Positions 1 to 64,000 of a stretch of 64,000 bases of DNA are shown here, piece after piece; positions within the stretch are counted from its first letter, which is position 1, and the number at the start of each line of letters is the position of its first letter. Origin of the DNA: Rubripirellula lacrimiformis (GTDB lineage Bacteria > Planctomycetota > Planctomycetia > Pirellulales > Pirellulaceae). The stretch spans positions 372,001 to 436,000 of the forward strand of contig NZ_CP036525.1 of NCBI RefSeq assembly GCF_007741535.1. Direction: 5' to 3'. Below the pieces are notes generated by a model. It was given only the letters and a program-made list of their open reading frames with translations, was not told where the DNA came from and made no database searches. A program made the translations under genes and the position numbers.

Positions 1-1392
1 GATGACGATCAGGATTGACCAGTCGATGCTGCGGCGGGCTTCCGAGGTCGTGCAGCAACGCAGCGCGATCATCGCGATGGCGGCGACCAGCGAAGCGGTC
101 AAAATCTGCTGCGTCATGGCGGCGACGGCGACCATCACTAGCACCACGGCGATCGCGTGCCAGGCGCGTTCCGGACGCCGGATGGCACCCTGTTGAACGG
201 TGCTGACCAGGAAGAAATCGCGTGACTCGCCGCGTCGGTGCAAGAACGAAGGCGAGGCTTCTAGCAGCAGGACATCGCCGGTTTCCAGACGTACATCGCC
301 TAGTTTTCCGGTCAATCGCTTATCACCCCGTGCGACCGCGACGACGGCAGCGTTGTAGTGCGAGCGAAACTTTCCTTCGCGGATCGTTTTGCCCAGCAGA
401 CCGCAGCGAGGGCTGACGACGGCTTCGACCAGCGTCCGCTGCCAGGCGGGAATCTGTAATTTGCGGGCCTGGTCGTCGGATGTCGTCAGGCCGCGGATCT
501 TCCGCAGGTCGACCACGCTATCCAAAGCACCCACCAAGATCAGCACGTCGTTGCCACGCAGCGTTTCGGTGGGTTTGGCCGCCGCGATCGTGCCGTCTTC
601 GCGTTGGATTTCGGCGATGTAAAGTCCAGGCAGGTGACGCAGCCCGGCGTCTTCGATCGTTCGTCCGGCCAACGGGCCGCCGGCTTCGACCTGAACCTCG
701 ACGGTGTACTGCCTTGGGTCATCCGACACACTGATGGCCCCGCGCCGATCGGGCAACAACCAACGCGACGCCACGATCATGTAGATCAGTCCAATGACCG
801 TTGCCGGGATACCGATCGCGGCTGGCGCAAAGAAGCTTAGCGGTGTGATGTCGGCGCCAGCGGCAATCTCCTTGGCATTCAAGTCGGCGATCAACAGGTT
901 GGTGCTGGTGCCCATCAACGTGCACATACCACCCAGGATCGCGGCGTAACTAAGCGGCAGCAGCAACCGGCTGCTGCTGGTACCGATTCGTTTGGCCAGG
1001 TCGCTGACCACGGGCATCAGCGCCACGACCACCGGGGTGTTGTTCAGGAACCCGCTCATCAAAGCGACCGGAATCAACAATCGGCTTTGGGCACCCGTCA
1101 GGGTTTTGGCACGGTTCAGAAACCAGCCGGTGGCTAGTTCGGTGCCTCCGGTGAATTCCAGCCCCGTCACGACCGCAAACAGAAACGCGATCGTGATCAG
1201 ACCTTGATTGCCAAAGCCGGCCACCGCTGCTTCCGGTGACGGAAGCAACGGGGTGCCGGTGATGCTTTGGGCAACGACAAGGATGGCAAGGCAGCCCACG
1301 GCTAACAAGTCGGTCGCGGCGACGCGCATTGCCAACGTGATCAGCAGCGTCAACGCGACCGCAATTGCAAGCCAAGGTTCCCAAGTTCCCAT
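1..1392 (-). CDS. SLC13-family (DASS/CitT-like) permease with TrkA-C domains, 3' end outside window
   Basis: This is the first 464 codons of an ion/solute permease running off the left edge; the start is the ATG at 1390-1392 (MGTWEPWLAIAVAL). Hydrophobic helices fill residues 1-210, including GFGNQGLITIA and a loop GFLNNTPVVVALMPV, the NTP-type motif typical of SLC13/ArsB permeases. Two soluble RCK_C (TrkA-C)-like domains follow (about 220-290 and 310-380; motifs such as RGNDVLILVG and ETGDVLLLEAS), then helices resume. Such proteins usually carry dicarboxylate, sulfate or other anions with sodium, and the RCK_C insert probably senses a ligand. Only 6 bp separate it from the upstream symporter gene, so it is probably the third gene of one operon. 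The substrate cannot be read from sequence. Confidence 0.85.
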   Translation of the reverse strand, partial: MGTWEPWLAIAVALTLLITLAMRVAATDLLAVGCLAILVVAQSITGTPLLPSPEAAVAGFGNQGLITIAFLFAVVTGLEFTGGTELATGWFLNRAKTLTGAQSRLLIPVALMSGFLNNTPVVVALMPVVSDLAKRIGTSSSRLLLPLSYAAILGGMCTLMGTSTNLLIADLNAKEIAAGADITPLSFFAPAAIGIPATVIGLIYMIVASRWLLPDRRGAISVSDDPRQYTVEVQVEAGGPLAGRTIEDAGLRHLPGLYIAEIQREDGTIAAAKPTETLRGNDVLILVGALDSVVDLRKIRGLTTSDDQARKLQIPAWQRTLVEAVVSPRCGLLGKTIREGKFRSHYNAAVVAVARGDKRLTGKLGDVRLETGDVLLLEASPSFLHRRGESRDFFLVSTVQQGAIRRPERAWHAIAVVLVMVAVAAMTQQILTASLVAAIAMIALRCCTTSEARRSIDWSILIVI

Positions 1393-1398
1393 CAGTGT

Positions 1399-3080
<1,682 letters not shown>

Positions 3081-3084
<4 letters not shown>

Positions 3085-3302
3085 TGGCCTGCCTCCGTAG
3101 CATCTGCGTCGTCTTCCAAATTGGTCGGCCACGCCGTCGTTGCCGCCAACAGCCAAACGGCCGATGCCGCAATCGAAATGCTGGCGTGGTAGGCCAGCGT
3201 TAGCGGAATGAACCCGAGGACCAGTCGATCATTGTCCCAATTCCAAACGTCTTGGTGCAGGACAACGAGCAACAGCACGAGTCCCCAAACAACCTTCTTC
3301 AT
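3081..3302 (-). CDS. DUF3311-type small membrane protein
   Basis: A 73-residue protein with two predicted transmembrane helices (WGLVLLLVVLHQDVW and LGFIPLTLAYHASISIAASAVW). The pattern HQDxWxW...GFxPxxLxYH is that of DUF3311, a small subunit-like protein that repeatedly precedes SSS symporters. Its stop overlaps the symporter start by 4 bases (ATGA), indicating translational coupling. A GTG three codons upstream is also open, but the ATG at 3302 gives the usual N-terminus MKKVVWG. Probably an accessory partner of the symporter; the molecular role is unknown. Confidence 0.8.
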
Positions 3303-3552
3303 GAAACACACTTTCGGTGGGATATTGCCGGAACTTGATTATGCCGCAAATGAGATCTTACCAGCACGGTAAGCCATCCCAGGTCGGTCATGCGATCTGT
3401 TCCAGGGGGGGATGGATGACGGCAGCGAACCGGTGAACGCGCGACAGTGTAATCCGATAACGGTTCTATGTTTAGCACATCCCCTGCGTCCACCTGGGCG
3501 GACCAATCACAGCGAACCGGTCGTCAGCCCGATTTTGGCGTCGGTCCAGGCA
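3303..3552. other. intergenic region between transporter operon and DPFGG protein
   Basis: This holds the 5' region of the DUF3311-symporter operon. I see no convincing gene and no clear sigma-70 promoter; the short open frames here lack family features. Confidence 0.5.
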
Positions 3553-3590
3553 TAAAAAAACGAGTGGCTGGGTGGATCCAGTCACTCGTT
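3553..3590 (-). terminator. rho-independent terminator of the DPFGG-repeat protein gene
   Basis: A 12-bp stem (3560-3571 with 3578-3589, one G-T wobble) with a 6-nt loop is followed on the minus strand by a run of seven to eight T residues (A run at 3553-3560 on the plus strand). It lies 59 bp downstream of the stop of the secreted DPFGG protein. Confidence 0.85.
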
Positions 3591-3648
3591 GGGGAATTTG
3601 TGGTCGCGTTTTCAGGACGACTTGGGGGGCAGGCGGATGGAAATCTGC

Positions 3649-4434
3649 CTAGCTGCCGAATGGATCGTCGCCAAACGGGTCTGCGCCGGCACCGCCGCCA
3701 CCGAACGGGTCGCTGTCCATTGCACCACCGCCACCGAATGGGTCGGCGCCGCTGTCGCCACCGGTCGAGAAGGGGTCTGAAGCAGGTGCGCCAGCTGGTG
3801 AATCACCGGCGGCAGGTGCACCGCTGTCGATCATCGGATCGTTCATCGCGTCGGCCAATGCGTCTTCGTTTTCGACTTTGGGCGTGCCCAGGTCATCGGC
3901 AAAGGGGTCTGAATCAGCGATCGGGGGCGCCGGAGGTGGTGTGACACCGGCACGTGGTTGAGTCGCCGCAGGTGCTGGTGAAGTGACGCCTGGGGCGGCA
4001 CCGATTTCGCCGTATCGTTGGCGCGATCGGGCTGCGGATTCAGCCAGATACTGCAACTTCGATTTCTGACGAATTTCTTCTAGCTTCAGTCGCCCGGCGC
4101 CCTGATAACGCGAAAGGGATCGGCCGATGTAACGGCTGCCCTTTCCGCTCGCTTCCAGATCCGCACCCAATTGCCAGTCCGATTCGGCCTCGTAAGGGCG
4201 ACCGGAATTGTGGGCGACGATACCGCGAAAGTAATACGCCCGTGGATCATCGATCCCGTTATTGATCGCCAACGACAGCAGGTCGTAGGCCTCGGTCGTG
4301 CGACCGGCATAGTAGGCGTGAACGCCCTGTCCGTAGAATTCTGACAGAACGGCACTTTGTCCCTGAGCCGATGAGCCACCGATCATGCTGGTGACGAAGG
4401 CACATGCGACCAGGCTTGATAGTAAGGTTTTCAT
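3649..4434 (-). CDS. secreted protein with TPR-like region and DPFGG tail
   Basis: A 261-residue exported protein. Residues 1-24 form a signal peptide (MKTLLSSLVACAFVTSMIGG, cleavage near SSA-QG). Residues 30-125 look like helical tetratricopeptide-type repeats (YGQGVHAYYAGRTTEAYDLLSLAI, then a second YYFRGIVAHNSGRPYEAESDW unit), so a binding or scaffolding role is plausible. From about 145 the chain is Pro/Ala-rich, and it ends in repeated Asp-Pro-Phe-Gly-Gly motifs (SDPFGG, ADPFGG, ADPFGD, DPFGS). DPF-type tails are frequent in planctomycete envelope proteins but have no established function. It is transcribed alone, with its own terminator. No enzyme motif is visible. Confidence 0.8.
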   Translation of the reverse strand: MKTLLSSLVACAFVTSMIGGSSAQGQSAVLSEFYGQGVHAYYAGRTTEAYDLLSLAINNGIDDPRAYYFRGIVAHNSGRPYEAESDWQLGADLEASGKGSRYIGRSLSRYQGAGRLKLEEIRQKSKLQYLAESAARSRQRYGEIGAAPGVTSPAPAATQPRAGVTPPPAPPIADSDPFADDLGTPKVENEDALADAMNDPMIDSGAPAAGDSPAGAPASDPFSTGGDSGADPFGGGGAMDSDPFGGGGAGADPFGDDPFGS

Positions 4435-4488
4435 ATTTATCCGCGATCCTCCCCCAAGCCTTTCGGCCTAGATGGTGCTGGTGGGCGA

Positions 4489-4722
4489 TTACCTGAGATG
4501 CCAATACCTGAGATCTTCGGCCCGAGACGTTTGGACTGGTTCGTTTTTTAGCGAGACTTCGTCGACGGGAAGACCTTCCCGCAAACGGATCGACGTAGTC
4601 AGTCCTCCCAAACTGTAGTCGTGGGTTCGACGACCAGCAAACTTTTTTCCTTGCCAACGTCGATCCTTCTGGTCGATCGCCGGCAGTTGGGCCGATCGGA
4701 ACAGCCCTGCCAAGAGGATCAT
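4489..4722 (-). CDS. small hypothetical protein, 77 aa
   Basis: An open frame of 77 codons begins 61 bp after the mnmA stop on the same strand. It encodes a basic, non-membrane protein (MILLAGLFRSAQLPAIDQK ... EDLRYWHLR). Third codon positions are GC-rich as in the neighbouring genes, so it may be real, but no family is recognised and a chance frame remains possible. Confidence 0.4.
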   Translation of the reverse strand: MILLAGLFRSAQLPAIDQKDRRWQGKKFAGRRTHDYSLGGLTTSIRLREGLPVDEVSLKNEPVQTSRAEDLRYWHLR

Positions 4723-4783
4723 TTTGGCTCAAGTCCAGTCGGGCTGGCACAGCCCCCCCCGCTGCGGCAAGGGATCCGACGAA

Positions 4784-5935
4784 TCAGGTGATCCAGCCGC
4801 CACCTAGGACTCGGGTTTCGTCATACACCACTGCGGCTTGACCGGGGGCGACCGCCAATTCGGGTTCGTCAAAGTGGACTTCGAACCGATTGGGATCGCG
4901 GGGGACGACCGTCAGGGTGCCCGGTTTGGGCGACCCGTTGTACCGGATCTGGACGGATACCCGCTGGGGCAGTTGGTCGATGGGCACCAGCCAATTGGCT
5001 TCGTCGGCGACCAATCCCGGCTTGGAAAGGTGTTCTTTCTTGCCGATCACGACCTGTCGGGTTTTCGGTTCGATGCGAACCACAAAATACGGTTCCCCCA
5101 TCGCGACCCCCAACTTCTTTCGCTGGCCGACCGTGAATGCTTCGTACCCTTGATGGGTGCCGACCACTTTTCCATCGACCGTCACGATTTCGCCACCGGT
5201 ATCGGCCGATCGCTGGGGAGCACGGGCACGGACAAAATCGCTGTGGTGCCCCTGGGTGACAAAGCAGATCTCTTGGCTGTCTTTTTTTCCGGCCACGCCC
5301 ATCTTCAACCCTTCGGCGATCTCGCGGATGCGAGTTTTCTCGAATCCGCCCACCGGCAACATCATGCGATCGAGCCGATCCGGGCGAATTCCGAACAGGG
5401 CGTACGATTGGTCTTTGCTGGAATCCAGGCCGCGGTGCAGCTGGTTCACGCCGTCGACGTTCTGCATCTGCGCGTAATGACCGGTGGCCACAAATTCGGC
5501 ATCCACGTCGTCGGCATAGTCGAACAGGCGGCCGAATTTGATCCATTGATTGCACCGTACACAGGGATTGGGCGTCCGCCCATCCAAGTAGTCGTCGACA
5601 AAGTAGTCCACGATTCGGCGGAAATCGTCGGTCAAATCCAGTGCGTAGAATGGGATTCCCATCTTGGCCGCGACTCGGCGAGCGTCGGCGGCGTCCGAAG
5701 CGGTGCAGCAGCCCTGTTTGTGGTCCGCCCGCAGTCCGTCGCCGGCGGAGGTCGCGGCGCCGGCCAACACAGGCAGGCTGGTCGATTTTCCGGTGTCATC
5801 GACCCGACACACAGCCGCCGATTCTTCGCCATGACGCATGAAAACGCCGATGACCTCGTGGCCGGCGTCCATAAGCAGGTGCGCAGCGACGCTGGAATCA
5901 ACGCCTCCACTCATCGCGAGAACGATCCGAGCCAT
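4784..5935 (-). CDS. mnmA: tRNA-specific 2-thiouridylase MnmA
   Basis: A 383-residue cytosolic enzyme that makes 2-thiouridine at wobble position 34 of Glu, Gln and Lys tRNAs using ATP and a sulfur relay. The N-terminal PP-loop SGGVDSS (9-15), the catalytic Cys125 in NPCVRCN, the second cysteine Cys224 in SQEICFV, DQSYAL and the PVGGFEKTRIREIA block are all present. A C-terminal beta domain ends with DETRVLGGGWI. Between the PP-loop domain and the GCCTASD block there is an insertion of roughly 35-40 residues (about 36-74) compared with the usual MnmA. The gene diverges from prfB with 69 bp between the starts. Confidence 0.95.
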   Translation of the reverse strand: MARIVLAMSGGVDSSVAAHLLMDAGHEVIGVFMRHGEESAAVCRVDDTGKSTSLPVLAGAATSAGDGLRADHKQGCCTASDAADARRVAAKMGIPFYALDLTDDFRRIVDYFVDDYLDGRTPNPCVRCNQWIKFGRLFDYADDVDAEFVATGHYAQMQNVDGVNQLHRGLDSSKDQSYALFGIRPDRLDRMMLPVGGFEKTRIREIAEGLKMGVAGKKDSQEICFVTQGHHSDFVRARAPQRSADTGGEIVTVDGKVVGTHQGYEAFTVGQRKKLGVAMGEPYFVVRIEPKTRQVVIGKKEHLSKPGLVADEANWLVPIDQLPQRVSVQIRYNGSPKPGTLTVVPRDPNRFEVHFDEPELAVAPGQAAVVYDETRVLGGGWIT

Positions 5936-6004
5936 GTATATTTCCTGTGCTTAGTCTTTGACGTGATATGTCCCTCCATCATACGTAATGAGTCCAAAAC
6001 GAGA

Positions 6005-7118
6005 ATGGATGCTGAACTGGTTCAACGCAGCAAAGAGATTCGCCAGCGTCTAAAACAGCTCGGAGACTCTCTTTGACTACTCTGCCAAAGTAGAACAAGG
6101 CAAAGCGATCGAGCTGAAAATGGGTCAGCCCGGATTCTGGGACGATAACGAATCGGCCCAGAAAACGGTCTCGCAGCTGAAGGCGTTGAAAGTCATCGTC
6201 GGACCGATGAACGAACTGACCCAGTCGGCCGAGGACCTGGCCGCGCTTTTCGAAATGGCTCAAGAAGACGATTCGATCGTCGGCGAAGTGGCCTCCGAAA
6301 TCGCTCGCTTGGAACAGATTCTGGACGACCTGGAATTGAAGGCCCTGTTGAACGGTGCCAACGATTCGGCGGGGGCCATTCTGTCGATCAACGCCCGCGA
6401 TGGCGGTACCGATGCGAACGATTGGGCTGATATGCTGTTGCGGATGTATTCGGCTTGGGCGGTCGGGAACGAGTTCAAGATCGAACTTTTGGATCGTCAG
6501 GACAACGACGAGGCTGGCATCAAGAACGCCACGATCGCCGTCCGCGGGCCGATGGCCTACGGCTACCTGAAAGGCGAAGAGGGCGATCATCGGTTGGTCC
6601 GAATCAGCCCCTTCAACAGCGAAGGTAAGCGGCAAACCAGTTTCGCTGCGGTCAGCGTGTCGCCCGAAATCGATGATTCGTTCGAAGTCGAAATCGACGA
6701 AAAGGACGTGCGCATCGATACCTATCGTGCGGGTGGCGCCGGTGGGCAACACGTGAACAAGACCGACAGTGCGATCCGGTTAACCCACGTGCCAACCAAT
6801 ACCGTCGTCCAGTGCCAGAACGAACGTAGCCAGCACCAGAATAAAGCCACAGCATGGAAAATGTTGCGGGCCAAGTTGGCGCGTATCGAAGAGGAACGTC
6901 GCGAAGCCGAGGATGCTCGGAAATACGAAACCCAGGCTAGGACGGGGTTCGGAAGCCAAATCCGAAACTACTTCTTGCACCCCGACCAACGGGTCAAGGA
7001 TGCGCGAACCGGCCACTACGTCGGCAACTTCAATAGCGTCATGGACGGCAGCGAGTTGCAGGGGTTCCTGGATTCGTTCTTGCGATTGAAAGCTGGCAAG
7101 ATCGACGCGGCCGATTGA
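6005..7118 (+). CDS. prfB: peptide chain release factor 2 (programmed +1 frameshift)
   Basis: RF2 recognises UGA and UAA stops and triggers peptide release on the ribosome. The reading frame is split: 23 codons (6005-6073) end at an in-frame TGA (6074-6076), and the protein continues in the +1 frame from 6075 (DYSAKVEQGKAIEL). The joined product is about 370 residues, the normal RF2 length. Diagnostic motifs are the tripeptide SPF (ISPFNSEGKRQTSF), which reads UGA/UAA, and the peptidyl-hydrolysis loop GGQ in GAGGQHVNKTDSA. The start ATG at 6005 gives MDAELVQRSKEIRQRL, matching the family N-terminus. It is convergent with the coiled-coil gene. Confidence 0.95.
6062..6077 (+). promoter_or_regulatory. 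prfB: prfB +1 programmed frameshift site
   Basis: The slippery codon and stop CTT TGA C (6071-6077) match the classical RF2 autoregulatory site: low RF2 makes the ribosome pause at UGA and slip forward one base. The internal Shine-Dalgarno-like element is weaker and farther away than in E. coli: GGAG at 6062-6065, five bases before CTT. Confidence 0.9.
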
Positions 7119-7252
7119 TCCAGCGTGCGATGAACCTGCCTGCATCGGTGGCCACTGACCCGGAATCGGGATGGCCCCCTGCAGGTGACCGTTGCATGTG
7201 GATGGCTGGCCAAACCCGCGGCCAAGACCGCCACTCGCATTCCCTGCGGCGG

Positions 7253-9898
7253 TTAGGCCGCGCGGCGGATTTGCGGGCCTTCGTTGGACTGATCCAGTCC
7301 GGCGATCGAACCACGCTCGCGGCGTAGGTCGCGGATCTTGGACGCATGATCGTGCAGGTCGTTTTCCAGATCTCGGATTCGGCCCAGTGCTTTTGCGTTG
7401 GCCTCCAACGAATCTTCGTGTTCGGCGCTGACACGTTTCAGGTGATCCATCAGATCGTCGATGCGTTCTTGCATCGCTTGGTTCTGTGGACGCAGCTGCT
7501 GGGCCGCTTTGACCTGAGACGCCAGTTTCGTGATGTTGGATCGTTGGGCGTCCAACGTTTGGTTCAGTTTGGCCAAGTCGGCAACGGCGGCTTCGTGCTG
7601 TTGGGTCTTGGTTTGCAATTGTTTGCGAACGTCTTCGACCGTTTCCGATTGGGACTGCATCTGCTGTTTCAGCTGAGTGAACGATAGCGTGTGCTGGGCC
7701 TTTTGGGCTGCGATCGCGGCATCGGCCTTCTGCAGTTGTTCGGCCTGCGACATCATCGTGGCATCGGCCTTTTGCAATTGCTGGTCTTGCGAAGACATCA
7801 GTTCGTCGGCCCGCTTCAACTGTTCTGCTTGGGCAGCCATCTGCGCGTCAGCTTTCTTCAGCTGATCGGCATAGGACGTCATCGTCGCCTCGGCTTTTTT
7901 CAGCTGGTCGGCGTGGGCGGTAAGTTGGGCACGCAGATCGGTGACCAAGGTTTCCAGTTCGTCCCGCGATTGAGCCAAGCTGTCGCGTTGGCTGACAATC
8001 TGGTTGACTTGTTCGGATGTCTGGGCCAGTTTCTGCTGAGCCGCAGCAAGCTGTTGCTTGGTGTCGTCTAGCAGCTGAGTATCGGTTCGCAGTTTTTCGA
8101 TCTCGGCCAATTGCTGCGTCAGTTGCTGTTCAAGCTGTGCCGCTCGTTCGGATTCGGCGGAATGCTGCTGGGACATCTTGTCCAGTTCTGCACGCAGCGG
8201 ACGATGCTGGTCCAGTTCCTGTTGCAGTTCGGCCATCGATTCCAGTTGGCTTCGCAGGGTTTCAAGTTCACCCCGTTGGCGATCGATTTCGTTCTTCTGG
8301 TCACCAATTTGTTCGACGCGTTGTTGGTTGACCGTTTTTTGTTCGCCCAACACGATCGCGATTTGCGAAAGTTCATCTCGCAGCGGTGACAGTTCGTCGA
8401 CCTGAGCTTTCAGTTTGCCGATGAAGTCGTCTCGTTCGGCAATCGCCTTGGTCAGCGTTTCGCGTTCGCTGGAAATGTGAGACGCCTGGTCGGTAACCAA
8501 ACTGTGCTGGTCTTGCAGTTCGTTGAACTGATCTTCCAGTGTGTTGAACTGAGTCTTCAGTTTGCCGATGAAATCGTCTCGTTCGGCAATCGCCTTGGTC
8601 AACGTTTCACGTTCGCTGGAAATGTGAGTCGCCTGATCGGTGATCATGCTGTGCTGATCCTGCAGTTCGTTGAACTGCGACTTCAGCCTTTCGATTTCCG
8701 CTTCACGGCTGGACAGCAGTTCTCGCTGCTGTGCCAACGTGCTGGCGGCGGCTTCCAGGTCGGTGGCCAGTTCGTCACGCTCGGCTTGGGCCGATGCGGC
8801 GATCTGCAATTGTTCGTCTAGTTCTTCGATCCGCTGGTCTCGCTCGGTCGTCTTGCGGGCGAATTCGTCTCGTTCGATACGCAGGGTGTCCAAGTCTTCG
8901 CATCGCGCGACCAGGTCGGACTGTGTTTCCTTCAGCGATTGTTCGGCGGCTTCGCTGGCCAAACGCAATGTTTCGGTCTCTTGTCGCAGTTCCGCGATCA
9001 GCTTGGCGTTTTGGCTTGCGGACTGGTCCGTCGCGGATGCTTGGGCATCCAGCGTTTCGGTCAGTTGTTCGATTTCGGCTTCGTGCGCGATCTGTGCTTG
9101 TTCGAATCGCTTGATCACGTCTTCGCGATCCAACGACTGCTGTTGCAGATCGGCAATCTGATGGTTCAGCTGTTCGATCTGTTCGTTCAAACTGGCGATC
9201 GCTTGCTGACCCGAATCGGCTTGGTCGGTGCGGGAATCCAGCAGCGATTGCAGGCGTTCCACTTCGGCTGCAGATTGCGATTTGGCCTGTTCTAGCTGCA
9301 CGATGGTTTGGCCGTGTTCGCCGACCTGTCGCTTCAATGCGTCGATGGTTTGCAGGTAGTTCGACGACGACTTGTCGTTGGTTTCCAAACGCGATCGCAG
9401 ACTTTCGATCTCGACTTCTAGTTCACGATGGCTGGCTTGCAGTTGAGTGAACTGGGTGTTTCGTTCCAGCGATTCGTTTTCGGCGGCCGTCTTCAGTTGC
9501 AACGCTTCTTGCAACTGGCTGACGACGGTTTCGCTGCGTTTCTGTTCGCTTTCGTACTTTTGATCCGACTGATCACGCTCGCTGCGTAGACGTGACAGTT
9601 CGTCGCCTGCTTGCAACGCCGCGCTGCGATGGTCTTCGTTCTGCTTTTGCAGTTTTTCGTACTGTTCGCGCAGAGTTTCCAATTCGGTCGATGCCGATTG
9701 GTTGTCCTTTTGTAGCTTCGTGAGCTCGCGTTTTCGTTGCCGTACCGATCCACGCGCCTTGAAATAGCGGTTTTCCAGGCCATTGATCTTCTCGTGATCC
9801 CCGGTGCGGTCGTGGAACCAAAGCAAATGGCCGATCAGGATGCCCGCAAGGACGAAGAAAATGGCGGAAACAAAAGGCAAATCAAACAGGGCAGTCAT
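7253..9898 (-). CDS. large membrane-anchored coiled-coil protein
   Basis: An 881-residue protein whose start at 9898 (MTALFDLPFVSAIFFVLAG) puts one transmembrane helix at about residues 6-24; the rest is cytoplasmic or periplasmic coiled coil with very high Gln/Glu/Leu/Lys/Asp content. Heptad-like spacing is continuous from about residue 35 to 860. Internal repeats are obvious: a block containing SSERETLTKAIAERDDFIGK occurs twice (about residues 425-520), and a roughly 14-residue unit QLKKADATM/QLKRADELM/QLQKADAAI is repeated five or six times near residues 660-740. It resembles SMC-like or TolA-like filament proteins without ATPase heads. Role unknown; a structural or scaffold function is inferred only from the architecture. 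Confidence 0.85.
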   Translation of the reverse strand: MTALFDLPFVSAIFFVLAGILIGHLLWFHDRTGDHEKINGLENRYFKARGSVRQRKRELTKLQKDNQSASTELETLREQYEKLQKQNEDHRSAALQAGDELSRLRSERDQSDQKYESEQKRSETVVSQLQEALQLKTAAENESLERNTQFTQLQASHRELEVEIESLRSRLETNDKSSSNYLQTIDALKRQVGEHGQTIVQLEQAKSQSAAEVERLQSLLDSRTDQADSGQQAIASLNEQIEQLNHQIADLQQQSLDREDVIKRFEQAQIAHEAEIEQLTETLDAQASATDQSASQNAKLIAELRQETETLRLASEAAEQSLKETQSDLVARCEDLDTLRIERDEFARKTTERDQRIEELDEQLQIAASAQAERDELATDLEAAASTLAQQRELLSSREAEIERLKSQFNELQDQHSMITDQATHISSERETLTKAIAERDDFIGKLKTQFNTLEDQFNELQDQHSLVTDQASHISSERETLTKAIAERDDFIGKLKAQVDELSPLRDELSQIAIVLGEQKTVNQQRVEQIGDQKNEIDRQRGELETLRSQLESMAELQQELDQHRPLRAELDKMSQQHSAESERAAQLEQQLTQQLAEIEKLRTDTQLLDDTKQQLAAAQQKLAQTSEQVNQIVSQRDSLAQSRDELETLVTDLRAQLTAHADQLKKAEATMTSYADQLKKADAQMAAQAEQLKRADELMSSQDQQLQKADATMMSQAEQLQKADAAIAAQKAQHTLSFTQLKQQMQSQSETVEDVRKQLQTKTQQHEAAVADLAKLNQTLDAQRSNITKLASQVKAAQQLRPQNQAMQERIDDLMDHLKRVSAEHEDSLEANAKALGRIRDLENDLHDHASKIRDLRRERGSIAGLDQSNEGPQIRRAA

Positions 9899-10267
9899 CG
9901 GTGGATCCCAGCAATAGTCTTTCCGGACCGATGCGCCTTCCATGACGCACGGGTATCGAAGCCCGGGCTATAGCACGTCCGGGGACCACGCGTCCACCTT
10001 GTTTTTTGTCGCCAACAGACGGTCCATCCGATTTTGCGATCAAACACACGGTGCAAACAGATAGGCCGCTAGCCGGTATGCGGATCCAACGCCGTGAAAC
10101 ACGTCTGTTTCACAAGTGAACGGGTGAATCAGAGCGAACGGCCGATCAGGGTGAACTGGCCGATCAGAGTGAACTGGCCAAATTGGCCGGCCGCCGGTCA
10201 CTGGTTTCATCGATGTCGCTGGGGGGGGCAACGTTGTCGTCGCCGTGAATCCGTTGCGGGATATCGA
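9899..10267. other. intergenic region upstream of coiled-coil gene
   Basis: No gene seen. A perfect 8-bp hairpin (10094-10101 with 10106-10113, arm GTGAAACA, 4-nt loop) and two direct copies of an 18-bp unit starting GCCGATCAG (10141-10176) lie here. Their role is unknown. Confidence 0.5.
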
Positions 10268-12565
10268 TTATTCGTCGCCCAGTGCAGCGAACACGGACCG
10301 GGCGGCTTCGGAATCGCGAGCGGCACGGATTTTCGGATCGTCCATCCAGTCGGCGATCGGCGACTGGCCGGTGGAAAGTGGGATCAGTTCGATCGGTTGG
10401 AAGTTTTCGAAGGCCTCGTTTCGTTCGAAGCCGCGAGCGATGCGAACGGCGCCATCTTGCCCTGTCCACTGGATTCGGTCAGGAGCCGTTTCCCAGTTGG
10501 AACCCTCGCCGTCGGCATAGATGTTGGCCACGTCATTGCCGCCCGCGGTAGCGTGACCGACGGTGGACTCGAATCCGCTGGCGCTGACGTGGTATCCGGG
10601 ACCGGTGATGATCGATCGTCCGCTCGAAACGCTCATCGTGTCGTCGCCGAGCGAGTCGTACATTTCGGCGCTGTCGTTTCCGCCCGATGTGGCGTAGGCA
10701 TAGACGCGTTCAAAGCCGTAAGCCAATTGAAACGAATCGTCGCTTCGCAAACTGGTGAACTGGGGCCGGACCGACAACGAATCATCGCCGGCACTGTCGT
10801 GCAAAAACGCAGTGTCGTTGCCGCCTGCGGTTGCATGCACGAACACGCTGGGCACGCCGATCACGTTGAACTGAAATCCGATGCCTTCCAGCGTTGCCTC
10901 GCCGGGGTGGGATTGAAGCGTGTCAGAACCGGCCGAATCGAACAGAGACGCGCGGTCCGGGCCACCGCCACCGTTGAATGTGACGTCTTCGAATCCACGT
11001 AGTTGAATCGTGAAATCGTTCGTCGATAAAGTGCTGGTGCCCATCGCCCCAGGGTGCATGATCAGCCGCTCGGCCGCACTGCTGCCCAAGATCGAAAGAG
11101 AATCGTTTCCGCCGCCGACGTCGATCACGATGTCGGATGTGGCATTGGTGGGATCGATGCGATAGGTCGCACCGCCGACTCGCAGGGTAATGCCGTCACG
11201 CAGGTCTAGCTCGATTTCTTCGTGTTCGTTGGAACCGTCGAATCGATCAATCGTCAGCGGGGTGGTGGACTCTGGGGTCTGCGATTCTCCCTCGCCGTCG
11301 GTCCCGCCGCCGGGATCCACATCCGTGATATTCACGTTGCCGACCGCCGCGGCTAGGTTCAGCGTTCGGTAAGTTTGGCCGGTAACCGCATCGGTATGTT
11401 CCACCGACGCGTTTTGCATCCGCGTCAGCACATCATTGGCCGTCGGCGTCAGCCCTTCGGCAATCATCGCTTCACGGACCAACATCGATGCACCCGCCGC
11501 TTGGGGCGATGCCATGCTGGTTCCATCCAGGCTTGCGAAGTCGTCGACTTTGCCATCCCAGCCGAACACATGATCGGGCACAGAGCTTAGAACGGATCGT
11601 CCCTGAGCCGCAAAGATGCCGGACTCTCGTTGTGCAAAATCGCTGAGGTCGCCATCCGAATCGACGGATGAAACCGGGATGACGGATGGGCTAGACGCAG
11701 GGTACAGAACGCCCTCGGATCCTTCGCCGCCGTCAAAGAAGTTTCCCGAGGCGGCAAAGACCAGGATGCCGTCCTGACGCAACAACGCAAACTCGTCTTC
11801 CAACATCCCCATCGCGATGCTTCGGTTGGCATCGGACAACGCCGCACCGACCGATAGATTGATCGTTGTGATGGGAGATTCGAACGTGTCTTGGTTTTCG
11901 TGGACCCACTGCAACGCGGATTCGATCCATTCCAGTTCGCTGGATCCGGTGTCATCAAAAACGCGAAGCGCAACGATGTCGGCGCCAGGTGCGACTCCGG
12001 TGAATCCATCTGTGCTGCCTGCCAACAAACCGGAAACATGGGTGCCGTGAAATCCAGCGGGACCGTCGTCATAGGGGTTTGAATCGTTTTCGGCAAAGTC
12101 CCATCCGCCCACCACGCGATACCCGGGGCCGTATCCGCCACCCAATGCGACGTGATCCCAGGCCACACCGCTGTCGATCACGGCAACGGTTTGGCCGGCT
12201 CCTGAAAGTCCGCGGCTGGCTTGTAAATCGGCCGCCTGGTCCAGCAATGACGATGCGGGGTCGGTTGCGGGACTGGCCCCCAATGCAATCGAGTCAGCGG
12301 ACGCAACAGAGGATTGCGACTGAGTCGAAAATGCGATGCTGTTGTCACCTGCCGAAGCCGGAATCGATGCCGGGACGCAGGTCGCCATGTCGTCCGCAGC
12401 AGACGGCTGATTATCCATGTCGACGTTGCCGCCAAGAGCTTCTAGCAACAGTTCCCCAGCCAGCGAAGCAGAGAGTGCTAGGCGAGCTTCGCACGGTTCG
12501 ATCTTTCCGGGAATCGCTTCCAGATCGTCGTTGATTCTTAGCTTCGTGCGTACGGGGCGTTTCAT
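10268..12565 (-). CDS. secreted subtilisin-like serine protease (S8) with C-terminal repeats
   Basis: A 765-residue extracellular protease. The N-terminus (RINDDLEAIPG ... EPCEARLALSAS) matches the planctomycete sorting signal of the LEPR-x-LL type that precedes large surface and secreted proteins. The S8 catalytic triad is complete: Asp131 (VAVIDSGV), His173 (HGTHVSG) and Ser350 (GTSMASP), with the oxyanion Asn in FAASGN. After about residue 430 comes a non-catalytic half built from four or five degenerate units of 50-60 residues carrying GGND.A...DS.GDD and GFE.V..(A/H)AT.GGND, probably a Ca-binding or adhesion region. It ends DSEAARSVFAALGDE. The gene stands alone with long flanks. Confidence 0.9.
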   Translation of the reverse strand: MKRPVRTKLRINDDLEAIPGKIEPCEARLALSASLAGELLLEALGGNVDMDNQPSAADDMATCVPASIPASAGDNSIAFSTQSQSSVASADSIALGASPATDPASSLLDQAADLQASRGLSGAGQTVAVIDSGVAWDHVALGGGYGPGYRVVGGWDFAENDSNPYDDGPAGFHGTHVSGLLAGSTDGFTGVAPGADIVALRVFDDTGSSELEWIESALQWVHENQDTFESPITTINLSVGAALSDANRSIAMGMLEDEFALLRQDGILVFAASGNFFDGGEGSEGVLYPASSPSVIPVSSVDSDGDLSDFAQRESGIFAAQGRSVLSSVPDHVFGWDGKVDDFASLDGTSMASPQAAGASMLVREAMIAEGLTPTANDVLTRMQNASVEHTDAVTGQTYRTLNLAAAVGNVNITDVDPGGGTDGEGESQTPESTTPLTIDRFDGSNEHEEIELDLRDGITLRVGGATYRIDPTNATSDIVIDVGGGNDSLSILGSSAAERLIMHPGAMGTSTLSTNDFTIQLRGFEDVTFNGGGGPDRASLFDSAGSDTLQSHPGEATLEGIGFQFNVIGVPSVFVHATAGGNDTAFLHDSAGDDSLSVRPQFTSLRSDDSFQLAYGFERVYAYATSGGNDSAEMYDSLGDDTMSVSSGRSIITGPGYHVSASGFESTVGHATAGGNDVANIYADGEGSNWETAPDRIQWTGQDGAVRIARGFERNEAFENFQPIELIPLSTGQSPIADWMDDPKIRAARDSEAARSVFAALGDE

Positions 12566-12875
12566 CGGGAACCGAAATTCAGGGGAACCGAGCGACAGTG
12601 GGATGCAGGCAATCTGCGTGAATCAAATCAGCCATGGACGGGGGACGCCTTGTCAGTGCGGCGGTTGGGATCCTTCGGCAGCGGGCGTTGTCCGCCACCC
12701 GGCGGCGACGCAGATCCAGAGGATCCCCTGTTGGAAGCCTAGGACGCATAGTCGCCCACGGACTGCCTAATCGGACCTATCCGAAAACCAGTCGATTTTG
12801 GTGCATGGTGAAGCCGAAAAAATAGACAAGTCGTTACATTCGCGCCTGCTCTACTGGTTTTCGAGGCCTCGTCTG
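12566..12875. other. intergenic region between protease and hypothetical protein
   Basis: This is the divergent promoter region of the S8 protease (minus) and the downstream plus-strand gene. No gene or repeat is recognised. Confidence 0.45.
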
Positions 12876-13775
12876 ATGCCGTTACTGAAACTTTGGAACA
12901 CAATTCGGGGTCGATCCACACCTGATGTGGTGGCTGACGCGCAGCCACCTAGCAGCGTGGATACGGTGCCTAGCCAAGCCACATCGCCCTCAGCCTCGGT
13001 GGGGTCAGCTCCGGCGGTGCAAAATTTGGGCATTCCCGACTCGGGCGGCACTGGCAATCAGACCCCCAGTGTCGGAACGTCTGAATCTGGCAACTCGCAA
13101 ACGGGAACCCGGGAAACGGGCAATCGGGCGGCTGTCGCCAAAGCGGGTCGCAAGACAAAAGCCAAGTCGGCACCGGTCGCTGTCACCCCGCAATCGCCTG
13201 TGGCAACCCAGGTTCCCGAGGCGGTCAAACCGGCCAAGCCCGCTCGGCGACCCGCGTTCGGGATCTTCGGTTCCTCGGGACCTCACGCCGCCCTGTGCAA
13301 ACAGATCAAGTCGCTGCCCGCACGCACGATCCTAGAAATCAATGTCGAGGACGGGACTCGCGCAATCGCTGTGCTGGAAACCCTAGCCGCCAACCTGCCC
13401 GCACCCGCACCTGTGGCGGATTCCGAATCGGAAGCGGCGACCACTGCACCGGCAATCCGATACTTGGTCATCGACCAGTTCGAAATGGCAGGTGGCCAGA
13501 CAACACTGAAACAGTTCCATCAAACGCTTCGTGAAGCCGCCATCCGGCCTCAAGTGATCCCCGAACCAATCGACCGTGGACTCGTCCGCGTGGCGCACAC
13601 CTACGGGGCAGTGGACCTGATTCTGATCGCAACGCCAGTCGACCAATGGCAGAATGAAACGATAATGAAGCTGATCGACCGCGTCTCGCATTCCGGAACA
13701 ACGTTGATGTTCCGAGACGGTGATGCATGGAAGTCGTATCAGCAGAACACGGCTCCTCTGCGCCGCGCCGCCTAA
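12876..13775 (+). CDS. hypothetical protein with low-complexity N-terminal half
   Basis: A 299-residue protein; I chose the ATG at 12876 (MPLLKLWNTIRGR), although the frame is open farther upstream. Residues 15-130 are a Ser/Thr/Pro/Ala-rich, probably disordered linker. Residues 135-290 form a compact domain: FGIFGSSGPHAALCKQIKSL, a beta-strand segment TILEINVEDGTRAIAVLETL, and further Rossmann-like strands IRYLVIDQFEMAGG and AVDLILIATPV. The layout suggests a methyltransferase-like fold, but no SAM-binding motif is clear. Function unknown. Confidence 0.7.
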   Translation: MPLLKLWNTIRGRSTPDVVADAQPPSSVDTVPSQATSPSASVGSAPAVQNLGIPDSGGTGNQTPSVGTSESGNSQTGTRETGNRAAVAKAGRKTKAKSAPVAVTPQSPVATQVPEAVKPAKPARRPAFGIFGSSGPHAALCKQIKSLPARTILEINVEDGTRAIAVLETLAANLPAPAPVADSESEAATTAPAIRYLVIDQFEMAGGQTTLKQFHQTLREAAIRPQVIPEPIDRGLVRVAHTYGAVDLILIATPVDQWQNETIMKLIDRVSHSGTTLMFRDGDAWKSYQQNTAPLRRAA

Positions 13776-13910
13776 GCAATCTCGCAAGCGGCAAACCGAC
13801 AAACGAATACGACGCGCCCGCGAGTGGATCTCACCAATCCAGTTGCGGACGCGTTTTTTCGTTTCCCACGGGAACCTGTCAAAGGAATGGAAACCGCGCT
13901 CGAGGATAAG

Positions 13911-14112
13911 CGGAGAAGAAGTTCAAGTACGAGTACGAGTACGAGTACGAGTACGAGTTCGAGTTCGAGTTCGAGTTCGAGTTCGAGTTCAAGTTCAAGT
14001 ACAAGTACAAGTACAAGTACAAGTACAAGTACAAGTCGCGTACACCAGCACCGTTCAAAACTTAAACTCGAACTTAAACTCGAACTCGAACTGCTTTTTT
14101 CTTCTCCTCCTC
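13911..14112. repeat. GAGTTC-rich inverted-repeat element, copy 1 (hexamer-expanded)
   Basis: The left part is a run of hexanucleotide repeats: AGTACG about 4-5 times, AGTTCG about 5 times, then AAGTAC about 6 times (13924-14036). The right part (14055-14095) contains AACTCGAACTCGAACT and AACTTAAACTCGAAC, complementary to the AGTTCG part. The ends also match as inverted repeats (left GGAGAAGAAGTTC, right GAACTGCTTTTTTCTTCTCC). A shorter relative lies at 23257-23363. The core AAGTCGCG and the block CTTAAACTCGAAC are shared by both copies. It lies between a hypothetical gene and the sialidase fusion; open frames crossing it are not coding. Confidence 0.85.
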
Positions 14113-14229
14113 TTCCTCCCAACGCATCGAAATCGTGCGTCCGATCCCCGTTTCCAGCACCGGCAACTGACTCGGGTTATATTGTGGGCCCTCCCACAAC
14201 TTCCCGCCTCATCAGGTCCGAGCCCCCCC

Positions 14230-17088
14230 ATGCTTCGAATCTCTTTCTTCCCGCGTGTCTGGATCGCGCTGGGCTTCTTGTTCGCCATTGGCTTGAATGC
14301 TCTGCCAACCGGGCTTTCCGACGACACCGAACAGTCGGCTGCTGCTGACGCCCAAGTCCAAAGCCAACTGGTGCCGCAGGATCCCGAATCATTTCACCTG
14401 TTCATTTTGGCCGGCCAGTCGAACATGGCCGGGCGAGGCAAGGTGTCCGACGCCGATCGAAAACCGAACGACCGTGTGCTTTCACTGGGCCAGGACAAAC
14501 AATGGACCCCGGCCGTTGACCCTTTGCATTTCGATAAGCCCAAGATGGTTGGTGTCGGAATCGGTCGGTCGTTCGCGGCCGAATATGCCAAGCGTCACCC
14601 GGGAATCACCGTGGGGTTGATCCCTTGTGCCGTCGGCGGGTCCGCCATCGATACATGGCAACCGGGCGGATATCACGATCAGACCAAGTCGCACCCTTGG
14701 GACGACATGCAATCCCGCGTGCAGCAGGTTGCCGCACAGGGTGTGCTCAAAGGCGTGCTGTGGCATCAGGGCGAATCGGATTCAAGCCCCGAGGCATCGG
14801 CGGCGTATGAGTCCAATTTGACCGAACTGATTCAACGGTTTCGGCAAACCTTTGACGCACCGCAGTTGCCTTTCCTGATCGGGCAGCTGGGCCAATTCGC
14901 GCAGCGTCCTTGGACAGACGGTCGACGCCAGGTCGATGCGGCTCAACAACGCATCGTCCAACACGTCGCCCGCACAGCATTCGTACCCTCGGACGGTTTG
15001 AACGACAAAGGCGACTTGACGCATTTCGATTCGCCATCGCTGCGTGAATTCGGATTCCGTTACGCCGCGGCGATGCAATGGATCGAATCACTGGTTCCGG
15101 TGCAGGTCTTTGCGCCCGGTGAAGGGAACCCGCGGAACAGCGAAGGAGATTTCGTTCGACTGGCGGACGGGCAGATTCTGTTCGTCTATTCGCGATTCGA
15201 ATCCGGAGTCGGCGATCACAGTTCGGCGACGTTGGTAAGTCGGGTCAGCGATGATGGCGGCGCGACCTGGACCGACGATGACGTTACCGTCGTCGAGAAC
15301 GAAGGCGGTATGAACGTCATGTCGGTATCGCTATTGCGTTTGGCTGATAACCGAATTGCCCTGTTCTACCTTCGCAAAAACTCGCTGACCGATTGCCGCC
15401 CCGTTGTCCGGTTTTCGTCGGACGAGGCCAAGACTTGGAGCGAGCCAACCGAAATGATCCCAGAGGAACAGATGGGGTATTACGTGTTGAACAATGACCG
15501 CGTGATCCAGTTGACCAGCGGTCGATTGGTCGCTCCCGTTTCGCTGCACCGAACGCCCGGTCAAGAAAATACCGACTGGCTGGGGCAAGTGGGATGTTAT
15601 TTCTCGGACGATGCCGGCAGCAGTTGGCAGCGATCGACGTCTCTGTTGTCCGGGACGAATGCGGACGGCGTTCGCGTTGCCGCGCAAGAACCCGGTGTCG
15701 TGGAACGACGTGATGGAAGTTTGCTGATGTGGATTCGATCCGATCAGGGCACCCAGTATCAGAGTCACTCGTTCGACCAGGGTTTGACGTGGTCCGCCAT
15801 GGAACCGTTTGCGTTGGCGTCGCCCCTGTCGCCTGCATCGATCGAGCGGGTTCCGGCGACCGGCGACCTGATGGCGGTTTGGAATGACCATGAATTCCTA
15901 AGTACCGCGTCGCGAGCTCGCACGCCGCTGTCTTTGGCTGTCTCCAGCGATGATGGTGCGACATGGTCGCCTTCGATTCCCATCGCCGCGGATCCCCATG
16001 GATGGTACTGCTACACGGCGATGGATTGGGTGGACGATACGCTGTTGCTCGGGCACGTTGATGGTCGCCAAGAAAAGAACCAGGAACTGGCCACTTCGGT
16101 GATCCGAAAGTTGCCGCTTTCACAGATCTATACCCAACTGCATCAATCCAAAATCGAAAGTTTGCAGCGGATTGGCGATGCGTCCCAGCACAATGCGTTC
16201 ACCGACTTGTTGCGTTTTCAAGATCGCTGGTACTGCGTCTACCGCGTCGGGTCCACTCACGTATCGGCTGACGGTGCGTTGCAGATTTTGGTTTCCGATG
16301 ATGGTACCGATTGGTCATCCGCAGCCGTGATCACTCACCCCGAAGCCGATCTTCGGGACGCAAAGTTGACCGTCACGCCGGGCGGCGAATTGATGTTGTC
16401 GGGTGCCGGTGCCTTCGAACCAGGGTCAGACGTTCGGCATCAATCGATGGCTTGGTTTTCCAAAGACGGCCAACAGTGGTCGGACGTCGTCAACATTGGG
16501 CCGCCGAACTATTGGCTGTGGCGAACCACCTGGAACGGCAGCAACGCATATTCGATCGGGTATCACACCGGCAAACCAGTCGATCAACATGTCAGTTTGT
16601 TTCGCAGCCAAGACGAAGGTCGAACCTTTCTGCCATTCGTGGAACGGACGTTTGACGAGGGGTATCCCAACGAATCGTCCATTTTGTTTGGCGACGATGG
16701 GCACGCGATTTGTCTGTTGCGTCGTGACGGTGGCATCAAGACGGCACTGCTTGGCAAGTCGATGCCTCCCTATGATCAATGGACCTGGACGGATACCGGA
16801 ACGCGTGCTGGTGGTCCCCACATCATCCGGTTGCCCGACGGGCGGATCGTGGCTGCGGTACGTCTGTACGATACGCGTGTTCGGACTTCGTTGTGTTGGT
16901 TGAATCCCGAAACCGGCGAACTGACCGAGTTCCAGACGCTGCCGTCCGGTGGCGATTGCAGTTACCCGGGGCTCGCCTGGCACGATGATCAGTTGTGGGT
17001 CAGCTATTACTCGGCGCACGAAGTCGGCAAGCCCGAATTCACCACGGCCGTCTACTTGGCTCGCGTGCGGATTCCCTCAGCGAACTAG
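14230..17088 (+). CDS. secreted SASA esterase / sialidase-like fusion protein
   Basis: A 952-residue exported protein. A signal peptide covers residues 1-30 (VWIALGFLFAIGLNALPTG). Residues 53-290 are a SASA domain (sialate O-acetylesterase / CE6-like SGNH hydrolase): nucleophile Ser64 in AGQSNMAG, the GG block (PCAVGGSAIDTW) and WHQGESD. Residues about 295-640 are a first sialidase-like six-bladed propeller with Asp-boxes (SDDGGATWT, SDDAGSSWQ, SSDDGATWS). Residues about 650-950 form a second one (VSDDGTDWS, SKDGQQWS). Such proteins act on acylated glycans such as algal or host polysaccharides. The start at 14230 is the first ATG giving a signal peptide; upstream sequence is repeat element. 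Possible alternative: only one propeller is catalytic. Confidence 0.88.
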   Translation: MLRISFFPRVWIALGFLFAIGLNALPTGLSDDTEQSAAADAQVQSQLVPQDPESFHLFILAGQSNMAGRGKVSDADRKPNDRVLSLGQDKQWTPAVDPLHFDKPKMVGVGIGRSFAAEYAKRHPGITVGLIPCAVGGSAIDTWQPGGYHDQTKSHPWDDMQSRVQQVAAQGVLKGVLWHQGESDSSPEASAAYESNLTELIQRFRQTFDAPQLPFLIGQLGQFAQRPWTDGRRQVDAAQQRIVQHVARTAFVPSDGLNDKGDLTHFDSPSLREFGFRYAAAMQWIESLVPVQVFAPGEGNPRNSEGDFVRLADGQILFVYSRFESGVGDHSSATLVSRVSDDGGATWTDDDVTVVENEGGMNVMSVSLLRLADNRIALFYLRKNSLTDCRPVVRFSSDEAKTWSEPTEMIPEEQMGYYVLNNDRVIQLTSGRLVAPVSLHRTPGQENTDWLGQVGCYFSDDAGSSWQRSTSLLSGTNADGVRVAAQEPGVVERRDGSLLMWIRSDQGTQYQSHSFDQGLTWSAMEPFALASPLSPASIERVPATGDLMAVWNDHEFLSTASRARTPLSLAVSSDDGATWSPSIPIAADPHGWYCYTAMDWVDDTLLLGHVDGRQEKNQELATSVIRKLPLSQIYTQLHQSKIESLQRIGDASQHNAFTDLLRFQDRWYCVYRVGSTHVSADGALQILVSDDGTDWSSAAVITHPEADLRDAKLTVTPGGELMLSGAGAFEPGSDVRHQSMAWFSKDGQQWSDVVNIGPPNYWLWRTTWNGSNAYSIGYHTGKPVDQHVSLFRSQDEGRTFLPFVERTFDEGYPNESSILFGDDGHAICLLRRDGGIKTALLGKSMPPYDQWTWTDTGTRAGGPHIIRLPDGRIVAAVRLYDTRVRTSLCWLNPETGELTEFQTLPSGGDCSYPGLAWHDDQLWVSYYSAHEVGKPEFTTAVYLARVRIPSAN

Positions 17089-17534
17089 CGATCCAGAGGC
17101 CGGCAACGGGCAAACGCCCCAGTGAAACGTCACGCCGGGAGATTCGCCAGAATTCGCCCCCCGCTCCTCACCCAACCCTCTTCCCCAATCCCATCCAAGT
17201 TGAACTTGGATCGAGCCGGGGGATGAGGGAGCTAAAGCGGCAGCACGCGTAGTGGGATTCACCAGAATTCCCCTTTGCCGTACGCACGCCCGTAAGGGAC
17301 ATCTGGCGAAGTTCGCTACACCTTTCGCCTTGCGCTGACCGTTTGACTTTTCCGCTGCGGATTTTTGCCTCTGCAGGAATCGATTCGTAACCTAGACTTT
17401 GGGAATCGTTGGTTCTCCTGATCCGTGATCGGGGGGGGAGGATCGCTTGCTAGTAGATGGCATTCGATGCCAAAATCCCGGGAAATGTCTCTCTTTTCCC
17501 TTGGCAGTGACACCCAAAGTAAATCGGAAAGACT
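17089..17534. other. intergenic region upstream of glmS
   Basis: No gene seen. It contains a perfect palindrome (ATCCAAGTT-G-AACTTGGAT, 17193-17211) and three related motifs: ATTCGCCAGAATTCGCC near 17143, ATTCACCAGAATTCCCC near 17259, and TCTGGCGAAGTTCGC near 17302. A glmS ribozyme is not recognisable. A Shine-Dalgarno-like GGAAAG precedes the glmS ATG. Confidence 0.5.
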
Positions 17535-19391
17535 ATGTGCGGAATTGTCGGGTACGTTGGCGCAGACGAAGCTTGCCCATTTTTGATCGATGGTCTTCGC
17601 CGTCTGGAATATCGCGGATACGACAGTTCGGGCGTGGCGATTCACAGCGGTGCTTCCTTTGACATTACCCGATCAGTGGGCCGCATCGATTCGTTAGTCG
17701 GTCGCATGGGCGATTCGCCCGCCAAAGGGACGATGGGCATCGGGCATACCCGTTGGGCCACGCACGGTCCTGCAACCGAACCCAACGCACACCCGCACCA
17801 AGGCGGCGATGGCGAAGTGGTCTTGGTTCACAACGGCGTGATCGAGAATTTTCAGATTCTGAAAGACGAATTGATCGAGAAAGGGTATCAGTTCAAATCG
17901 GAGACCGACAGCGAAGTCGCCGCCCACCTGATCGCAGAAAACCTAAAGAATACACCGGAAATCGAAGGCCAGCCGAATCTTCGATTTCTAACCGCTGTAC
18001 AAACCTCCGTCGCTCGGCTGCGTGGCACCTACGGGTTGGCCGTGGCGTTTCGCGATCGCCCCAATTTTATGATCGCCGCTCGATTCGGAAGCCCGTTGGT
18101 GATCGGTGTCGGCAAAGGCGAATACTTCGTCAGCAGCGATGCATCCCCGTTGGCCGGACGCACCGATCGGATCGTTTACATGGCCGACCACCAAATTGCG
18201 GTGCTGACGCCCGACGGGTTCTCGGTCCTGCATCGCGATTCGGGCAAAGTCCGTGTCGATATTCGGCCGCTGGAAGTCGACACCGGTGATGTCAGTTTGG
18301 GCGGTTACGACCACTACATGCTGAAGGAAATCTTCGAGCAGCCGGAATCGATTCGCAACGCCATGCGAGGTCGGTTGGACGATCAAGACGCGACGGCCGT
18401 GTTCGGCGGTCTGAACTTGACCCCGCAACAATTGCGCAGCGTCGAACGAATCATCCTGACCGGATGCGGCACCAGCTGGCACTCGGCCTTGGTCGGCGAA
18501 TACCTGATCGAAGGGCTGGCCCGGATTCCGGTCAGTGTCGAATATGCCAGCGAACTGAGGTATCGAAATCCGCCGATCGAAAACAACACGTTGGTGTTCG
18601 GCATCACCCAAAGCGGCGAAACCGCGGATACGTTGGCGGCCCTGCGCGAAACCAAACGCAAGGGACACCGCACGCTGGCGATCTGTAATGTCGTCGCCAG
18701 CTCGATCGCACAGGCGGCCGACGGTGGTGTTTATCTGCATGCCGGACCGGAAATCGGTGTTGCCAGTACCAAGGCCTACACGTCCCAGTGCTGTGTGTTG
18801 GCGATGCTGGCCCTTTACTTTGGCCGGACCCGTCACCTCAGTTTCGAAGGCGGGCAACGCCTGATCGAAGAACTTCGCCGACTGCCGACCGCCGTTCAAC
18901 AGGCCCTGACCTGTGACGAACAGGTTCGTGATGTGGCCAAAAAATATTGTGACGCCACCAACGTGCTGTACCTGGGCCGCCAATACAACTTCCCGACCGC
19001 CCTGGAAGGCGCGTTGAAGCTGAAAGAAATCAGCTACATCCATGCCGAGGGATACCCGGCAGCCGAAATGAAACACGGTCCCATCGCTCTGGTCGACGAG
19101 AAGACGCCAAGCGTGTTCATCGTCCCGCGAGGCACCACGCACGACAAAGTCATGGCCAATATGGAAGAGGTCAAAGCGCGTGGCGGGCCGATCATCGCAG
19201 TGGCCAGCCACGATGACCCCCACATCGAAGCGATCGCCGACGACGTCATCCGGGTGCCGCAAGTCCAAGAATTCCTGCAGCCGATCGTCACGGTCGTGCC
19301 CCTGCAATTGCTGTCCTATCACATCGCGCTGCTGCGTGGCTGCGATGTCGACAAGCCACGAAACTTGGCCAAAAGCGTCACGGTGGAATAG
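17535..19391 (+). CDS. glmS: glutamine--fructose-6-phosphate aminotransferase (isomerizing)
   Basis: A 618-residue enzyme converting fructose-6-P and glutamine to glucosamine-6-P, the entry to amino-sugar (cell wall, LPS) synthesis. The N-terminal class II glutaminase domain starts with the catalytic Cys2 in MCGIVGYVG, followed by RRLEYRGYDS and HTRWATHG. Two SIS (sugar isomerase) domains follow (TGCGTSWHSAL, ITQSGETADTLAAL, VASTKAYTSQC, EGALKLKEISYIHAE), and the family C-terminus DKPRNLAKSVTVE is intact. It is followed by a small gene and an epimerase on the same strand. Planctomycete GlmS is expected to serve LPS/peptidoglycan and glycan synthesis. Confidence 0.97.
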   Translation: MCGIVGYVGADEACPFLIDGLRRLEYRGYDSSGVAIHSGASFDITRSVGRIDSLVGRMGDSPAKGTMGIGHTRWATHGPATEPNAHPHQGGDGEVVLVHNGVIENFQILKDELIEKGYQFKSETDSEVAAHLIAENLKNTPEIEGQPNLRFLTAVQTSVARLRGTYGLAVAFRDRPNFMIAARFGSPLVIGVGKGEYFVSSDASPLAGRTDRIVYMADHQIAVLTPDGFSVLHRDSGKVRVDIRPLEVDTGDVSLGGYDHYMLKEIFEQPESIRNAMRGRLDDQDATAVFGGLNLTPQQLRSVERIILTGCGTSWHSALVGEYLIEGLARIPVSVEYASELRYRNPPIENNTLVFGITQSGETADTLAALRETKRKGHRTLAICNVVASSIAQAADGGVYLHAGPEIGVASTKAYTSQCCVLAMLALYFGRTRHLSFEGGQRLIEELRRLPTAVQQALTCDEQVRDVAKKYCDATNVLYLGRQYNFPTALEGALKLKEISYIHAEGYPAAEMKHGPIALVDEKTPSVFIVPRGTTHDKVMANMEEVKARGGPIIAVASHDDPHIEAIADDVIRVPQVQEFLQPIVTVVPLQLLSYHIALLRGCDVDKPRNLAKSVTVE

Positions 19392-19557
19392 TCACGCTTG
19401 CAGTGTGGCGGATTTGAAGTAGCCTCATGTGTTCATTTGACTACCTGTTTTTTCTGTCCATTCGGACGATCCTGGACAGTCCATTGGGTTGACTCTATGC
19501 CCCCATGGCTACTCTTCTCTCGTCGCAAACTCTTCTTCTCGCGTTCAAAGTGCTCCG

Positions 19558-19764
19558 ATGAAACAACACGGCCTAAGCTACAACTCCCGAAAAGCACTGA
19601 TGGTCAATCTGGGCGATGCGGCGGGGGGCGAAGTCGCTAATTTGCTGTCTCAAATGGCCGCTGAAATCGAAGAACTACGGCGCACGAAGGTCAACGTGAC
19701 CAAAATCGTCCCCGGAAACACTTTTGATTCGATGGACGACCACCTGATCGAAGAACCCGTTTGA
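19558..19764 (+). CDS. small hypothetical protein, 68 aa
   Basis: Starts with ATG at 19558 (MKQHGLSYNSRKALMVNLGDAA). It encodes a soluble acidic protein with a helix-prone centre (VANLLSQMAAEIEELRRTK). The composition looks genuinely coding and it sits between two plus-strand genes, but I recognise no family. Function unknown. Confidence 0.55.
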   Translation: MKQHGLSYNSRKALMVNLGDAAGGEVANLLSQMAAEIEELRRTKVNVTKIVPGNTFDSMDDHLIEEPV

Positions 19765-19877
19765 TCCACCGGGCCGCCACGATCCAACAGCCCGCCGGTT
19801 GCGCGGCCGGGCAGTTCGGCATCCCTCATTTCAGCATCCTGGAACGCAGTGGCATCGAACTGCTATAAACGGCCTTT

Positions 19878-20888
19878 ATGAGCACCTATCTTGTTACCGG
19901 CGCGGCCGGATTCATCGGCTATCACCTCACTCGCCGTCTGCTTGATCGAGGTGTGCATGTCGTTGGATTTGACAACCTGAACGATTATTACAGCGTTTCG
20001 CTGAAGCAAGACCGGCTGGCTCAGTTGCTGTCCCATGACCACTTCACCATGGTCGAAGCCGATTTGGCGGATCAATCCGCCGTCGATGGCGTTTTTGCCA
20101 AGCATGATTTTGACCGAGTCGTGCACTTGGCCGCCCAGGCCGGCGTGCGGTACTCGTTGGAAAACCCAAGAGCCTACGCGCAGAGCAACCTGGTCGGGTT
20201 TGTCAACATTCTAGAGGCCTGTCGGCACGCCCAGACGCCTCATTTGACGTACGCCAGCAGCAGCAGCGTCTACGGCGGCGGGACTCAGATGCCCTTCGCA
20301 ACCGACGCTCGCGTGGACCATCCGTACAGTCTGTACGCGGCCACCAAGAAGTCCAACGAACTGATGGCGCACTCCTACAGTCACCTGTACGGGTTGCCGA
20401 CCACGGGATTGCGATTCTTTACGGTGTATGGTCCCTGGGGCCGCCCCGATATGGCTCTGTTCCTGTTCACCAAGGCGATCCTAGAAGGTCGCCCCATCGA
20501 CGTTTTCAACGGCGGCAAGATGCGGCGAGATTTCACCTACATCGACGATATTGTCGAAGGTGTCGATCGAACCAGCCAACAGATTGCCAAGCCCGACCCG
20601 AATTTCGATCCGGGCAACCCCAATCCAGCCACCAGCGCCGCGCCGTACCAGTTGTACAATATCGGCAATAACGAACCGGTCGAACTGGGCCACTTTATCG
20701 AGGTGATCGAAGACGCCCTGGGGATCAAGGCCCAGAAGAACCTGCTGCCGATGCAGCCCGGCGACGTGCCGGCCACCTACGCCGATATCAATGCACTTGA
20801 ATCGGCTGTCGGTTTTCGGCCAGCTACCTCGATCGAGGTAGGCGTCAAAAAGTTCGTCGATTGGTATCGCGACTACTACGCCATTTGA
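19878..20888 (+). CDS. NAD-dependent epimerase, UDP-glucuronate 4-epimerase type
   Basis: A 336-residue extended SDR. The NAD-binding GAAGFIG (8-14), the Ser/Tyr/Lys active site ([19 protein letters not shown]) and [16 protein letters not shown] are all present. The last motif and the loop [12 protein letters not shown] are typical of UDP-glucuronate 4-epimerases (UDP-GlcA to UDP-GalA), though UDP-glucose/galactose epimerases are related. It would supply precursors for envelope polysaccharides, consistent with glmS upstream. Confidence 0.88.
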
Positions 20889-21060
20889 CCTTGGGGGTGA
20901 CCCGGCTGGACGTTTTGGGTGGCCTTGCCGCGGTCGGGTGGCGGCCGGATGGCTGGCGGCGTGATCCCGGCTTGGGAAGCTAGCCGTTGACAGCCTGCCG
21001 GTCACAGTTGACAGTGGCGGGTGATTGAACTGTTTTTCTTACCTTTGCAGCACTTTGCAC

Positions 21061-22485
21061 ATGACCGACGCCACTTCGTCCGCCCCGCGGACCATGCTCG
21101 ACAAAATCTGGGAACAGCACCTCGTTGACGCTCCGGCATCGGGCCCGGCGATTCTGTACATCGACCTCCATCTGGTCCACGAAGTCACCAGCCCCCAAGC
21201 GTTCGAAGGGTTGCGGATCAACAACCGCCCTGTCCGACGTCCCGAACGGACGATCGCGACGCCCGACCACAACGTTCCCACCAGCGACCGAAGTCTGCCG
21301 ATCGCCGACCCGATCGCCCGCATCCAGATCCAAACTTTGCGTGAAAACTGCAAAGAGTTCGGTGTCACGTTGTTCGATATCGACGACGCCCGCCAAGGGA
21401 TCGTTCACGTCATCGGCCCTGAAAATGGCTATACCCAGCCCGGGATGACGATCGTTTGCGGTGACTCGCACACCGCCACCCACGGCGCCTTCGGGTCGCT
21501 GGCATTCGGAATCGGGACCAGCGAAGTCGAACACGTCTTGGCAACACAGACGCTGCTGCAGTTCAAACCCAAGACGATGGAATTGCGTGTCGATGGCAAG
21601 TTGCCTCGCGGCGTGACCGCCAAAGACATGATCCTGTACCTGATCGGCCAACTTGGCACCGCTGGCGGTACCGGATACGTGCTTGAATTCACCGGCGAAT
21701 GCGTTCGTGCATTGTCGATGGAAGAACGCATGACGGTTTGCAACATGTCGATCGAAGCTGGTGCCCGCGCCGGCATGATCGCACCGGACCAAACCACGTT
21801 CGACTACCTGCGTGGCCTTCCCGAGGCGCCCAAAGATTTTGATGCTGCTGTCGAACGTTGGAAACAGTTGCCGACCGATGAAGGTGCAACCTACGACGTG
21901 TCGAAAGTCTTCCGCGGCGAAGACATCCAGCCACAAGTCACCTGGGGCACCAACCCTGGGCAAGTTCGCAGCGTCACCGACAAGGTGCCCGATCCGTCGG
22001 AGTTCAGCGACGCAACCGAAAAGAAATCGACGGCCAACGCGTTGGAATACATGGGCCTGGATGCGGGGATGCCAATCGCAGACGTCTCGCTGACTCGCGT
22101 TTTCATCGGCTCCTGCACCAACGCACGGATCGAAGATTTGCGTGCCGCCGCCGCCGTACTGAAGGGGCACCACGTGTCATCGGACGTCAGCGCTATGGTC
22201 GTGCCGGGCAGTGGTCAAGTGAAACTGCAAGCGGAAAAAGAAGGGCTGGACAAGATCTTTGTCGAAGCCGGTTTTGATTGGCGCGAAGCTGGTTGCAGCA
22301 TGTGCTTGGCGATGAACCCCGACAAGTTGGAACCAGGCGAACGATGTGCCAGTACCAGCAATCGGAACTTCGAAGGACGCCAAGGCAAAGGCGGACGTAC
22401 CCACCTGGTTAGCCCCGCCATGGCCGCTGCCGCCGCAGTCAAGGGTCACTTCGTTGACATCCGCGACTGGGACTACAAAGCGTAA
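21061..22485 (+). CDS. leuC: 3-isopropylmalate dehydratase large subunit
   Basis: A 474-residue aconitase-family [4Fe-4S] enzyme catalysing isomerisation of 2- to 3-isopropylmalate in leucine biosynthesis. Start ATG at 21061 ([22 protein letters not shown]). Motifs: [31 protein letters not shown], the first cluster cysteine in [13 protein letters not shown] and the other two in [10 protein letters not shown], then [13 protein letters not shown]. It forms a heterodimer with LeuD. leuD follows on the same strand after 132 bp. Confidence 0.96.
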
Positions 22486-22617
22486 AGGCAAGTGTTTAGG
22501 AACCGGTTTCCGGCGTCCCACCATCGGGATGCCCTGGTCGGTTCTAAACCCAACGGGGCGACTTCGTCCCGCCTTTGACTTTCGAAAATCTAAACGCCTT
22601 CTACCCATTTGATTCGC

Positions 22618-23211
22618 ATGCAAAATTTCACCATTCATACCGGCGTCGTCGCCACGATGGACCGCGCCAACGTTGATACGGACCAGATCATCCCCAAGCA
22701 ATTCCTGAAGCGAATCGAACGGACCGGTTTCGGCCAGTTCCTGTTCTTTGATTGGCGCTTCATGGATGACGGTACGACACCCAACCCCGAATTCGAACTC
22801 AATCGAATCGATGTCAAAGGGGCATCGGTGTTGGTCACCCGCAAAAACTTTGGCAACGGAAGCTCTCGCGAGCACGCCGTTTGGGCACTCGATGACTACG
22901 GTTTCCGAGTGGTTCTGGCGCCTTCGTTCGCGGACATCTTTTTCAACAATTGTTTCAAGAACGGCATTCTGCCTATCCAATTGTCCGAAGAAGATATCGA
23001 AGAAATCTTTCAGCGAACCGCCGCCAATTCGCCTTATCAGTTGACGGTCAACCTAGAAGATCAAACGATCACCGACGGACAGGGTTTCGACCGCAAGTTC
23101 GAAGTCGACGCCAGTCGTCGAAACAACATGCTGAAAGGTCTCGACGATATCGCTCAGACGCTGCAGAGCGAACAGAAGATCACCGACTACGAAAACGCTC
23201 GAACCTGGTAG
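22618..23211 (+). CDS. leuD: 3-isopropylmalate dehydratase small subunit
   Basis: A 197-residue small subunit of the LeuCD heterodimer. Start ATG at 22618 (MQNFTIHTGVVATMDRANVDTD). A TTG three codons upstream is also open but adds no conserved sequence. Family blocks DQIIPKQFLKRI, NFGNGSSREHAVWAL and FFNNCFKNGILP are present. The length matches the family. Confidence 0.95.
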   Translation: MQNFTIHTGVVATMDRANVDTDQIIPKQFLKRIERTGFGQFLFFDWRFMDDGTTPNPEFELNRIDVKGASVLVTRKNFGNGSSREHAVWALDDYGFRVVLAPSFADIFFNNCFKNGILPIQLSEEDIEEIFQRTAANSPYQLTVNLEDQTITDGQGFDRKFEVDASRRNNMLKGLDDIAQTLQSEQKITDYENARTW

Positions 23212-23256
23212 TTGGGAGCGAAGCGAGCGGACAGTTGGAGTCGCTCCGAGCTGGTG

Positions 23257-23363
23257 CGGAAAAGAAGTTCGAGGTTAAGTTCGAGTTGGAGTCTAAGTCG
23301 CGAATCGGAATGCAGTCTGAAGACTTGAGCTTAAACTCGAACTCGAACTCGATTTTTCCTTCC
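23257..23363. repeat. GAGTTC-rich inverted-repeat element, copy 2 (short form)
   Basis: Left arm CGGAAAAGAAGTTCGAG, right arm AACTCGAACTCGAACTCGA followed by TTTTTCC. The inner part carries AAGTCGCG and CTTAAACTCGAAC, both also found in copy 1 at 13911-14112. The inverted arms can form a long hairpin with a T run, so a terminator role for leuD is possible. Confidence 0.75.
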
Positions 23364-23495
23364 TGACGGATGGCCCCGTTATCGGTTCGGTGTGGCAGTC
23401 GAAGCTGCCGCGTGGCCCCACTTGGATGAATCCCGCTTTCTGCGGACAATGGTGACGTCTTTGAGTCCCCATTCCCTCCCACCGGCGAGATTCCA

Positions 23496-24803
23496 TTGTC
23501 CAAGGCCACCCCACACCCGATCGGCGAGAAGAGCGTCTCTGCATTCCAGCGAGCCTGCAAGCTGATGCCCGGCGGGGTCAACAGCCCGGCTCGCGCCTTC
23601 GGTGCAGTGGGCGGAACCCCGTTGTTCATCGATCGCGCCGAAGGGCCTTATCTGCATGACATCGACGGCCGCCGGTACCTGGATTACATCGGTTCCTGGG
23701 GACCGATGATCTTGGGGCATGCCAACGGCGAAGTCATTGACGCGGTCGTCCACGCGGCCAGTCGGGGGACCAGTTTCGGTGCACCGACCGAAGCCGAATC
23801 GCTGCTGGCCGAACAGATCATCGAAGCGGTCCCCAGCGTCGAAAAGGTGCGTTTGGTCAACAGTGGCACCGAAGCGACGATGAGCGCAATTCGTGTGGCA
23901 CGCGGTGCCACCGGACGCAACAAGATCATCAAGTTTTCGGGCAACTACCACGGGCACGTCGATAGCCTGCTGGTGGCCGCCGGCAGTGCGGCGGCAACAC
24001 TCGGCGCCCCCGATTCGCCCGGCGTCACTCCGGGCGCCGTCGGCGACACCATCGTGCTGTCGTACAACAACGTCAGCGAAGTGGAGGCCGCGTTCGCAGA
24101 GTATCCCGGCCAAATCGCGGCTGTGATTCTGGAACCCGTCGTTGGCAACATGGGATGCGTGCCGGCGACGATGGAGTTTCTGAACTGCTTGCGCAAGCAG
24201 ACGACCGCAGACGGTGCGATCCTGATCTTTGACGAAGTGATGACGGGCTTTCGTTTGGCCTATGGCGGTGCACAAGAACGTTTTGGGATCACACCCGACA
24301 TGACCACCCTGGGCAAGATCGTCGGTGGCGGCATGCCGCTGGGAGCCTACGGCGGACGCGCGGATATCATGAACCAGGTCTTGCCCGCCGGGAAAGTTTT
24401 CCAGGCTGGTACGCTCAGTGGCAACCCGGTTGCGGTCGCCGCCGGCAGCACCACTCTGCGGATCCTAAAGGAAAACCCACCCTACGAGTACTTGGAACAG
24501 CAGGGCGATCGCCTGGCCGCTGGGTTGGATAAAGCCGCTAACGATGCTGGTATCCCACACACCGTTGGCCACGTTGGCAGCATGATCACGTTGTTCTTCA
24601 ATCCCGATCCGGTCCACTGTTGGGACGATGCGGATCGATGCGACCGCGAAGCCTACGGCAAGTATTTCTGGGGCCTGATCGGCGAAGGTGTTTACATGCC
24701 GTGCAGCCAGTTCGAGTCGCTGTTCTTCAGTCGCACGCACACCGAAGCCATGATCGACGAAACGATCGCCGCCGCCGAAAAAGTGCTCCGCGAGATGGCT
24801 TAG
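23496..24803 (+). CDS. hemL: glutamate-1-semialdehyde 2,1-aminomutase
   Basis: A 435-residue PLP enzyme making 5-aminolevulinate, the first committed intermediate of the C5 haem pathway. Start is a TTG at 23496 (SKATPHPIGEKSVSAFQRA). Motifs: MPGGVNSPARAF near the N-terminus, NSGTEATMSAIRVAR, the PLP-aspartate region LIFDEVMTGFR, the Schiff-base lysine in TTLGKIVGGGMPLGA, and GTLSGNP. The family length is normal. The repeat array A begins 38 bp after the stop. Confidence 0.96.
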   Translation: MSKATPHPIGEKSVSAFQRACKLMPGGVNSPARAFGAVGGTPLFIDRAEGPYLHDIDGRRYLDYIGSWGPMILGHANGEVIDAVVHAASRGTSFGAPTEAESLLAEQIIEAVPSVEKVRLVNSGTEATMSAIRVARGATGRNKIIKFSGNYHGHVDSLLVAAGSAAATLGAPDSPGVTPGAVGDTIVLSYNNVSEVEAAFAEYPGQIAAVILEPVVGNMGCVPATMEFLNCLRKQTTADGAILIFDEVMTGFRLAYGGAQERFGITPDMTTLGKIVGGGMPLGAYGGRADIMNQVLPAGKVFQAGTLSGNPVAVAAGSTTLRILKENPPYEYLEQQGDRLAAGLDKAANDAGIPHTVGHVGSMITLFFNPDPVHCWDDADRCDREAYGKYFWGLIGEGVYMPCSQFESLFFSRTHTEAMIDETIAAAEKVLREMA

Positions 24804-24840
24804 TCGCCCCGGAAACCGCTGTCGTCGTCAGCGAGCGCAT

Positions 24841-26411
24841 CGTTTCACCGCGTGCCCAGCGGGCCGCGCGTGTCAGCGTATGGACGCACGGGGCGTTGCC
24901 CACGCGGTGAAACGATTGGGCCGTGAGGTGTGTTTCGTATGTTGGATAGCAGCGCGTCGTTTCACCGCGTCCCCAGCGGGCCGCGCGTGTGATTGTATGG
25001 ACGCACGGGGCGTTGCCCACGCGGTGAAACGATTAGGCCGTGGGGTGTGTTTCGCATGTTGGATAGTAGCGCCTCGTTTAACCGCGTGCCCAGCGGGCCG
25101 CGCGTGTCAGGTATGGACGCACGGGGCGTTGCCCACGCGGTGAAACGATTGGGCCGTGAGGTGTGTTTCGCATGTTGGATAGTAGCGCATCGTTTCACCG
25201 CGTGCCCAGCGGGCCGCGCGTGTGATTGTATGGACGCACGGGGCGTTGCCCACGCGGTGAAACGATTAGGCCGCGTGGTGTGTTTCGCATGTTGGATAGT
25301 AGCGCATCGTTTCACCGCGTGCCCACCGGGCCGCGCGTGTCAGGTATGGACGCATGGGGCGTTGCCCACGCGGTGAAACGATTAGGCCGTGAGGTGTGTT
25401 TCGTATGTTGGATAGCAGCGCCTCGTTTAACCGCGTGCCCAGCGGGCCGCGCGTGTGATTGTATGGACGCACGGGGCGTTGCCCACGCGGTTAAACGATT
25501 GGGCCGTGAGGTGTGTTTCGCATGTTGGATAGCATCGCGTCGTTTAACCGCGTGCCCAGCGGGCCGCGCGTGTCAGGTATGGACGCACGGGGCGTTGCCC
25601 ACGCGGTTAAACGATTGGGCCGTGAGGTGTGTTTCGCATGTTGGATAGCAGCGCGTCGTTTCACCGCGTGCCCAGCGGGCCGCGCGTGTGATTGTATGGA
25701 CGCACGGGGCGTTGCCCACGCGGTGAAACGATTGGGCCGTGGGGTGTGTTTCGCATGTTGGATAGCAGCGCCTCGTTTAACCGCGTGCCCAGCGGGCCGC
25801 GCGTGTGATTGTATGGACGCACGGGGCGTTGCCCACGCGGTTAAACGATTGGGCCGTGGTGTGTGTTTCGCATGTTGGATAGCAGCACATCGTTTAACCG
25901 CGTGCCCAGCGGGCCGCGCGTGTCAGGTATGGACGCACGGGGCGTTGCCCACGCGGTTAAACGATTGGGCCGTGGGGCGTGTTTCGCATGTTGGATAGCA
26001 GCGCCTCGTTTAACCGCGTGCCCACCGGGCCGCGCGTGTGATTGTATGGACGCACGGGGCGTTGCCCACGCGGTGAAACGATTAGGCCGTGAGGTGTGTT
26101 TCGCATGTTGGATAGTAGCGCCTCGTTTAACCGCGTGCCCAGCGGGCCGCGCGTGTGATTGTATGGACGCACGGGGCGTTGCCCACGCGGTGAAACGATT
26201 AGGCCGTGAGGTGTGTTTCGCATGTTGGATAGTAGCGCCTCGTTTAACCGCGTGCCCAGCGGGCCGCGCGTGTGATTGTATGGACGCACGGGGCGTTGCC
26301 CACGCGGTGAAACGATTGGGCCGTGGGGTGTGTTTCGTCGTCTGCTGTCGTTTCACCGCGTGCCCAGCGGGCCGCGCGTGTCATCGCGTGGGGCGTTGCC
26401 TGCGCGGTTCT
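24841..26411. repeat. array A: 14 tandem copies of a 116-117 bp BIME-like unit
   Basis: Left ends of the copies (motif CGTTTCACCGCG or CGTTTAACCGCG) lie at 24841, 24958, 25075, 25191, 25308, 25424, 25541, 25657, 25774, 25891, 26007, 26124, 26241 and 26349; the last copy is short and degenerate. Each unit contains two hairpins in opposite orientation. On the plus strand: foot GTTTCAC, then stem CGCG-(bulged T)-GCCC, loop AGC, and GGGC-CGCG. On the minus strand: foot GTTTCAC, then CGCG-(bulged T)-GGGC, loop AAC, GCCC and CGTG. Feet vary in concert (TCAC with GTGA, TTAAC with GTTAA) in 9 of the first 13 units. Frames reading through the array are artefacts. It lies between hemL and the DUF1552 gene. 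Confidence 0.95.
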
Positions 26412-26467
26412 GCAATGCAGCGGGATGTTCGGTGGACCGCGTCTGCAGCGCCGAACCAAAATGCAGA

Positions 26468-26546
26468 AACCACGAATGACACCAATCACTCGAATGGGAA
26501 AGGAACACTGCCTTTCTTATTCGTGTCATTCGTGTGATTCGTGGTT
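26468..26546. repeat. imperfect inverted repeat with AACCACGAAT ends
   Basis: The left arm begins AACCACGAATGACAC and the right arm ends GTGATTCGTGGTT. The arms are about 28 bp with a few mismatches and a 23-bp centre (GGAAAGGAACACTGCCTTTC). It lies just downstream of the DUF1552 stop and could serve as a terminator-like hairpin. Similar ends are common in dispersed bacterial intergenic repeats. Confidence 0.7.
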
Positions 26547-26589
26547 AAAACTTCTTTACGACGTCCGCACTCGCGACCGCGGTCGGACG

Positions 26590-27993
26590 CTACAGACCGG
26601 CTAGGCGTGATTCCGAATCGCCAAACTCGTCCAGTCGTACATCCATGCGATCCATGATCGACAGGTACAAACTGCACAGCTTGCGATCGTCGTCGTCCTT
26701 TTCGACGTAGTCCAGCACACGGCCGGTTTCCAGCGATCCCGACAATCCACCGGTCAACAGCAGCGGGACTTTGCTGGAATCGTGAGCGTTCCCGCTCCAC
26801 ATGTTCGAAATGAACATCAAACAGGAATGGTCCAGGACGGTGCCGTCGCCTTCGGACATCGCATCGAGTTTCTTGGCCAGGTAGGCGTATTGGCTGCAGT
26901 AGTACCGCGAGATGCGTTCGTATTCGTCCGACTTGTCACTGTGCGACGCCGAGTGGTGCGTGCTGGCGACATCCAGGAACGGATAGAACAGTCCCGATAG
27001 GTCGCGGTTCAACAGCAGTGTGGCGACTCGTGATTTGTCGGTCTGGAACCCAATCGCCACGATGTCACACATCAATTGCATGTGATCGCGAATGTCCTCG
27101 GGAAGCCCGTCATCGGGGCGAGCCATCATTTCAATCGGGACACCATGATCCTTGGCTCGCGATTGAGCCTTGTCGCGGCTGGCGCGCATCGCTGCGGCAC
27201 GTCTTTCAACTTCGCGAACACTGTTGAGGTACTCGTCTAGCTTCGCACGGTCGACCGAGCTGATCTGACGGCTTAGCGATCGAGCATCTTCGCCAACGCG
27301 GTCCAGGATGCTTTGGTTGCGGCGGCTGCCTTGGTTGTCGAACAGAGCGTCGAAGGCCAGCGATGGATAGACTTCCATCGGGACCGGCGAAGTCGCGTTC
27401 TGCCACGAAATGTGCGAACTGTAGGCCATTGAAAAGTTGGTTTCGTGATAGCCCGTGGTTGGCTGTTCACATCCCAACACCAAACTGGGGACCGCCGTCT
27501 GTTCTTGGAAATGGTTGGCCAGCATCTGGTCCATGCTGATCCCGCCACGCAGTTCCGATCCCTTCTTCAGCGAGGCACCCGACAGGATGTTTCCGGTCTG
27601 GCCGGGGTGGATGCCAACGCCAGTGGCGTTCTCATTGAACAGGCCGGTGACGAAGTTCATTTTGTGTTTGATCGAATCCATCGGTTCGAGGCTCTTGCCC
27701 AGTTCCATCGATTCGCCGCTGCCCTTGGCCCACCAATGGTCCGAGTTGATTCCGCAGCCCATGAACAGGGCTGCAAACCGTTTGGGCGCTGCGATCGGGT
27801 CGTTGCCGACGACGGTTTCGCGTCCCCACACAGGGATCGATTCCATCCACGGCAGCGCCATTGCGGCACCGGTCCCGCGCAACAGCGTGCGACGAGACAG
27901 GCGGCCATCACGGGTGTCGCGTGGGGTGCGGCGGGACGCGTCGCTATTTGGGTTGGTCGAGGTCATGGTCGTGTTCCTTTCTGCATCGCTCAT
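26590..27993 (-). CDS. DUF1552 exported protein (Tat-type signal)
   Basis: A 467-residue secreted protein of the DUF1552 family, nearly always paired with a DUF1592-type cytochrome gene in planctomycetes. A twin-arginine-like signal occurs near residue 33 (LSRRTLLRGTGAAMALPWMES). Conserved family stretches: FAALFMGCGINSDHWW, FVTGLFNEN, GGISMDQMLANHF, VLGCEQP, and a C-terminal Asp/His-rich ASTHHSASHSDKSDEYERISRYY, possibly metal-binding. Its ATG overlaps the upstream gene's stop (TAATG), so they are cotranscribed. Another ATG at 27966 has a good Shine-Dalgarno and would still keep the signal. Biochemical activity is unknown. Confidence 0.9.
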   Translation of the reverse strand: MSDAERNTTMTSTNPNSDASRRTPRDTRDGRLSRRTLLRGTGAAMALPWMESIPVWGRETVVGNDPIAAPKRFAALFMGCGINSDHWWAKGSGESMELGKSLEPMDSIKHKMNFVTGLFNENATGVGIHPGQTGNILSGASLKKGSELRGGISMDQMLANHFQEQTAVPSLVLGCEQPTTGYHETNFSMAYSSHISWQNATSPVPMEVYPSLAFDALFDNQGSRRNQSILDRVGEDARSLSRQISSVDRAKLDEYLNSVREVERRAAAMRASRDKAQSRAKDHGVPIEMMARPDDGLPEDIRDHMQLMCDIVAIGFQTDKSRVATLLLNRDLSGLFYPFLDVASTHHSASHSDKSDEYERISRYYCSQYAYLAKKLDAMSEGDGTVLDHSCLMFISNMWSGNAHDSSKVPLLLTGGLSGSLETGRVLDYVEKDDDDRKLCSLYLSIMDRMDVRLDEFGDSESRLAGL

Positions 27994-30900
27994 TAAAGTT
28001 CGTCGTCCGCATGGCGGACGCGTTGATTCAAAAATGCTGGGCTGGTCACGATCGTTTCGATCATGCTGCCAAATCGATAGTCTTGGGACGCAAGGTTCGA
28101 TTTCATTCGTTCCACTAGCTGTTCATCGGAAAGCTGGACGGTTCGGCCCAAGCCGTATGCCAAAAGTTTGCGACACAGGTTGTCGATGAAGTCGTCTTCA
28201 CGTTCGGACCGAATGTACTGGCGCAGGCCGACGAGCCCGATTCCCTCGCTGGCGTCCGGAAAGACGACCGAACTGTCCACCGCCCGCCCGCCCAGATCCG
28301 TGTCACGCCATTCGCCCACTGGACCGTAGTTTTCAAACACCAACCCGAACGAATCGATCTTCTCGTGACAGGATGCACAACTTGGATGCTCGCGATGCTT
28401 CGCCAGCGCCTCTCGCAGCGTCAGTTCGCCCAATTTCGACTCATCCTCGGGCAATTCGGGAACCGTGGCGGGCGGGGCAGGGACGTGTTCGCCCAGGATC
28501 CGCTTGACCACCCAATTGCCACGTTTGACCGGGCTGGTCCGCAGCCCCGGTGACTGGTTGGTCAGGAAAACCGCCATCGGCAACAGGCCGCCGCGCTGGA
28601 ACGATCCGGCATCGTCGACGCGTTTCCACTGGTCACCGTCGATGTCGGTCGCCGGCATGCCATAGTGTTTTGCCAGTTCCGTATCCACGAACGTGTGATC
28701 CGCATACAGAAAATCCAGGATCGAACCGTCACGTTGGATCACATCCTCGACAAACCGGATCGGTTCGTCGTGCATCGATTGGCGAAGCTGGTCGGTGAAC
28801 GCTGGGAACCGTCCGCGGTCGACGCCGTTGTGCTGTTCGAATTGTCGAAAGTCCAGCCAGTTACCGACGAACTGGACGACAAAGCGTTGCACCCGAGCGT
28901 CCTGTAGCATCCGGTCGGTTTGGTCGATCAGGACATCGCGGTCGACCAACCGTCCCGATTCGGCTAGCTGCATCAGTTCCGCGTCCGGCATGCTGGCCCA
29001 CAGAAAATAGCTCAGTCGATTCGCGATCGCGTATCCGTCCAGAGGCTGGATTTCTGGTGCCGCGGATCCGTCGTCGGAACCGCTGCTGGCCGCGGGCGAC
29101 ACTCGATAACAGAATTGAGGCGACATCAGGATGCGTACCACGCTGTCGCGGATCGCTTCCTCGTGGGTCAGCCCGTCATCCTGGCGAAGGCTCTGGTAGA
29201 AATCGACAATGTCAGTCTGTTGTTGGGGCGTCAATGGACGACGAAAGGCGCGTTCGGCAAGTTGGACTACCGCTTCGATTTGTTTGGGTTCCGACTGCGC
29301 ACGTAAACGTTCTAGCCGTCGGAATGTTTTTGACATGTCGTCAAAGTATCGGTGGATGGCTGCCACGGATTCGTCGCTGCCACCCACTCGTTTGGCCTTC
29401 GACGTATAGGCCTCTTCCAGCCCGCGGACTTTCGATTCGTCCGAATTGCTTTTGTCTTCCGCACGGTATCGATCGAACACGCGGTCGCGCATGAACTGGC
29501 TGTCGGTTCGGTCGAACCAAATGAATCCGCTGTACTGCCGCATCGGTGCCGAGGCCACGAAATCCAGTTCCAGCCAAAGTCGATCCAATTCTTGCTGCTG
29601 GCTTTCGCTAAGCATCAAGTCGTAAAGCGGGGCATCGTCGCGAAAGTAGCCCATCTGACTGTGGAAGCCGGCGCTCAACAGTCGTCCGGAACGGCCCTGC
29701 TTGGCTTCCACGGCCGGATCCAGATAAGTCCGCGCCCGTTCGGATACAAAGAACGTATCGGGGAACACGTCACAGAACCTTTCCAGGGCACGGTCCATGG
29801 CTGTGGGGGCAGGCGAAGCTTCGTCGGCGTTCTCTGATGCCGAAGTTTCTGATGCCGAGTTTTCTGCGGTGGGATCCGGGGCATCGGCGGATTCCCGTTT
29901 CATCAGCCGGCTCGCTGGCGAATCGGGGGTCAGCCCAAAGTCGCCGTCGGGCAGTCCGCCGCCGGCATAGCGTCGACGGTTGGCGACAAACTGACGATTC
30001 TTCCAAAGCACCAGTGGCTGCGATCCTGGGTTCATCTGGGGCGACGTCAGATTCGGGACCTCGGGAACCAAGGCTTCTCGCAGTGTGGTCACCAGCGTCG
30101 CCATTTGTTGGCAGTCCGCCGCAGCCTTGGCTTGGTCATCGGGCGATGAACCGTCCGGCAGTTCGTTCCATATCGACTGCAGTGCTGCGATCGGGCCGAC
30201 GGGTTCGGCTGGCGAATGCAGCAGTTGCCATAGTGTTTCGGTGTACCGCTGGCTTAGCCCCGCATCTTTCGCTCGCCCGGATCGAGCCGCCGCGTCTTCG
30301 GATTCCTGCTTGGATTTCCACAGCGTTTCAAAGTACTTGGCATAGTCGGTGCATTGTTGCCGATAGAAGTCGACGATCCGATTGACACAGAACTTGTCGC
30401 GGTCCGTGTCCGTCATGACCGGGTGCGGGGCAAACGTGATCCCCGATGGCGTCAGCACCAAGTGGTCGGAAACGTGGCGGTTGGCGGCTAGATACTTCTT
30501 CAGCAAGACCGGAGACATCGTCAGCGAGTCACCCGAGTTGTCAAAGCCGGCTTCGTTGGCCGGGTCGATCGGGAATTCTGCAGCCGGTCGGATGTCGACG
30601 CCGGTCAGGTCGGCGATCGAGTGGTCGAACTCGGCATTGTTCAGCCGCCGAGCCAGCACGATTCCCGGGTCCCCGTCGGTACGATGTGCCTCGGCCTTTT
30701 TGACCTTTGTAATCCACTCGATGATCTGCTTGCGCTCGTCATCGCTAGGCTGCGGACCGGCGTCTTCCGGGGGCATATCGCCGTCGACAAGCCGCTGCAG
30801 AACCACGTTCCAGCGGCGAAAATTCTCAGTCACCGCAGCGGCGTTTTCGTCGGCGACCAGATCCAGGTCGCCTTCGCTGGTATCCCCGTTATGGCAGTCG

Positions 30901-31106
30901 GCACAATACGTCTGCACAAAGGGGCGGACCGTGTCGGCGAATGAGGATTCAGCAAGCGAGGATCCCGAAAGCGGGGCGCTGTCTGTCGCCGATGGGGTTG
31001 CCGAGGATGTGGCTGAGGGGCGGCTGGTGGACGGTTCGTCCACCGGCGGCTTGGCAGCCGTGACGGTTGCGGCAAGGCAAACCGGCAGCAAAATAGCGAA
31101 ACGCAT
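27993..31106 (-). CDS. planctomycete cytochrome c-like protein, DUF1587/1595/1592/1588/1585
   Basis: A 1037-residue exported protein with a signal peptide (MRFAILLPVCLAATVTA). A PSCyt1-type haem-binding motif YCADCH sits at residues 67-72, followed by the DUF1587, DUF1595, DUF1592, DUF1588 and DUF1585 series. A second CxxCH (CASCH) lies near residue 950, in the DUF1588 block HPSCASCHEKIDSFGL. The C-terminus has LCRKLLAYGLGRTVQL and the MIETIVTSPAFL motif of DUF1585. Family members act with DUF1552 partners, probably in extracytoplasmic redox or degradation of polymers; the substrate is unknown. I chose the start at 31106; an earlier in-frame ATG would add 49 basic residues without a signal peptide. 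Confidence 0.9.
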   Translation of the reverse strand: MRFAILLPVCLAATVTAAKPPVDEPSTSRPSATSSATPSATDSAPLSGSSLAESSFADTVRPFVQTYCADCHNGDTSEGDLDLVADENAAAVTENFRRWNVVLQRLVDGDMPPEDAGPQPSDDERKQIIEWITKVKKAEAHRTDGDPGIVLARRLNNAEFDHSIADLTGVDIRPAAEFPIDPANEAGFDNSGDSLTMSPVLLKKYLAANRHVSDHLVLTPSGITFAPHPVMTDTDRDKFCVNRIVDFYRQQCTDYAKYFETLWKSKQESEDAAARSGRAKDAGLSQRYTETLWQLLHSPAEPVGPIAALQSIWNELPDGSSPDDQAKAAADCQQMATLVTTLREALVPEVPNLTSPQMNPGSQPLVLWKNRQFVANRRRYAGGGLPDGDFGLTPDSPASRLMKRESADAPDPTAENSASETSASENADEASPAPTAMDRALERFCDVFPDTFFVSERARTYLDPAVEAKQGRSGRLLSAGFHSQMGYFRDDAPLYDLMLSESQQQELDRLWLELDFVASAPMRQYSGFIWFDRTDSQFMRDRVFDRYRAEDKSNSDESKVRGLEEAYTSKAKRVGGSDESVAAIHRYFDDMSKTFRRLERLRAQSEPKQIEAVVQLAERAFRRPLTPQQQTDIVDFYQSLRQDDGLTHEEAIRDSVVRILMSPQFCYRVSPAASSGSDDGSAAPEIQPLDGYAIANRLSYFLWASMPDAELMQLAESGRLVDRDVLIDQTDRMLQDARVQRFVVQFVGNWLDFRQFEQHNGVDRGRFPAFTDQLRQSMHDEPIRFVEDVIQRDGSILDFLYADHTFVDTELAKHYGMPATDIDGDQWKRVDDAGSFQRGGLLPMAVFLTNQSPGLRTSPVKRGNWVVKRILGEHVPAPPATVPELPEDESKLGELTLREALAKHREHPSCASCHEKIDSFGLVFENYGPVGEWRDTDLGGRAVDSSVVFPDASEGIGLVGLRQYIRSEREDDFIDNLCRKLLAYGLGRTVQLSDEQLVERMKSNLASQDYRFGSMIETIVTSPAFLNQRVRHADDEL

Positions 31107-31370
31107 CACAGGTAGGGCGGGGGGTAGCGGGGGGTGAGCGGTGGGGTGGGATCGTCGGTGGCTCCAGATCTGCAAAAAACAGATTTGCCGACGATGGCTC
31201 CAGTCTAGCCGTCGGCGCCGCTGGGTGCAGCCATTTTTGCCCGCAAATCGCACGACTTCCCGCTCCAGGACCGTCCATCAGGCCCCCGAAAACGTCTCGA
31301 CTCAGACGGCTTGCAAAAACTCGCCCCAGCAAAGATACTTTTCCGATCGATCGGCCAACAGCCGGATCGA

Positions 31371-31454
31371 GCCGAAGTGGCGGAATTGGCAGACGCGCTG
31401 GATTCAAAATCCAGTTGGTGCAAACCAGTGTGGGTTCGAGTCCCACCTTCGGTA
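31371..31454 (+). tRNA. tRNA-Leu (anticodon CAA)
   Basis: An 84-nt type II tRNA. The acceptor stem GCCGAAG pairs with CTTCGGT (31447-31453), with A as discriminator. The anticodon stem CTGGA/TCCAG encloses the loop TTCAAAA (anticodon CAA, reads UUG). A long variable arm (TTGGTGCAAACCAGT) and a T arm GTGGGTTCGAGTCCCAC are present. CCA is not encoded. The array-B repeats start about 90 bp downstream. Confidence 0.96.
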
Positions 31455-31467
31455 CTGATGAATCAAA

Positions 31468-31501
31468 AGGACTTAGAGCGATCGCTCTGAGTCCTTTTTT
31501 T
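31468..31501 (+). terminator. rho-independent terminator after tRNA-Leu
   Basis: Self-complementary AGGACTTAGAGCG and CGCTCTGAGTCCT (one T-G wobble) form an almost unlooped stem, followed by seven T residues. It starts 14 bp after the tRNA 3' end. Confidence 0.9.
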
Positions 31502-31542
31502 ATGCGTTCTGAGAACCAGCCGTGGCAGCGTTGCTCATCCTC

Positions 31543-33227
31543 GTGGGCCGCTGGACGTGAGTCCACGGGCCTTTATGTACGTCGTTTCGGTTTGGGTTGA
31601 ATCCTTCGGGGGAGGGATGGGCCCGGCCGCTCACGCGATCACGGCTCACGGTGTTGGCTGGCTTTTGTGAGCCGCTGGACGTGAGTCCACGGGCCTTTTT
31701 GTCCGTCGTTTCGGTTCGGGTTGAATCCTTCAGGGGAGTGCTTGGCCCGGCCGCTCACGCGATCACGGCTCACGGTGTTGGCTGGCTTCGTGAGCCGCTG
31801 GACGTGAGTCCACGGGCCTTTATGTACGTCGTTTCTTTTCGGATTGAATCCTTCAGGGGAGTGCTTGGCCCGGCCGCTCACGCGATCACGGCTCACAGTG
31901 TTGGCCGGCTTTTGTGAGCCGCTGGACGTGAGTCCACGGGCCTTTATGTACGTCGTTTCGGTTCGGGTTGAATCCTTCTGGGGAGGGCTGGGCCCGGCCG
32001 CTCACGCGATCACGGCTCACGGTGTTGGCTGGCTGCGTGAGCCGCTGGACGTGAGTCCACGGGCCTTTATGTCCGTCGATTCTTTTCGGGTCGAATCCTT
32101 CAGGGGAGTGCTTGGCCCGGCCGCTCACGCGATCACGGCTCACAGTGTTGGCTGGCTTTGTGAGCCGCTGGACGTGAGTCCATGGGCCTTTATGTACGTC
32201 GTTTCTTTTCGGGGCGAATCCTTCTGGGGAGGACTGGGCCCGGCCGCTCACGCGATCACGGCTCACAGTGTTGGCCGGCTTTTGTGAGCCGCTGGACGTG
32301 AGTCCACGGGCCTTTATGTACGTCGTTTCGGTTCGGGTTGAATCCTTCTGGGGAGGGCTGGGCCCGGCCGCTCACGCGATCACGGCTCACAGTGTTGGCC
32401 GGCTTCGTGAGCCGCTGGACGTGAGTCCACGGGCCTTTATGTACGTCGTTTCGGTTTGGGTTGAACGCTTCAGGGGAGTGCTTGGCCCGGCCGCTCACGC
32501 GATCACGGCTCACGGTGTTGGCCGGCTTTGTGAGCCGCTGGACGTGAGTCCACGGGCCTTTATGTCCGTCGTTTCGGTTTGGGTTGAACGCTTCAGGGGA
32601 GTGCTTGGCCCGGCCGCTCACGCGATCACGGCTCACAGTGTTGGCTGGCTGCGTGAGCCGCTGGACGTGAGTCCCCGGGCATTGTTGTCCGTCGTTTCGG
32701 TTTGGGTTGGACGCTTGTGGTGAGGACTAGGCCCGGCCGCTTACGCGATCACGGCTCACAGTGTTGGCCGGCTTCGTGATCCGCTGGACGTGAGTCCACG
32801 GGCATTGTTGTCCGTCGTTTCGGTTTGGGGAGAATGATTCAGGGGAGTGCTTGGCCCGGCCGCTCACGCGATCACGGCTCACAGTGTTGGCTGGCTTTTG
32901 TGGGCCGCTGGACGTGAGTCCACGGGCAATGTTGTCCGTCGATTCTTTTCGGGTCGAATCCTTCAGGGGAGTGCTGGGCCCGGCCGCTTACGCGATCACG
33001 GCTCACAGTGTTGGCCGGCTTTTGTGAGCCGCTGGACGTGAGTCCCCGGGCGTTGTTGTCCGTCGGTTTGGTTTGGGTTGAACGCTTCAGGGGAGGACTG
33101 GGCCCGGCCGCTTACGCGATCACGGCTCACGGTGTTGGCCGGCTGCGTGAGCCGCTGGACGTGAGTCCACGGGCCTTTATGTCCGTCGTTTCGGTTTGGA
33201 TTGAATCCTTCAGGGGAGGGCTGGGCC
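31543..33227. repeat. array B block 1: BIME-like repeats, 13 full copies plus 5' part of the 14th
   Basis: Units of 123-124 bp begin at 31543, 31667, 31790, 31914, 32037, 32160, 32284, 32407, 32530, 32653, 32776, 32900, 33024 and 33147. Each carries element L on the plus strand: foot GTGA (or GTGG), outer stem GCC/GGC, a 2-nt mismatch GC versus CG, inner stem TGGAC/GTCCA, tetraloop GTGA. After about 55 bp follows element R on the minus strand: GTGAGCCG ... CGGCCGGGCC. A 16-17 bp linker (GTGTTGGC and similar) joins the units. The fourteenth unit is cut by the IS at 33228. Block 1 starts about 40 bp after the tRNA-Leu terminator. Confidence 0.95.
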
Positions 33228-33257
33228 CTCTTTATCCTACACATCTTTCTTGAGACA

Positions 33258-33289
33258 CTCCGTCCCTGACATTTCTTCAAGGGACGGAG
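33258..33289 (+). promoter_or_regulatory. hairpin covering the transposase ribosome-binding site
   Basis: Perfect 10-bp inverted repeat CTCCGTCCCT (33258-33267) and AGGGACGGAG (33280-33289) with a 12-nt loop. The right arm contains the GGAG Shine-Dalgarno of the transposase ATG at 33298. In transcripts entering from outside, the whole hairpin is present and should hide this site, the strategy known from IS10 and IS50. Confidence 0.75.
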
Positions 33290-33297
33290 ATGATTCG

Positions 33298-34731
33298 ATG
33301 TGTCCAGGATGGATTGAGGAAGAGACTCGGACTTTGGACCTGGGTGACAAGCGTCGAAGTAAACGCTTCAGGCGAATTCTTGAGCAGTTCGATCAGGTAG
33401 CGCCCTCGACACCGGCGGCGTGCGGAGAAGTTGCAGACCTCACTGCCACTTACCGGCTTTTCAACACCCCCAGTGTGAACTGGATGGCAATTCTGCAGCC
33501 CCATAATCAAGCCACGATGGAGCGGTCAGCCAAGTACGATGTCGTCGTGCTGGCACAGGACACCACCGTTTGCGATCTCACCAAACCTTCGCGTCAAGTC
33601 GTCGGTGCCGGGCCTCTGGAGGACGTAAAAAAGCGGGGATTCTTTCTGCATCCGCTTTATGCCGTCACTCTCGATGGTCTCGTCTTGGGTTGCGTTGACC
33701 AACTTATCTGGACACGTGACTCGATTCGCCAAAACGTGGGCAAAGCTCAACGCGATCGCGAGATCAGGACCATGGCGTTTGAAGAAAAGGAAAGCGCTCG
33801 TTGGCTTGAACTGATGCAAAGCGGCGAACAGATCGCTCTGGCAAACCCTCAAACTCATTACATCGGCGTCTCGGACAGCGAATCAGACATCTACGAGTTG
33901 CTCATCCAGAACAATGATCTGGCCGAAAACTATGATTTCGTTATCCGCGGATGTCAGGATCGGCGAGTCTATCTTGGCTCTGCTGAACAACCCAAGGTGC
34001 TGAGCGAGGCGATTGCCGAAGTCCCTTTTTCGCACGAATTTGAAGTCAGTGTTTCGCCACGAAAGTCGTTAATTAGCGGTGAAAGCCGCAAACGCCGAAG
34101 CAACCGCGACGGCCGCACGGCAACGATCTCGGTTCGTGCGAAGACGGTTCAAGTGCATGGCCCGCAGCGTCCCGGCGGAAAGGTTGCTCGCGTGGAGCTT
34201 CAAGTTGTCGAAGCGGTTGAGCTTGATCCTCCGGTGGGGTGCGAGCCGATCCACTGGGTACTCTTTACTTCACTCGCGGTGACCAGCTTGGCTCAGATCG
34301 AGCTAGTTTTATCAGCATACTGCAGGCGCTGGGACATCGAGGTTTTTTTCAAGACGCTCAAGAGCGGGATGAGGATAGAGAAGCTGAAGTATCAAAGTAT
34401 TGACGCATATTTGAACGCTGTGGCCGCCTTGATGATCACGGCATTCCGAGTCGAGCAACTTAAAAGCGCTTCGCGTGTCACTCCGGAGGCAAGCTGCGGG
34501 GCGATCTACGATGCGACGTTTTGGCAAGCGGTGATGACGGTCGTTGAAGGCGGTGTTTTGCACAGCGATACCCCACCGACGCTGAAAGATTTTTGTCGAG
34601 TGATTGCCAAACTAGGTGGCTACGTAGACCAACACGGGCAAGGACCTCCAGGCTCGACGACCATCTGGCGTGGTCTGCTCAAAGCCCATGCCTACCACGA
34701 AGCCTATTTGGCAATCAAAGGCTTAAAATAG
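33298..34731 (+). CDS. IS4-family transposase, IS50 (Tn5) group
   Basis: A 477-residue DDE transposase, nearly the length of Tn5 transposase. The N-terminal Tn5-type DNA-binding domain shows LGDKRRSKRF and LTATYRLFNT. Catalytic residues: Asp88 in VVVLAQDTT, Asp193 in GVSDSESDIYE, Glu348 in YCRRWDIEVFFKTLKSG (the YREK-like signature). It cuts and rejoins DNA at the flanking 19-bp repeats. I prefer the ATG at 33298 (MCPGWIEEETRTLDLGD), preceded by GGACGGAG at a proper distance, over a TTG at 33250. The reading frame is intact, so the element may be active. Confidence 0.95.
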   Translation: MCPGWIEEETRTLDLGDKRRSKRFRRILEQFDQVAPSTPAACGEVADLTATYRLFNTPSVNWMAILQPHNQATMERSAKYDVVVLAQDTTVCDLTKPSRQVVGAGPLEDVKKRGFFLHPLYAVTLDGLVLGCVDQLIWTRDSIRQNVGKAQRDREIRTMAFEEKESARWLELMQSGEQIALANPQTHYIGVSDSESDIYELLIQNNDLAENYDFVIRGCQDRRVYLGSAEQPKVLSEAIAEVPFSHEFEVSVSPRKSLISGESRKRRSNRDGRTATISVRAKTVQVHGPQRPGGKVARVELQVVEAVELDPPVGCEPIHWVLFTSLAVTSLAQIELVLSAYCRRWDIEVFFKTLKSGMRIEKLKYQSIDAYLNAVAALMITAFRVEQLKSASRVTPEASCGAIYDATFWQAVMTVVEGGVLHSDTPPTLKDFCRVIAKLGGYVDQHGQGPPGSTTIWRGLLKAHAYHEAYLAIKGLK

Positions 34732-34748
34732 ATGTGTAGGATAAAGAG

Positions 34749-35275
34749 GGCTTGGCCCGGCCGCTCACGCGATCACGGCTCACGGTGTTGGCTGGCTGCG
34801 TGAGCCGCTGGACGTGAGTCCACGGGCATTGTTGTCCGTCGTTTCGGTTTGGGTTGAACGCTTGTGGTGAGGACTGGGCCCGGCCGCTTACGCGATCACG
34901 GCTCACGGTGTTGGCTGGCTTCGTGAGCCGCTGGACGTGAGTCCACGGGCCTTTATGTCCGTCGATTCTTTTCGGGTCGAATCCTTCAGGGGAGTGCTTG
35001 GCCCGGCCGCTCACGCGATCACGGCTCACGGTGTTGGCCGGCTTTGTGAGCCGCTGGACGTGAGTCCACGGGCAATGTTGTCCGTCGATTCTTTTCGGGT
35101 CGAATCCTTCTGGGGAGGACTGGGCCCGGCCGCTCACGCGATCACGGCTCACAGTGTGGGCCGGCTTCGTGATCCGCTGGACGTGAGTCCCCGGGCGTTG
35201 TTGTCCGTCGTTTCTTTTCGGATTGAATCCTTCAGGGGAGTGCTTGGCCCGGCCGCTCACGCGATCACGGCTCAC
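34749..35275. repeat. array B block 2: 3' part of unit 14 plus units 15-18
   Basis: The array resumes after the IS with the right part of the interrupted unit (GGCTTGGCCC onward), then full units starting at 34800, 34923, 35046 and 35169. The last one ends at the R element GATCACGGCTCAC (to 35275), and the RAYT-like gene region begins without a linker. Two L elements have feet or loops that differ from consensus (for example GTGATCC at 35169). Confidence 0.93.
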
Positions 35276-35346
35276 ATTCTTGCGTCTCCAACCGCTAAAA
35301 TCTGTCGTTCGCTTTTCGTCACTCATTCCGTTTTTGGGCAACGACG

Positions 35347-35829
35347 ATGCCAGATGGACCACTTGCCTACTTCCTCACTTGGACGGTTTACGGAACGTTC
35401 TTGCCAGGCGACGCACGTTGGTGGCGGCACCGAAAACAAGGCGCGGCCGTACCTTCTGCCGGCCTGCGGCAATGGTCGAAGGACCGCCTTGCTCACCCTG
35501 TCAAACTGCTCTCGCCTGATGACCGCGTCGTTTGCGAATCCGCGATCGACGAAATTTGTGCTTTTCGCGGTTGGGATCAATGGGCCCGATCTGCTCGATC
35601 CAATCACGTGCATGTTCTCGTCACGGCGACAGACAGGAAGCCGGAGTTGATACGCGATCAGCTCAAATCGAAATGTACGCTCGAGTTACGGTCGGCGAAT
35701 TCAGGTTTCGCCGACCGACCTATATGGACCACGCGAGGTGACATTGAATTCATCGATACGGAGGATGAAATCAACGAATGTGTTATCTATATCAACGAGG
35801 CCCAGGACCGAATGAATCGCGAACCGTAA
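35347..35829 (+). CDS. REP-associated tyrosine transposase (RAYT-like, Y1/HUH fold)
   Basis: A 160-residue Y1-transposase family protein (IS200/TnpA_REP relatives). The N-terminus YFLTWTVYGTFLPGD is the family opening strand. The HUH motif is Asn-His-Val-His at 86-89 (SNHVHVLVTA). A C-terminal Tyr148 (NECVIYINEAQ) is the likely nucleophile, following the block WTTRGDIEFIDTEDEIN. It would nick single-stranded hairpins next to a short foot. The gene sits between array-B units (18 units on its left, one on its right, 71 and 19 bp away), as RAYT genes do with their REP elements. The frame is complete. Whether it acts on these repeats is inference; it could also be a domesticated housekeeping protein. 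Confidence 0.88.
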   Translation: MPDGPLAYFLTWTVYGTFLPGDARWWRHRKQGAAVPSAGLRQWSKDRLAHPVKLLSPDDRVVCESAIDEICAFRGWDQWARSARSNHVHVLVTATDRKPELIRDQLKSKCTLELRSANSGFADRPIWTTRGDIEFIDTEDEINECVIYINEAQDRMNREP

Positions 35830-35848
35830 CAAAACCCGGCCCATACTC

Positions 35849-35955
35849 GTGGGCCGCTGGACGTGAGTCCCCGGGCATTGTTGTCCGTCGTTTCGGTTTG
35901 GGTTGAACGCTTCAGGGGAGTGCTTGGCCCGGCCGCTCACGCGATCACGGCTCAC
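35849..35955. repeat. array B unit 19, on the far side of the RAYT-like gene
   Basis: A single full unit with L foot GTGGGCC (same as unit 1 at 31543), inner stem TGGAC/GTCC and a terminal R element (GATCACGGCTCAC, ending 35955). A partial linker GTGTTGGCTGGCTGCG follows to about 35972 and the array stops. Units 1 and 19 share the sequence CTCGTGGGCCGCTGG at their outer left edge. Confidence 0.93.
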
Positions 35956-36064
35956 GGTGTTGGCTGGCTGCGTCGCATCCGCGACAACTCGAACCGGTCA
36001 TGCGAATCGAACGTCAGGCTAGAAAAAATCCTGTCACTTCTGCTGATTTGAAAGACGCGACTGG

Positions 36065-36529
36065 TCAGTTGAATTCCGCAATCTGAGTGATCTCTAGTGT
36101 TGTGTATCCGGCGATGGTTCCGGCATCGAGTGCGTCGACCAGTGCATGCAGTCTTGCGAGTTCGTGTACCTTGACGAGGAGTCGGTCGTCGGATGATTCC
36201 GTTGCAATCGAATCTTTCAACGCAGCGACCAAGCTCTGTTTCCCCATCGTTTCTCGTTGCCACTCGTGTGCCATCACCAGGAATCCGCCTGACTTGTCGA
36301 TCTGTACCTCGACAGCGCGGGGTTGGTCAGGCGGCGGATCCACCTGCGACCTGCTGGGCACTTCTGTCCTCTGATGCGGCATCTCGATCGATTTTTGCAT
36401 ACTGAACGCAGCCGTCACCATGAAAAAGATCAGAAGCAGGAATGTGACATCCACCATCGGCGTCATGTCGACCTGTTCTTCGGATAGGTGCTTTCGAGCT
36501 GGGACGCTCCCGTATTCGTTTTTCCGCAT
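36065..36529 (-). CDS. ExbD/TolR-type biopolymer transport protein
   Basis: A 154-residue inner-membrane protein with one N-terminal helix at about residues 23-43 (MVDVTFLLLIFFMVTAAF) carrying the key aspartate in DMTPMVDVTFLLLIF, and a periplasmic C-terminal domain (AVEVQIDKSGGF..., GTIAGYTTLEITQI). It is the proton-channel partner of ExbB/TolQ-type proteins, energising outer-membrane transport. The start at 36529 (MRKNEYGSVPARK) has AGGAGA about 5 bp upstream. No exbB neighbour is in the window, so the partner must be elsewhere. Confidence 0.9.
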   Translation of the reverse strand: MRKNEYGSVPARKHLSEEQVDMTPMVDVTFLLLIFFMVTAAFSMQKSIEMPHQRTEVPSRSQVDPPPDQPRAVEVQIDKSGGFLVMAHEWQRETMGKQSLVAALKDSIATESSDDRLLVKVHELARLHALVDALDAGTIAGYTTLEITQIAEFN

Positions 36530-36970
36530 CGATTCTCTCCTGGAAATCCATCCACGAGCAATGGACTGGCCGATTGCCGCAATCGCTGGCATCGTTCGAA
36601 ACATGCGCTGGCGACGACGGTGAACTACAGATAGGACGTCGTTTGCGAAGCGATCCGAACAAAATTCAGCAAGAAACGCAGTGCAAACTCTCCGAGAGGA
36701 TTTTCGATTGGCTGATCAGAGACGGCGGGCAGGGGCCATCTTCTGCGATCGGTCCCGGGTTGGTTTTTTCTGTTTCAGGCCACTTCGTCTTGTTCCCGTT
36801 TTGGACCGAGGCTGTCGGCAATGCTTTTCATCCGCAAAGATGGTGCAGCAAGTTGTTCCCCGAATTGTGGTCGCTGAATCAGTAGGGCGAAGCGTCGTGG
36901 AATGGCGGGAGATGCTAGATGTGTTCGGCAATTCCTCGAGAATGCTTTTTGACGCTAGAGGATGATCTTG
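36530..36970. other. intergenic region between exbD-like and C39-like genes
   Basis: Divergent promoter region. Overlapping open frames exist but show no family features or consistent codon bias. I see nothing else here. Confidence 0.45.
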
Positions 36971-37840
36971 ATGAGTGATATCTATCTGGCCATCGCAGTG
37001 ATGGCGATCCTTTCGCTTGCATGCGGATTGGGGACAGGGCTGTACGCGTACTCCACCCGCGGGCAGCGGACGATGCTGTGCCTGACGCTTGCCGTTTTGG
37101 CGGGGGTGATGTTCCTGTTCTATGGTTCGGGCCAACTTCTCTGGGCTCGATGGATTCCTTCGTCCGCCGCGATCATCTACTCGAACGTCACCTCGTTGCT
37201 TGCGGCGGCAGCAGCCGGTTGGGCCATGCGGCTCGGTGGCATGCCTCGCTGGCGAAGAATGATTTTGGCCAGCATGCTGGCAGTGATGTGCTTGGCTGCG
37301 TTGACTTGGCCCTTGCTGGCGATCGCTATTCGCCCCGCGCCACAGGGTTCCGATCAATGGAACGGAGCCGTTGCGATGCAGTCGTCGTGGGCGACGTGCA
37401 GTCCTGCGGCGGCAGCGACGCTGCTTCGGCTGAATGAAATTCCGGTATCCGAGGCGGACCTCATTCCGCTGTGCTTAACCGACCGCGATGGGACGCCGAC
37501 GTTGGGCCTTTATCGTGGCCTGAAAATCATGTCGGACCGTCACGATTGCGACGTCGAAGTGGTAACGCAGACGGTGGACCAACTGCTGCAAAGTGACGAT
37601 TGGCCGGTCTATCTGGCTGTTCGTTTGCCCTACGGTGTGGAGGACCGAAGATACGTTGAACAGTGGGGATGGATTCCCGGCATGGGGCATTCAGTCGTGT
37701 TGATGGGAAAGCAACAACCAGACATTTTTGTCGTCGGTGATCCCTCCGTGGGGGCCGAGCTTTGGACCGAGGCCGATCTGCGTCAACTGTGGCACGGAGA
37801 CGGCCTGCGGATTCGCCGGCGTTCAGGGCCGTTGAGGTAA
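36971..37840 (+). CDS. membrane protein with C39-like peptidase domain
   Basis: A 289-residue protein. Residues 1-120 hold four hydrophobic segments (AIAVMAILSLACGLGTGLY; AVLAGVMFLFYGSG; IYSNVTSLLAAAAAGW; ILASMLAVMCLAALTWPLL). Residues 135-270 resemble a C39 peptidase: nucleophile Cys143 in WATCSPAAAATLL, His240 in GMGHSVVLMG and Asp257 in VVGDPSVG. C39 enzymes cut double-glycine leaders of exported peptides, or form inactive chaperone-like domains. No ABC transporter domain or bacteriocin-like peptide gene is next to it. ATG 36971 has AGAGG nine bases upstream; ATG 36962 is too close to it. Confidence 0.75.
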   Translation: MSDIYLAIAVMAILSLACGLGTGLYAYSTRGQRTMLCLTLAVLAGVMFLFYGSGQLLWARWIPSSAAIIYSNVTSLLAAAAAGWAMRLGGMPRWRRMILASMLAVMCLAALTWPLLAIAIRPAPQGSDQWNGAVAMQSSWATCSPAAAATLLRLNEIPVSEADLIPLCLTDRDGTPTLGLYRGLKIMSDRHDCDVEVVTQTVDQLLQSDDWPVYLAVRLPYGVEDRRYVEQWGWIPGMGHSVVLMGKQQPDIFVVGDPSVGAELWTEADLRQLWHGDGLRIRRRSGPLR

Positions 37841-37995
37841 TCGCTGGCGTCGTGGATTTCGCTAGAAATCCTTGGCGGCGAAGGAAGTCTGGCGAATCCC
37901 ACGACGGAGACTGCCGCTGATTGTTCCAACGATCCTAGTACTTCGCTGCACCTTGGTTTTCGGGTAGCGGGACTCGTCAACGGTTTGTCGATTCA

Positions 37996-38064
37996 GTGAG
38001 CCGCGATCGCGTAAGCGGCCGGGAATCCCCCCCGCTGCCCTTGGCCTCACGGCCAGCGGCTCAC
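37996..38064. repeat. solo array-B BIME in reversed order (R then L)
   Basis: Plus strand: R element GTGAGCCGCGATCGCG TAAG and GCGGCCGGG (37996-38023), a 13-bp spacer, then the complement of element L (38037-38064). In this L copy the inner stem is TGGCC/GGCCA instead of TGGAC/GTCCA, a compensatory change. The GC/AG mismatch, GCC/GGC outer stem, GTGA loop and GTGA foot remain. It lies downstream of the C39-like gene, 2 kb from the array. Confidence 0.85.
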
Positions 38065-38193
38065 CATTGTCGGTTGAAAGTTCGCCTAAATCGACGAAAG
38101 TCTTGACGACTTCCGCTACGACGTCTGCCCGAACGTCTAGCTGACATCGAATACCAGGCGACGATGTGGTTCTGAGCGAATCCTTGTGCACAA

Positions 38194-38703
38194 CTATCGT
38201 TGTTTCTCGCGTTCTTCTTTCCGTGCAGGGAAGTCGACCACGACCAGTTCCTGTTTCGCTTCGTCCCAAGCGTATTCCTGATAGTAGGGCAGCATCGGCA
38301 ATCGGATTCCGTCCATGCCACCCGGTTCGATGATCTCGTCCATGAACACTTCGTACGTCAGTGGCACGGGACGATTGATGCTGCTGGCGTCACGCAGTTG
38401 AATCTTTTTCGTGACACCGAAACCACCGACTTTGGCAACGGTCGTTCGGTAGGCTTCTGCGCTGACCATCAGTGGGTTCTTCGATTCGACGCTGGTGCTA
38501 GCCAGCACCGCGCCGTCGGCGAGCGCGGTTTCAAGCTTCAGGACATTCTGAGTCGTCTTGCCGATCGTTTCTCTTGGGGTTGCCTCTTCGGCGGTCGCCC
38601 CGGGCGTGGTCGAGGCTGCATTGTCAGTCGGGCTCGACGGGAGGCAACCGGTCGAGGCAACGCATAGCAGGAGTGCGGTGGTTCTAAGAGCGTGGTTCAT
38701 CAA
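38194..38703 (-). CDS. putative lipoprotein
   Basis: A 169-residue exported protein with a lipoprotein signal (MMNHALRTTALLLCVASTGC, lipobox ASTGC at residues 16-20). A Ser/Thr/Ala linker precedes a small C-terminal domain containing TIGKTTQNVLKLETALADGA and a beta-rich SSINRPVPLTYEVFMDEI. No family recognised. It is transcribed alone on the minus strand. Confidence 0.75.
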   Translation of the reverse strand: MMNHALRTTALLLCVASTGCLPSSPTDNAASTTPGATAEEATPRETIGKTTQNVLKLETALADGAVLASTSVESKNPLMVSAEAYRTTVAKVGGFGVTKKIQLRDASSINRPVPLTYEVFMDEIIEPGGMDGIRLPMLPYYQEYAWDEAKQELVVVDFPARKEEREKQR

Positions 38704-38855
38704 TCTTTACCTGAAGCCGAAAATGACGTGAAGCCGGGACCTGTTCTAAGATACCGTAACTTCGCCCCTTTCGAGCAGGCATCGCGAAGAGTGACGATTT
38801 TCTTTGCCGATTCGATCGAGCCGGTTGATGACTGCTGGTTTAACCGGCTGCTGTC

Positions 38856-39977
38856 TTAACCGGCTGCGGGGTTCCATGACCGGTCAAAGAGACGTTCGGT
38901 ATTCAGACGATACAGTTTGTCCACGACCGTCTTGGGCAAACCCAAGCCTTGCACAGGCTCGGAAAGTTCGGGCACCGTCTGGGTCTGTTCCGTATTGAAG
39001 TACCGCCAATCGCGCAGCCAGCGTTCACGTACCGATTGATACTGGTCCAGAGTGTTTTCGCGATCAACGCCCAGGTCGGTGCCGTAGACGATTCGGTCCT
39101 GGTACTTGGTGAAGAATTCAATCACCGCGTCCCGGTCTCGCTGCGATTGGTACTGCAACTGGCCCGTTCGAGCAGCCACGCCAATGGTGGCGTTGGGGAA
39201 CTGATCTAGGAACGCCGCCATCCGCTGGGTGCTCCATTCCAAGCTGGCCAAGTGGCATCCGATGAACGTCACGCCGGGATTCTTAGCCAGCATCCGATCG
39301 CGAGCGGCGACTTGGTCCTCGTACGACGGCAAGTCGGGGTGCAGGTGCATGTGGTACTTGGGAAACTTCTGAAAGTAGCTCCGGTCATTCAGCGTGGTCA
39401 TTTCGTCCAGAGGCAGCCAGCAGTTCTTGGGCTCGCCAAGGTGCCCTAGAAGCACCAGTCCTTGATCGGCGATGTGCTGGAAGATCGGATCGAACTTGGG
39501 GTCGTCGATCATCACCAAGTCCCCCTCTTTGTTTCGCAGCACCATGCCGATGTTCTTCCACACTTTGACCCCCACGGCGCCCTTGGCAATCTGCTGATCC
39601 AAGTACGCGATGGTCTGGGCGACGAAGTCTTTGTCGTCAAAATTTTCAACCGGGAACGAACAAACCGGTGCCGTTCGACTGGGGTCCGCCTGGTACTGCC
39701 AATACGTGGTGCGATGCTTGTCATGGTTGGATTCCGGGTCGCCGGACCAGACTGCCATGTTCACAAATCGAAAACGGTCTCGCTTGGACAGCGTCACGAA
39801 CCCGGCGTCTTCGCTGTGAATGTGTGCGTGCAGATCGATCTTCTCGACTCGGTCGTAATCCTCCATCGAATAGTGATCACTCGGCGAATCGACATCATCG
39901 GCGACCGCGGATGCGATGGTCATCCAAGCGATCAAGGCGACTGGAAACACGACAGCAAGGGAATAGATGCGTTGCAT
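38856..39977 (-). CDS. secreted amidohydrolase-family protein
   Basis: A 373-residue protein with a signal peptide (VVFPVALIAWMTIASAVADD). The metal-binding DLHAHIHS motif near residue 49 and a TIM-barrel layout (VTFIGCHLASLEWS, TIGVAARTG, RIVYGTDLGVD) are typical of the amidohydrolase (PF04909-like) superfamily; the DxG...GTD region supplies the last metal ligand. Substrate unknown, possibly a carboxylic acid or lactone. Next on the same strand is a GDPD gene; both are extracytoplasmic hydrolases. Confidence 0.85.
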   Translation of the reverse strand: MQRIYSLAVVFPVALIAWMTIASAVADDVDSPSDHYSMEDYDRVEKIDLHAHIHSEDAGFVTLSKRDRFRFVNMAVWSGDPESNHDKHRTTYWQYQADPSRTAPVCSFPVENFDDKDFVAQTIAYLDQQIAKGAVGVKVWKNIGMVLRNKEGDLVMIDDPKFDPIFQHIADQGLVLLGHLGEPKNCWLPLDEMTTLNDRSYFQKFPKYHMHLHPDLPSYEDQVAARDRMLAKNPGVTFIGCHLASLEWSTQRMAAFLDQFPNATIGVAARTGQLQYQSQRDRDAVIEFFTKYQDRIVYGTDLGVDRENTLDQYQSVRERWLRDWRYFNTEQTQTVPELSEPVQGLGLPKTVVDKLYRLNTERLFDRSWNPAAG

Positions 39978-40158
39978 GGCAATGGATGGGGGGAATCAGG
40001 GGAGGGATGATGTCAGCCTGCCGGGCCAACTTAGCAACGAACGATCAATCAGTGTTGTTTCTTTCTTCCCCCTCTCTCTCTAATTCTCTCCCCCCGCAAA
40101 CCGCTGCGCGGCGGTGGCGAGATGACTTGAATCGCGACACTGATTGATCGCTCGTTTG

Positions 40159-40995
40159 CTACTTTTCAATCTTGGCAGACAGATTCTCTTTGGTTTGCTG
40201 AATCGCTGTGGGAATGTCCGTGCAGGCGACATCCAGCCCCAGGCCGATCGCCAGGTAGTAGTCCTTCACTTCGTGGCCGGGCCAGCCGTTGACTTTGAAC
40301 CCCTGTGCCTGAGCCTTCTGGACCAAATCGCGAGACGTCCCCGAAATTTTACAAGCGATGTGTGTCGCTTGCAGTCGTTCCGCGCGCTCGATGAACTCCG
40401 TTGACAGCGGTTTGCTGGCGATGATCGCGATCGGCCAGTCCGCGTCTTGCTGCCGCATCGCCACCAATGGTCGTTCGTCAAAGGATGTGAACAGATAGTC
40501 TGAACCTGTCGGCTTGTATTGCTTGGCGGCCGCGTACAGCTTCTGGCAATACTCGGCAATCCGCGCATCGGGATACAGTGACTTGTTGCTGGTCTTCATC
40601 TCCAGTTCCAGGTACACGCCCGGTTTGTCTTGGAAGTACTTCAGGAAATCATCCAGCAACAGAAAGGATTGGCCCTGCTTCGTCCGCACGTCCTTCAGTT
40701 GATCTGCCGTCTTGTCTTCGACCGCACCACTGGCATCGTGAGTCCGATCCAACGTGTCGTCATGCAACAGAACCAACACGCCATCCTTGGTCATCCGGAT
40801 GTCCGTTTCGAAGCCGCGAATGCCTCGCTCGTAACAAGTCTGAAAACCCTGCATGGTGTTCTCTTCGAATTCATAAGCACCGCCACGGTGGGCAAGGATC
40901 AGCGGCGTCGGATTCGATTCATCCGCGAAGCCATTTCCAGTCAACGTTAGCCCAGCGAATAGTTGGCACAGCAAAACAAAACGTAACATCAGCAT
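40159..40995 (-). CDS. secreted glycerophosphodiester phosphodiesterase
   Basis: A 278-residue exported GDPD enzyme (signal LMLRFVLLCQLFAGLTLTGNG). It hydrolyses glycerophosphodiesters to glycerol-3-P and an alcohol, which supports phosphate and lipid scavenging. Catalytic motifs: LILAHRGGAYEFEENTMQGF (HR, E, N), GFETDIRMTKDG and LVLLHDDTLDRTHD (Asp, His), plus VYLELEMKTS and a C-terminal KVNGWPGHEV and ACTDIP. The family length is normal. Confidence 0.92.
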   Translation of the reverse strand: MLMLRFVLLCQLFAGLTLTGNGFADESNPTPLILAHRGGAYEFEENTMQGFQTCYERGIRGFETDIRMTKDGVLVLLHDDTLDRTHDASGAVEDKTADQLKDVRTKQGQSFLLLDDFLKYFQDKPGVYLELEMKTSNKSLYPDARIAEYCQKLYAAAKQYKPTGSDYLFTSFDERPLVAMRQQDADWPIAIIASKPLSTEFIERAERLQATHIACKISGTSRDLVQKAQAQGFKVNGWPGHEVKDYYLAIGLGLDVACTDIPTAIQQTKENLSAKIEK

Positions 40996-41874
40996 TTCAT
41001 CCTTTAGGGAATGCAGTGGGGGGGGGCAGGCGGGCAGGATGCAACTTTCACAATTGTCATCCTGGTGCCGCCGTGGTCCGACGAACCGGATGGGGGCCGT
41101 TGAAGCCGGAAGTCAGCAGGTGTGATTGTAGAGCAAACCCAATCGTGTCACCCACCACCGGACCGTCCGGCTTCTGGTTGGATCCGCTTAGATACCGAGC
41201 GACGCAGGCGGCGGATCACGGGATGCCAGAGCGTGAAGTGACCGACGGTAGGCTTCGTCGGATTTCCAACGGAAATGGCATTTCGTTGGTTGTCAGGCCG
41301 CCGGCAAATCGGGTTGTCGCTTCACAGCATGATCGGGTGTCCCGTTGGTAGGAGCGCACTTTCGGCGGATTTCGGTTTGTGTATTTCTGGTGTGGATCCA
41401 GTGTGTTTTGGCGAAAGGGGCTGCTGCGAACGCAGGATCCAACGTGGGTTGCACACCACGAGTGCATCCTCGTCCGAACAATGCATTCAACATAGGCAAC
41501 GCTGATGGGCGGGCCGGTAGGTGCCGTCAGTTTCTCGGCGCAGCGCCGAACAATTCAAAAAATACCGCAGTGTTTGGAAGAAAAGTTAACGTCGCTTGCG
41601 TCAACCTTAGCCTGTCGCGTGGCGGCGATGCGGTCCCGTTGCCAGGTCTTCGAAAGCGGCGCTACCGACACCGGTCAACGGGTTTCCGCGGGTGGCTAAG
41701 TGCCCCCGCCTCGAATCGGAACAGTCATTGCATGGTACGCAGGAACGTGCCTGAAAGCGGTCGGCATTCAACTTGTCAGCACAACCTTTGTTCGGCCTTG
41801 CCGTGACTCCGCTTTCATTGCCTTTTCGATCTCTACCGTCCAATTCGGTATCCAGTCCACCTTAGGAATCAAGT
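40996..41874. other. intergenic region, 880 bp
   Basis: Open frames exist on both strands but none has recognisable domains or plausible composition. I see no repeat or RNA gene. It includes a G run near 41018. It separates the minus-strand hydrolases from the plus-strand DUF1559 gene. Confidence 0.4.
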
Positions 41875-42978
41875 GTGAAACGTTCAGATTCAAAACATGG
41901 CTTTACTCTGGTCGAGCTGTTAGTCGTGATCGCAATTATCGGCGTTCTGGTGGGGTTATTATTGCCGGCGGTTCAATCAGCTCGCGAAGCAGCTCGCCGA
42001 ATGCAGTGTTCGAACAATATGAAACAACTGGGTTTGGCGCTGCACAATTACCATAGCGCGTTCAATCAATTTCCGGCCGGTGCGGTCTGGTTCGAAGGCT
42101 ATACCGGTGGATCACCCAACGGGACCCGGACGGTCAGCGCGGCAATTTTTCTGATGCCGTTCATGGAGATGACCGCCCTGTACGAAGGCTTCGTCCAAGA
42201 CGCGAAGCAAGCGGTTCCAGGATCGTCCCCCTGGGAAAGCGAAACACTCCGTACAGCCGGCCCGCAGTCGTCGTTTCTGTGTCCCTCGGCGGCCAGTGCA
42301 GACGCAACGGAGTACGAAAACATCTCGAAGAACACCTATGTGTTTTCTGTTGGCGACGAACTGTGGCACAACGCCCGAACGAATTCGCAAGAATCAAGCA
42401 CGATTTCGCAAGGCGACTACCGAAGCATTTTCTTGCCGGCATTGCCAGACCGGTTCAACGAAACCAAGAAACGATTCAAAGACATCCAAGACGGCACGGC
42501 CAACACCATTGCGATGAGCGAAGTCGCCGCAACGCCTCGCGGATTCGCGACCATCAGGGGCGACGTGGCAGCGTTCAACGGTATCTACAGCGGAGGTTCT
42601 GGCGTGCCCGGACCCTGTTTGACCGTTCCACTGAATGTCAACAATCCCCGTGAATACGAGACGGGTGCCGACTGCTGGCGTGGTTTGATTTTGGGCGATG
42701 GTCGGACGATCAACAACAAGTTCACGACCACGTTGCCGCCCAACGCGCCGTCCTGTGCGTATGGCGGAGGCAACAACAGTTGGGGGACATATGCACCGTC
42801 CAGCGACCATACAGGCGGCGTGCAAGCTTTGATGTTTGACGGCTCGGTTCGATTCATCACGGATTCGATTGATGCCGGTGATGCGTACGCCCCGCAAGTC
42901 ACGTCGGGCAACAGCCCCTACGGAATTTGGGGTGCCATGGGATCACCGCAGGGCAAGGAAGTCATTGATAGCCAGTGA
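41875..42978 (+). CDS. DUF1559 pseudopilin-like protein
   Basis: A 367-residue protein with a type IV pilin / type II secretion N-terminal methylation signal (HGFTLVELLVVIAIIGVLVG) and the DUF1559 family body (LLPAVQSAREAARRMQCSNNM, LALHNYHSAF, a C-terminal HTGGVQALMFDGSVRFI). Start is GTG at 41875. DUF1559 genes are highly multiplied in planctomycetes; they probably form surface pseudopili or other extracellular fibres, but no function is proven. Its neighbour is a small lipoprotein, the frequent partner in this family. Confidence 0.93.
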   Translation: MKRSDSKHGFTLVELLVVIAIIGVLVGLLLPAVQSAREAARRMQCSNNMKQLGLALHNYHSAFNQFPAGAVWFEGYTGGSPNGTRTVSAAIFLMPFMEMTALYEGFVQDAKQAVPGSSPWESETLRTAGPQSSFLCPSAASADATEYENISKNTYVFSVGDELWHNARTNSQESSTISQGDYRSIFLPALPDRFNETKKRFKDIQDGTANTIAMSEVAATPRGFATIRGDVAAFNGIYSGGSGVPGPCLTVPLNVNNPREYETGADCWRGLILGDGRTINNKFTTTLPPNAPSCAYGGGNNSWGTYAPSSDHTGGVQALMFDGSVRFITDSIDAGDAYAPQVTSGNSPYGIWGAMGSPQGKEVIDSQ

Positions 42979-43223
42979 TCCCGTCGTCGGGAAGACGTTC
43001 CCCATGATGCTGCGTCATAGCACCACTTTCGATGGCTTGTTCTGACAAGGCCGTGGTGGATGGCGGGTCCTTCCCTAGGGAGGGACTCGCGATGCCCATC
43101 GACGGACGAAATCGGATTGTGACGCACGCGTTTCGATTCTTCTGCACACCGCCATGCCGGCTGGCCAACGCCGGTTCACCATTCAATCGCACCCTGCTTT
43201 GCTTACAAATCTGAGGCTTCAAA

Positions 43224-43730
43224 ATGATTCAACCACTCGATTCCCCGTTCAAGCTGTTCTTCGTCGTTGGCATGTTGGCATCGATGGTTTCTGGATGTGG
43301 AGGCGTCGTCCAACCCGACGGTCTGCCCGAACTTCACCCGTTTGAATTGTCGGTTAGCCAAGGTGGCACGCCCGTTGAAGGGGTCAGCGTTCAGTTGGTG
43401 CCAGAGGATCGTGCCAACAGCCGTTGGGCGTGTGGCGGGGCCACCGATGCGGAAGGCAAAGTCGTCGTCAAGACTCTCGGGAAATTCGAGGGAGCACCTG
43501 CCGGAAACTACAAGGTCACGTTCTACAAGGCGATTGTCGAGGACATGAGTCCAGGAGTCTCTGCGGACGATCCCAGTGCGTCTAAGGTTTACGATTCCTA
43601 CCTGTTGGTCGATCCGAAATTTGGATCCATCGCAACCACTCCCGTCGAAGTCAGCATTGCGGGAGGCGAGACAACGGTGCCGCCGATCGAACTAGGTTCG
43701 GCTGTACGAATCAAGCAAAAGAACATGTAG
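43224..43730 (+). CDS. DUF1559-associated lipoprotein with transthyretin-like fold
   Basis: A 168-residue lipoprotein (signal LFFVVGMLASMVSGCGG, lipobox VSGC). The domain begins PFELSVSQGGTPVEGVSVQL, then GATDAEGKVVVKTLGKFEGAPAGNYKVTFYK, a carboxypeptidase-regulatory / transthyretin-like beta-sandwich often seen downstream of DUF1559 pseudopilins in planctomycetes. Intergenic distance to the DUF1559 gene is 245 bp. Confidence 0.82.
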   Translation: MIQPLDSPFKLFFVVGMLASMVSGCGGVVQPDGLPELHPFELSVSQGGTPVEGVSVQLVPEDRANSRWACGGATDAEGKVVVKTLGKFEGAPAGNYKVTFYKAIVEDMSPGVSADDPSASKVYDSYLLVDPKFGSIATTPVEVSIAGGETTVPPIELGSAVRIKQKNM

Positions 43731-43782
43731 CCAGACTTGGCGATGAAACTTCGCAGCGGTCAACCAGATCGGACTCAGAGGG

Positions 43783-43796
43783 CGCCTTTGAAGGCG
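43783..43796. terminator. possible bidirectional terminator (hairpin CGCCT/AGGCG)
   Basis: Stem CGCCT-TTGA-AGGCG between the convergent lipoprotein and porin genes. It has no long T run, so this is weak. Confidence 0.3.
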
Positions 43797-43834
43797 AAGG
43801 TGGCCTTTGAGACCATTCGGTGTTAACGTTTGGA

Positions 43835-45343
43835 CTAAAAGAAAGTCCACAATTGGGACCGGAACAACGTGCCACTTTCCCCAGCAACGTAGCCGGTCCG
43901 CGATTGTTGTGCCGGCGAATCATCAATCGATGTGACGTCGAACGTGAACCGTGCCGATCGCTGGTTGAACAGGTACCAATTGAATCCGGCGGAAATCTCG
44001 TCACCGCTGCCGAACTGGCCCACCACTTGTGATCCCCTGGCGAACAGTTCTAGAGTTTGTGGGATCACGAAGGCGCCTGCTTGGACGAAGAAGCCATGGT
44101 CGAACAGCGATGGCAGCCTGGTTCCGGTGTTGCCCTCGATATTTCGCAGCCATCGTAGGAACACTTCACTGCTGAGGCTGAGCCCCTGTCGTTTGATTCC
44201 CAGATGAGCTGAATACAGCCAGATGTCAAACGCATTGACCGTCACCCCGGGGGCCAACGCATCGGGTTCGACCAGCCGCGTTCCGTCACTGATTCGAACG
44301 ACTGTTTGTTCGGCTCCTGGTTGTGCGCTACTGGTGCTCAGATTGCTGGTTTGGGTCAACCCGTGTCCCAGTCGCACCGCCAGCGACGGGTGGTCTTCGA
44401 TATCAGAGAAGCCACGGCCGAAATCACCCAAGGGCTCCCACCACGAGAGTGCGGAGTAGGCCAGCTGGGTGTCCAGTTCGGATGCTTGCAGCGATAGCGT
44501 GTTGAACCCGTTGCCTACCAGAGCGTGATAAGAGATATCGTCCGTTAGTTTGCCCGTCGCCCACATGCCAGCGGTAATCGATGGCCGAAAGTAGGTTGTT
44601 GCCATGGTCCGGTCGGCGCCGAGGGTATAGCGAGACGTTTCGGTCCATTCCCATGTCCCTGGCAACTTGCCGAGGCCCATGGAGACCGACAAACGATCCG
44701 AAATCCGGAACGATATCCAGCCCAACAACAGTTGAATGGGATTGGAGGTGACCGTGCTGTAGTCAATGTTCGAATAGAAACTCAGGTCTTCGTCGAACGC
44801 GTATCCAGAAAAGACTAGTCGTCCACGGTTGATGTTGAAGTCGTTCCGGTTGTTGATCTCGCGAACGTTTCCCGCGGAGTCGATCGACGTCGCCTCGTCT
44901 CGACTGAAACCCGTATAGCGAAATTGATTGTGCAGCCCGACGGTTAGCTCGAAAGGCGACTCGTCCTTGTTGGACGGACGCCAAGTCCAGCCAGAATCGT
45001 AAACGCTGTAGTGAGTTGGCGATTCCGATTTTGGGACGAGTTGAAACAGTGATGGATCAACCGTGGACGTCGTCTGCGCCGGTACAGAAGATGGTTGTGA
45101 CTGCAGACTGGCAACGATTGCTTCGAGTTCGCCGATCCGCGTCATCGCGTCGGACAGGCTCGCTTCGCTGTCGGTTGCTGTCTGATCCGATAACGCCACC
45201 GCAGGCTCGGCGGGCCGCTGACCTGTTTGTGCCCAAATGTTGGGCAGGGGCCACGGCGCCACCACAGCCAACGCCACAACTGCAAAGCAGCGAACGCTTG
45301 AATGGCGAAAGTGGAAACCCATCGAGATAACTGACCTGAACAA
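43835..45343 (-). CDS. outer-membrane porin (phosphate-selective porin-like)
   Basis: A 502-residue outer-membrane protein. A signal peptide (VRCFAVVALAVVAPWPLPNIWAQ) precedes a short periplasmic coiled coil (DAMTRIGELEAIVASLQSQ). Beta-strand-rich sequence follows from about residue 130, with alternating hydrophobic residues (FELTVGLHNQFRYTGF, NINRGRLVFSGYAFDEDLSFYSNID) and ends with an aromatic C-terminal residue (QLWTFF), the BAM recognition signal. The order resembles OprP/OprO-type porins (Porin_O_P). Substrate not deducible. Confidence 0.85.
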   Translation of the reverse strand: MFRSVISMGFHFRHSSVRCFAVVALAVVAPWPLPNIWAQTGQRPAEPAVALSDQTATDSEASLSDAMTRIGELEAIVASLQSQPSSVPAQTTSTVDPSLFQLVPKSESPTHYSVYDSGWTWRPSNKDESPFELTVGLHNQFRYTGFSRDEATSIDSAGNVREINNRNDFNINRGRLVFSGYAFDEDLSFYSNIDYSTVTSNPIQLLLGWISFRISDRLSVSMGLGKLPGTWEWTETSRYTLGADRTMATTYFRPSITAGMWATGKLTDDISYHALVGNGFNTLSLQASELDTQLAYSALSWWEPLGDFGRGFSDIEDHPSLAVRLGHGLTQTSNLSTSSAQPGAEQTVVRISDGTRLVEPDALAPGVTVNAFDIWLYSAHLGIKRQGLSLSSEVFLRWLRNIEGNTGTRLPSLFDHGFFVQAGAFVIPQTLELFARGSQVVGQFGSGDEISAGFNWYLFNQRSARFTFDVTSIDDSPAQQSRTGYVAGESGTLFRSQLWTFF

Positions 45344-45604
45344 GGGAGCGTTATCGTGGTCATCGACTCTTCGGGAAGGTCGGGTTGCCCCAATTGCGAA
45401 AGATTTGCTGAATTGATCGGGTGTCCAGGTGAAGCTCGCCGTTCATCAGAGCGAAACGTTCGCTGCGTTGAGTCTTAAGGATCGACGTGGATTCGACGAT
45501 TCGCGAAATCGGAGACGATGAAACGCGTTCGATTACCGTGCGAGGCAATGGTCCAAGCATCTCGGTGGAGACCACCGAGTGAGACTTCTTTCGGTGGCTG
45601 CAAA

Positions 45605-46018
45605 TTACCAGCTTCCACCAGATGATCCACCACGGCTTCCGCCCGATGAGCCATAGCTGCGAGCACGGTAATATACGCCATTGCTGCCGCCATAGCTGCG
45701 GTAGCCGCTGATGTATCCACCCGAGCTGTCGCCGCTACTTCCACCGGAACTGCCATGGCTTACGCGACGCGCGACGATGCGAGTGCGAACCCGCGACACG
45801 ACGCCTCCCGAACTGCCGCCGCTGCTCCCGTAACGTCTGGAAACGTAACCACCGCTGCTTCCGCCCGAGCTTCCGCCGCTGCTGCCGTAACTTCTGGCTA
45901 CATACCCGCCGCTACTTCCGCCCGAACTTCCGCCGCTGCTGCCCCAGCCCGCATCGGCACTGTTGCTGCACGCGAAGGTCACGAACGACAGTGCTATCGC
46001 CATTGCAATTTTCTTCAT
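45605..46018 (-). CDS. Gly/Ser-rich secreted protein
   Basis: A 137-residue protein with a signal peptide (KKIAMAIALSFVTFACSNSADA) followed by SSGGSSGG repeats interspersed with YVARSYG/YVSRRYG and an arginine-rich centre (RVRTRIVARRVSHG). It is low-complexity and probably a surface or matrix protein. The 260 bp downstream of it to the porin start contain only short unsupported frames. Confidence 0.75.
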   Translation of the reverse strand: MKKIAMAIALSFVTFACSNSADAGWGSSGGSSGGSSGGYVARSYGSSGGSSGGSSGGYVSRRYGSSGGSSGGVVSRVRTRIVARRVSHGSSGGSSGDSSGGYISGYRSYGGSNGVYYRARSYGSSGGSRGGSSGGSW

Positions 46019-46075
46019 CAGATTGATTTCTTTCCTAACGTAGATCGAAAGTGAGTTTATGGAATCGGTTCAGCA

Positions 46076-46306
46076 CTAAGGCTTGACCTCTTCAGGTTTG
46101 TCTTCCGCTGTCAACGGAGATTCGTGAGTCGCCGAGTCGGTGTTCGACGAATTGGCCGACTCTTCGATTGCCGGTTTCATTGCCTGTTGGTGATCCGCCG
46201 CGTCGGTTGCTGGCGCTTGCGCTGATGTCGGACTTGCCGTTTCGTTGCATCCGGTCAGTACGAGCGAGCCGATGCACAACACGATCGCCGCAGAGAAGTG
46301 TTTCAT
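46076..46306 (-). CDS. small lipoprotein, 76 aa
   Basis: A lipoprotein signal (MKHFSAAIVLCIGSLVLTGC) is followed by a short acidic Ala/Ser/Thr/Glu-rich tail (SAQAPATDAADHQ ... EDKPEEVKP). No domain. I placed the start at 46306, where GGAGA precedes it; the frame continues upstream without a signal. Confidence 0.7.
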   Translation of the reverse strand: MKHFSAAIVLCIGSLVLTGCNETASPTSAQAPATDAADHQQAMKPAIEESANSSNTDSATHESPLTAEDKPEEVKP

Positions 46307-47215
46307 TCCAGTCTCCTTTCGTGCGTTTTCCGGTTGATCGCTTTCACTGGCGCCCAGCGATCGTCGAAACCTTCTCGGCGATTGGGGGCACTGCGATTCG
46401 AAGCGTCGATACCACCTGTTAGCATGTTTCGTACCGAAGGTGGCTTGAAGAAGCCGATTCCCATTGCGATCGCAACATTTACAGTCGATCGCCTTGGCAA
46501 CTCGCGACGTGCTTCGGCGGTAAACTGAATTTGAAGGGACTGTCATCCGAACTCGCACCGACACACCGAAGCTGTGATGTTTGGGGATGACTTCATTCAG
46601 CCTTCGGGAGGTTTATCGCATGTCAATTGCTTCGCAGCGTTTGTCAGTGCGGCTAGTCAACGGATGATTGTTGGCTGGCTGCTTACGCAAGTCGGTCGGT
46701 GTGTGCCCGTCGCGTACGCCATGGCATGCCATTTACGCACAGGCGCGCGTTTGCTGCTTGCGTTGTTGTCGATCGAAACGGTCGAATGTTCCAACCAGTC
46801 AAGCCGCCTAATGGGATTCCGATCTCGCGTCTCTGTCGTTGCGTATTGCGGACCGGAAAATGTCCAATACGAAAACTGGGGGATGTCGTCAGAGAAGGTG
46901 ATGAAAGCAATGATTCAAACGCGAACCGCGTCGTTAAGCGTCCGAGTGAATCTGTTGGTGCTCGTTATCGAAGCGATACGCAAAGGGCAAGACGGCAAGC
47001 AATCGCTTTTGAATCGAAGCTATCACGGGCAGTTGTGGATGGAACGTGGAATCTAGTTGGTTGCGAATTTGATGCATGCGGACATCGCCGGGTTTTTGCC
47101 GCTGACAGCCACCATCCCACTGCGTTCAAAGTGTGACCACCTATCGACTCGGCCAAGCCAACGATGCGGCGCAAGAGGTTTGGCGGCCAGGAAACCCGTT
47201 CCACCGTTGGCTGTC
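46307..47215. other. intergenic region, 900 bp
   Basis: Several overlapping open frames (for example 46574-47056 on plus) encode no recognisable domain; I regard the stretch as non-coding or eroded. Confidence 0.45.
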
Positions 47216-48616
47216 TTAAAGTCCGCCAGGAACGTCAAACGACTCGCCTGGAAACAGATCGAACGCACCGGTATCTTCTCCGGGATCCGTGACCGCTTCT
47301 GACGAATCTTCGTGCGTCAGCCCCTGCTCTGGCGCAGGCCAGGTTTTGTCGGTGGGTGCCGGAAGGGCTGCTGCGCCGCCACCGACTAGATCCAACCCCA
47401 TCGCACTGCCCGCATGCCATACGAACGCTTCGCGGGCGATCGGCGAATTGCGCACCATATCGCCCGTCGCGTCGACATGGGCTGGGGGGATCAGACGCAC
47501 AGCTTCCAGTGACAAGCGATCGAGTTCGTTTTTTTCACTGTCGTAAACCACGCGGCCATCGACTTCAACGATCATCCGTGACACGTGCGCCCGATCGGGA
47601 ACACTGTTTGATGGTGCGGGATCGCCCAGCATACCGATGGAATGCCCTCGCAAATCTGCCGCCGTCGCTGGTCCACCAATCAAGTCGATCGGAAACACTT
47701 GTGGACGAACATCAGAATCCAGCGGTTGGGTGGGCGAAGTCAGCGAATATTTTCGGCCACCGGTTTGATAGTAAAGAAAGTTGTGCGTATTGGCGCCGGT
47801 GTGTGCCGCAGCGACCAACGTCACCGTCATCGAACTGATAGGGTGCCCGTTCCGCCACGGCGATTGGAAGTCTCCAAGCAAAAACCATGGATAGTTGCCG
47901 GCAAGTTGACGCTCGATTCGATTCTGCTCTTGCAGCATTGGAACCAGGGTTTCAGCGATGTCACGCAGTCGCTGTTCTTCGTCGTCAGTCGCCAGTCCAC
48001 TGCGAACCAGTTCTTCGAGTGACTGTGCTTCTTCGATGATAGGAATCGTCCCGCTGCGTAACTCGCTCAGACGTACTTGGGCAAGTGCCTGTTCGTCCTG
48101 AATGTGCGAATTTAATCCCGTCCGCGAGACAAACGGCTTTCCGTTGATGGCAATCTTGATCGAATCCAACACCCAATCGCTACGACCATCGGCACAGAGT
48201 CCGACACGTGAGATATCCGAAAGGCGGACGTCGGCTAGCATTGCGGTGCAACTTCGCAGTGCGTCAGCGCCCGAATCGGTATCGGATGAAAACGTAAATG
48301 TCGCAGGTTCGCCCGGTGCGATGACCTCGCTGACCGAAGCGTGCGTTGGTGACGCGCCAAACGGAGCGAATTGTGCTGGGTCGCGACCCAGCGGATGCAA
48401 CCACAGTGGAAAACCCAATCCCAAGTCTAACGCCACCGGTTCGGAAATCGTTTGACCATCGACTTGAGTTTGCACGAAAACCTCAATCGATTCAACCAAT
48501 TCATTCGCATGGAAGTGCTGGTCGATCGGCGGATCGGCATTGGCTGTCGCCGCCGTCGCCAGCATCATCGCAATGATTGGAATTGCGATCTGTGTAGAAG
48601 ACGAGAATCGGTTCAT
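47216..48616 (-). CDS. secreted protein of unknown function, 466 aa
   Basis: Signal peptide at residues 8-28 (QIAIPIIAMMLATAATANA). The remainder shows a beta-rich layout with two similar segments, VGLCADGRSDWVLDSIKIAING and MIVEVDGRVVYDSEKNELDRLSLEAVRLIP, which look like PLAT/LH2-like or jelly-roll strand pairs. Between them is a helical segment (EEAQSLEELVRSGLATDDEEQRLRD). The C-terminus is acidic (EDTGAFDLFPGESFDVPGGL). Not assigned to a family; exported and probably binding. Confidence 0.65.
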   Translation of the reverse strand: MNRFSSSTQIAIPIIAMMLATAATANADPPIDQHFHANELVESIEVFVQTQVDGQTISEPVALDLGLGFPLWLHPLGRDPAQFAPFGASPTHASVSEVIAPGEPATFTFSSDTDSGADALRSCTAMLADVRLSDISRVGLCADGRSDWVLDSIKIAINGKPFVSRTGLNSHIQDEQALAQVRLSELRSGTIPIIEEAQSLEELVRSGLATDDEEQRLRDIAETLVPMLQEQNRIERQLAGNYPWFLLGDFQSPWRNGHPISSMTVTLVAAAHTGANTHNFLYYQTGGRKYSLTSPTQPLDSDVRPQVFPIDLIGGPATAADLRGHSIGMLGDPAPSNSVPDRAHVSRMIVEVDGRVVYDSEKNELDRLSLEAVRLIPPAHVDATGDMVRNSPIAREAFVWHAGSAMGLDLVGGGAAALPAPTDKTWPAPEQGLTHEDSSEAVTDPGEDTGAFDLFPGESFDVPGGL

Positions 48617-48806
48617 GCCAAGTGTCCGAGATGGTGACGCGATTTATACGTTCGTTTGATGTGGTGACCGCTGTGCTAGAGTCTAAAGGGATAGGTGTCC
48701 GCTAAACCGTCCCGTTCAGACGCTCTGAATCGTACGTCGGCAATGTCTTCGCTTTTGAACCGTGTATCGGTGCACCGCATAATACGAACCGTTGTTGGCT
48801 GGTGGG

Positions 48807-49052
48807 ATCGCTGCCCTTCAGTGCCAGCGTCTCGATCATGAAAGTGACGATGGTGGGCTACGAAACGGTTTGCCCCACCGCGATCGGCAAAGGCGAGTCT
48901 CCGTAAACGAACTCTTGCATGTCCTCTGGCAAGAACCGTTCGCGAGGCACCCGCAGCATCGCATCGGGTATCCGGCGGTCATGTACGCCGAGCGCATGGA
49001 GCGGATGCTGGACCATATCGTGATGTTGAGTTTCCAAGTCGATCGTCTTCAT
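48807..49052 (-). pseudogene. pcm-like pseudogene (protein-L-isoaspartate O-methyltransferase)
   Basis: From ATG 49052 the frame reads HPLHALGVHDRRIPDAML, then RVPRERFLPEDMQEFVYGD and SPLPIAVGQTVS, the N-terminal half of Pcm repair methyltransferases. The next codon is TAG (48858-48860) where the family has CAG (Gln). After it the same frame goes on with PTIVTFMIETLALKGSD, still Pcm-like, then similarity stops near 48807 before the SAM-binding GxGSGY region. So there is one amber mutation plus loss of the 3' two thirds. Confidence 0.8.
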
Positions 49053-49116
49053 CGTGCTGGTCCCTGATTGAGGTCTGGATGCCACGCGAAATCCCCACAG
49101 CAAAGCGTGTGCCCGT

Positions 49117-49863
49117 CTATTCCGCCAGCCAGCGAACCGCTAGCAGCAATCCGATCCCGAGACTGAAGGCGAGGAAGTGAATGAGGTTGCGTTTGACTTC
49201 GTTACTTTTTTTGATCTCCGGAATCAGGTCGGCCGCTGCGATATAGATGAAGTTGCCCGCGGCAAACGGCACTAAAAACACCACTTCGATATGGTCCGCG
49301 GCCAGATACGCGATCAAACCACCTAGCAAAAACGTCCATGCCGATAGGAAGTTGAAGAGCAACGCTTTACGCGAGTCCCATCCACCGTGGACCAGCACTC
49401 CGAAATCACCAAGCTCTTGGGGGACTTCGTGTGCCGCAGCAGCCAGCCACGCCGTGATGCCTAGTGGGACGCTGATCAGAAAGCTGGCGGCTACTGACAT
49501 GCCACCGATGAAGTTGTGGAGAGCATCGGCAATAAGGATCATGTAGGTGAGCGGTTGTCGGTCGACTGACTTGGGGTCGCTGGAGTGGCTGTGGTGCCAG
49601 TTCAGGAACTGTTCCAACGCAAAAAAACACATGAATCCAGCAAGTAGCCAAAGGTACAGCGAAAAATCATTGTTCGTCGCCGTGACGGCTGCCGGCAGCA
49701 TGTGCAATACCGCACCACCAATCAACGATCCGGCCGCAAACGCCACAAGTGGCAGCAGGATTTTGTCGAGCGCCGACTGCGTCATCAGCAGCGTGACCGC
49801 GCCGACCAAGGCAATGCAGCTCATCAAAATCCCGCTGGTGATGATCCAAGCGAGAATGGTCAT
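49117..49863 (-). CDS. ZIP-family divalent metal transporter
   Basis: A 248-residue inner-membrane protein with about eight helices. ZIP hallmarks are LIADALHNFIGGM (TM4) and AAAHEVPQELGDFGVLV (TM5), the metal-ligand His and Glu residues of the pore. A His-rich loop (NWHHSHSSD) lies between TM3 and TM4. It imports Zn2+ or related divalent ions. I chose the ATG at 49863 (MTILAWIITSG); upstream in-frame codons carry no membrane segment. Confidence 0.92.
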   Translation of the reverse strand: MTILAWIITSGILMSCIALVGAVTLLMTQSALDKILLPLVAFAAGSLIGGAVLHMLPAAVTATNNDFSLYLWLLAGFMCFFALEQFLNWHHSHSSDPKSVDRQPLTYMILIADALHNFIGGMSVAASFLISVPLGITAWLAAAAHEVPQELGDFGVLVHGGWDSRKALLFNFLSAWTFLLGGLIAYLAADHIEVVFLVPFAAGNFIYIAAADLIPEIKKSNEVKRNLIHFLAFSLGIGLLLAVRWLAE

Positions 49864-50456
49864 AAAGGTAACTGCCGGGGCTTGACGATCGAGTCCGTTA
49901 ATCTGTTTCCAGCAGTGACACGTCCCGCACCGCATTCGATCTGCTTACGCGAAGGGTTCCCGTTTTCGGTCGGTCGCCCTTTGCGCTTGCCAAGGTCACT
50001 CGATACGGTTCGACAGGTCTTGATTAACATGAAACAGCACAACCTTTGTGGCGCCAGCGACGGCGGTTCCGGGTCTGCGGCCAACACCACAGAAGAGAAA
50101 CAGAAGGCGAACCCCACCTGGGCAACCGTCCATCCGTTGATCCAGTGGGTGCGTTTCGGTTTTGTGGCGATTTCGTCCTGGCTATCCATGACTGGCTTGC
50201 CACGCATTCCCCGTGCCACTGCGAGTTTTGGGAGGCAATGTCGGTCAAGCTGCTGGTCTGTAGGCTAGTGTCACGCGACGGCAGGCCGAATGGTTTCTTG
50301 CCGTTGGCGAAAAATCGAATGTGACGAAATGGAACATTTGCACCGATGGGAGCGCGCTGCTGCGAGCGCTATTGGTCAATGGCCGTCAGCGAACGCTGGC
50401 GCATCGTTTGCTGTGTGTTGGCTGATGCTTGAGATCTACTAACTTCGGAGACCGCC
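49864..50456. other. intergenic region, 590 bp
   Basis: No convincing gene, though frames are open on both strands. It separates the divergent ZIP and CBS genes and probably contains both promoters. Confidence 0.4.
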
Positions 50457-50957
50457 GTGCACACGCAGCCAATGCCGCTCGCCTCGAACATCATGACTTC
50501 CAAAGTTCAGACGATCGGGCCAAAGATGCAACTTGCTGATATCATCAGTTTCTTGCTGGAACATAAACTCGCCAGCACGCCCGTCGTCGACGACCAGGAC
50601 GGTGCATGCCGCCTGCTTGGCTTCGTGTCAGAAGGGGACTGCTTGGAACATGTCGGGAACGAACTGTTTTACGGCAATCCCAGTCCGCCACAGACGGCCG
50701 AGACAATCATGCGTAGGCACCCTACCTGCGTTAGTTCGGAAACCGACCTGTTCACGCTGACCTCGATCTTCACCAGCCATCGTTTCCATCATTTGCCGGT
50801 CGTCCAGGATGGGAACTTGGTCGGTATTGTTAGTCGTAGCGACGTGCTGAAAGCCGTTGACAACTACTATCGCGATTGGATTCGTGCCCGCGACCGCGAG
50901 CGGTTCCCAGTGGATATACACCAAATCATGAATCACCGGTTCATCATGGGGCATTGA
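50457..50957 (+). CDS. CBS-pair protein
   Basis: A 166-residue soluble protein made of two CBS motifs (about 12-75 and 83-140) forming one Bateman module: ASTPVVDD, RLLGFVSEGDCLEHV and HHLPVVQDGNLVGIVSRSDVLKAV. It binds adenosyl nucleotides or similar ligands and regulates a partner protein. Start is GTG at 50457, with GGAG six bases upstream. A second stand-alone CBS gene lies at 51659-52141 and a CBS-containing membrane protein at 58636, suggesting a shared stress or ion-sensing theme. Confidence 0.88.
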   Translation: MHTQPMPLASNIMTSKVQTIGPKMQLADIISFLLEHKLASTPVVDDQDGACRLLGFVSEGDCLEHVGNELFYGNPSPPQTAETIMRRHPTCVSSETDLFTLTSIFTSHRFHHLPVVQDGNLVGIVSRSDVLKAVDNYYRDWIRARDRERFPVDIHQIMNHRFIMGH

Positions 50958-51658
50958 ACACCGTGCGTGACACGGCTGATTCGGATTCAATCGTTCGATG
51001 GTACACGTCAGCAATGGTTCTGTTGGTAGAACCGCCCTCAGAGATCGTCCAGCTTCGCCGCGGCGCGGCGGCAGTTCTTTGCCGTGGCGGGAACCACGGT
51101 TAGCGATTGCCGAGATGGTCTTTGGGGGATGCCAAATGCTGGTGGCCGAGGCTACCGACGTGACGCTTCCGCCTCTCGGAGAGTGCCGTAAGTTGGACAC
51201 TCTCTTCAGGCGGAATTGGGTGCAATCACCGCAGCTAGGCGGATAGACAGGAATGGTTGGGGGGGCCGGATTCGTCGTTTGGACTTGAGTCCCGGTTGAA
51301 CGTGGGAACCATCGCTAGCAGCTTGCTGATTAAATCGAACTTTCAACGGCAATGCCCAGCCACTGACGCGTCGCGGCTCACGAAATCAGCAGGGCATTTG
51401 ATCCAGAACGGCTAAGCAACGCACGGAAAATGGAATTCGTGGTGGACGAGGCAGGAGTCCGTCCTGGCAGCGATCGACCTGCGTCGTCATGGGGTTCGCC
51501 AGAATTTCTGACCGTCGGTTTGGCGGCTGAATCCGGTATTGCGAAATGATTCTGAACATCCGTCAACGGCGAACGCAACAGTCCGGTTACTCGCGCAAGT
51601 GTCTAAAGAAATGCTTTGCATCAATTGTCGTCACGTTGATGCGATCAGCTACGGCGAT
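50958..51658. other. intergenic region, 700 bp, with decayed BIME
   Basis: No supported gene. The part from 51278 to 51381 is a degraded array-B element, described separately. A G run occurs near 51260. A TTCGCCAGAATTTC motif lies near 51487. Confidence 0.5.
51278..51381. repeat. degenerate array-B BIME
   Basis: At the left, TTTGGACTTGAGTCCCGG (51278-51295) keeps the L inner stem (GGAC/GTCC) with loop TTGA. At the right, on the minus strand, GTGAGCCGCGACGCGTCAG followed by TGGCTGGG (51381 back to 51354) is an R element with one G-T pair in its stem. The unit is otherwise diverged and lacks the L foot, so it appears to be an old, inactive copy. Confidence 0.6.
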
Positions 51659-52141
51659 TCACACGGCATTCGTAGCGAGTCGGACGAAGTCGAACGATGA
51701 AATTATGCCCACCAGGTGTTCGTCGGCGTCCGTGATCGGAATGTGATGCACGTGATGATCTAGCATTAACTTGGCGACCCGCTGCAAGGGATCATTCGGT
51801 CTAGCCGTGACCGGCGATCCAGACATCGCCGTGGTGACTTCATCGTTGCCAAGTTGGTCTCGAATCAGCTCGGTAAGCCAAAAACAGTTCTCGTAGATCG
51901 TCATCCGATCCTCGAGCGATTGTTCAGCGTCTTGAACCAATCGCAGCAGATCAGAGACTGTAAGGACTCCCACGAGCTGTCCATCTACGGTGACGATGGG
52001 GATCGCCGACACATGGTTCTCGGTCAGTTTGTCCACGGCGTCCTGGATCGTATCGGACTCAAGCAGGGTGACGACATCTCGCTGCATCACGCTGCTGGCT
52101 AGAAGTGGTGATTGGGCAGTTGTGGTAGCCATGGTTGTCAC
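51659..52141 (-). CDS. CBS-pair protein
   Basis: A 160-residue protein with two CBS motifs (LASSVMQRDVVTLLESDTI ... HVSAIPIVTVDGQLVGVLTV; VTARPNDPLQRVAK ... HHIPITDADEHLVGIISSFD). Helices between them are longer than usual. It is likely a ligand-binding regulator, as in the gene at 50457, which faces it convergently across the 700-bp gap. Confidence 0.88.
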   Translation of the reverse strand: MTTMATTTAQSPLLASSVMQRDVVTLLESDTIQDAVDKLTENHVSAIPIVTVDGQLVGVLTVSDLLRLVQDAEQSLEDRMTIYENCFWLTELIRDQLGNDEVTTAMSGSPVTARPNDPLQRVAKLMLDHHVHHIPITDADEHLVGIISSFDFVRLATNAV

Positions 52142-52853
52142 TCGGCAAATGGGAAAATGATTTGTACTGGTGCTGGTAACGCATCTGGTCTAGATGGCTT
52201 GTTACCTCGTCCACTGCTTGGAAAACGTCTCAATGAACCAGTGCCGGTTTGCCGGCCGGTTTGATCTAACGATGCTGGTGGTGCTAATGCACCGTTTGTG
52301 CCAATCGTGCCCTTCGTGATCAGCTTGGCAAGAAACTCGCATCGCGTCGCTGGGCGTTGCCGTCGCAGTCCCACGAACCAACCGCCGCATCACGGGCCTT
52401 GTTGATGCCTCGAATACGGAGGCCGCTGGCGAATAGGGCTGATGCCTTCGTTGATTGCTTCTGCCAGTCGGTAGACGACATCCACCGGAACCGCCGCCCG
52501 CTTGGTCGATCGGGGATCCACTTCACCGATCACGTCAAAGCGAGATGTCAGAAGCAAACTACGTGCCTTAGCGGACTCGTGGCGATGCTGCTGATTCCCA
52601 TGCCTGGGACAGGAACGGAACACAGTTTGCTTCGTACTGTTTACGTGACCCCCATTCAAATCGAGTGCCGTGTCAAAATTTGATATTTGGGTTGACGAGT
52701 GTCGGAACTGAAACAGAGGGAACGAAGTGATGCACCTGTAAGATGTGGTGGCGACGCATGAGCGAGCGTTTTTGCTACAAGGGGTGCGAGAGACTGCTGG
52801 GGTGATGAATCGAACGCGTATCACAACCGTGCCAGGCGGCACTGGAATAGGCC
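52142..52853. other. intergenic region, 710 bp, possibly eroded coding sequence
   Basis: On the minus strand, overlapping frames (about 52320-52580) read FDVIGEVDPRSTKRAAVPV and, after a frame change, ALFASGLRIRGINKARDAAVG. This looks like a broken gene, but I cannot name the family. No feature is called with confidence. Confidence 0.35.
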
Positions 52854-54485
52854 ATGTTTCCTCTGCAAAACTTCATTCGTACTTGCCGATCGCGACTGTT
52901 TCGACGTCAGGCGGCTGATTCGACAGGAATGGACTTATCAGGGGGACGTTTGTTAACCGCGGCGTTGGTCACACGCCGGATGCTGATGCGCTCAGGTGTG
53001 GTCAACAACAACGATGCGATGATCGGCGTGCTGTTGCCGCCATCGGTAGGCGCGGTGCTAGCGAATGTCGGCATCGGTTTGTCGAACAAGGCCGTGGTCA
53101 ACCTGAACTACACGTTTACCAGCGAGTGTGTCGAAACGTGCCTGCGCGCGTGCGCGATTTCGCACGTCCTAACCAGCCGAAAATTTCTCAAACGGCGACC
53201 GTTTGAACTTTCGGCGAAACTGGTCTGCATCGAAGACTTGTCTCTGCAGGCAACTTGGCGCGACAAGCTCGTTTGCGGGCTTGCCGCCTATGGGCTGCCG
53301 AGCTTTCTACTCGATCGGATGCTAGGACTCCATCGCACCCAAAAAGATGACTTGATGGCGGTCCTGTTCACTTCTGGCACAACCGCTGACCCCAAAGGTG
53401 TGATGCTATCGCACGGCAATCTGGCGGCTAGCACCGACGCCATTCGTCAGCTCTATCGCGTTCGCAAGGACGACGTCGTGCTCGGGATTCTGCCGTTCTT
53501 TCACGCCTTCGGTTACTCAGCGGCGCTGTGGTTGCCGTTCGGGTTGAACATGACGGTGGTGTACCACGTCGATCCCTTCGGAACGAAAGCGATTGGTCAG
53601 TTGGCCAAGAAATATCATGTGACCGTTCTGTTCTCGACACCGACGTTTCTGAAGCTGTATTTGCGAAGATGCCAACCGGAAGATTTTGCTGAGTTGGATC
53701 TAGCGATCGTCGGTGCCGAACGTCTCGAAGCGAGTCTGGCGAAATCGTTTTCCGAAAAGTTCGGCGCCACGCCAGTGGAGGGCTATGGAACGACGGAGCT
53801 GTCGCCGTGGGCGTCGGTGAATGTTCCGGCGCATCGTACGCTTTCACCTTTGCAAGTCAACGACAGGCCAGGATCCGTTGGACGCCCCGCGCCGGGTGTG
53901 CAAGTCCGTGTCGTTGATCCCGAATCGCGCGCCGAAGTGGGCATTGGTGAACAGGGGTTGCTGCTCGTACGCGGTGCAAACGTGATGTTGGGATATTTGA
54001 ATTTGCCGGACAAAACGGATGAAGTGATTTGTGATGGATGGTATGACACCGGCGACTTTGCAAAGCTGGACGCCGATGGATTCATCACGATCACCGGACG
54101 CAAAAAACGCTTTTCAAAGATCGGGGGCGAAATGGTGCCTCATGCAACGGTGGAGAATGCGATCGAAACTTTGCTGGGCAACGATCCATCCGATCAGCAA
54201 CGGCATGTCGCTGTGACGGCGATCCCCGATGCACACAAGGGTGAACGTTTGATCGTGATCCATGTGCCTTGGGGGGACACTTCAGCAACCGACATTGTTA
54301 AAAGACTTTTGGATACCAATGATTTGCCGGCGGTCTGGATTCCAAAGCCCATTGATTTCATCGAAGTCTACGAAATTCCAATGACCAACTTGGGAAAGCT
54401 TGATCTTGGAGCGTTGAACCGTATCGCCTTGCAACGGAAAGTTGACGCTGTTGCATCGCACAATCTTGAATCAGGAAACCTCTGA
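52854..54485 (+). CDS. AMP-forming acyl-CoA/ACP synthetase-like ligase
   Basis: A 543-residue ANL-superfamily ligase that activates a fatty acid with ATP to acyl-AMP and then transfers it to CoA or ACP. Motifs: P-loop FTSGTTADPKGVMLSHGN, GYGTTELSPWASV, the DGWYDTGDFAKLDADGFITITGRKKRF hinge with R and K, and a C-terminal lysine in NLGKLDLGAL. The N-terminal 110 residues (FRRQAADSTGMDLSG, VNLNYTFTSECVETCL) match the region that follows the acyltransferase part in Aas-like fusion proteins, so it may be a 5'-truncated derivative. The frame is intact, so it is probably functional as a stand-alone ligase. Confidence 0.82.
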   Translation: MFPLQNFIRTCRSRLFRRQAADSTGMDLSGGRLLTAALVTRRMLMRSGVVNNNDAMIGVLLPPSVGAVLANVGIGLSNKAVVNLNYTFTSECVETCLRACAISHVLTSRKFLKRRPFELSAKLVCIEDLSLQATWRDKLVCGLAAYGLPSFLLDRMLGLHRTQKDDLMAVLFTSGTTADPKGVMLSHGNLAASTDAIRQLYRVRKDDVVLGILPFFHAFGYSAALWLPFGLNMTVVYHVDPFGTKAIGQLAKKYHVTVLFSTPTFLKLYLRRCQPEDFAELDLAIVGAERLEASLAKSFSEKFGATPVEGYGTTELSPWASVNVPAHRTLSPLQVNDRPGSVGRPAPGVQVRVVDPESRAEVGIGEQGLLLVRGANVMLGYLNLPDKTDEVICDGWYDTGDFAKLDADGFITITGRKKRFSKIGGEMVPHATVENAIETLLGNDPSDQQRHVAVTAIPDAHKGERLIVIHVPWGDTSATDIVKRLLDTNDLPAVWIPKPIDFIEVYEIPMTNLGKLDLGALNRIALQRKVDAVASHNLESGNL

Positions 54486-54891
54486 CATCGAGGTAGGATT
54501 GTTTGCAACGGGGATCGGTTTTCAGTCGCTGGCATTTTAGGAAATCAGTCCGGCTTTCACGCGGCGTCGTGAACGGACCGATGCGTCATCAACGGAATGA
54601 TGCCCCAACGACGAATGAGTTTCTACCCCATCATTCCTGCGTGCTATGAAAGACAGGCGGTCGATCACCGACTTCAGCGCGGTGACGTCCAACGCATTTG
54701 GAACCCTTTCCCCCTAGGGATGACGCAGGTCGCGATGTCGACGGTTGCGATGGAAGCAACCGAGTGAAGAACGAATTTGGTACAGGAGTTGCAAATCGTT
54801 GGCGCCATGGTGACTCATCAGCTGACGTGTCACACCTCCGCCGAAAGTCATGGTGACTTCCGCTACGAAGCAAATTCTGAAGGAGAATCAA
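54486..54891. other. upstream region of the hsp20 cluster
   Basis: A 400-bp stretch without a recognisable gene. It probably contains the promoter for the hsp20 cluster, but I see no CIRCE or heat-shock element. Confidence 0.4.
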
Positions 54892-55038
54892 ATGGCGTTT
54901 CAATTCACATGGCCGCGTGAGCTCAACCGGTTGCAAAGCGAAATGGATCAACTGTTTGGTCGTGGCAACGGTTCGCTTGCTGGCCCACAAGCATTCCCGG
55001 CGATCAATCTGCGGCGAATCCAGGTTGCTGCAGGCTAG
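54892..55038 (+). pseudogene. truncated hsp20 fragment
   Basis: 48 codons: MAFQFTWPRELNRLQSEMDQ and then LFGRGNG ... AFPAINL, the N-terminal arm of a small heat-shock protein of the planctomycete type. The reading frame then changes to RRIQVAAG and stops. The alpha-crystallin domain is missing and the next hsp20 gene begins 79 bp later. AAGGAG upstream suggests it once was the first gene of the cluster. Confidence 0.7.
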
Positions 55039-55116
55039 CAAAAAATCGCGGTCGGAATTGGACTCAAGTCCCTTCACTTCATTCAATCAACTTTCACAAG
55101 ATCAAGGATCCTAATC

Positions 55117-55509
55117 ATGGCATAAACCACACTTGCCCAGCCTGCGGCCGCGCAAGGCACGCCGGAACCCACTCGTCAAACACCGTTGTTTCAACCCCGG
55201 TTTGACATCACCGAAAGCGAGAACGAACTGACTCTCTACGGCGACTTGCCAGGCGTCATGCAAGACGATTTGGATATTCGCTACGAGAACGAGCAGCTTG
55301 TCATTGCCGGCCGAGTGGAGCCACGCAATGCAACCATGCAAGTGCTGCGGCGGGAATATGGCGTCGGTGATTTTCGACGTGCCTTCACGATCGGCGAATC
55401 GATCGACGCCGACGCGATCAATGCGGAAGTGCATAACGGTGTCTTGGTCGTGCATTTGCCCAAGGCCGAAGCCGCCAAGCCTAAGCGAATCGCCGTCAAG
55501 GCGGTTTAG
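55117..55509 (+). pseudogene. hsp20-like gene with TAA at codon 3
   Basis: The expected start ATG (55117), preceded by AAGGA, is followed by GCA and then an in-frame TAA (55123-55125). The frame then continues TTLAQPAAAQGTPEPTR into a complete alpha-crystallin domain (FDITESENELTLYGDLPGV, LVIAGRVEP, GDFRRAFTIGE, NAEVHNGVLVVHLPKAE, KPKRIAVKAV). Translation could restart at a TTG (55186), giving 107 residues that still include the alpha-crystallin domain. It is therefore either a pseudogene or a gene with an alternative start. Confidence 0.75.
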
Positions 55510-55655
55510 TTCCAGTCGGTCTGTCGCGACAAACCAGGCAGGTAGATTCGGCGGCGCCTAGCCGCAGGTTCACTACGACGACGCACCAATGCGACACCAG
55601 CGGCGATGGCCGCCGGTTTACTTACTTCATCCTTCCAATCTTAGGAATCCAAACG

Positions 55656-56126
55656 ATGTTCAAGAATTTGATCCCCAGGAAACAACAAAGCGACTCCGAA
55701 CTGATGGGAGTCGATCCCAAGAATGAACTTGCACAGTTCCGCGCCAACTTCGACCGCATGCTGGGAAGAATATGGAGTGGCGATTTCGACGATGCCTGGA
55801 ATCGCGGCTGGGGCTGCGATGTACAGGATGCGGAAAGCGAAATCGTCGTGCGCGCTGAAGCACCCGGCTTTGAGCCTGACGAAATCGACGTGCGGCTTTC
55901 AGCCGGTCGCTTGGTCATGCAGGCCGAACATAAGTCCGAGCAAGAATCAACCGGCGATAGCAACGGTCACTTCAGTAGCTATGGGAAGTTCTACCGAGCG
56001 ATGAGTGTGCCGACTGGGATCGAGGCCGACAAGATCGAAGCTAGCTACAAGAACGGAGTCCTTGAAGTCCATTTGCCAAAGGGCGAAGAGGCTAAGTCGA
56101 AAAGAATTACCGTGCAAGCGAAGTAG
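55656..56126 (+). CDS. Hsp20/alpha-crystallin small heat-shock protein
   Basis: A 156-residue chaperone that holds unfolding proteins. Residues about 50-156 form the alpha-crystallin domain: CDVQDAESEIVVRAEAPGF, DVRLSAGRLVMQAEHK, FYRAMSVPTGIEADKIEA and the G-V-L motif YKNGVLEVHLPK, ending RITVQAK. The N-terminal arm is FRANFDRMLGRIWSG. This is the only intact hsp20 in the cluster. Confidence 0.93.
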   Translation: MFKNLIPRKQQSDSELMGVDPKNELAQFRANFDRMLGRIWSGDFDDAWNRGWGCDVQDAESEIVVRAEAPGFEPDEIDVRLSAGRLVMQAEHKSEQESTGDSNGHFSSYGKFYRAMSVPTGIEADKIEASYKNGVLEVHLPKGEEAKSKRITVQAK

Positions 56127-56186
56127 CGAAGGGCCCTGCGATTCTGTTCGTTCGGTTCACCCGATCTTGGATTGAAAAGAGATCAA

Positions 56187-56241
56187 CCCGACGCGTATGC
56201 GAGGATCTTTTTCCTGACTCGTTCCTTGCTTACGCATCGGG
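56187..56241. terminator. possible terminator between hsp20 and PAC2 remnant
   Basis: CCCGACGCGTA (56187-56197) can pair with TACGCATCGGG (56231-56241), 10 of 11 bp matched, loop of 33 nt. There is no clear T run, so this is weak. Confidence 0.3.
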
Positions 56242-56272
56242 TTTGTTGGGATGTTGAGAAGTCTTTCACCAT

Positions 56273-56973
56273 CTACGGTGTCTTGAATAGGTCCAAGAAA
56301 CGGTTTTCGTACTGATCGAATACGCCCAATCGGTAGAGTTCACTCTTTAACTCAAACGCTCGGCTACGATCTTTGCTGGCGATTTGGAACAACGATTCGA
56401 TGCGCTGTTCGGTTTCTGGTGAAAGCTGTGAAGCCAACTGCGAATCTTCGCCCGTCGTCTCTTCACCCTCGTCTGACTCTGGTTCCAATTGAGTCCTCCG
56501 ATGTGACCATCGTCAAGGATCTGTACGTCAAAATTGGCCATGGCATCGAGTACTGGTTGCTGCGTCGCGGCAGCAAAAACGCGAGCCTCGCTGCCCGGTT
56601 GCATCTCGGTTGCCATCGCGGCGAACGTGAACAGTCGCTCGACGCCCTGATCGCGGGCAAAGTCGATCAATCGTTCACAGAACGCCAGTTTGCCGAACTG
56701 CGGCTGCGATTCACCGATGAATACGATCACGTCGCGGCCGCCCGGCGGTGCCTTCCATGCAAATAGCCGGCTGTGCGGTCGATGCGGACTTTGGATCAGA
56801 CCTTCTTTCACGATGGCTGTGTCGACGTCGAAAAGTTGGCCGGGCGTCAGTTGGGCAAATTGGTTCATGCCCAGTTTAGACATCAAATAATATCCGGCAC
56901 TCAAGGCAACGTGTCCCATGCCGGGCCACACTGCGATTAACCATGGGCGATCGAGTTGTGGTGAGTCTGTCAT
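56273..56973 (-). pseudogene. PAC2-family gene with internal deletion and frameshift
   Basis: From ATG 56973 the protein starts MTDSPQLDRPWLIAVWPGMG, with the PAC2 (proteasome assembly chaperone-like) features VALSAGYYLMSKLG, FIGESQPQFGKLAFCE and RLFTFAAMATEM. After DDGHIGGLN the family sequence (GVLLAAA...) is missing; the next bases read in another frame as LEPESDEGEETTGEDSQ and then LSPETEQRIESLFQIAS, the usual C-terminal helix, ending at 56273. The unshifted frame instead reads WNQSQTRVKRRRAKI to a stop at 56347. About 70 codons appear to be lost. Confidence 0.75.
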
Positions 56974-57097
56974 TTTGAATCCTCCGTACGTCCAGCGGTG
57001 CAAACCTCGCGCCCGTGCGGGGCGATCGCATCCATGATGGTCCGCGAATTGCATTGTCAAATCTGTCGTTTCCATCACGCTTCCGGAGAACCCGATC

Positions 57098-57442
57098 ATG
57101 ACTGGCACAATGACCTATCATGGGATGTGCGCGGTACTGCACGCCCTGCGCGACCGATTGACCATCCACGAGACTGCTGACTTCGCCGCGCAGTTGCCGA
57201 TGTTGATTCGCGGCATGTTCTACGAAGGCTGGCAGCCCGACCAAATACCCGTCAAACATCGGTCCAAAGAAGCGTTCTTGGGGCATGTCTGCGAAGCGTT
57301 CCCGGACGATCAAAGCGTGGACCCAGAAAAATTGACGCGCGCCGTTCTGAAGATGGTCGCGTCTCATGTCGGCAAACGAGAAATGGACGACATCCAAGCC
57401 ATCATTCCCAAGCCGCTACGTGAACTGTTTCCAAAACTGTAA
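57098..57442 (+). CDS. DUF2267-family protein
   Basis: A 114-residue soluble helical protein (AVLHALRDRLTIHETADFAAQLPM, then LIRGMFYEGWQP, VKHRSKEAFLGHV, DPEKLTRAVLKMVASHVGKRE, PKPLRELFPKL). This matches DUF2267, often found beside CBS and Hsp20 genes in stress islands. The N-terminus is 15-20 residues shorter than usual; upstream codons do not restore it. Function unknown. Confidence 0.82.
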   Translation: MTGTMTYHGMCAVLHALRDRLTIHETADFAAQLPMLIRGMFYEGWQPDQIPVKHRSKEAFLGHVCEAFPDDQSVDPEKLTRAVLKMVASHVGKREMDDIQAIIPKPLRELFPKL

Positions 57443-57484
57443 AGATCTTCGTTCTCGCATCCTTCCGTTAAAGGAGCTCGACCT

Positions 57485-58630
57485 ATGTGGACCAAATGCA
57501 TTCTCGCAACGTTTTGTATTTTGCCCTGCCTTCTCACCGCGTTGTCATACGGGCAAGACGCAGTCGTTCAGCCGGTTGGCGATCACGAGTACGCTAGATT
57601 CGGGATCGAAGTCACCGACAGCCCTGGAGTTGGCGTTCACGTGGCTGTTGTTGTAATCGATGGGCCGGCCGACCATGGCGGCATTCGGCCTGGGGACTAT
57701 TTGATGGCGATCAATGGTCAGCCGATCGAAAAACCGGCCGATTTGGTTGCCGCGATTCGGACGCATAAGCCGGGGACCGAGGTGCTTGCCACCGTTTGGC
57801 ATGAAGGCCAAGAATCGGATAAGAAAGTTGTCTTGGCGACGGCAAGTCGTACCGCTCATCGTGCGGGTGACGCCTATTTGGGCGTGACGCTAGAGGCCAA
57901 TGGAACGATCGGTGCCAAGATCAGCCAAGTGATTCCCGGCAGCCCAGCGGCTACTGCCCAGTTGAAGCCGGGTGATGTGATCGTGGCGATCAACGAAACA
58001 AAAATCGATTCAGCGAAGGATTTAGTCGATGCGATTGAGTCTCGTAAATCGGGCGATAGCATCACTTTGACCTTGGCGGGTGACACCGACAATCAGCGTG
58101 AGGTTCAACTAGGCGCTGGCGCATCGGCACCACCCATCTTCAGTTTCCGCATGCCCGTTGCTGAGCTAGATGATCGAGTGCCCGGTTCGTTCGCACCACC
58201 GCAGTCATGGCGTGCGGAAATGTCAGAACTGCGTCGCCAATTGGAAGAACTGCGAGAGGCGATCATCGATGAAGGCGAGGACATCATGGATCTGGACGAG
58301 GACACTGATTCGACGCCATCGGAATCGGCCCAGCCCCAGCCGCGTGACGCGTCACGCATGGATGCCAGCGACGCCAGTTTCCAGTTCGTTGACTACCACA
58401 CGGGGCGCCGCTCCGACCATGGGCCAGTCTACCGGCATCGGCCTGCTTATCGATATTCGTATCCGTATCGCCCGAATGACGGCTACTGGTATGGCGGTCG
58501 TCCACGCCCGGCTCCCTACTCTAGCTACTACCGAGGGGCTCCGGCGTATCGCCAGTTCTATCAACGTGATGGTCAACCCGGTGTGCAAGTCTACGTTGGG
58601 CCATTTGGGTTTCAGTACTACTATCGGTAA
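57485..58630 (+). CDS. secreted protein with two PDZ domains and Tyr/Arg-rich tail
   Basis: A 381-residue protein with a signal peptide (TFCILPCLLTALSYGQDA). Two PDZ domains lie at about 45-125 (GIRPGDYLMAINGQPIEKPADLVAAI) and 130-215 (LKPGDVIVAINETKIDSAKDLVDAI). No trypsin-like protease domain precedes them, unlike DegP/HtrA. An acidic coiled coil (SELRRQLEELREAIIDEGED) and a Tyr/Pro/Arg-rich tail (YRYSYPYRPNDGYWYGG) follow. It probably binds C-terminal tails in the periplasm. The CNNM gene follows 5 bp downstream, so the two are cotranscribed. Confidence 0.88.
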   Translation: MWTKCILATFCILPCLLTALSYGQDAVVQPVGDHEYARFGIEVTDSPGVGVHVAVVVIDGPADHGGIRPGDYLMAINGQPIEKPADLVAAIRTHKPGTEVLATVWHEGQESDKKVVLATASRTAHRAGDAYLGVTLEANGTIGAKISQVIPGSPAATAQLKPGDVIVAINETKIDSAKDLVDAIESRKSGDSITLTLAGDTDNQREVQLGAGASAPPIFSFRMPVAELDDRVPGSFAPPQSWRAEMSELRRQLEELREAIIDEGEDIMDLDEDTDSTPSESAQPQPRDASRMDASDASFQFVDYHTGRRSDHGPVYRHRPAYRYSYPYRPNDGYWYGGRPRPAPYSSYYRGAPAYRQFYQRDGQPGVQVYVGPFGFQYYYR

Positions 58631-58635
58631 TTTGC

Positions 58636-59607
58636 ATGATCGTGTTGATTCTGGTCGTCGTCGCGTTTTTCGCTCTGTCTGGTCTGATGGCTGCGGTCGA
58701 TGCGGCAGTTCTGAGCGTAACGCGACCAGAAGTTGACGAACTGGTTCAGCAACAGCGCTACGGTGCCGAACGTTTGCGGGACATCAAGTTTCGCTTGCGG
58801 GAATCCGTGGTAGTGATTGTGATCGTAACCAATACGATCAATGTTCTTGGCCCCGTGATCGTTAGCCATCAAGCGTTTAGGCTGTTTTCGTCGACTGGCG
58901 TGGTCGTTATCACGGTCGTTTTGACATTGGGAACGATTGTCTTCTCGGAAATACTTCCCAAAGCGATCGGCAATCACTATGCACCGCTCGTTGCCCGATT
59001 CTCTGCTCCCGCCATACTGTTCGGCGAACGTGTGCTGTTTCCATTGGTCGTTCCACTGGCCTGGTTGACCAATCGGTTGACGCCCGGAAACCGAAAAATC
59101 GGTACCGAACCGCAAATTCGATCGCTGGTGCGAATCGGCCACCAAGCAGGCCACATTGAAACGGATGAACATCAATTAATCCATCGTGCATTTGCGCTCA
59201 ACGATCGCACTGCGAGTGACATCATGACGCCGATCGACAAAGTCCGGGCGATCGCCGCGTCGGCTTCGGTATCGCAAGCAGCAACGGAAGTCGAGCGTAG
59301 CGAGTTTTCACGCTATCCAGTTTTTGGCGATACGATCGACGATGTCCAAGGAACTTTGCTTAGTCGCGATCTGCTCAAGGCGATCCTTCATGGCAAGTCA
59401 ACGCAGAAAGTGCGGCAGCTGGCAGTGAAGCCGATGATCGTCGACGCAGCAGATCGCAGTGATGATCTATTGTTGCGATTTCGCGATCAACACATGCACC
59501 TAGCCGTCGTTCAGGACAACCAAGAGACATTGGGCGTGGTCACGTTGGAGGATGTGCTGGAAGAACTCGTCGGCGAAATCGAAGATGAGAAGGATGTTTC
59601 GTCGTAG
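58636..59607 (+). CDS. CNNM/CBS transporter-like protein (HlyC/CorC family)
   Basis: A 323-residue protein. Residues 1-140 contain four hydrophobic segments of the CNNM (DUF21) domain, with TLGTIVFSEILPKAIG the conserved core. Residues 185-310 contain a CBS pair (ASDIMTPIDKVRAIAASASVSQA; LAVVQDNQETLGVVTLEDVLEELVGEI). No C-terminal CorC_HlyC domain. It is likely an Mg2+ or Co2+ efflux or sensing protein. Start ATG 58636 lies 5 bp after the PDZ gene stop. Confidence 0.9.
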   Translation: MIVLILVVVAFFALSGLMAAVDAAVLSVTRPEVDELVQQQRYGAERLRDIKFRLRESVVVIVIVTNTINVLGPVIVSHQAFRLFSSTGVVVITVVLTLGTIVFSEILPKAIGNHYAPLVARFSAPAILFGERVLFPLVVPLAWLTNRLTPGNRKIGTEPQIRSLVRIGHQAGHIETDEHQLIHRAFALNDRTASDIMTPIDKVRAIAASASVSQAATEVERSEFSRYPVFGDTIDDVQGTLLSRDLLKAILHGKSTQKVRQLAVKPMIVDAADRSDDLLLRFRDQHMHLAVVQDNQETLGVVTLEDVLEELVGEIEDEKDVSS

Positions 59608-59799
59608 TGGAGCCGATTCGTCGAACGCTTTGGAGACCTGGATTGTTCGGATCACGGCCATCGGATGCTTTTTTCAATTGTGGAGCCGATTGGGAGGCCG
59701 CTTCCAAGATGTCGTAGCGACCCCGTCTCGAATTGCGATCTCGGCATGATCCGATCGGGACGTAAGCGTCGGACCGTCATTTCAATCGCTTGGAAAGTT

Positions 59800-60669
59800 T
59801 TAGTCGCTCGATATTTCTTGCGGCGCATCCACGCTACGCGAAATCGATTCCCACTGCTGAAACTCTGCACGAAGTTCATCCAGTTTCGAGACTGCTCCGT
59901 CGTAGGCGGCATTGCCCAGCAGCAAACGATGCGGCGGATGTGCGGACTCAACCGCCTTGACGATCGCTTCGGCGGCGAGATCTGGGTCGCCTGGTTGATG
60001 TCCCGAGCTGTCTCGGATTTGCTGCTGTGTCTTTCTGACGGTAGCTTCGTAATCGTCGATCTTATTTTGGGTCTCGTTTGCCGAACGACCCGCCCAATCG
60101 GTGCGAAATCCGCTCGGTTCGACAAGCATGACTTTGATGCCCAGCGGTTCGACCTCTTGCCATAACGCTTCGGAGAAACCTTCCACGGCAAACTTTGTCG
60201 CGTTGTAATAGCCGACCGATGGAAACGAACGCAAACCGCCAATGGAGGAAACATTCACGATCGTACCGCTGCGCCGTTTTCGCATCCTTGGCAACGTAAG
60301 GTGTGTCATACGGCACAGGCCAAAAAAGTTGATATCAAACATCTGGCGGATCTGCTGTTCTTCACTTTCTTCGATCGCCCCGAAGTAGCCGACCCCGGCG
60401 TTGTTCATCAGCACGTCAATGCACCCAAAATGATGCTCCGCTTCACGAACTGCCGATTCCGCTTGCGCCCGATCGGTAACGTCAAGCCGTTGTACAAAGG
60501 CGTTACCCATTTGAGCTAAATCCTGTACATCGTCGGGGTTGCGCGCGGTTACAACGACGCGATAACCGTGCTGCAAAAGATATTTTGCGGTGGAATGTCC
60601 GAATCCTGTTGAACAACCTGTCACAATCCAAACGGGCTTGTCAAACGTTTCAGCGTGCGATCTGGTCAT
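59800..60669 (-). CDS. short-chain dehydrogenase/reductase
   Basis: A 289-residue classical SDR. NAD(P)-binding TGCSTGFG (18-25), the NNAG motif (LMNNAGVGYFG), the Ser (VNVSSIGG) and YxxxK (GYYNATKFAVEGFS) active site. Substrate not known; members with this PxGF tail often reduce aldehydes or ketones. It is isolated: 190 bp from the CNNM gene (opposite strand) and 440 bp from the next gene. Confidence 0.92.
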   Translation of the reverse strand: MTRSHAETFDKPVWIVTGCSTGFGHSTAKYLLQHGYRVVVTARNPDDVQDLAQMGNAFVQRLDVTDRAQAESAVREAEHHFGCIDVLMNNAGVGYFGAIEESEEQQIRQMFDINFFGLCRMTHLTLPRMRKRRSGTIVNVSSIGGLRSFPSVGYYNATKFAVEGFSEALWQEVEPLGIKVMLVEPSGFRTDWAGRSANETQNKIDDYEATVRKTQQQIRDSSGHQPGDPDLAAEAIVKAVESAHPPHRLLLGNAAYDGAVSKLDELRAEFQQWESISRSVDAPQEISSD

Positions 60670-61110
60670 GATCCGTTTCCCTGTGAGTCCGGGTAAGATG
60701 AGGCTTTCGCGATGCTAAGCGTCAAACAGCGAAACAACACAGACCGCCGATAGCAACCTGTCGCGGTGGATGTTCAGCAGTTTGTCCAGTGAACCGTTCA
60801 CGGCGAAACGCATTGGTTCATTGAAATCGTCAGCACCCGCTTTTCGAATCACACATCAAACGCAACTTCGATGCCATTGATGGGAAGGACCGCGAAGTTG
60901 TCCGGCGATTTCAACGAACAACAACGCAGGCTTCGGACGACTGCTGCCGATGGCGGACCTCGCTGCGTCAAACGAGCCGATGGGGATCACTCGTCCAGCA
61001 ACACTCGTTTGGCACGGCCGCTTCACCTAGAACCTGTGACGCTACACCGAGTCACGCTGGTGCTAACGGCTGTTGCGGCGATAGATATCGATTCGATGGA
61101 TCGATCCATT
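60670..61110. other. intergenic region, 440 bp
   Basis: No supported gene. A plus-strand open frame (60871-61257) overlaps the hydrolase gene antisense and lacks any family feature. Confidence 0.4.
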
Positions 61111-61989
61111 TCATGTTTCATGGAGCAAGTAGTTCTGCACAAGGTGAAGCACATTGGGTTGCCAAGGGATCGAAAAGTGCGTTGCCCAGACCCGTTGCAC
61201 CTGCAGGTTGGAGATGCCATCGAGCGGAACCGAGCGCAGGCTTTCATCAAATCGTGACCAAATCACCAAACGACGAACGCGGTCGTCGCAATCAAGGTTG
61301 GCCGATGCACTATCGCGGTTCATCAGGACCTTGATCTCCGGAATCAAATTTCCCGATAACCCAAACAGCAGACTCGGGAAGAAACCAGCACGCATCGCTG
61401 GCGCCAACGAAACCATCGCGGTCACCCGATGCTGGCGAGACATTGCAATCGCGGCTCGTGCGATCCAGTCTCCGAAACTATGCGTGACGATGGCGATCGC
61501 ACCTTGTTCAGCCACTTTCCCCGCGATTGCCTCCGCTAAACGATTGATGCTCGTTTCCAAATCACGAAAGACAATTCGATCGCGCCAACATTCCACATGA
61601 TCCACGTGCTTGGATAGCGAAAGTTTCAAGGGCAAAAAGAGCAATCGAGGCTCAAGCAAGCCGGGGATCAGGAGAATCTTTTCTGGAATCGCTTGCATAT
61701 CGGGATTGTGGGCGCGAAGTGTTGAACTGCCGTCGTGTTCGATCCTGGCATCGATCCATTCCTGGTACTTGCGCGACAATGTCACGCACGGATCACGAAA
61801 GGTATTCGAGATTGCAACCGAATGCTTGTCAAACGTGAACGGAGCCAAGGGGGAATGAAAGGACCTGAAGCAATCTTCGCAAAATCGTTGCTCCCCCCAA
61901 ACTGGGTTTGCAGTGAATGGAAACTCACGGTTTTCGACAGCATTGTACCGACCCGGATTTGCAACCGGATGTGCGACTTCATTGTTCAT
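61111..61989 (-). CDS. alpha/beta-hydrolase-like protein
   Basis: A 292-residue protein; the core (about 105-285) is alpha/beta-hydrolase-like: the strand KILLIPGLLEP, nucleophile elbow THSFGDW with Ser175, Asp and His at the end (VIWSRFDESLRSVPLDG; WATHFSIPWQP). The N-terminal 100 residues are unusual, with CEDCF, possibly a small metal site, and no signal peptide. Substrate unknown, probably an ester or lipid. Confidence 0.75.
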   Translation of the reverse strand: MNNEVAHPVANPGRYNAVENREFPFTANPVWGEQRFCEDCFRSFHSPLAPFTFDKHSVAISNTFRDPCVTLSRKYQEWIDARIEHDGSSTLRAHNPDMQAIPEKILLIPGLLEPRLLFLPLKLSLSKHVDHVECWRDRIVFRDLETSINRLAEAIAGKVAEQGAIAIVTHSFGDWIARAAIAMSRQHRVTAMVSLAPAMRAGFFPSLLFGLSGNLIPEIKVLMNRDSASANLDCDDRVRRLVIWSRFDESLRSVPLDGISNLQVQRVWATHFSIPWQPNVLHLVQNYLLHET

Positions 61990-62225
61990 CTATTCGTGGG
62001 CGACTGCGGCGCACCCCGCTGGACGTCTATTGATTGGTTCAAATCACTGGGGTGGTTGGTGGCAGACCATGTTGGACGTTTTGAGTCCTCGGGGACTCTT
62101 TTTGCTGGCGGTTTACGGGCTTTTGGGGGAATGCGGCCGTTTGGCATGCGAGCTGCTTTCAGGGATCGGTTGCATCTTGTTTTCGCATCCCGATCGCGGT
62201 CCCGGTTCTCGTAGGAGTTCTTCCA

Positions 62226-63707
62226 ATGTCCAGTGTTGATATGCGTCATCCTTTCCATGACGGTTTCTTTGCTAGACCGAATACGAACCGGACCTCGCGT
62301 GTAAACGCATCTCGGGCGGAGTCGTCGTCCCTGCCCCCGGCGGTTTGGTGGACCATGTTTGTGGCCAGTGGGATCGCGTTAGCCACCAGCACCTACCTCG
62401 CATGGTCGTCCCTGACTTCGAGCCCCGTGGCTGGGTGCAGCGGTGGCAGTCTGTTTGATTGCAGCCATGTGCTGCACACCCGTTGGTCCAGCGTGTTGTC
62501 GGTTCCTGTCAGCATCCCAGCGATCGCGACTCACTTGACGTTGATCACTCTGTTGCTGATTCGCCCTGTTTCGGGCTCTCGACATCCGGCGGGACAAGAC
62601 TCGAAGGGGCACCATCCTGCAAGCCTGTACCGCCGCCTGCGGATGACGGGCATTGGGTTGGCATCGCTGGCCGCCGGGGCCGCCGCAATTTGGTTCATCG
62701 GTTTGCAGATCTTTGTGATCCAACACCTGTGTCCTTATTGTTTGGTTGCGCACACCGCCGGACTAACCCTGGCAGCCGTTTTCCTATGGCAACACCCAGT
62801 CAGTAGGCAAGCGATGACGGGGATCGGTTCTGCCGCCGTTGTTTCACTCGCCGTCCTCGCCACATTGCAAATCCGTGCCGATGAACCGCAGACGTTTGAA
62901 GTGATCCAGTATCCGCAGTCGTCGGCTGTCCAGGGATCCACATCGACAGTGACGGATGCAGACAACGATGACGCCACCTTGTTCCAGCCTCCTGCGTCGG
63001 CGCAATTGCAAACATCGCTTGACAACATGAACCAGCGCTGGAATCCACAGCAGGTGATCCGGTTGTCGTCGGTGTTCATGAACCCGTCCAGCATCTTGGT
63101 ATCGGAAGTTCAGGTTGATTCACCGAGCGAAAAGAGTTCCGTGGTGATTCTTGGTGGAGTCAAACTTGCGACAGATTCGTGGCCATTGGTGGGCGATCCC
63201 AATGCCGAGTTGGTGGTCGTGGAGATGTTCGACTACACCTGTCCGCATTGCCAACGGACGCACGCGTCGCTGAAAGGAGCCGAGCAAAAGTACGGTGACC
63301 GGTTGGCTGTGATCACGCTGCCCGTTCCGCTCGATGGCAAGTGCAATCCGACCGTCCGATCGACCAACCCAGCCCATGCAGATGCGTGCGATCTTGCGAA
63401 ACTGTCGATCGCAGTCTGGGCGACTGACCGGGAACAGTTCGGCGAATTCCATCACTACCTGTTTGATTCCAAACCTGGGTACGCCCAGGCCCTTGGGAAG
63501 GCGAAGACGATGGTCGACAGCCAGAAGCTGGATGCCGTGCTTCGCGGTCCGCTGCCGAGTGATTATGTGCAGCGACACGTTCAGCTGTACCAAAAGGCTG
63601 GTTCAGGCCAGATCCCCAAGCTGTTGTTCCCCCGAACGACCGCGGTTGGTGCCGTCGAATCGACGGATGCGATGATCCGCTTGATTGAACAGAACTTGGT
63701 GCGTTAA
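62226..63707 (+). CDS. VKOR-DsbA fusion (vitamin K epoxide reductase plus thioredoxin domain)
   Basis: A 493-residue membrane protein. Residues 38-200 form a VKOR domain with helices AVWWTMFVASGIALATSTYL, VSIPAIATHLTLITLLLI, IGLASLAAGAAAIWFIGLQI and HTAGLTLAAVFLW; the cysteine pairs are CSGGSLFDC and the CPYC redox motif (HLCPYCLVAHTAG). Residues about 310-490 form a periplasmic DsbA-like thioredoxin domain with CPHC (FDYTCPHCQRTHAS), and a C-terminal cis-Pro loop. Together they form and recycle disulfide bonds using quinone. The start ATG at 62226 has GGAG upstream. Confidence 0.92.
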   Translation: MSSVDMRHPFHDGFFARPNTNRTSRVNASRAESSSLPPAVWWTMFVASGIALATSTYLAWSSLTSSPVAGCSGGSLFDCSHVLHTRWSSVLSVPVSIPAIATHLTLITLLLIRPVSGSRHPAGQDSKGHHPASLYRRLRMTGIGLASLAAGAAAIWFIGLQIFVIQHLCPYCLVAHTAGLTLAAVFLWQHPVSRQAMTGIGSAAVVSLAVLATLQIRADEPQTFEVIQYPQSSAVQGSTSTVTDADNDDATLFQPPASAQLQTSLDNMNQRWNPQQVIRLSSVFMNPSSILVSEVQVDSPSEKSSVVILGGVKLATDSWPLVGDPNAELVVVEMFDYTCPHCQRTHASLKGAEQKYGDRLAVITLPVPLDGKCNPTVRSTNPAHADACDLAKLSIAVWATDREQFGEFHHYLFDSKPGYAQALGKAKTMVDSQKLDAVLRGPLPSDYVQRHVQLYQKAGSGQIPKLLFPRTTAVGAVESTDAMIRLIEQNLVR

Positions 63708-64000
63708 CGCTGCGGTGATCCAATTCCGCGGTTTTACGAGATCGTGTTCACGGGCAGCTATCGAGGGGTTCGGTCTGTCCTCATCTGGGCCTGCATTTGC
63801 GACGGGCAGGTTGCCCAGAAAAATTGCACTTTGCAGTTGGCTTCCATGGGAAACGAAGTGTCGTGATAGGCGAAATAACCGTGTTTCCAACATCGGTCAT
63901 CCTGCTGGATGGGGCGGTGCAGGTGTGGCACGTGTTTTGCGATTTAGCTGCCAAAGCATCTTGGTGCTCAGTCGTTAGGCAGTCCTTCATTGCCTCGGCC

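Follow-up and report, generated by a model that had tools for sequence, protein, structure and literature searches.

The window, that is, the whole 64,000-nucleotide stretch of Rubripirellula lacrimiformis DNA analysed here, carries the gene of a Y1/HUH transposase of 160 aa (TnpA; 35347..35829, forward strand) within an array of 19 L and 19 R hairpins, R being inverse to L. The L copies run from 31543-31570 to 35849-35876, 18 of them upstream and one downstream of the gene, and the R copies from 31621-31649 through 35927-35955. TRF gives the array a period of 123 with 88-91% matches and, together with a copy search, bears out the layout proposed in an earlier sequence-only reading of this DNA (19 units of 123-124 bp with paired inverted elements, 18 + 1 around the gene). 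Inverse hairpin pairs with linkers, repeated in tandem as they are here, have the organization of BIMEs. Block 1 (31543..33228, forward strand) comprises 14 L and 13 inverted R hairpins, block 2 (34748..35275, forward strand) comprises 4 L and 5 R hairpins immediately upstream of the gene, and unit 19 (35849..35955, forward strand), made up of the last L and R copies, lies on its 3' side. The two blocks are divided by an IS4-family insertion sequence of 1519 bp (33229..34747, forward strand) with terminal inverted repeats, bordered by an 11-bp repeat (10/11 matching) and containing a transposase ORF at about 33298-34731 (NF033590, E 2.3e-87); this element was absent from the earlier account of the array. 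TRF also detects a second array, of a different family, about 5 kb away.

A representative L element (34800..34827, forward strand) has a GTGA foot, a GGAC/GTCC stem and a C(GTGA)G loop, and its foot is separated by 16 nt from that of a representative R element (34755..34783, reverse strand), which also has a GTGA foot and, like the window R hairpin in general, folds more weakly than L under DNA energy parameters. The L feet are GTGA in 16 of the 19 copies, two of which read on with TCC and not GCC, and GTGG in the remaining three, as the sequence-only reading had described. The tetraloop that it assigned to L was also recovered, but the internal mismatch was not: in the same energy fold, the CCG/CGG outer stem and an inner stem of five pairs are separated at position 9 by a single bulged nucleotide and not by a 2x2 mismatch.

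Taken alone, the window TnpA matches no Pfam or NCBIfam family, and Y1_Tnp matches 57 of 61 aligned relatives (the window protein plus 60 of 80 fetched loci; 76 of the 80 passed and four failed a check for stops and length, and 16 further loci were left out by choice). Its motifs SNHVH, IWTT and YINEAQ correspond to the class-3 set NHVH, W[TA] and Y----Q. The residues concerned (H87-x-H89, W127, Y148 and Q153) are invariant in 15 aligned sequences and invariant or above 90% in the 61-sequence alignment, some relatives having WS. The predicted structure has the HUH/Y1 fold and matches IS200/IS605 as well as REP-bound TnpA structures, the closest solved folds by Z being IS200/IS605 transposases. 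IS200/IS605 transposases recognise single-stranded hairpins, as in the solved complexes 2a6o and 2xm3, which are among the structures matched, and the predicted fold and the HUH and Y1 residues are what the window protein appears to share with those of IS608 and ISDra2. That the locus is an ordinary IS200/IS605 element with the hairpins as its ends, a reading to which these nearest folds lend themselves, nevertheless seems highly improbable, as it has no bounded element, the gene is single copy at 100% in the genome with a next match only 33% identical, and the hairpins form 19 pairs where such an element would have a single left and a single right end.

The class 3 TnpA_Y1, a protein cluster found mainly in Planctomycetes, was reported in 2018 as REPtron-like and as a rare group that may stand midway between IS200/IS605 and RAYT systems (Quentin et al. 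2018, PMC6006769). The available part of that paper describes class-3 genes, with NHVH, W[TA] and Y----Q motifs, as having on their flanks repeated hairpins whose copy number in the genome can be high, which agrees with the 19 L and 19 R hairpins of the window and the 143 L-type hairpins of the genome; it differs in giving the foot as CnGA, against GTGA here, and no mention of a tandem array, a tetraloop rule or co-diversification was found in it for class 3. The class 2 systems (RAYT/TnpA_REP) resemble the window, as far as the available parts of the sources go, in having an HUH/Y1 protein adjoining inverted hairpin pairs, a 5' foot, a bulged stem and BIME-like arrays, but they have YxxxNP in place of YINEAQ and a GT[AG]G foot in place of a mostly GTGA one, and the outer stem is short in the window (PMC8266576, PMC6006769). 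Judged by its motifs, the protein is therefore class-3-like and not the classical RAYT to which it had first been likened. Rhodopirellula baltica is also rich in palindromes and tyrosine transposases (Di Nocera et al. 2013, PMC3733652); according to the accessible portion of that report, the GTAG REPs and TIRtrons described there are likewise planctomycete palindromes adjoining tyrosine transposases, but marked by a GTAG tag or by long terminal inverted repeats.

Association of such genes with repeats extends well beyond the window. From 501 stretches with class-3 relatives 80 loci were kept, 58 of these, having 800 bp on either side, were listed, and 46 of the 58 were paired with far flanks; repeats adjoin the gene in 36/46 loci and in 0/46 of the paired far flanks. 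No repeated 12-mer was found near the gene in the other 10 of the 46, and among the 30 TnpA loci examined at the outset, 6 had no 14-mer present three times. The repeat sequence co-diversifies with TnpA (Mantel r 0.50, 0/2000 permutations; 64 of 82 loci, those with at least five repeated 9-mers, the run being repeated on 63 loci without a paralogue), and does so independently of flank homology, although the p-values overstate independence because the counted loci and elements are partly related and some come from one genome. Tandem arrays of these hairpins far from the window TnpA, and the other-family array near the window array, are what would be expected if the array were a passive satellite produced by slippage or recombination, with the transposase there by chance. 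That reading is already contradicted by the comparison with far flanks and by the flank-independent co-diversification, and we regard it as very improbable. The proposal of a planctomycete REPtron is, on the same evidence, well supported, as repeats flank most of the class-3 TnpAs tested.

In 28 of 30 loci, taking either strand, the tetraloop most often repeated is c(GNNA)g. Among 45 locus consensuses of relatives the feet include GTGA, CTGA, ATCA, ATTA, GTTA and others; a C-G closed GNNA loop was required of these hairpins, so that they describe foot and stem and are no test of the loop. The stems covary, the inner-stem position 10-23 pairing in only 43/87 elements. In a run that required GTGAGCC and a GYNA loop of the elements, the stem test, which pools L and R, is alone independent of this choice. 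The d(cGNNAg) loop is an unusually stable DNA tetraloop, on which a literature search returned no paper. An alternative reading of the hairpins is that they are RNA terminators or attenuators, but loops such as GTTA and GCTA are compatible with DNA GNNA and not with RNA GNRA, and a common c(GNNA)g loop would argue for recognition of single-stranded DNA rather than RNA. Tentatively, and at somewhat less than even odds, we suggest that class-3 TnpAs of Planctomycetes have one common hairpin code with REPtron-private subtypes: the foot would mostly be NTNA, the outer stem short (CCG/CGG) and the bulge one or two nucleotides long, and a c(GNNA)g DNA tetraloop would close the inner stem, itself a species-specific key co-evolving with the protein. 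Each REPtron's array subtype would be distinct from the dispersed population of its genome.

Class-2 transposases were also considered as the cognate enzymes of L and R and rejected: at PF01797 loci (4 own-genome and 30 related matches, about 1.5 kb on each side, including 6/8 of the matches in G265, 5/5 in G218 and 2/2 in G199) there is no GTGAGCCG array apart from L201, which carries L-type arrays and whose gene is the class-3 one also found as L094. A tetraloop hairpin is repeated at least three times in 7/28 class-2 loci; the main tetraloop is GNNA in two, L178 (C-G closed, with four GTGAGCCACC elements of another type) and L200 (T-A closed), and the second repeated tetraloop is GNNA in L190.

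A genome search for L, suggested by the sequence-only reading, returned 110 L-type hairpins with the window letters (up to 3 mismatches) and 143 with the genome consensus, against 0 with the reversed pattern, which excludes chance. In other genomes the reversed control reaches 4, and counts of about 4 or fewer are accordingly noise there. Among 13 genomes of the genus, more than 3 copies occur only in the two with close TnpA orthologues; the expectation that copies follow the gene thus holds within the genus but only in part across 297 genomes, in which 12 have at least 10 L copies and 5 of these 12 (G191, G199, G218, G265 and G269, of which two are single-contig) lack a TnpA surrounded by L hairpins. 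A class-3 TnpA profile search of G199, G218 and G265, with 18, 120 and 303 L-type copies, found none. Genome counts include local copies at TnpA loci; less those inside the fetched loci, 124 remain in R. lacrimiformis, about 145 in G277, about 60 in G202, about 23 in G222, about 18 in G287, and 4 each in G173 and G293.

The L type of the window array (GGAC/GTCC) is confined to it, with 19/19 copies inside and none elsewhere, so that in this genome the local subtype shows no sign of having dispersed. Similarly, 12 of the 13 GGAC-type L in G202 are in or at its TnpA array, and the type is otherwise limited to single copies in G098, G122, G218 and G277 among the 297 genomes. The window TnpA could accordingly serve only its private array, the dispersed GGCC-type L/R being left over from a different TnpA of this clade that may since have been lost, all the more as genomes with many L copies and no class-3 TnpA occur. 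We consider this unlikely, since array R and dispersed R have a 24-nt core in common (the bases after it differ) and a G/A variant of it in both, and since the dispersed L consensus has the same GTGA foot and tetraloop as the array L, the A/T to C/G change between the two retaining pairing.

A dN/dS of about 0.14 indicates that the TnpA gene is under purifying selection. With its single copy and the lack of a near-identical second one, this would suit a domesticated host factor that has ceased to move the hairpins and binds them in repair, replication or the control of expression, but such a role appears decidedly unlikely: in two genus members, whose TnpA proteins are 77% identical (the R. 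obstinata protein being the one compared with that of the window), gene and array occupy non-corresponding loci with different spacers (the G202 locus and the window have only these in common), and tandem arrays of the hairpins elsewhere in the genome, far from TnpA, each have their own spacers and periods.

We therefore favour, with a probability of roughly 0.65, a class-3 TnpA_Y1 REPtron, in which a single-copy HUH/Y1 endonuclease gene lies within an array of its cognate hairpins. Recognition, cutting and moving of the hairpins by TnpA are what we infer from these comparisons. The enzyme probably recognises the array hairpins as single-stranded DNA; it would bind the exposed strand on which the 5' GTGA foot and the bulged, C(GTGA)G-capped hairpin lie, cut beside the hairpin at a dinucleotide set by pairing with the foot, and re-join or insert L/R pairs. 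Provided that the foot directs cutting here as it does in IS608 and TnpA_REP, a GTGA foot would predict TC as this dinucleotide. The dispersing unit would be the L-R pair, and a landed pair could be locally amplified, by TnpA or by recombination, into an array bearing that site's own spacer. Planctomycete class-3 genes were already known to be REPtron-like, as the available part of PMC6006769 indicates, and the window is a further such pair; in these little-studied gene-repeat pairs, gene and repeats vary together from one species to the next. The data supply many naturally occurring combinations of TnpA and hairpin that have diverged jointly, among them those of the two congeneric genomes, and a genome on a single contig whose hairpins are orphans. 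How REP systems arose, and by what code a small HUH protein reads a hairpin, can therefore be tested directly.

An empty/occupied site pair was sought through G270, in which the large gene that borders the array on its left (27996-31106) has a 65% match; none was found in the 14 kb taken, where this gene and the one to its left were all that was recovered and neither a tRNA nor a tandem array occurs, so that a clean empty site could not be defined. To the right of the array, a separate dispersed-type pair of the same L/R family is present at 37996..38064, with R (2 mismatches) on the forward strand and a GGCC-type L on the reverse strand.

The array occupies positions 31543-35955 of the window, itself 372001-436000 of the contig, and comprises, as the sequence-only reading had counted, 19 units of 123-124 bp with two inverted palindromic elements each, giving 19 L hairpins on the plus strand and 19 inverted R hairpins. 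It is interrupted twice, by an IS4-family element (33229-34747) and by the gene for the 160-aa TnpA (35347-35829). The terminal inverted repeats of the IS4-family element match each other, and it is bordered by 11-bp repeat copies (GGGCTGGGCCC and GGGCTTGGCCC, 10/11 identical). A tRNA-Leu (CAA) gene lies immediately left of the array (31371-31455); no tRNA was found in the 14 kb examined around the gene of another genome, G270, that matches the large gene left of the array.

A search with the hairpin element across the single 8.54-Mb contig of Rubripirellula lacrimiformis, which the same reading had proposed, recovered 110 L-type sites with the window letters as query (at most 3 mismatches) and 143 with the genome consensus GTGAGCCGCTGGCCGTGAGGCC, the reversed-pattern control giving 0 sites with either query. 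Arrays elsewhere in this genome carry the same L and R, with spacers and periods specific to each array (for example about 96, 167, 171, 184 and 270 bp). In dispersed pairs the 3' ends of L and R usually point toward each other, and sequence outside the feet is also conserved in part. Among 87 distinct elements, 81% of inner-stem cells are paired, against 18-44% with one arm slid and 59% (sd 1.7) with shuffling; this pairing comes mostly from four of the five positions, the outermost being paired in only 43/87 elements.

The stem is GGAC/GTCC in 19/19 window L copies and GGCC/GGCC in most dispersed copies, a paired change in which both arms are altered. All 19 GGAC-subtype copies of the genome lie within the window array. 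Rubripirellula obstinata CECT 8602 (G202), a genus member with a 77% identical TnpA, has 13, of which 12 are in or at its TnpA array and one is at 12 kb distance, and single occurrences were found in G098, G122, G218 and G277. That the GGAC subtype is private to the array shows that array and dispersed hairpins have separate histories. The G098 occurrence belongs to a single GGAC-subtype pair at about 3880-3975 of locus L285, on a 5.5-kb contig (G098:C521) of this genus member, which is without the TnpA gene.

Other transposase genes of R. lacrimiformis are set among other palindromes. A class-3 paralogue at 7485755, 33% identical to the window TnpA, is flanked by AACCCGAAGCGTGAGCGAGGGA palindromes (together 7485.4-7486.4 kb, locus L088 3392-4342), and a YxxxNP-type HUH frame at 5222207 lies among palindromes of the TCGTTTAACCGCGTG... 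family. The latter family also makes up a second window array (24834-26337, copies to about 26379; unit about 117 bp; 13 + 14 inverted palindromes). With the window array this makes three gene-repeat pairs in one genome, and the pattern of one gene and one family supports specific recognition. A broken extra piece of the paralogue gene adjoins the paralogue, and two neighbouring Y1 gene stretches, bordered by AAAAGAGTCCTGACACCTTTTTC inverted repeats, lie at 2853121-2856462 inside direct repeats that share 300 identical nt at a distance of 409 bp.

If TnpA acts as TnpA_REP and IS608 do (PMC8266576), it would bind the footed strand, cut close to the hairpin at a dinucleotide pairing with foot bases, and carry out strand transfer; under that rule a GTGA foot would predict TC as the dinucleotide. 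Local growth of the array could be due either to TnpA or to recombination. Among the matches listed for RAYT or REPtron in planctomycetes, for RAYT with REPIN, for TnpAREP and for Rubripirellula transposases, from a collection lacking many subscription papers, no title concerned the window array, and "repetitive extragenic palindromic" with Rhodopirellula gave no match. The terms GNNA, tetraloop and tandem are absent from the main text of PMC6006769.

The expected correspondence between copy number and presence of the gene holds within the genus, where close TnpA orthologues and more than 3 L-type copies are both found in R. lacrimiformis and R. obstinata only (13 genomes). The gene neighbourhood and array spacer of the R. 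obstinata TnpA are both unlike those of the window. Across the order the correspondence holds only in part; relatives of TnpA (E <= 1e-5) are present in 117/297 genomes and 12/297 are L-rich (at least 10 L-type sites). TnpA lies amid L-type hairpins in seven of these 12: R. lacrimiformis (143 sites), R. obstinata (70), G173 (10), G222 (30), G277 (152), G287 (27) and G293 (12). The class-3 TnpAs of G191 (42) and G269 (117) neighbour repeats of other kinds. Profile searches found no class-3 TnpA in G199 (18), G218 or G265, and none of their fetched class-2 Y1 genes has GTGAGCCG arrays. The TnpA-bearing contig of G218 may simply be missing from its assembly. The orphan hairpins, 303 in the single-contig G265 and 120 in the 170 contigs of G218, offer material for testing persistence once the gene is lost.

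The 84,980 species scanned in genome_contigs yielded 501 stretches encoding a relative, of which the best 80 loci were kept; some loci in these class-wide counts share a genome or come from related species, and their independence is incomplete. Within 800 bp of the gene, a 12-mer occurs at least 3 times in 36 of the 46 long-flanked loci among the best 80, against 0/46 at the distant ends of those stretches. In the order search a 14-mer was present at least 3 times in 24 of 30 TnpA loci, and 6 had no 14-mer that often. TnpA identity is correlated with shared repeat 9-mers across 64 of 82 loci, those with at least five repeated 9-mers (Mantel r 0.50, 0/2000 permutations). In 63 loci, with the paralogue left out, the shared repeat fraction rises from 0.007 at 30-40% identity to 0.384 at 70-90%, whereas shared single-copy flank 9-mers stay flat (0.018-0.032) across those ranges. 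A tetraloop hairpin is repeated at least 3 times in 30 of 81 loci scanned, and in 28 of these 30 the commonest repeated tetraloop is GNNA with a C-G closing pair. Among class-2 loci such repetition occurs in 7/28, the main tetraloop being GNNA in 2, one of them C-G closed. GNNA loops on either strand account for 98/563 hairpins present once, 22/30 present twice and 36/44 present at least 3 times.
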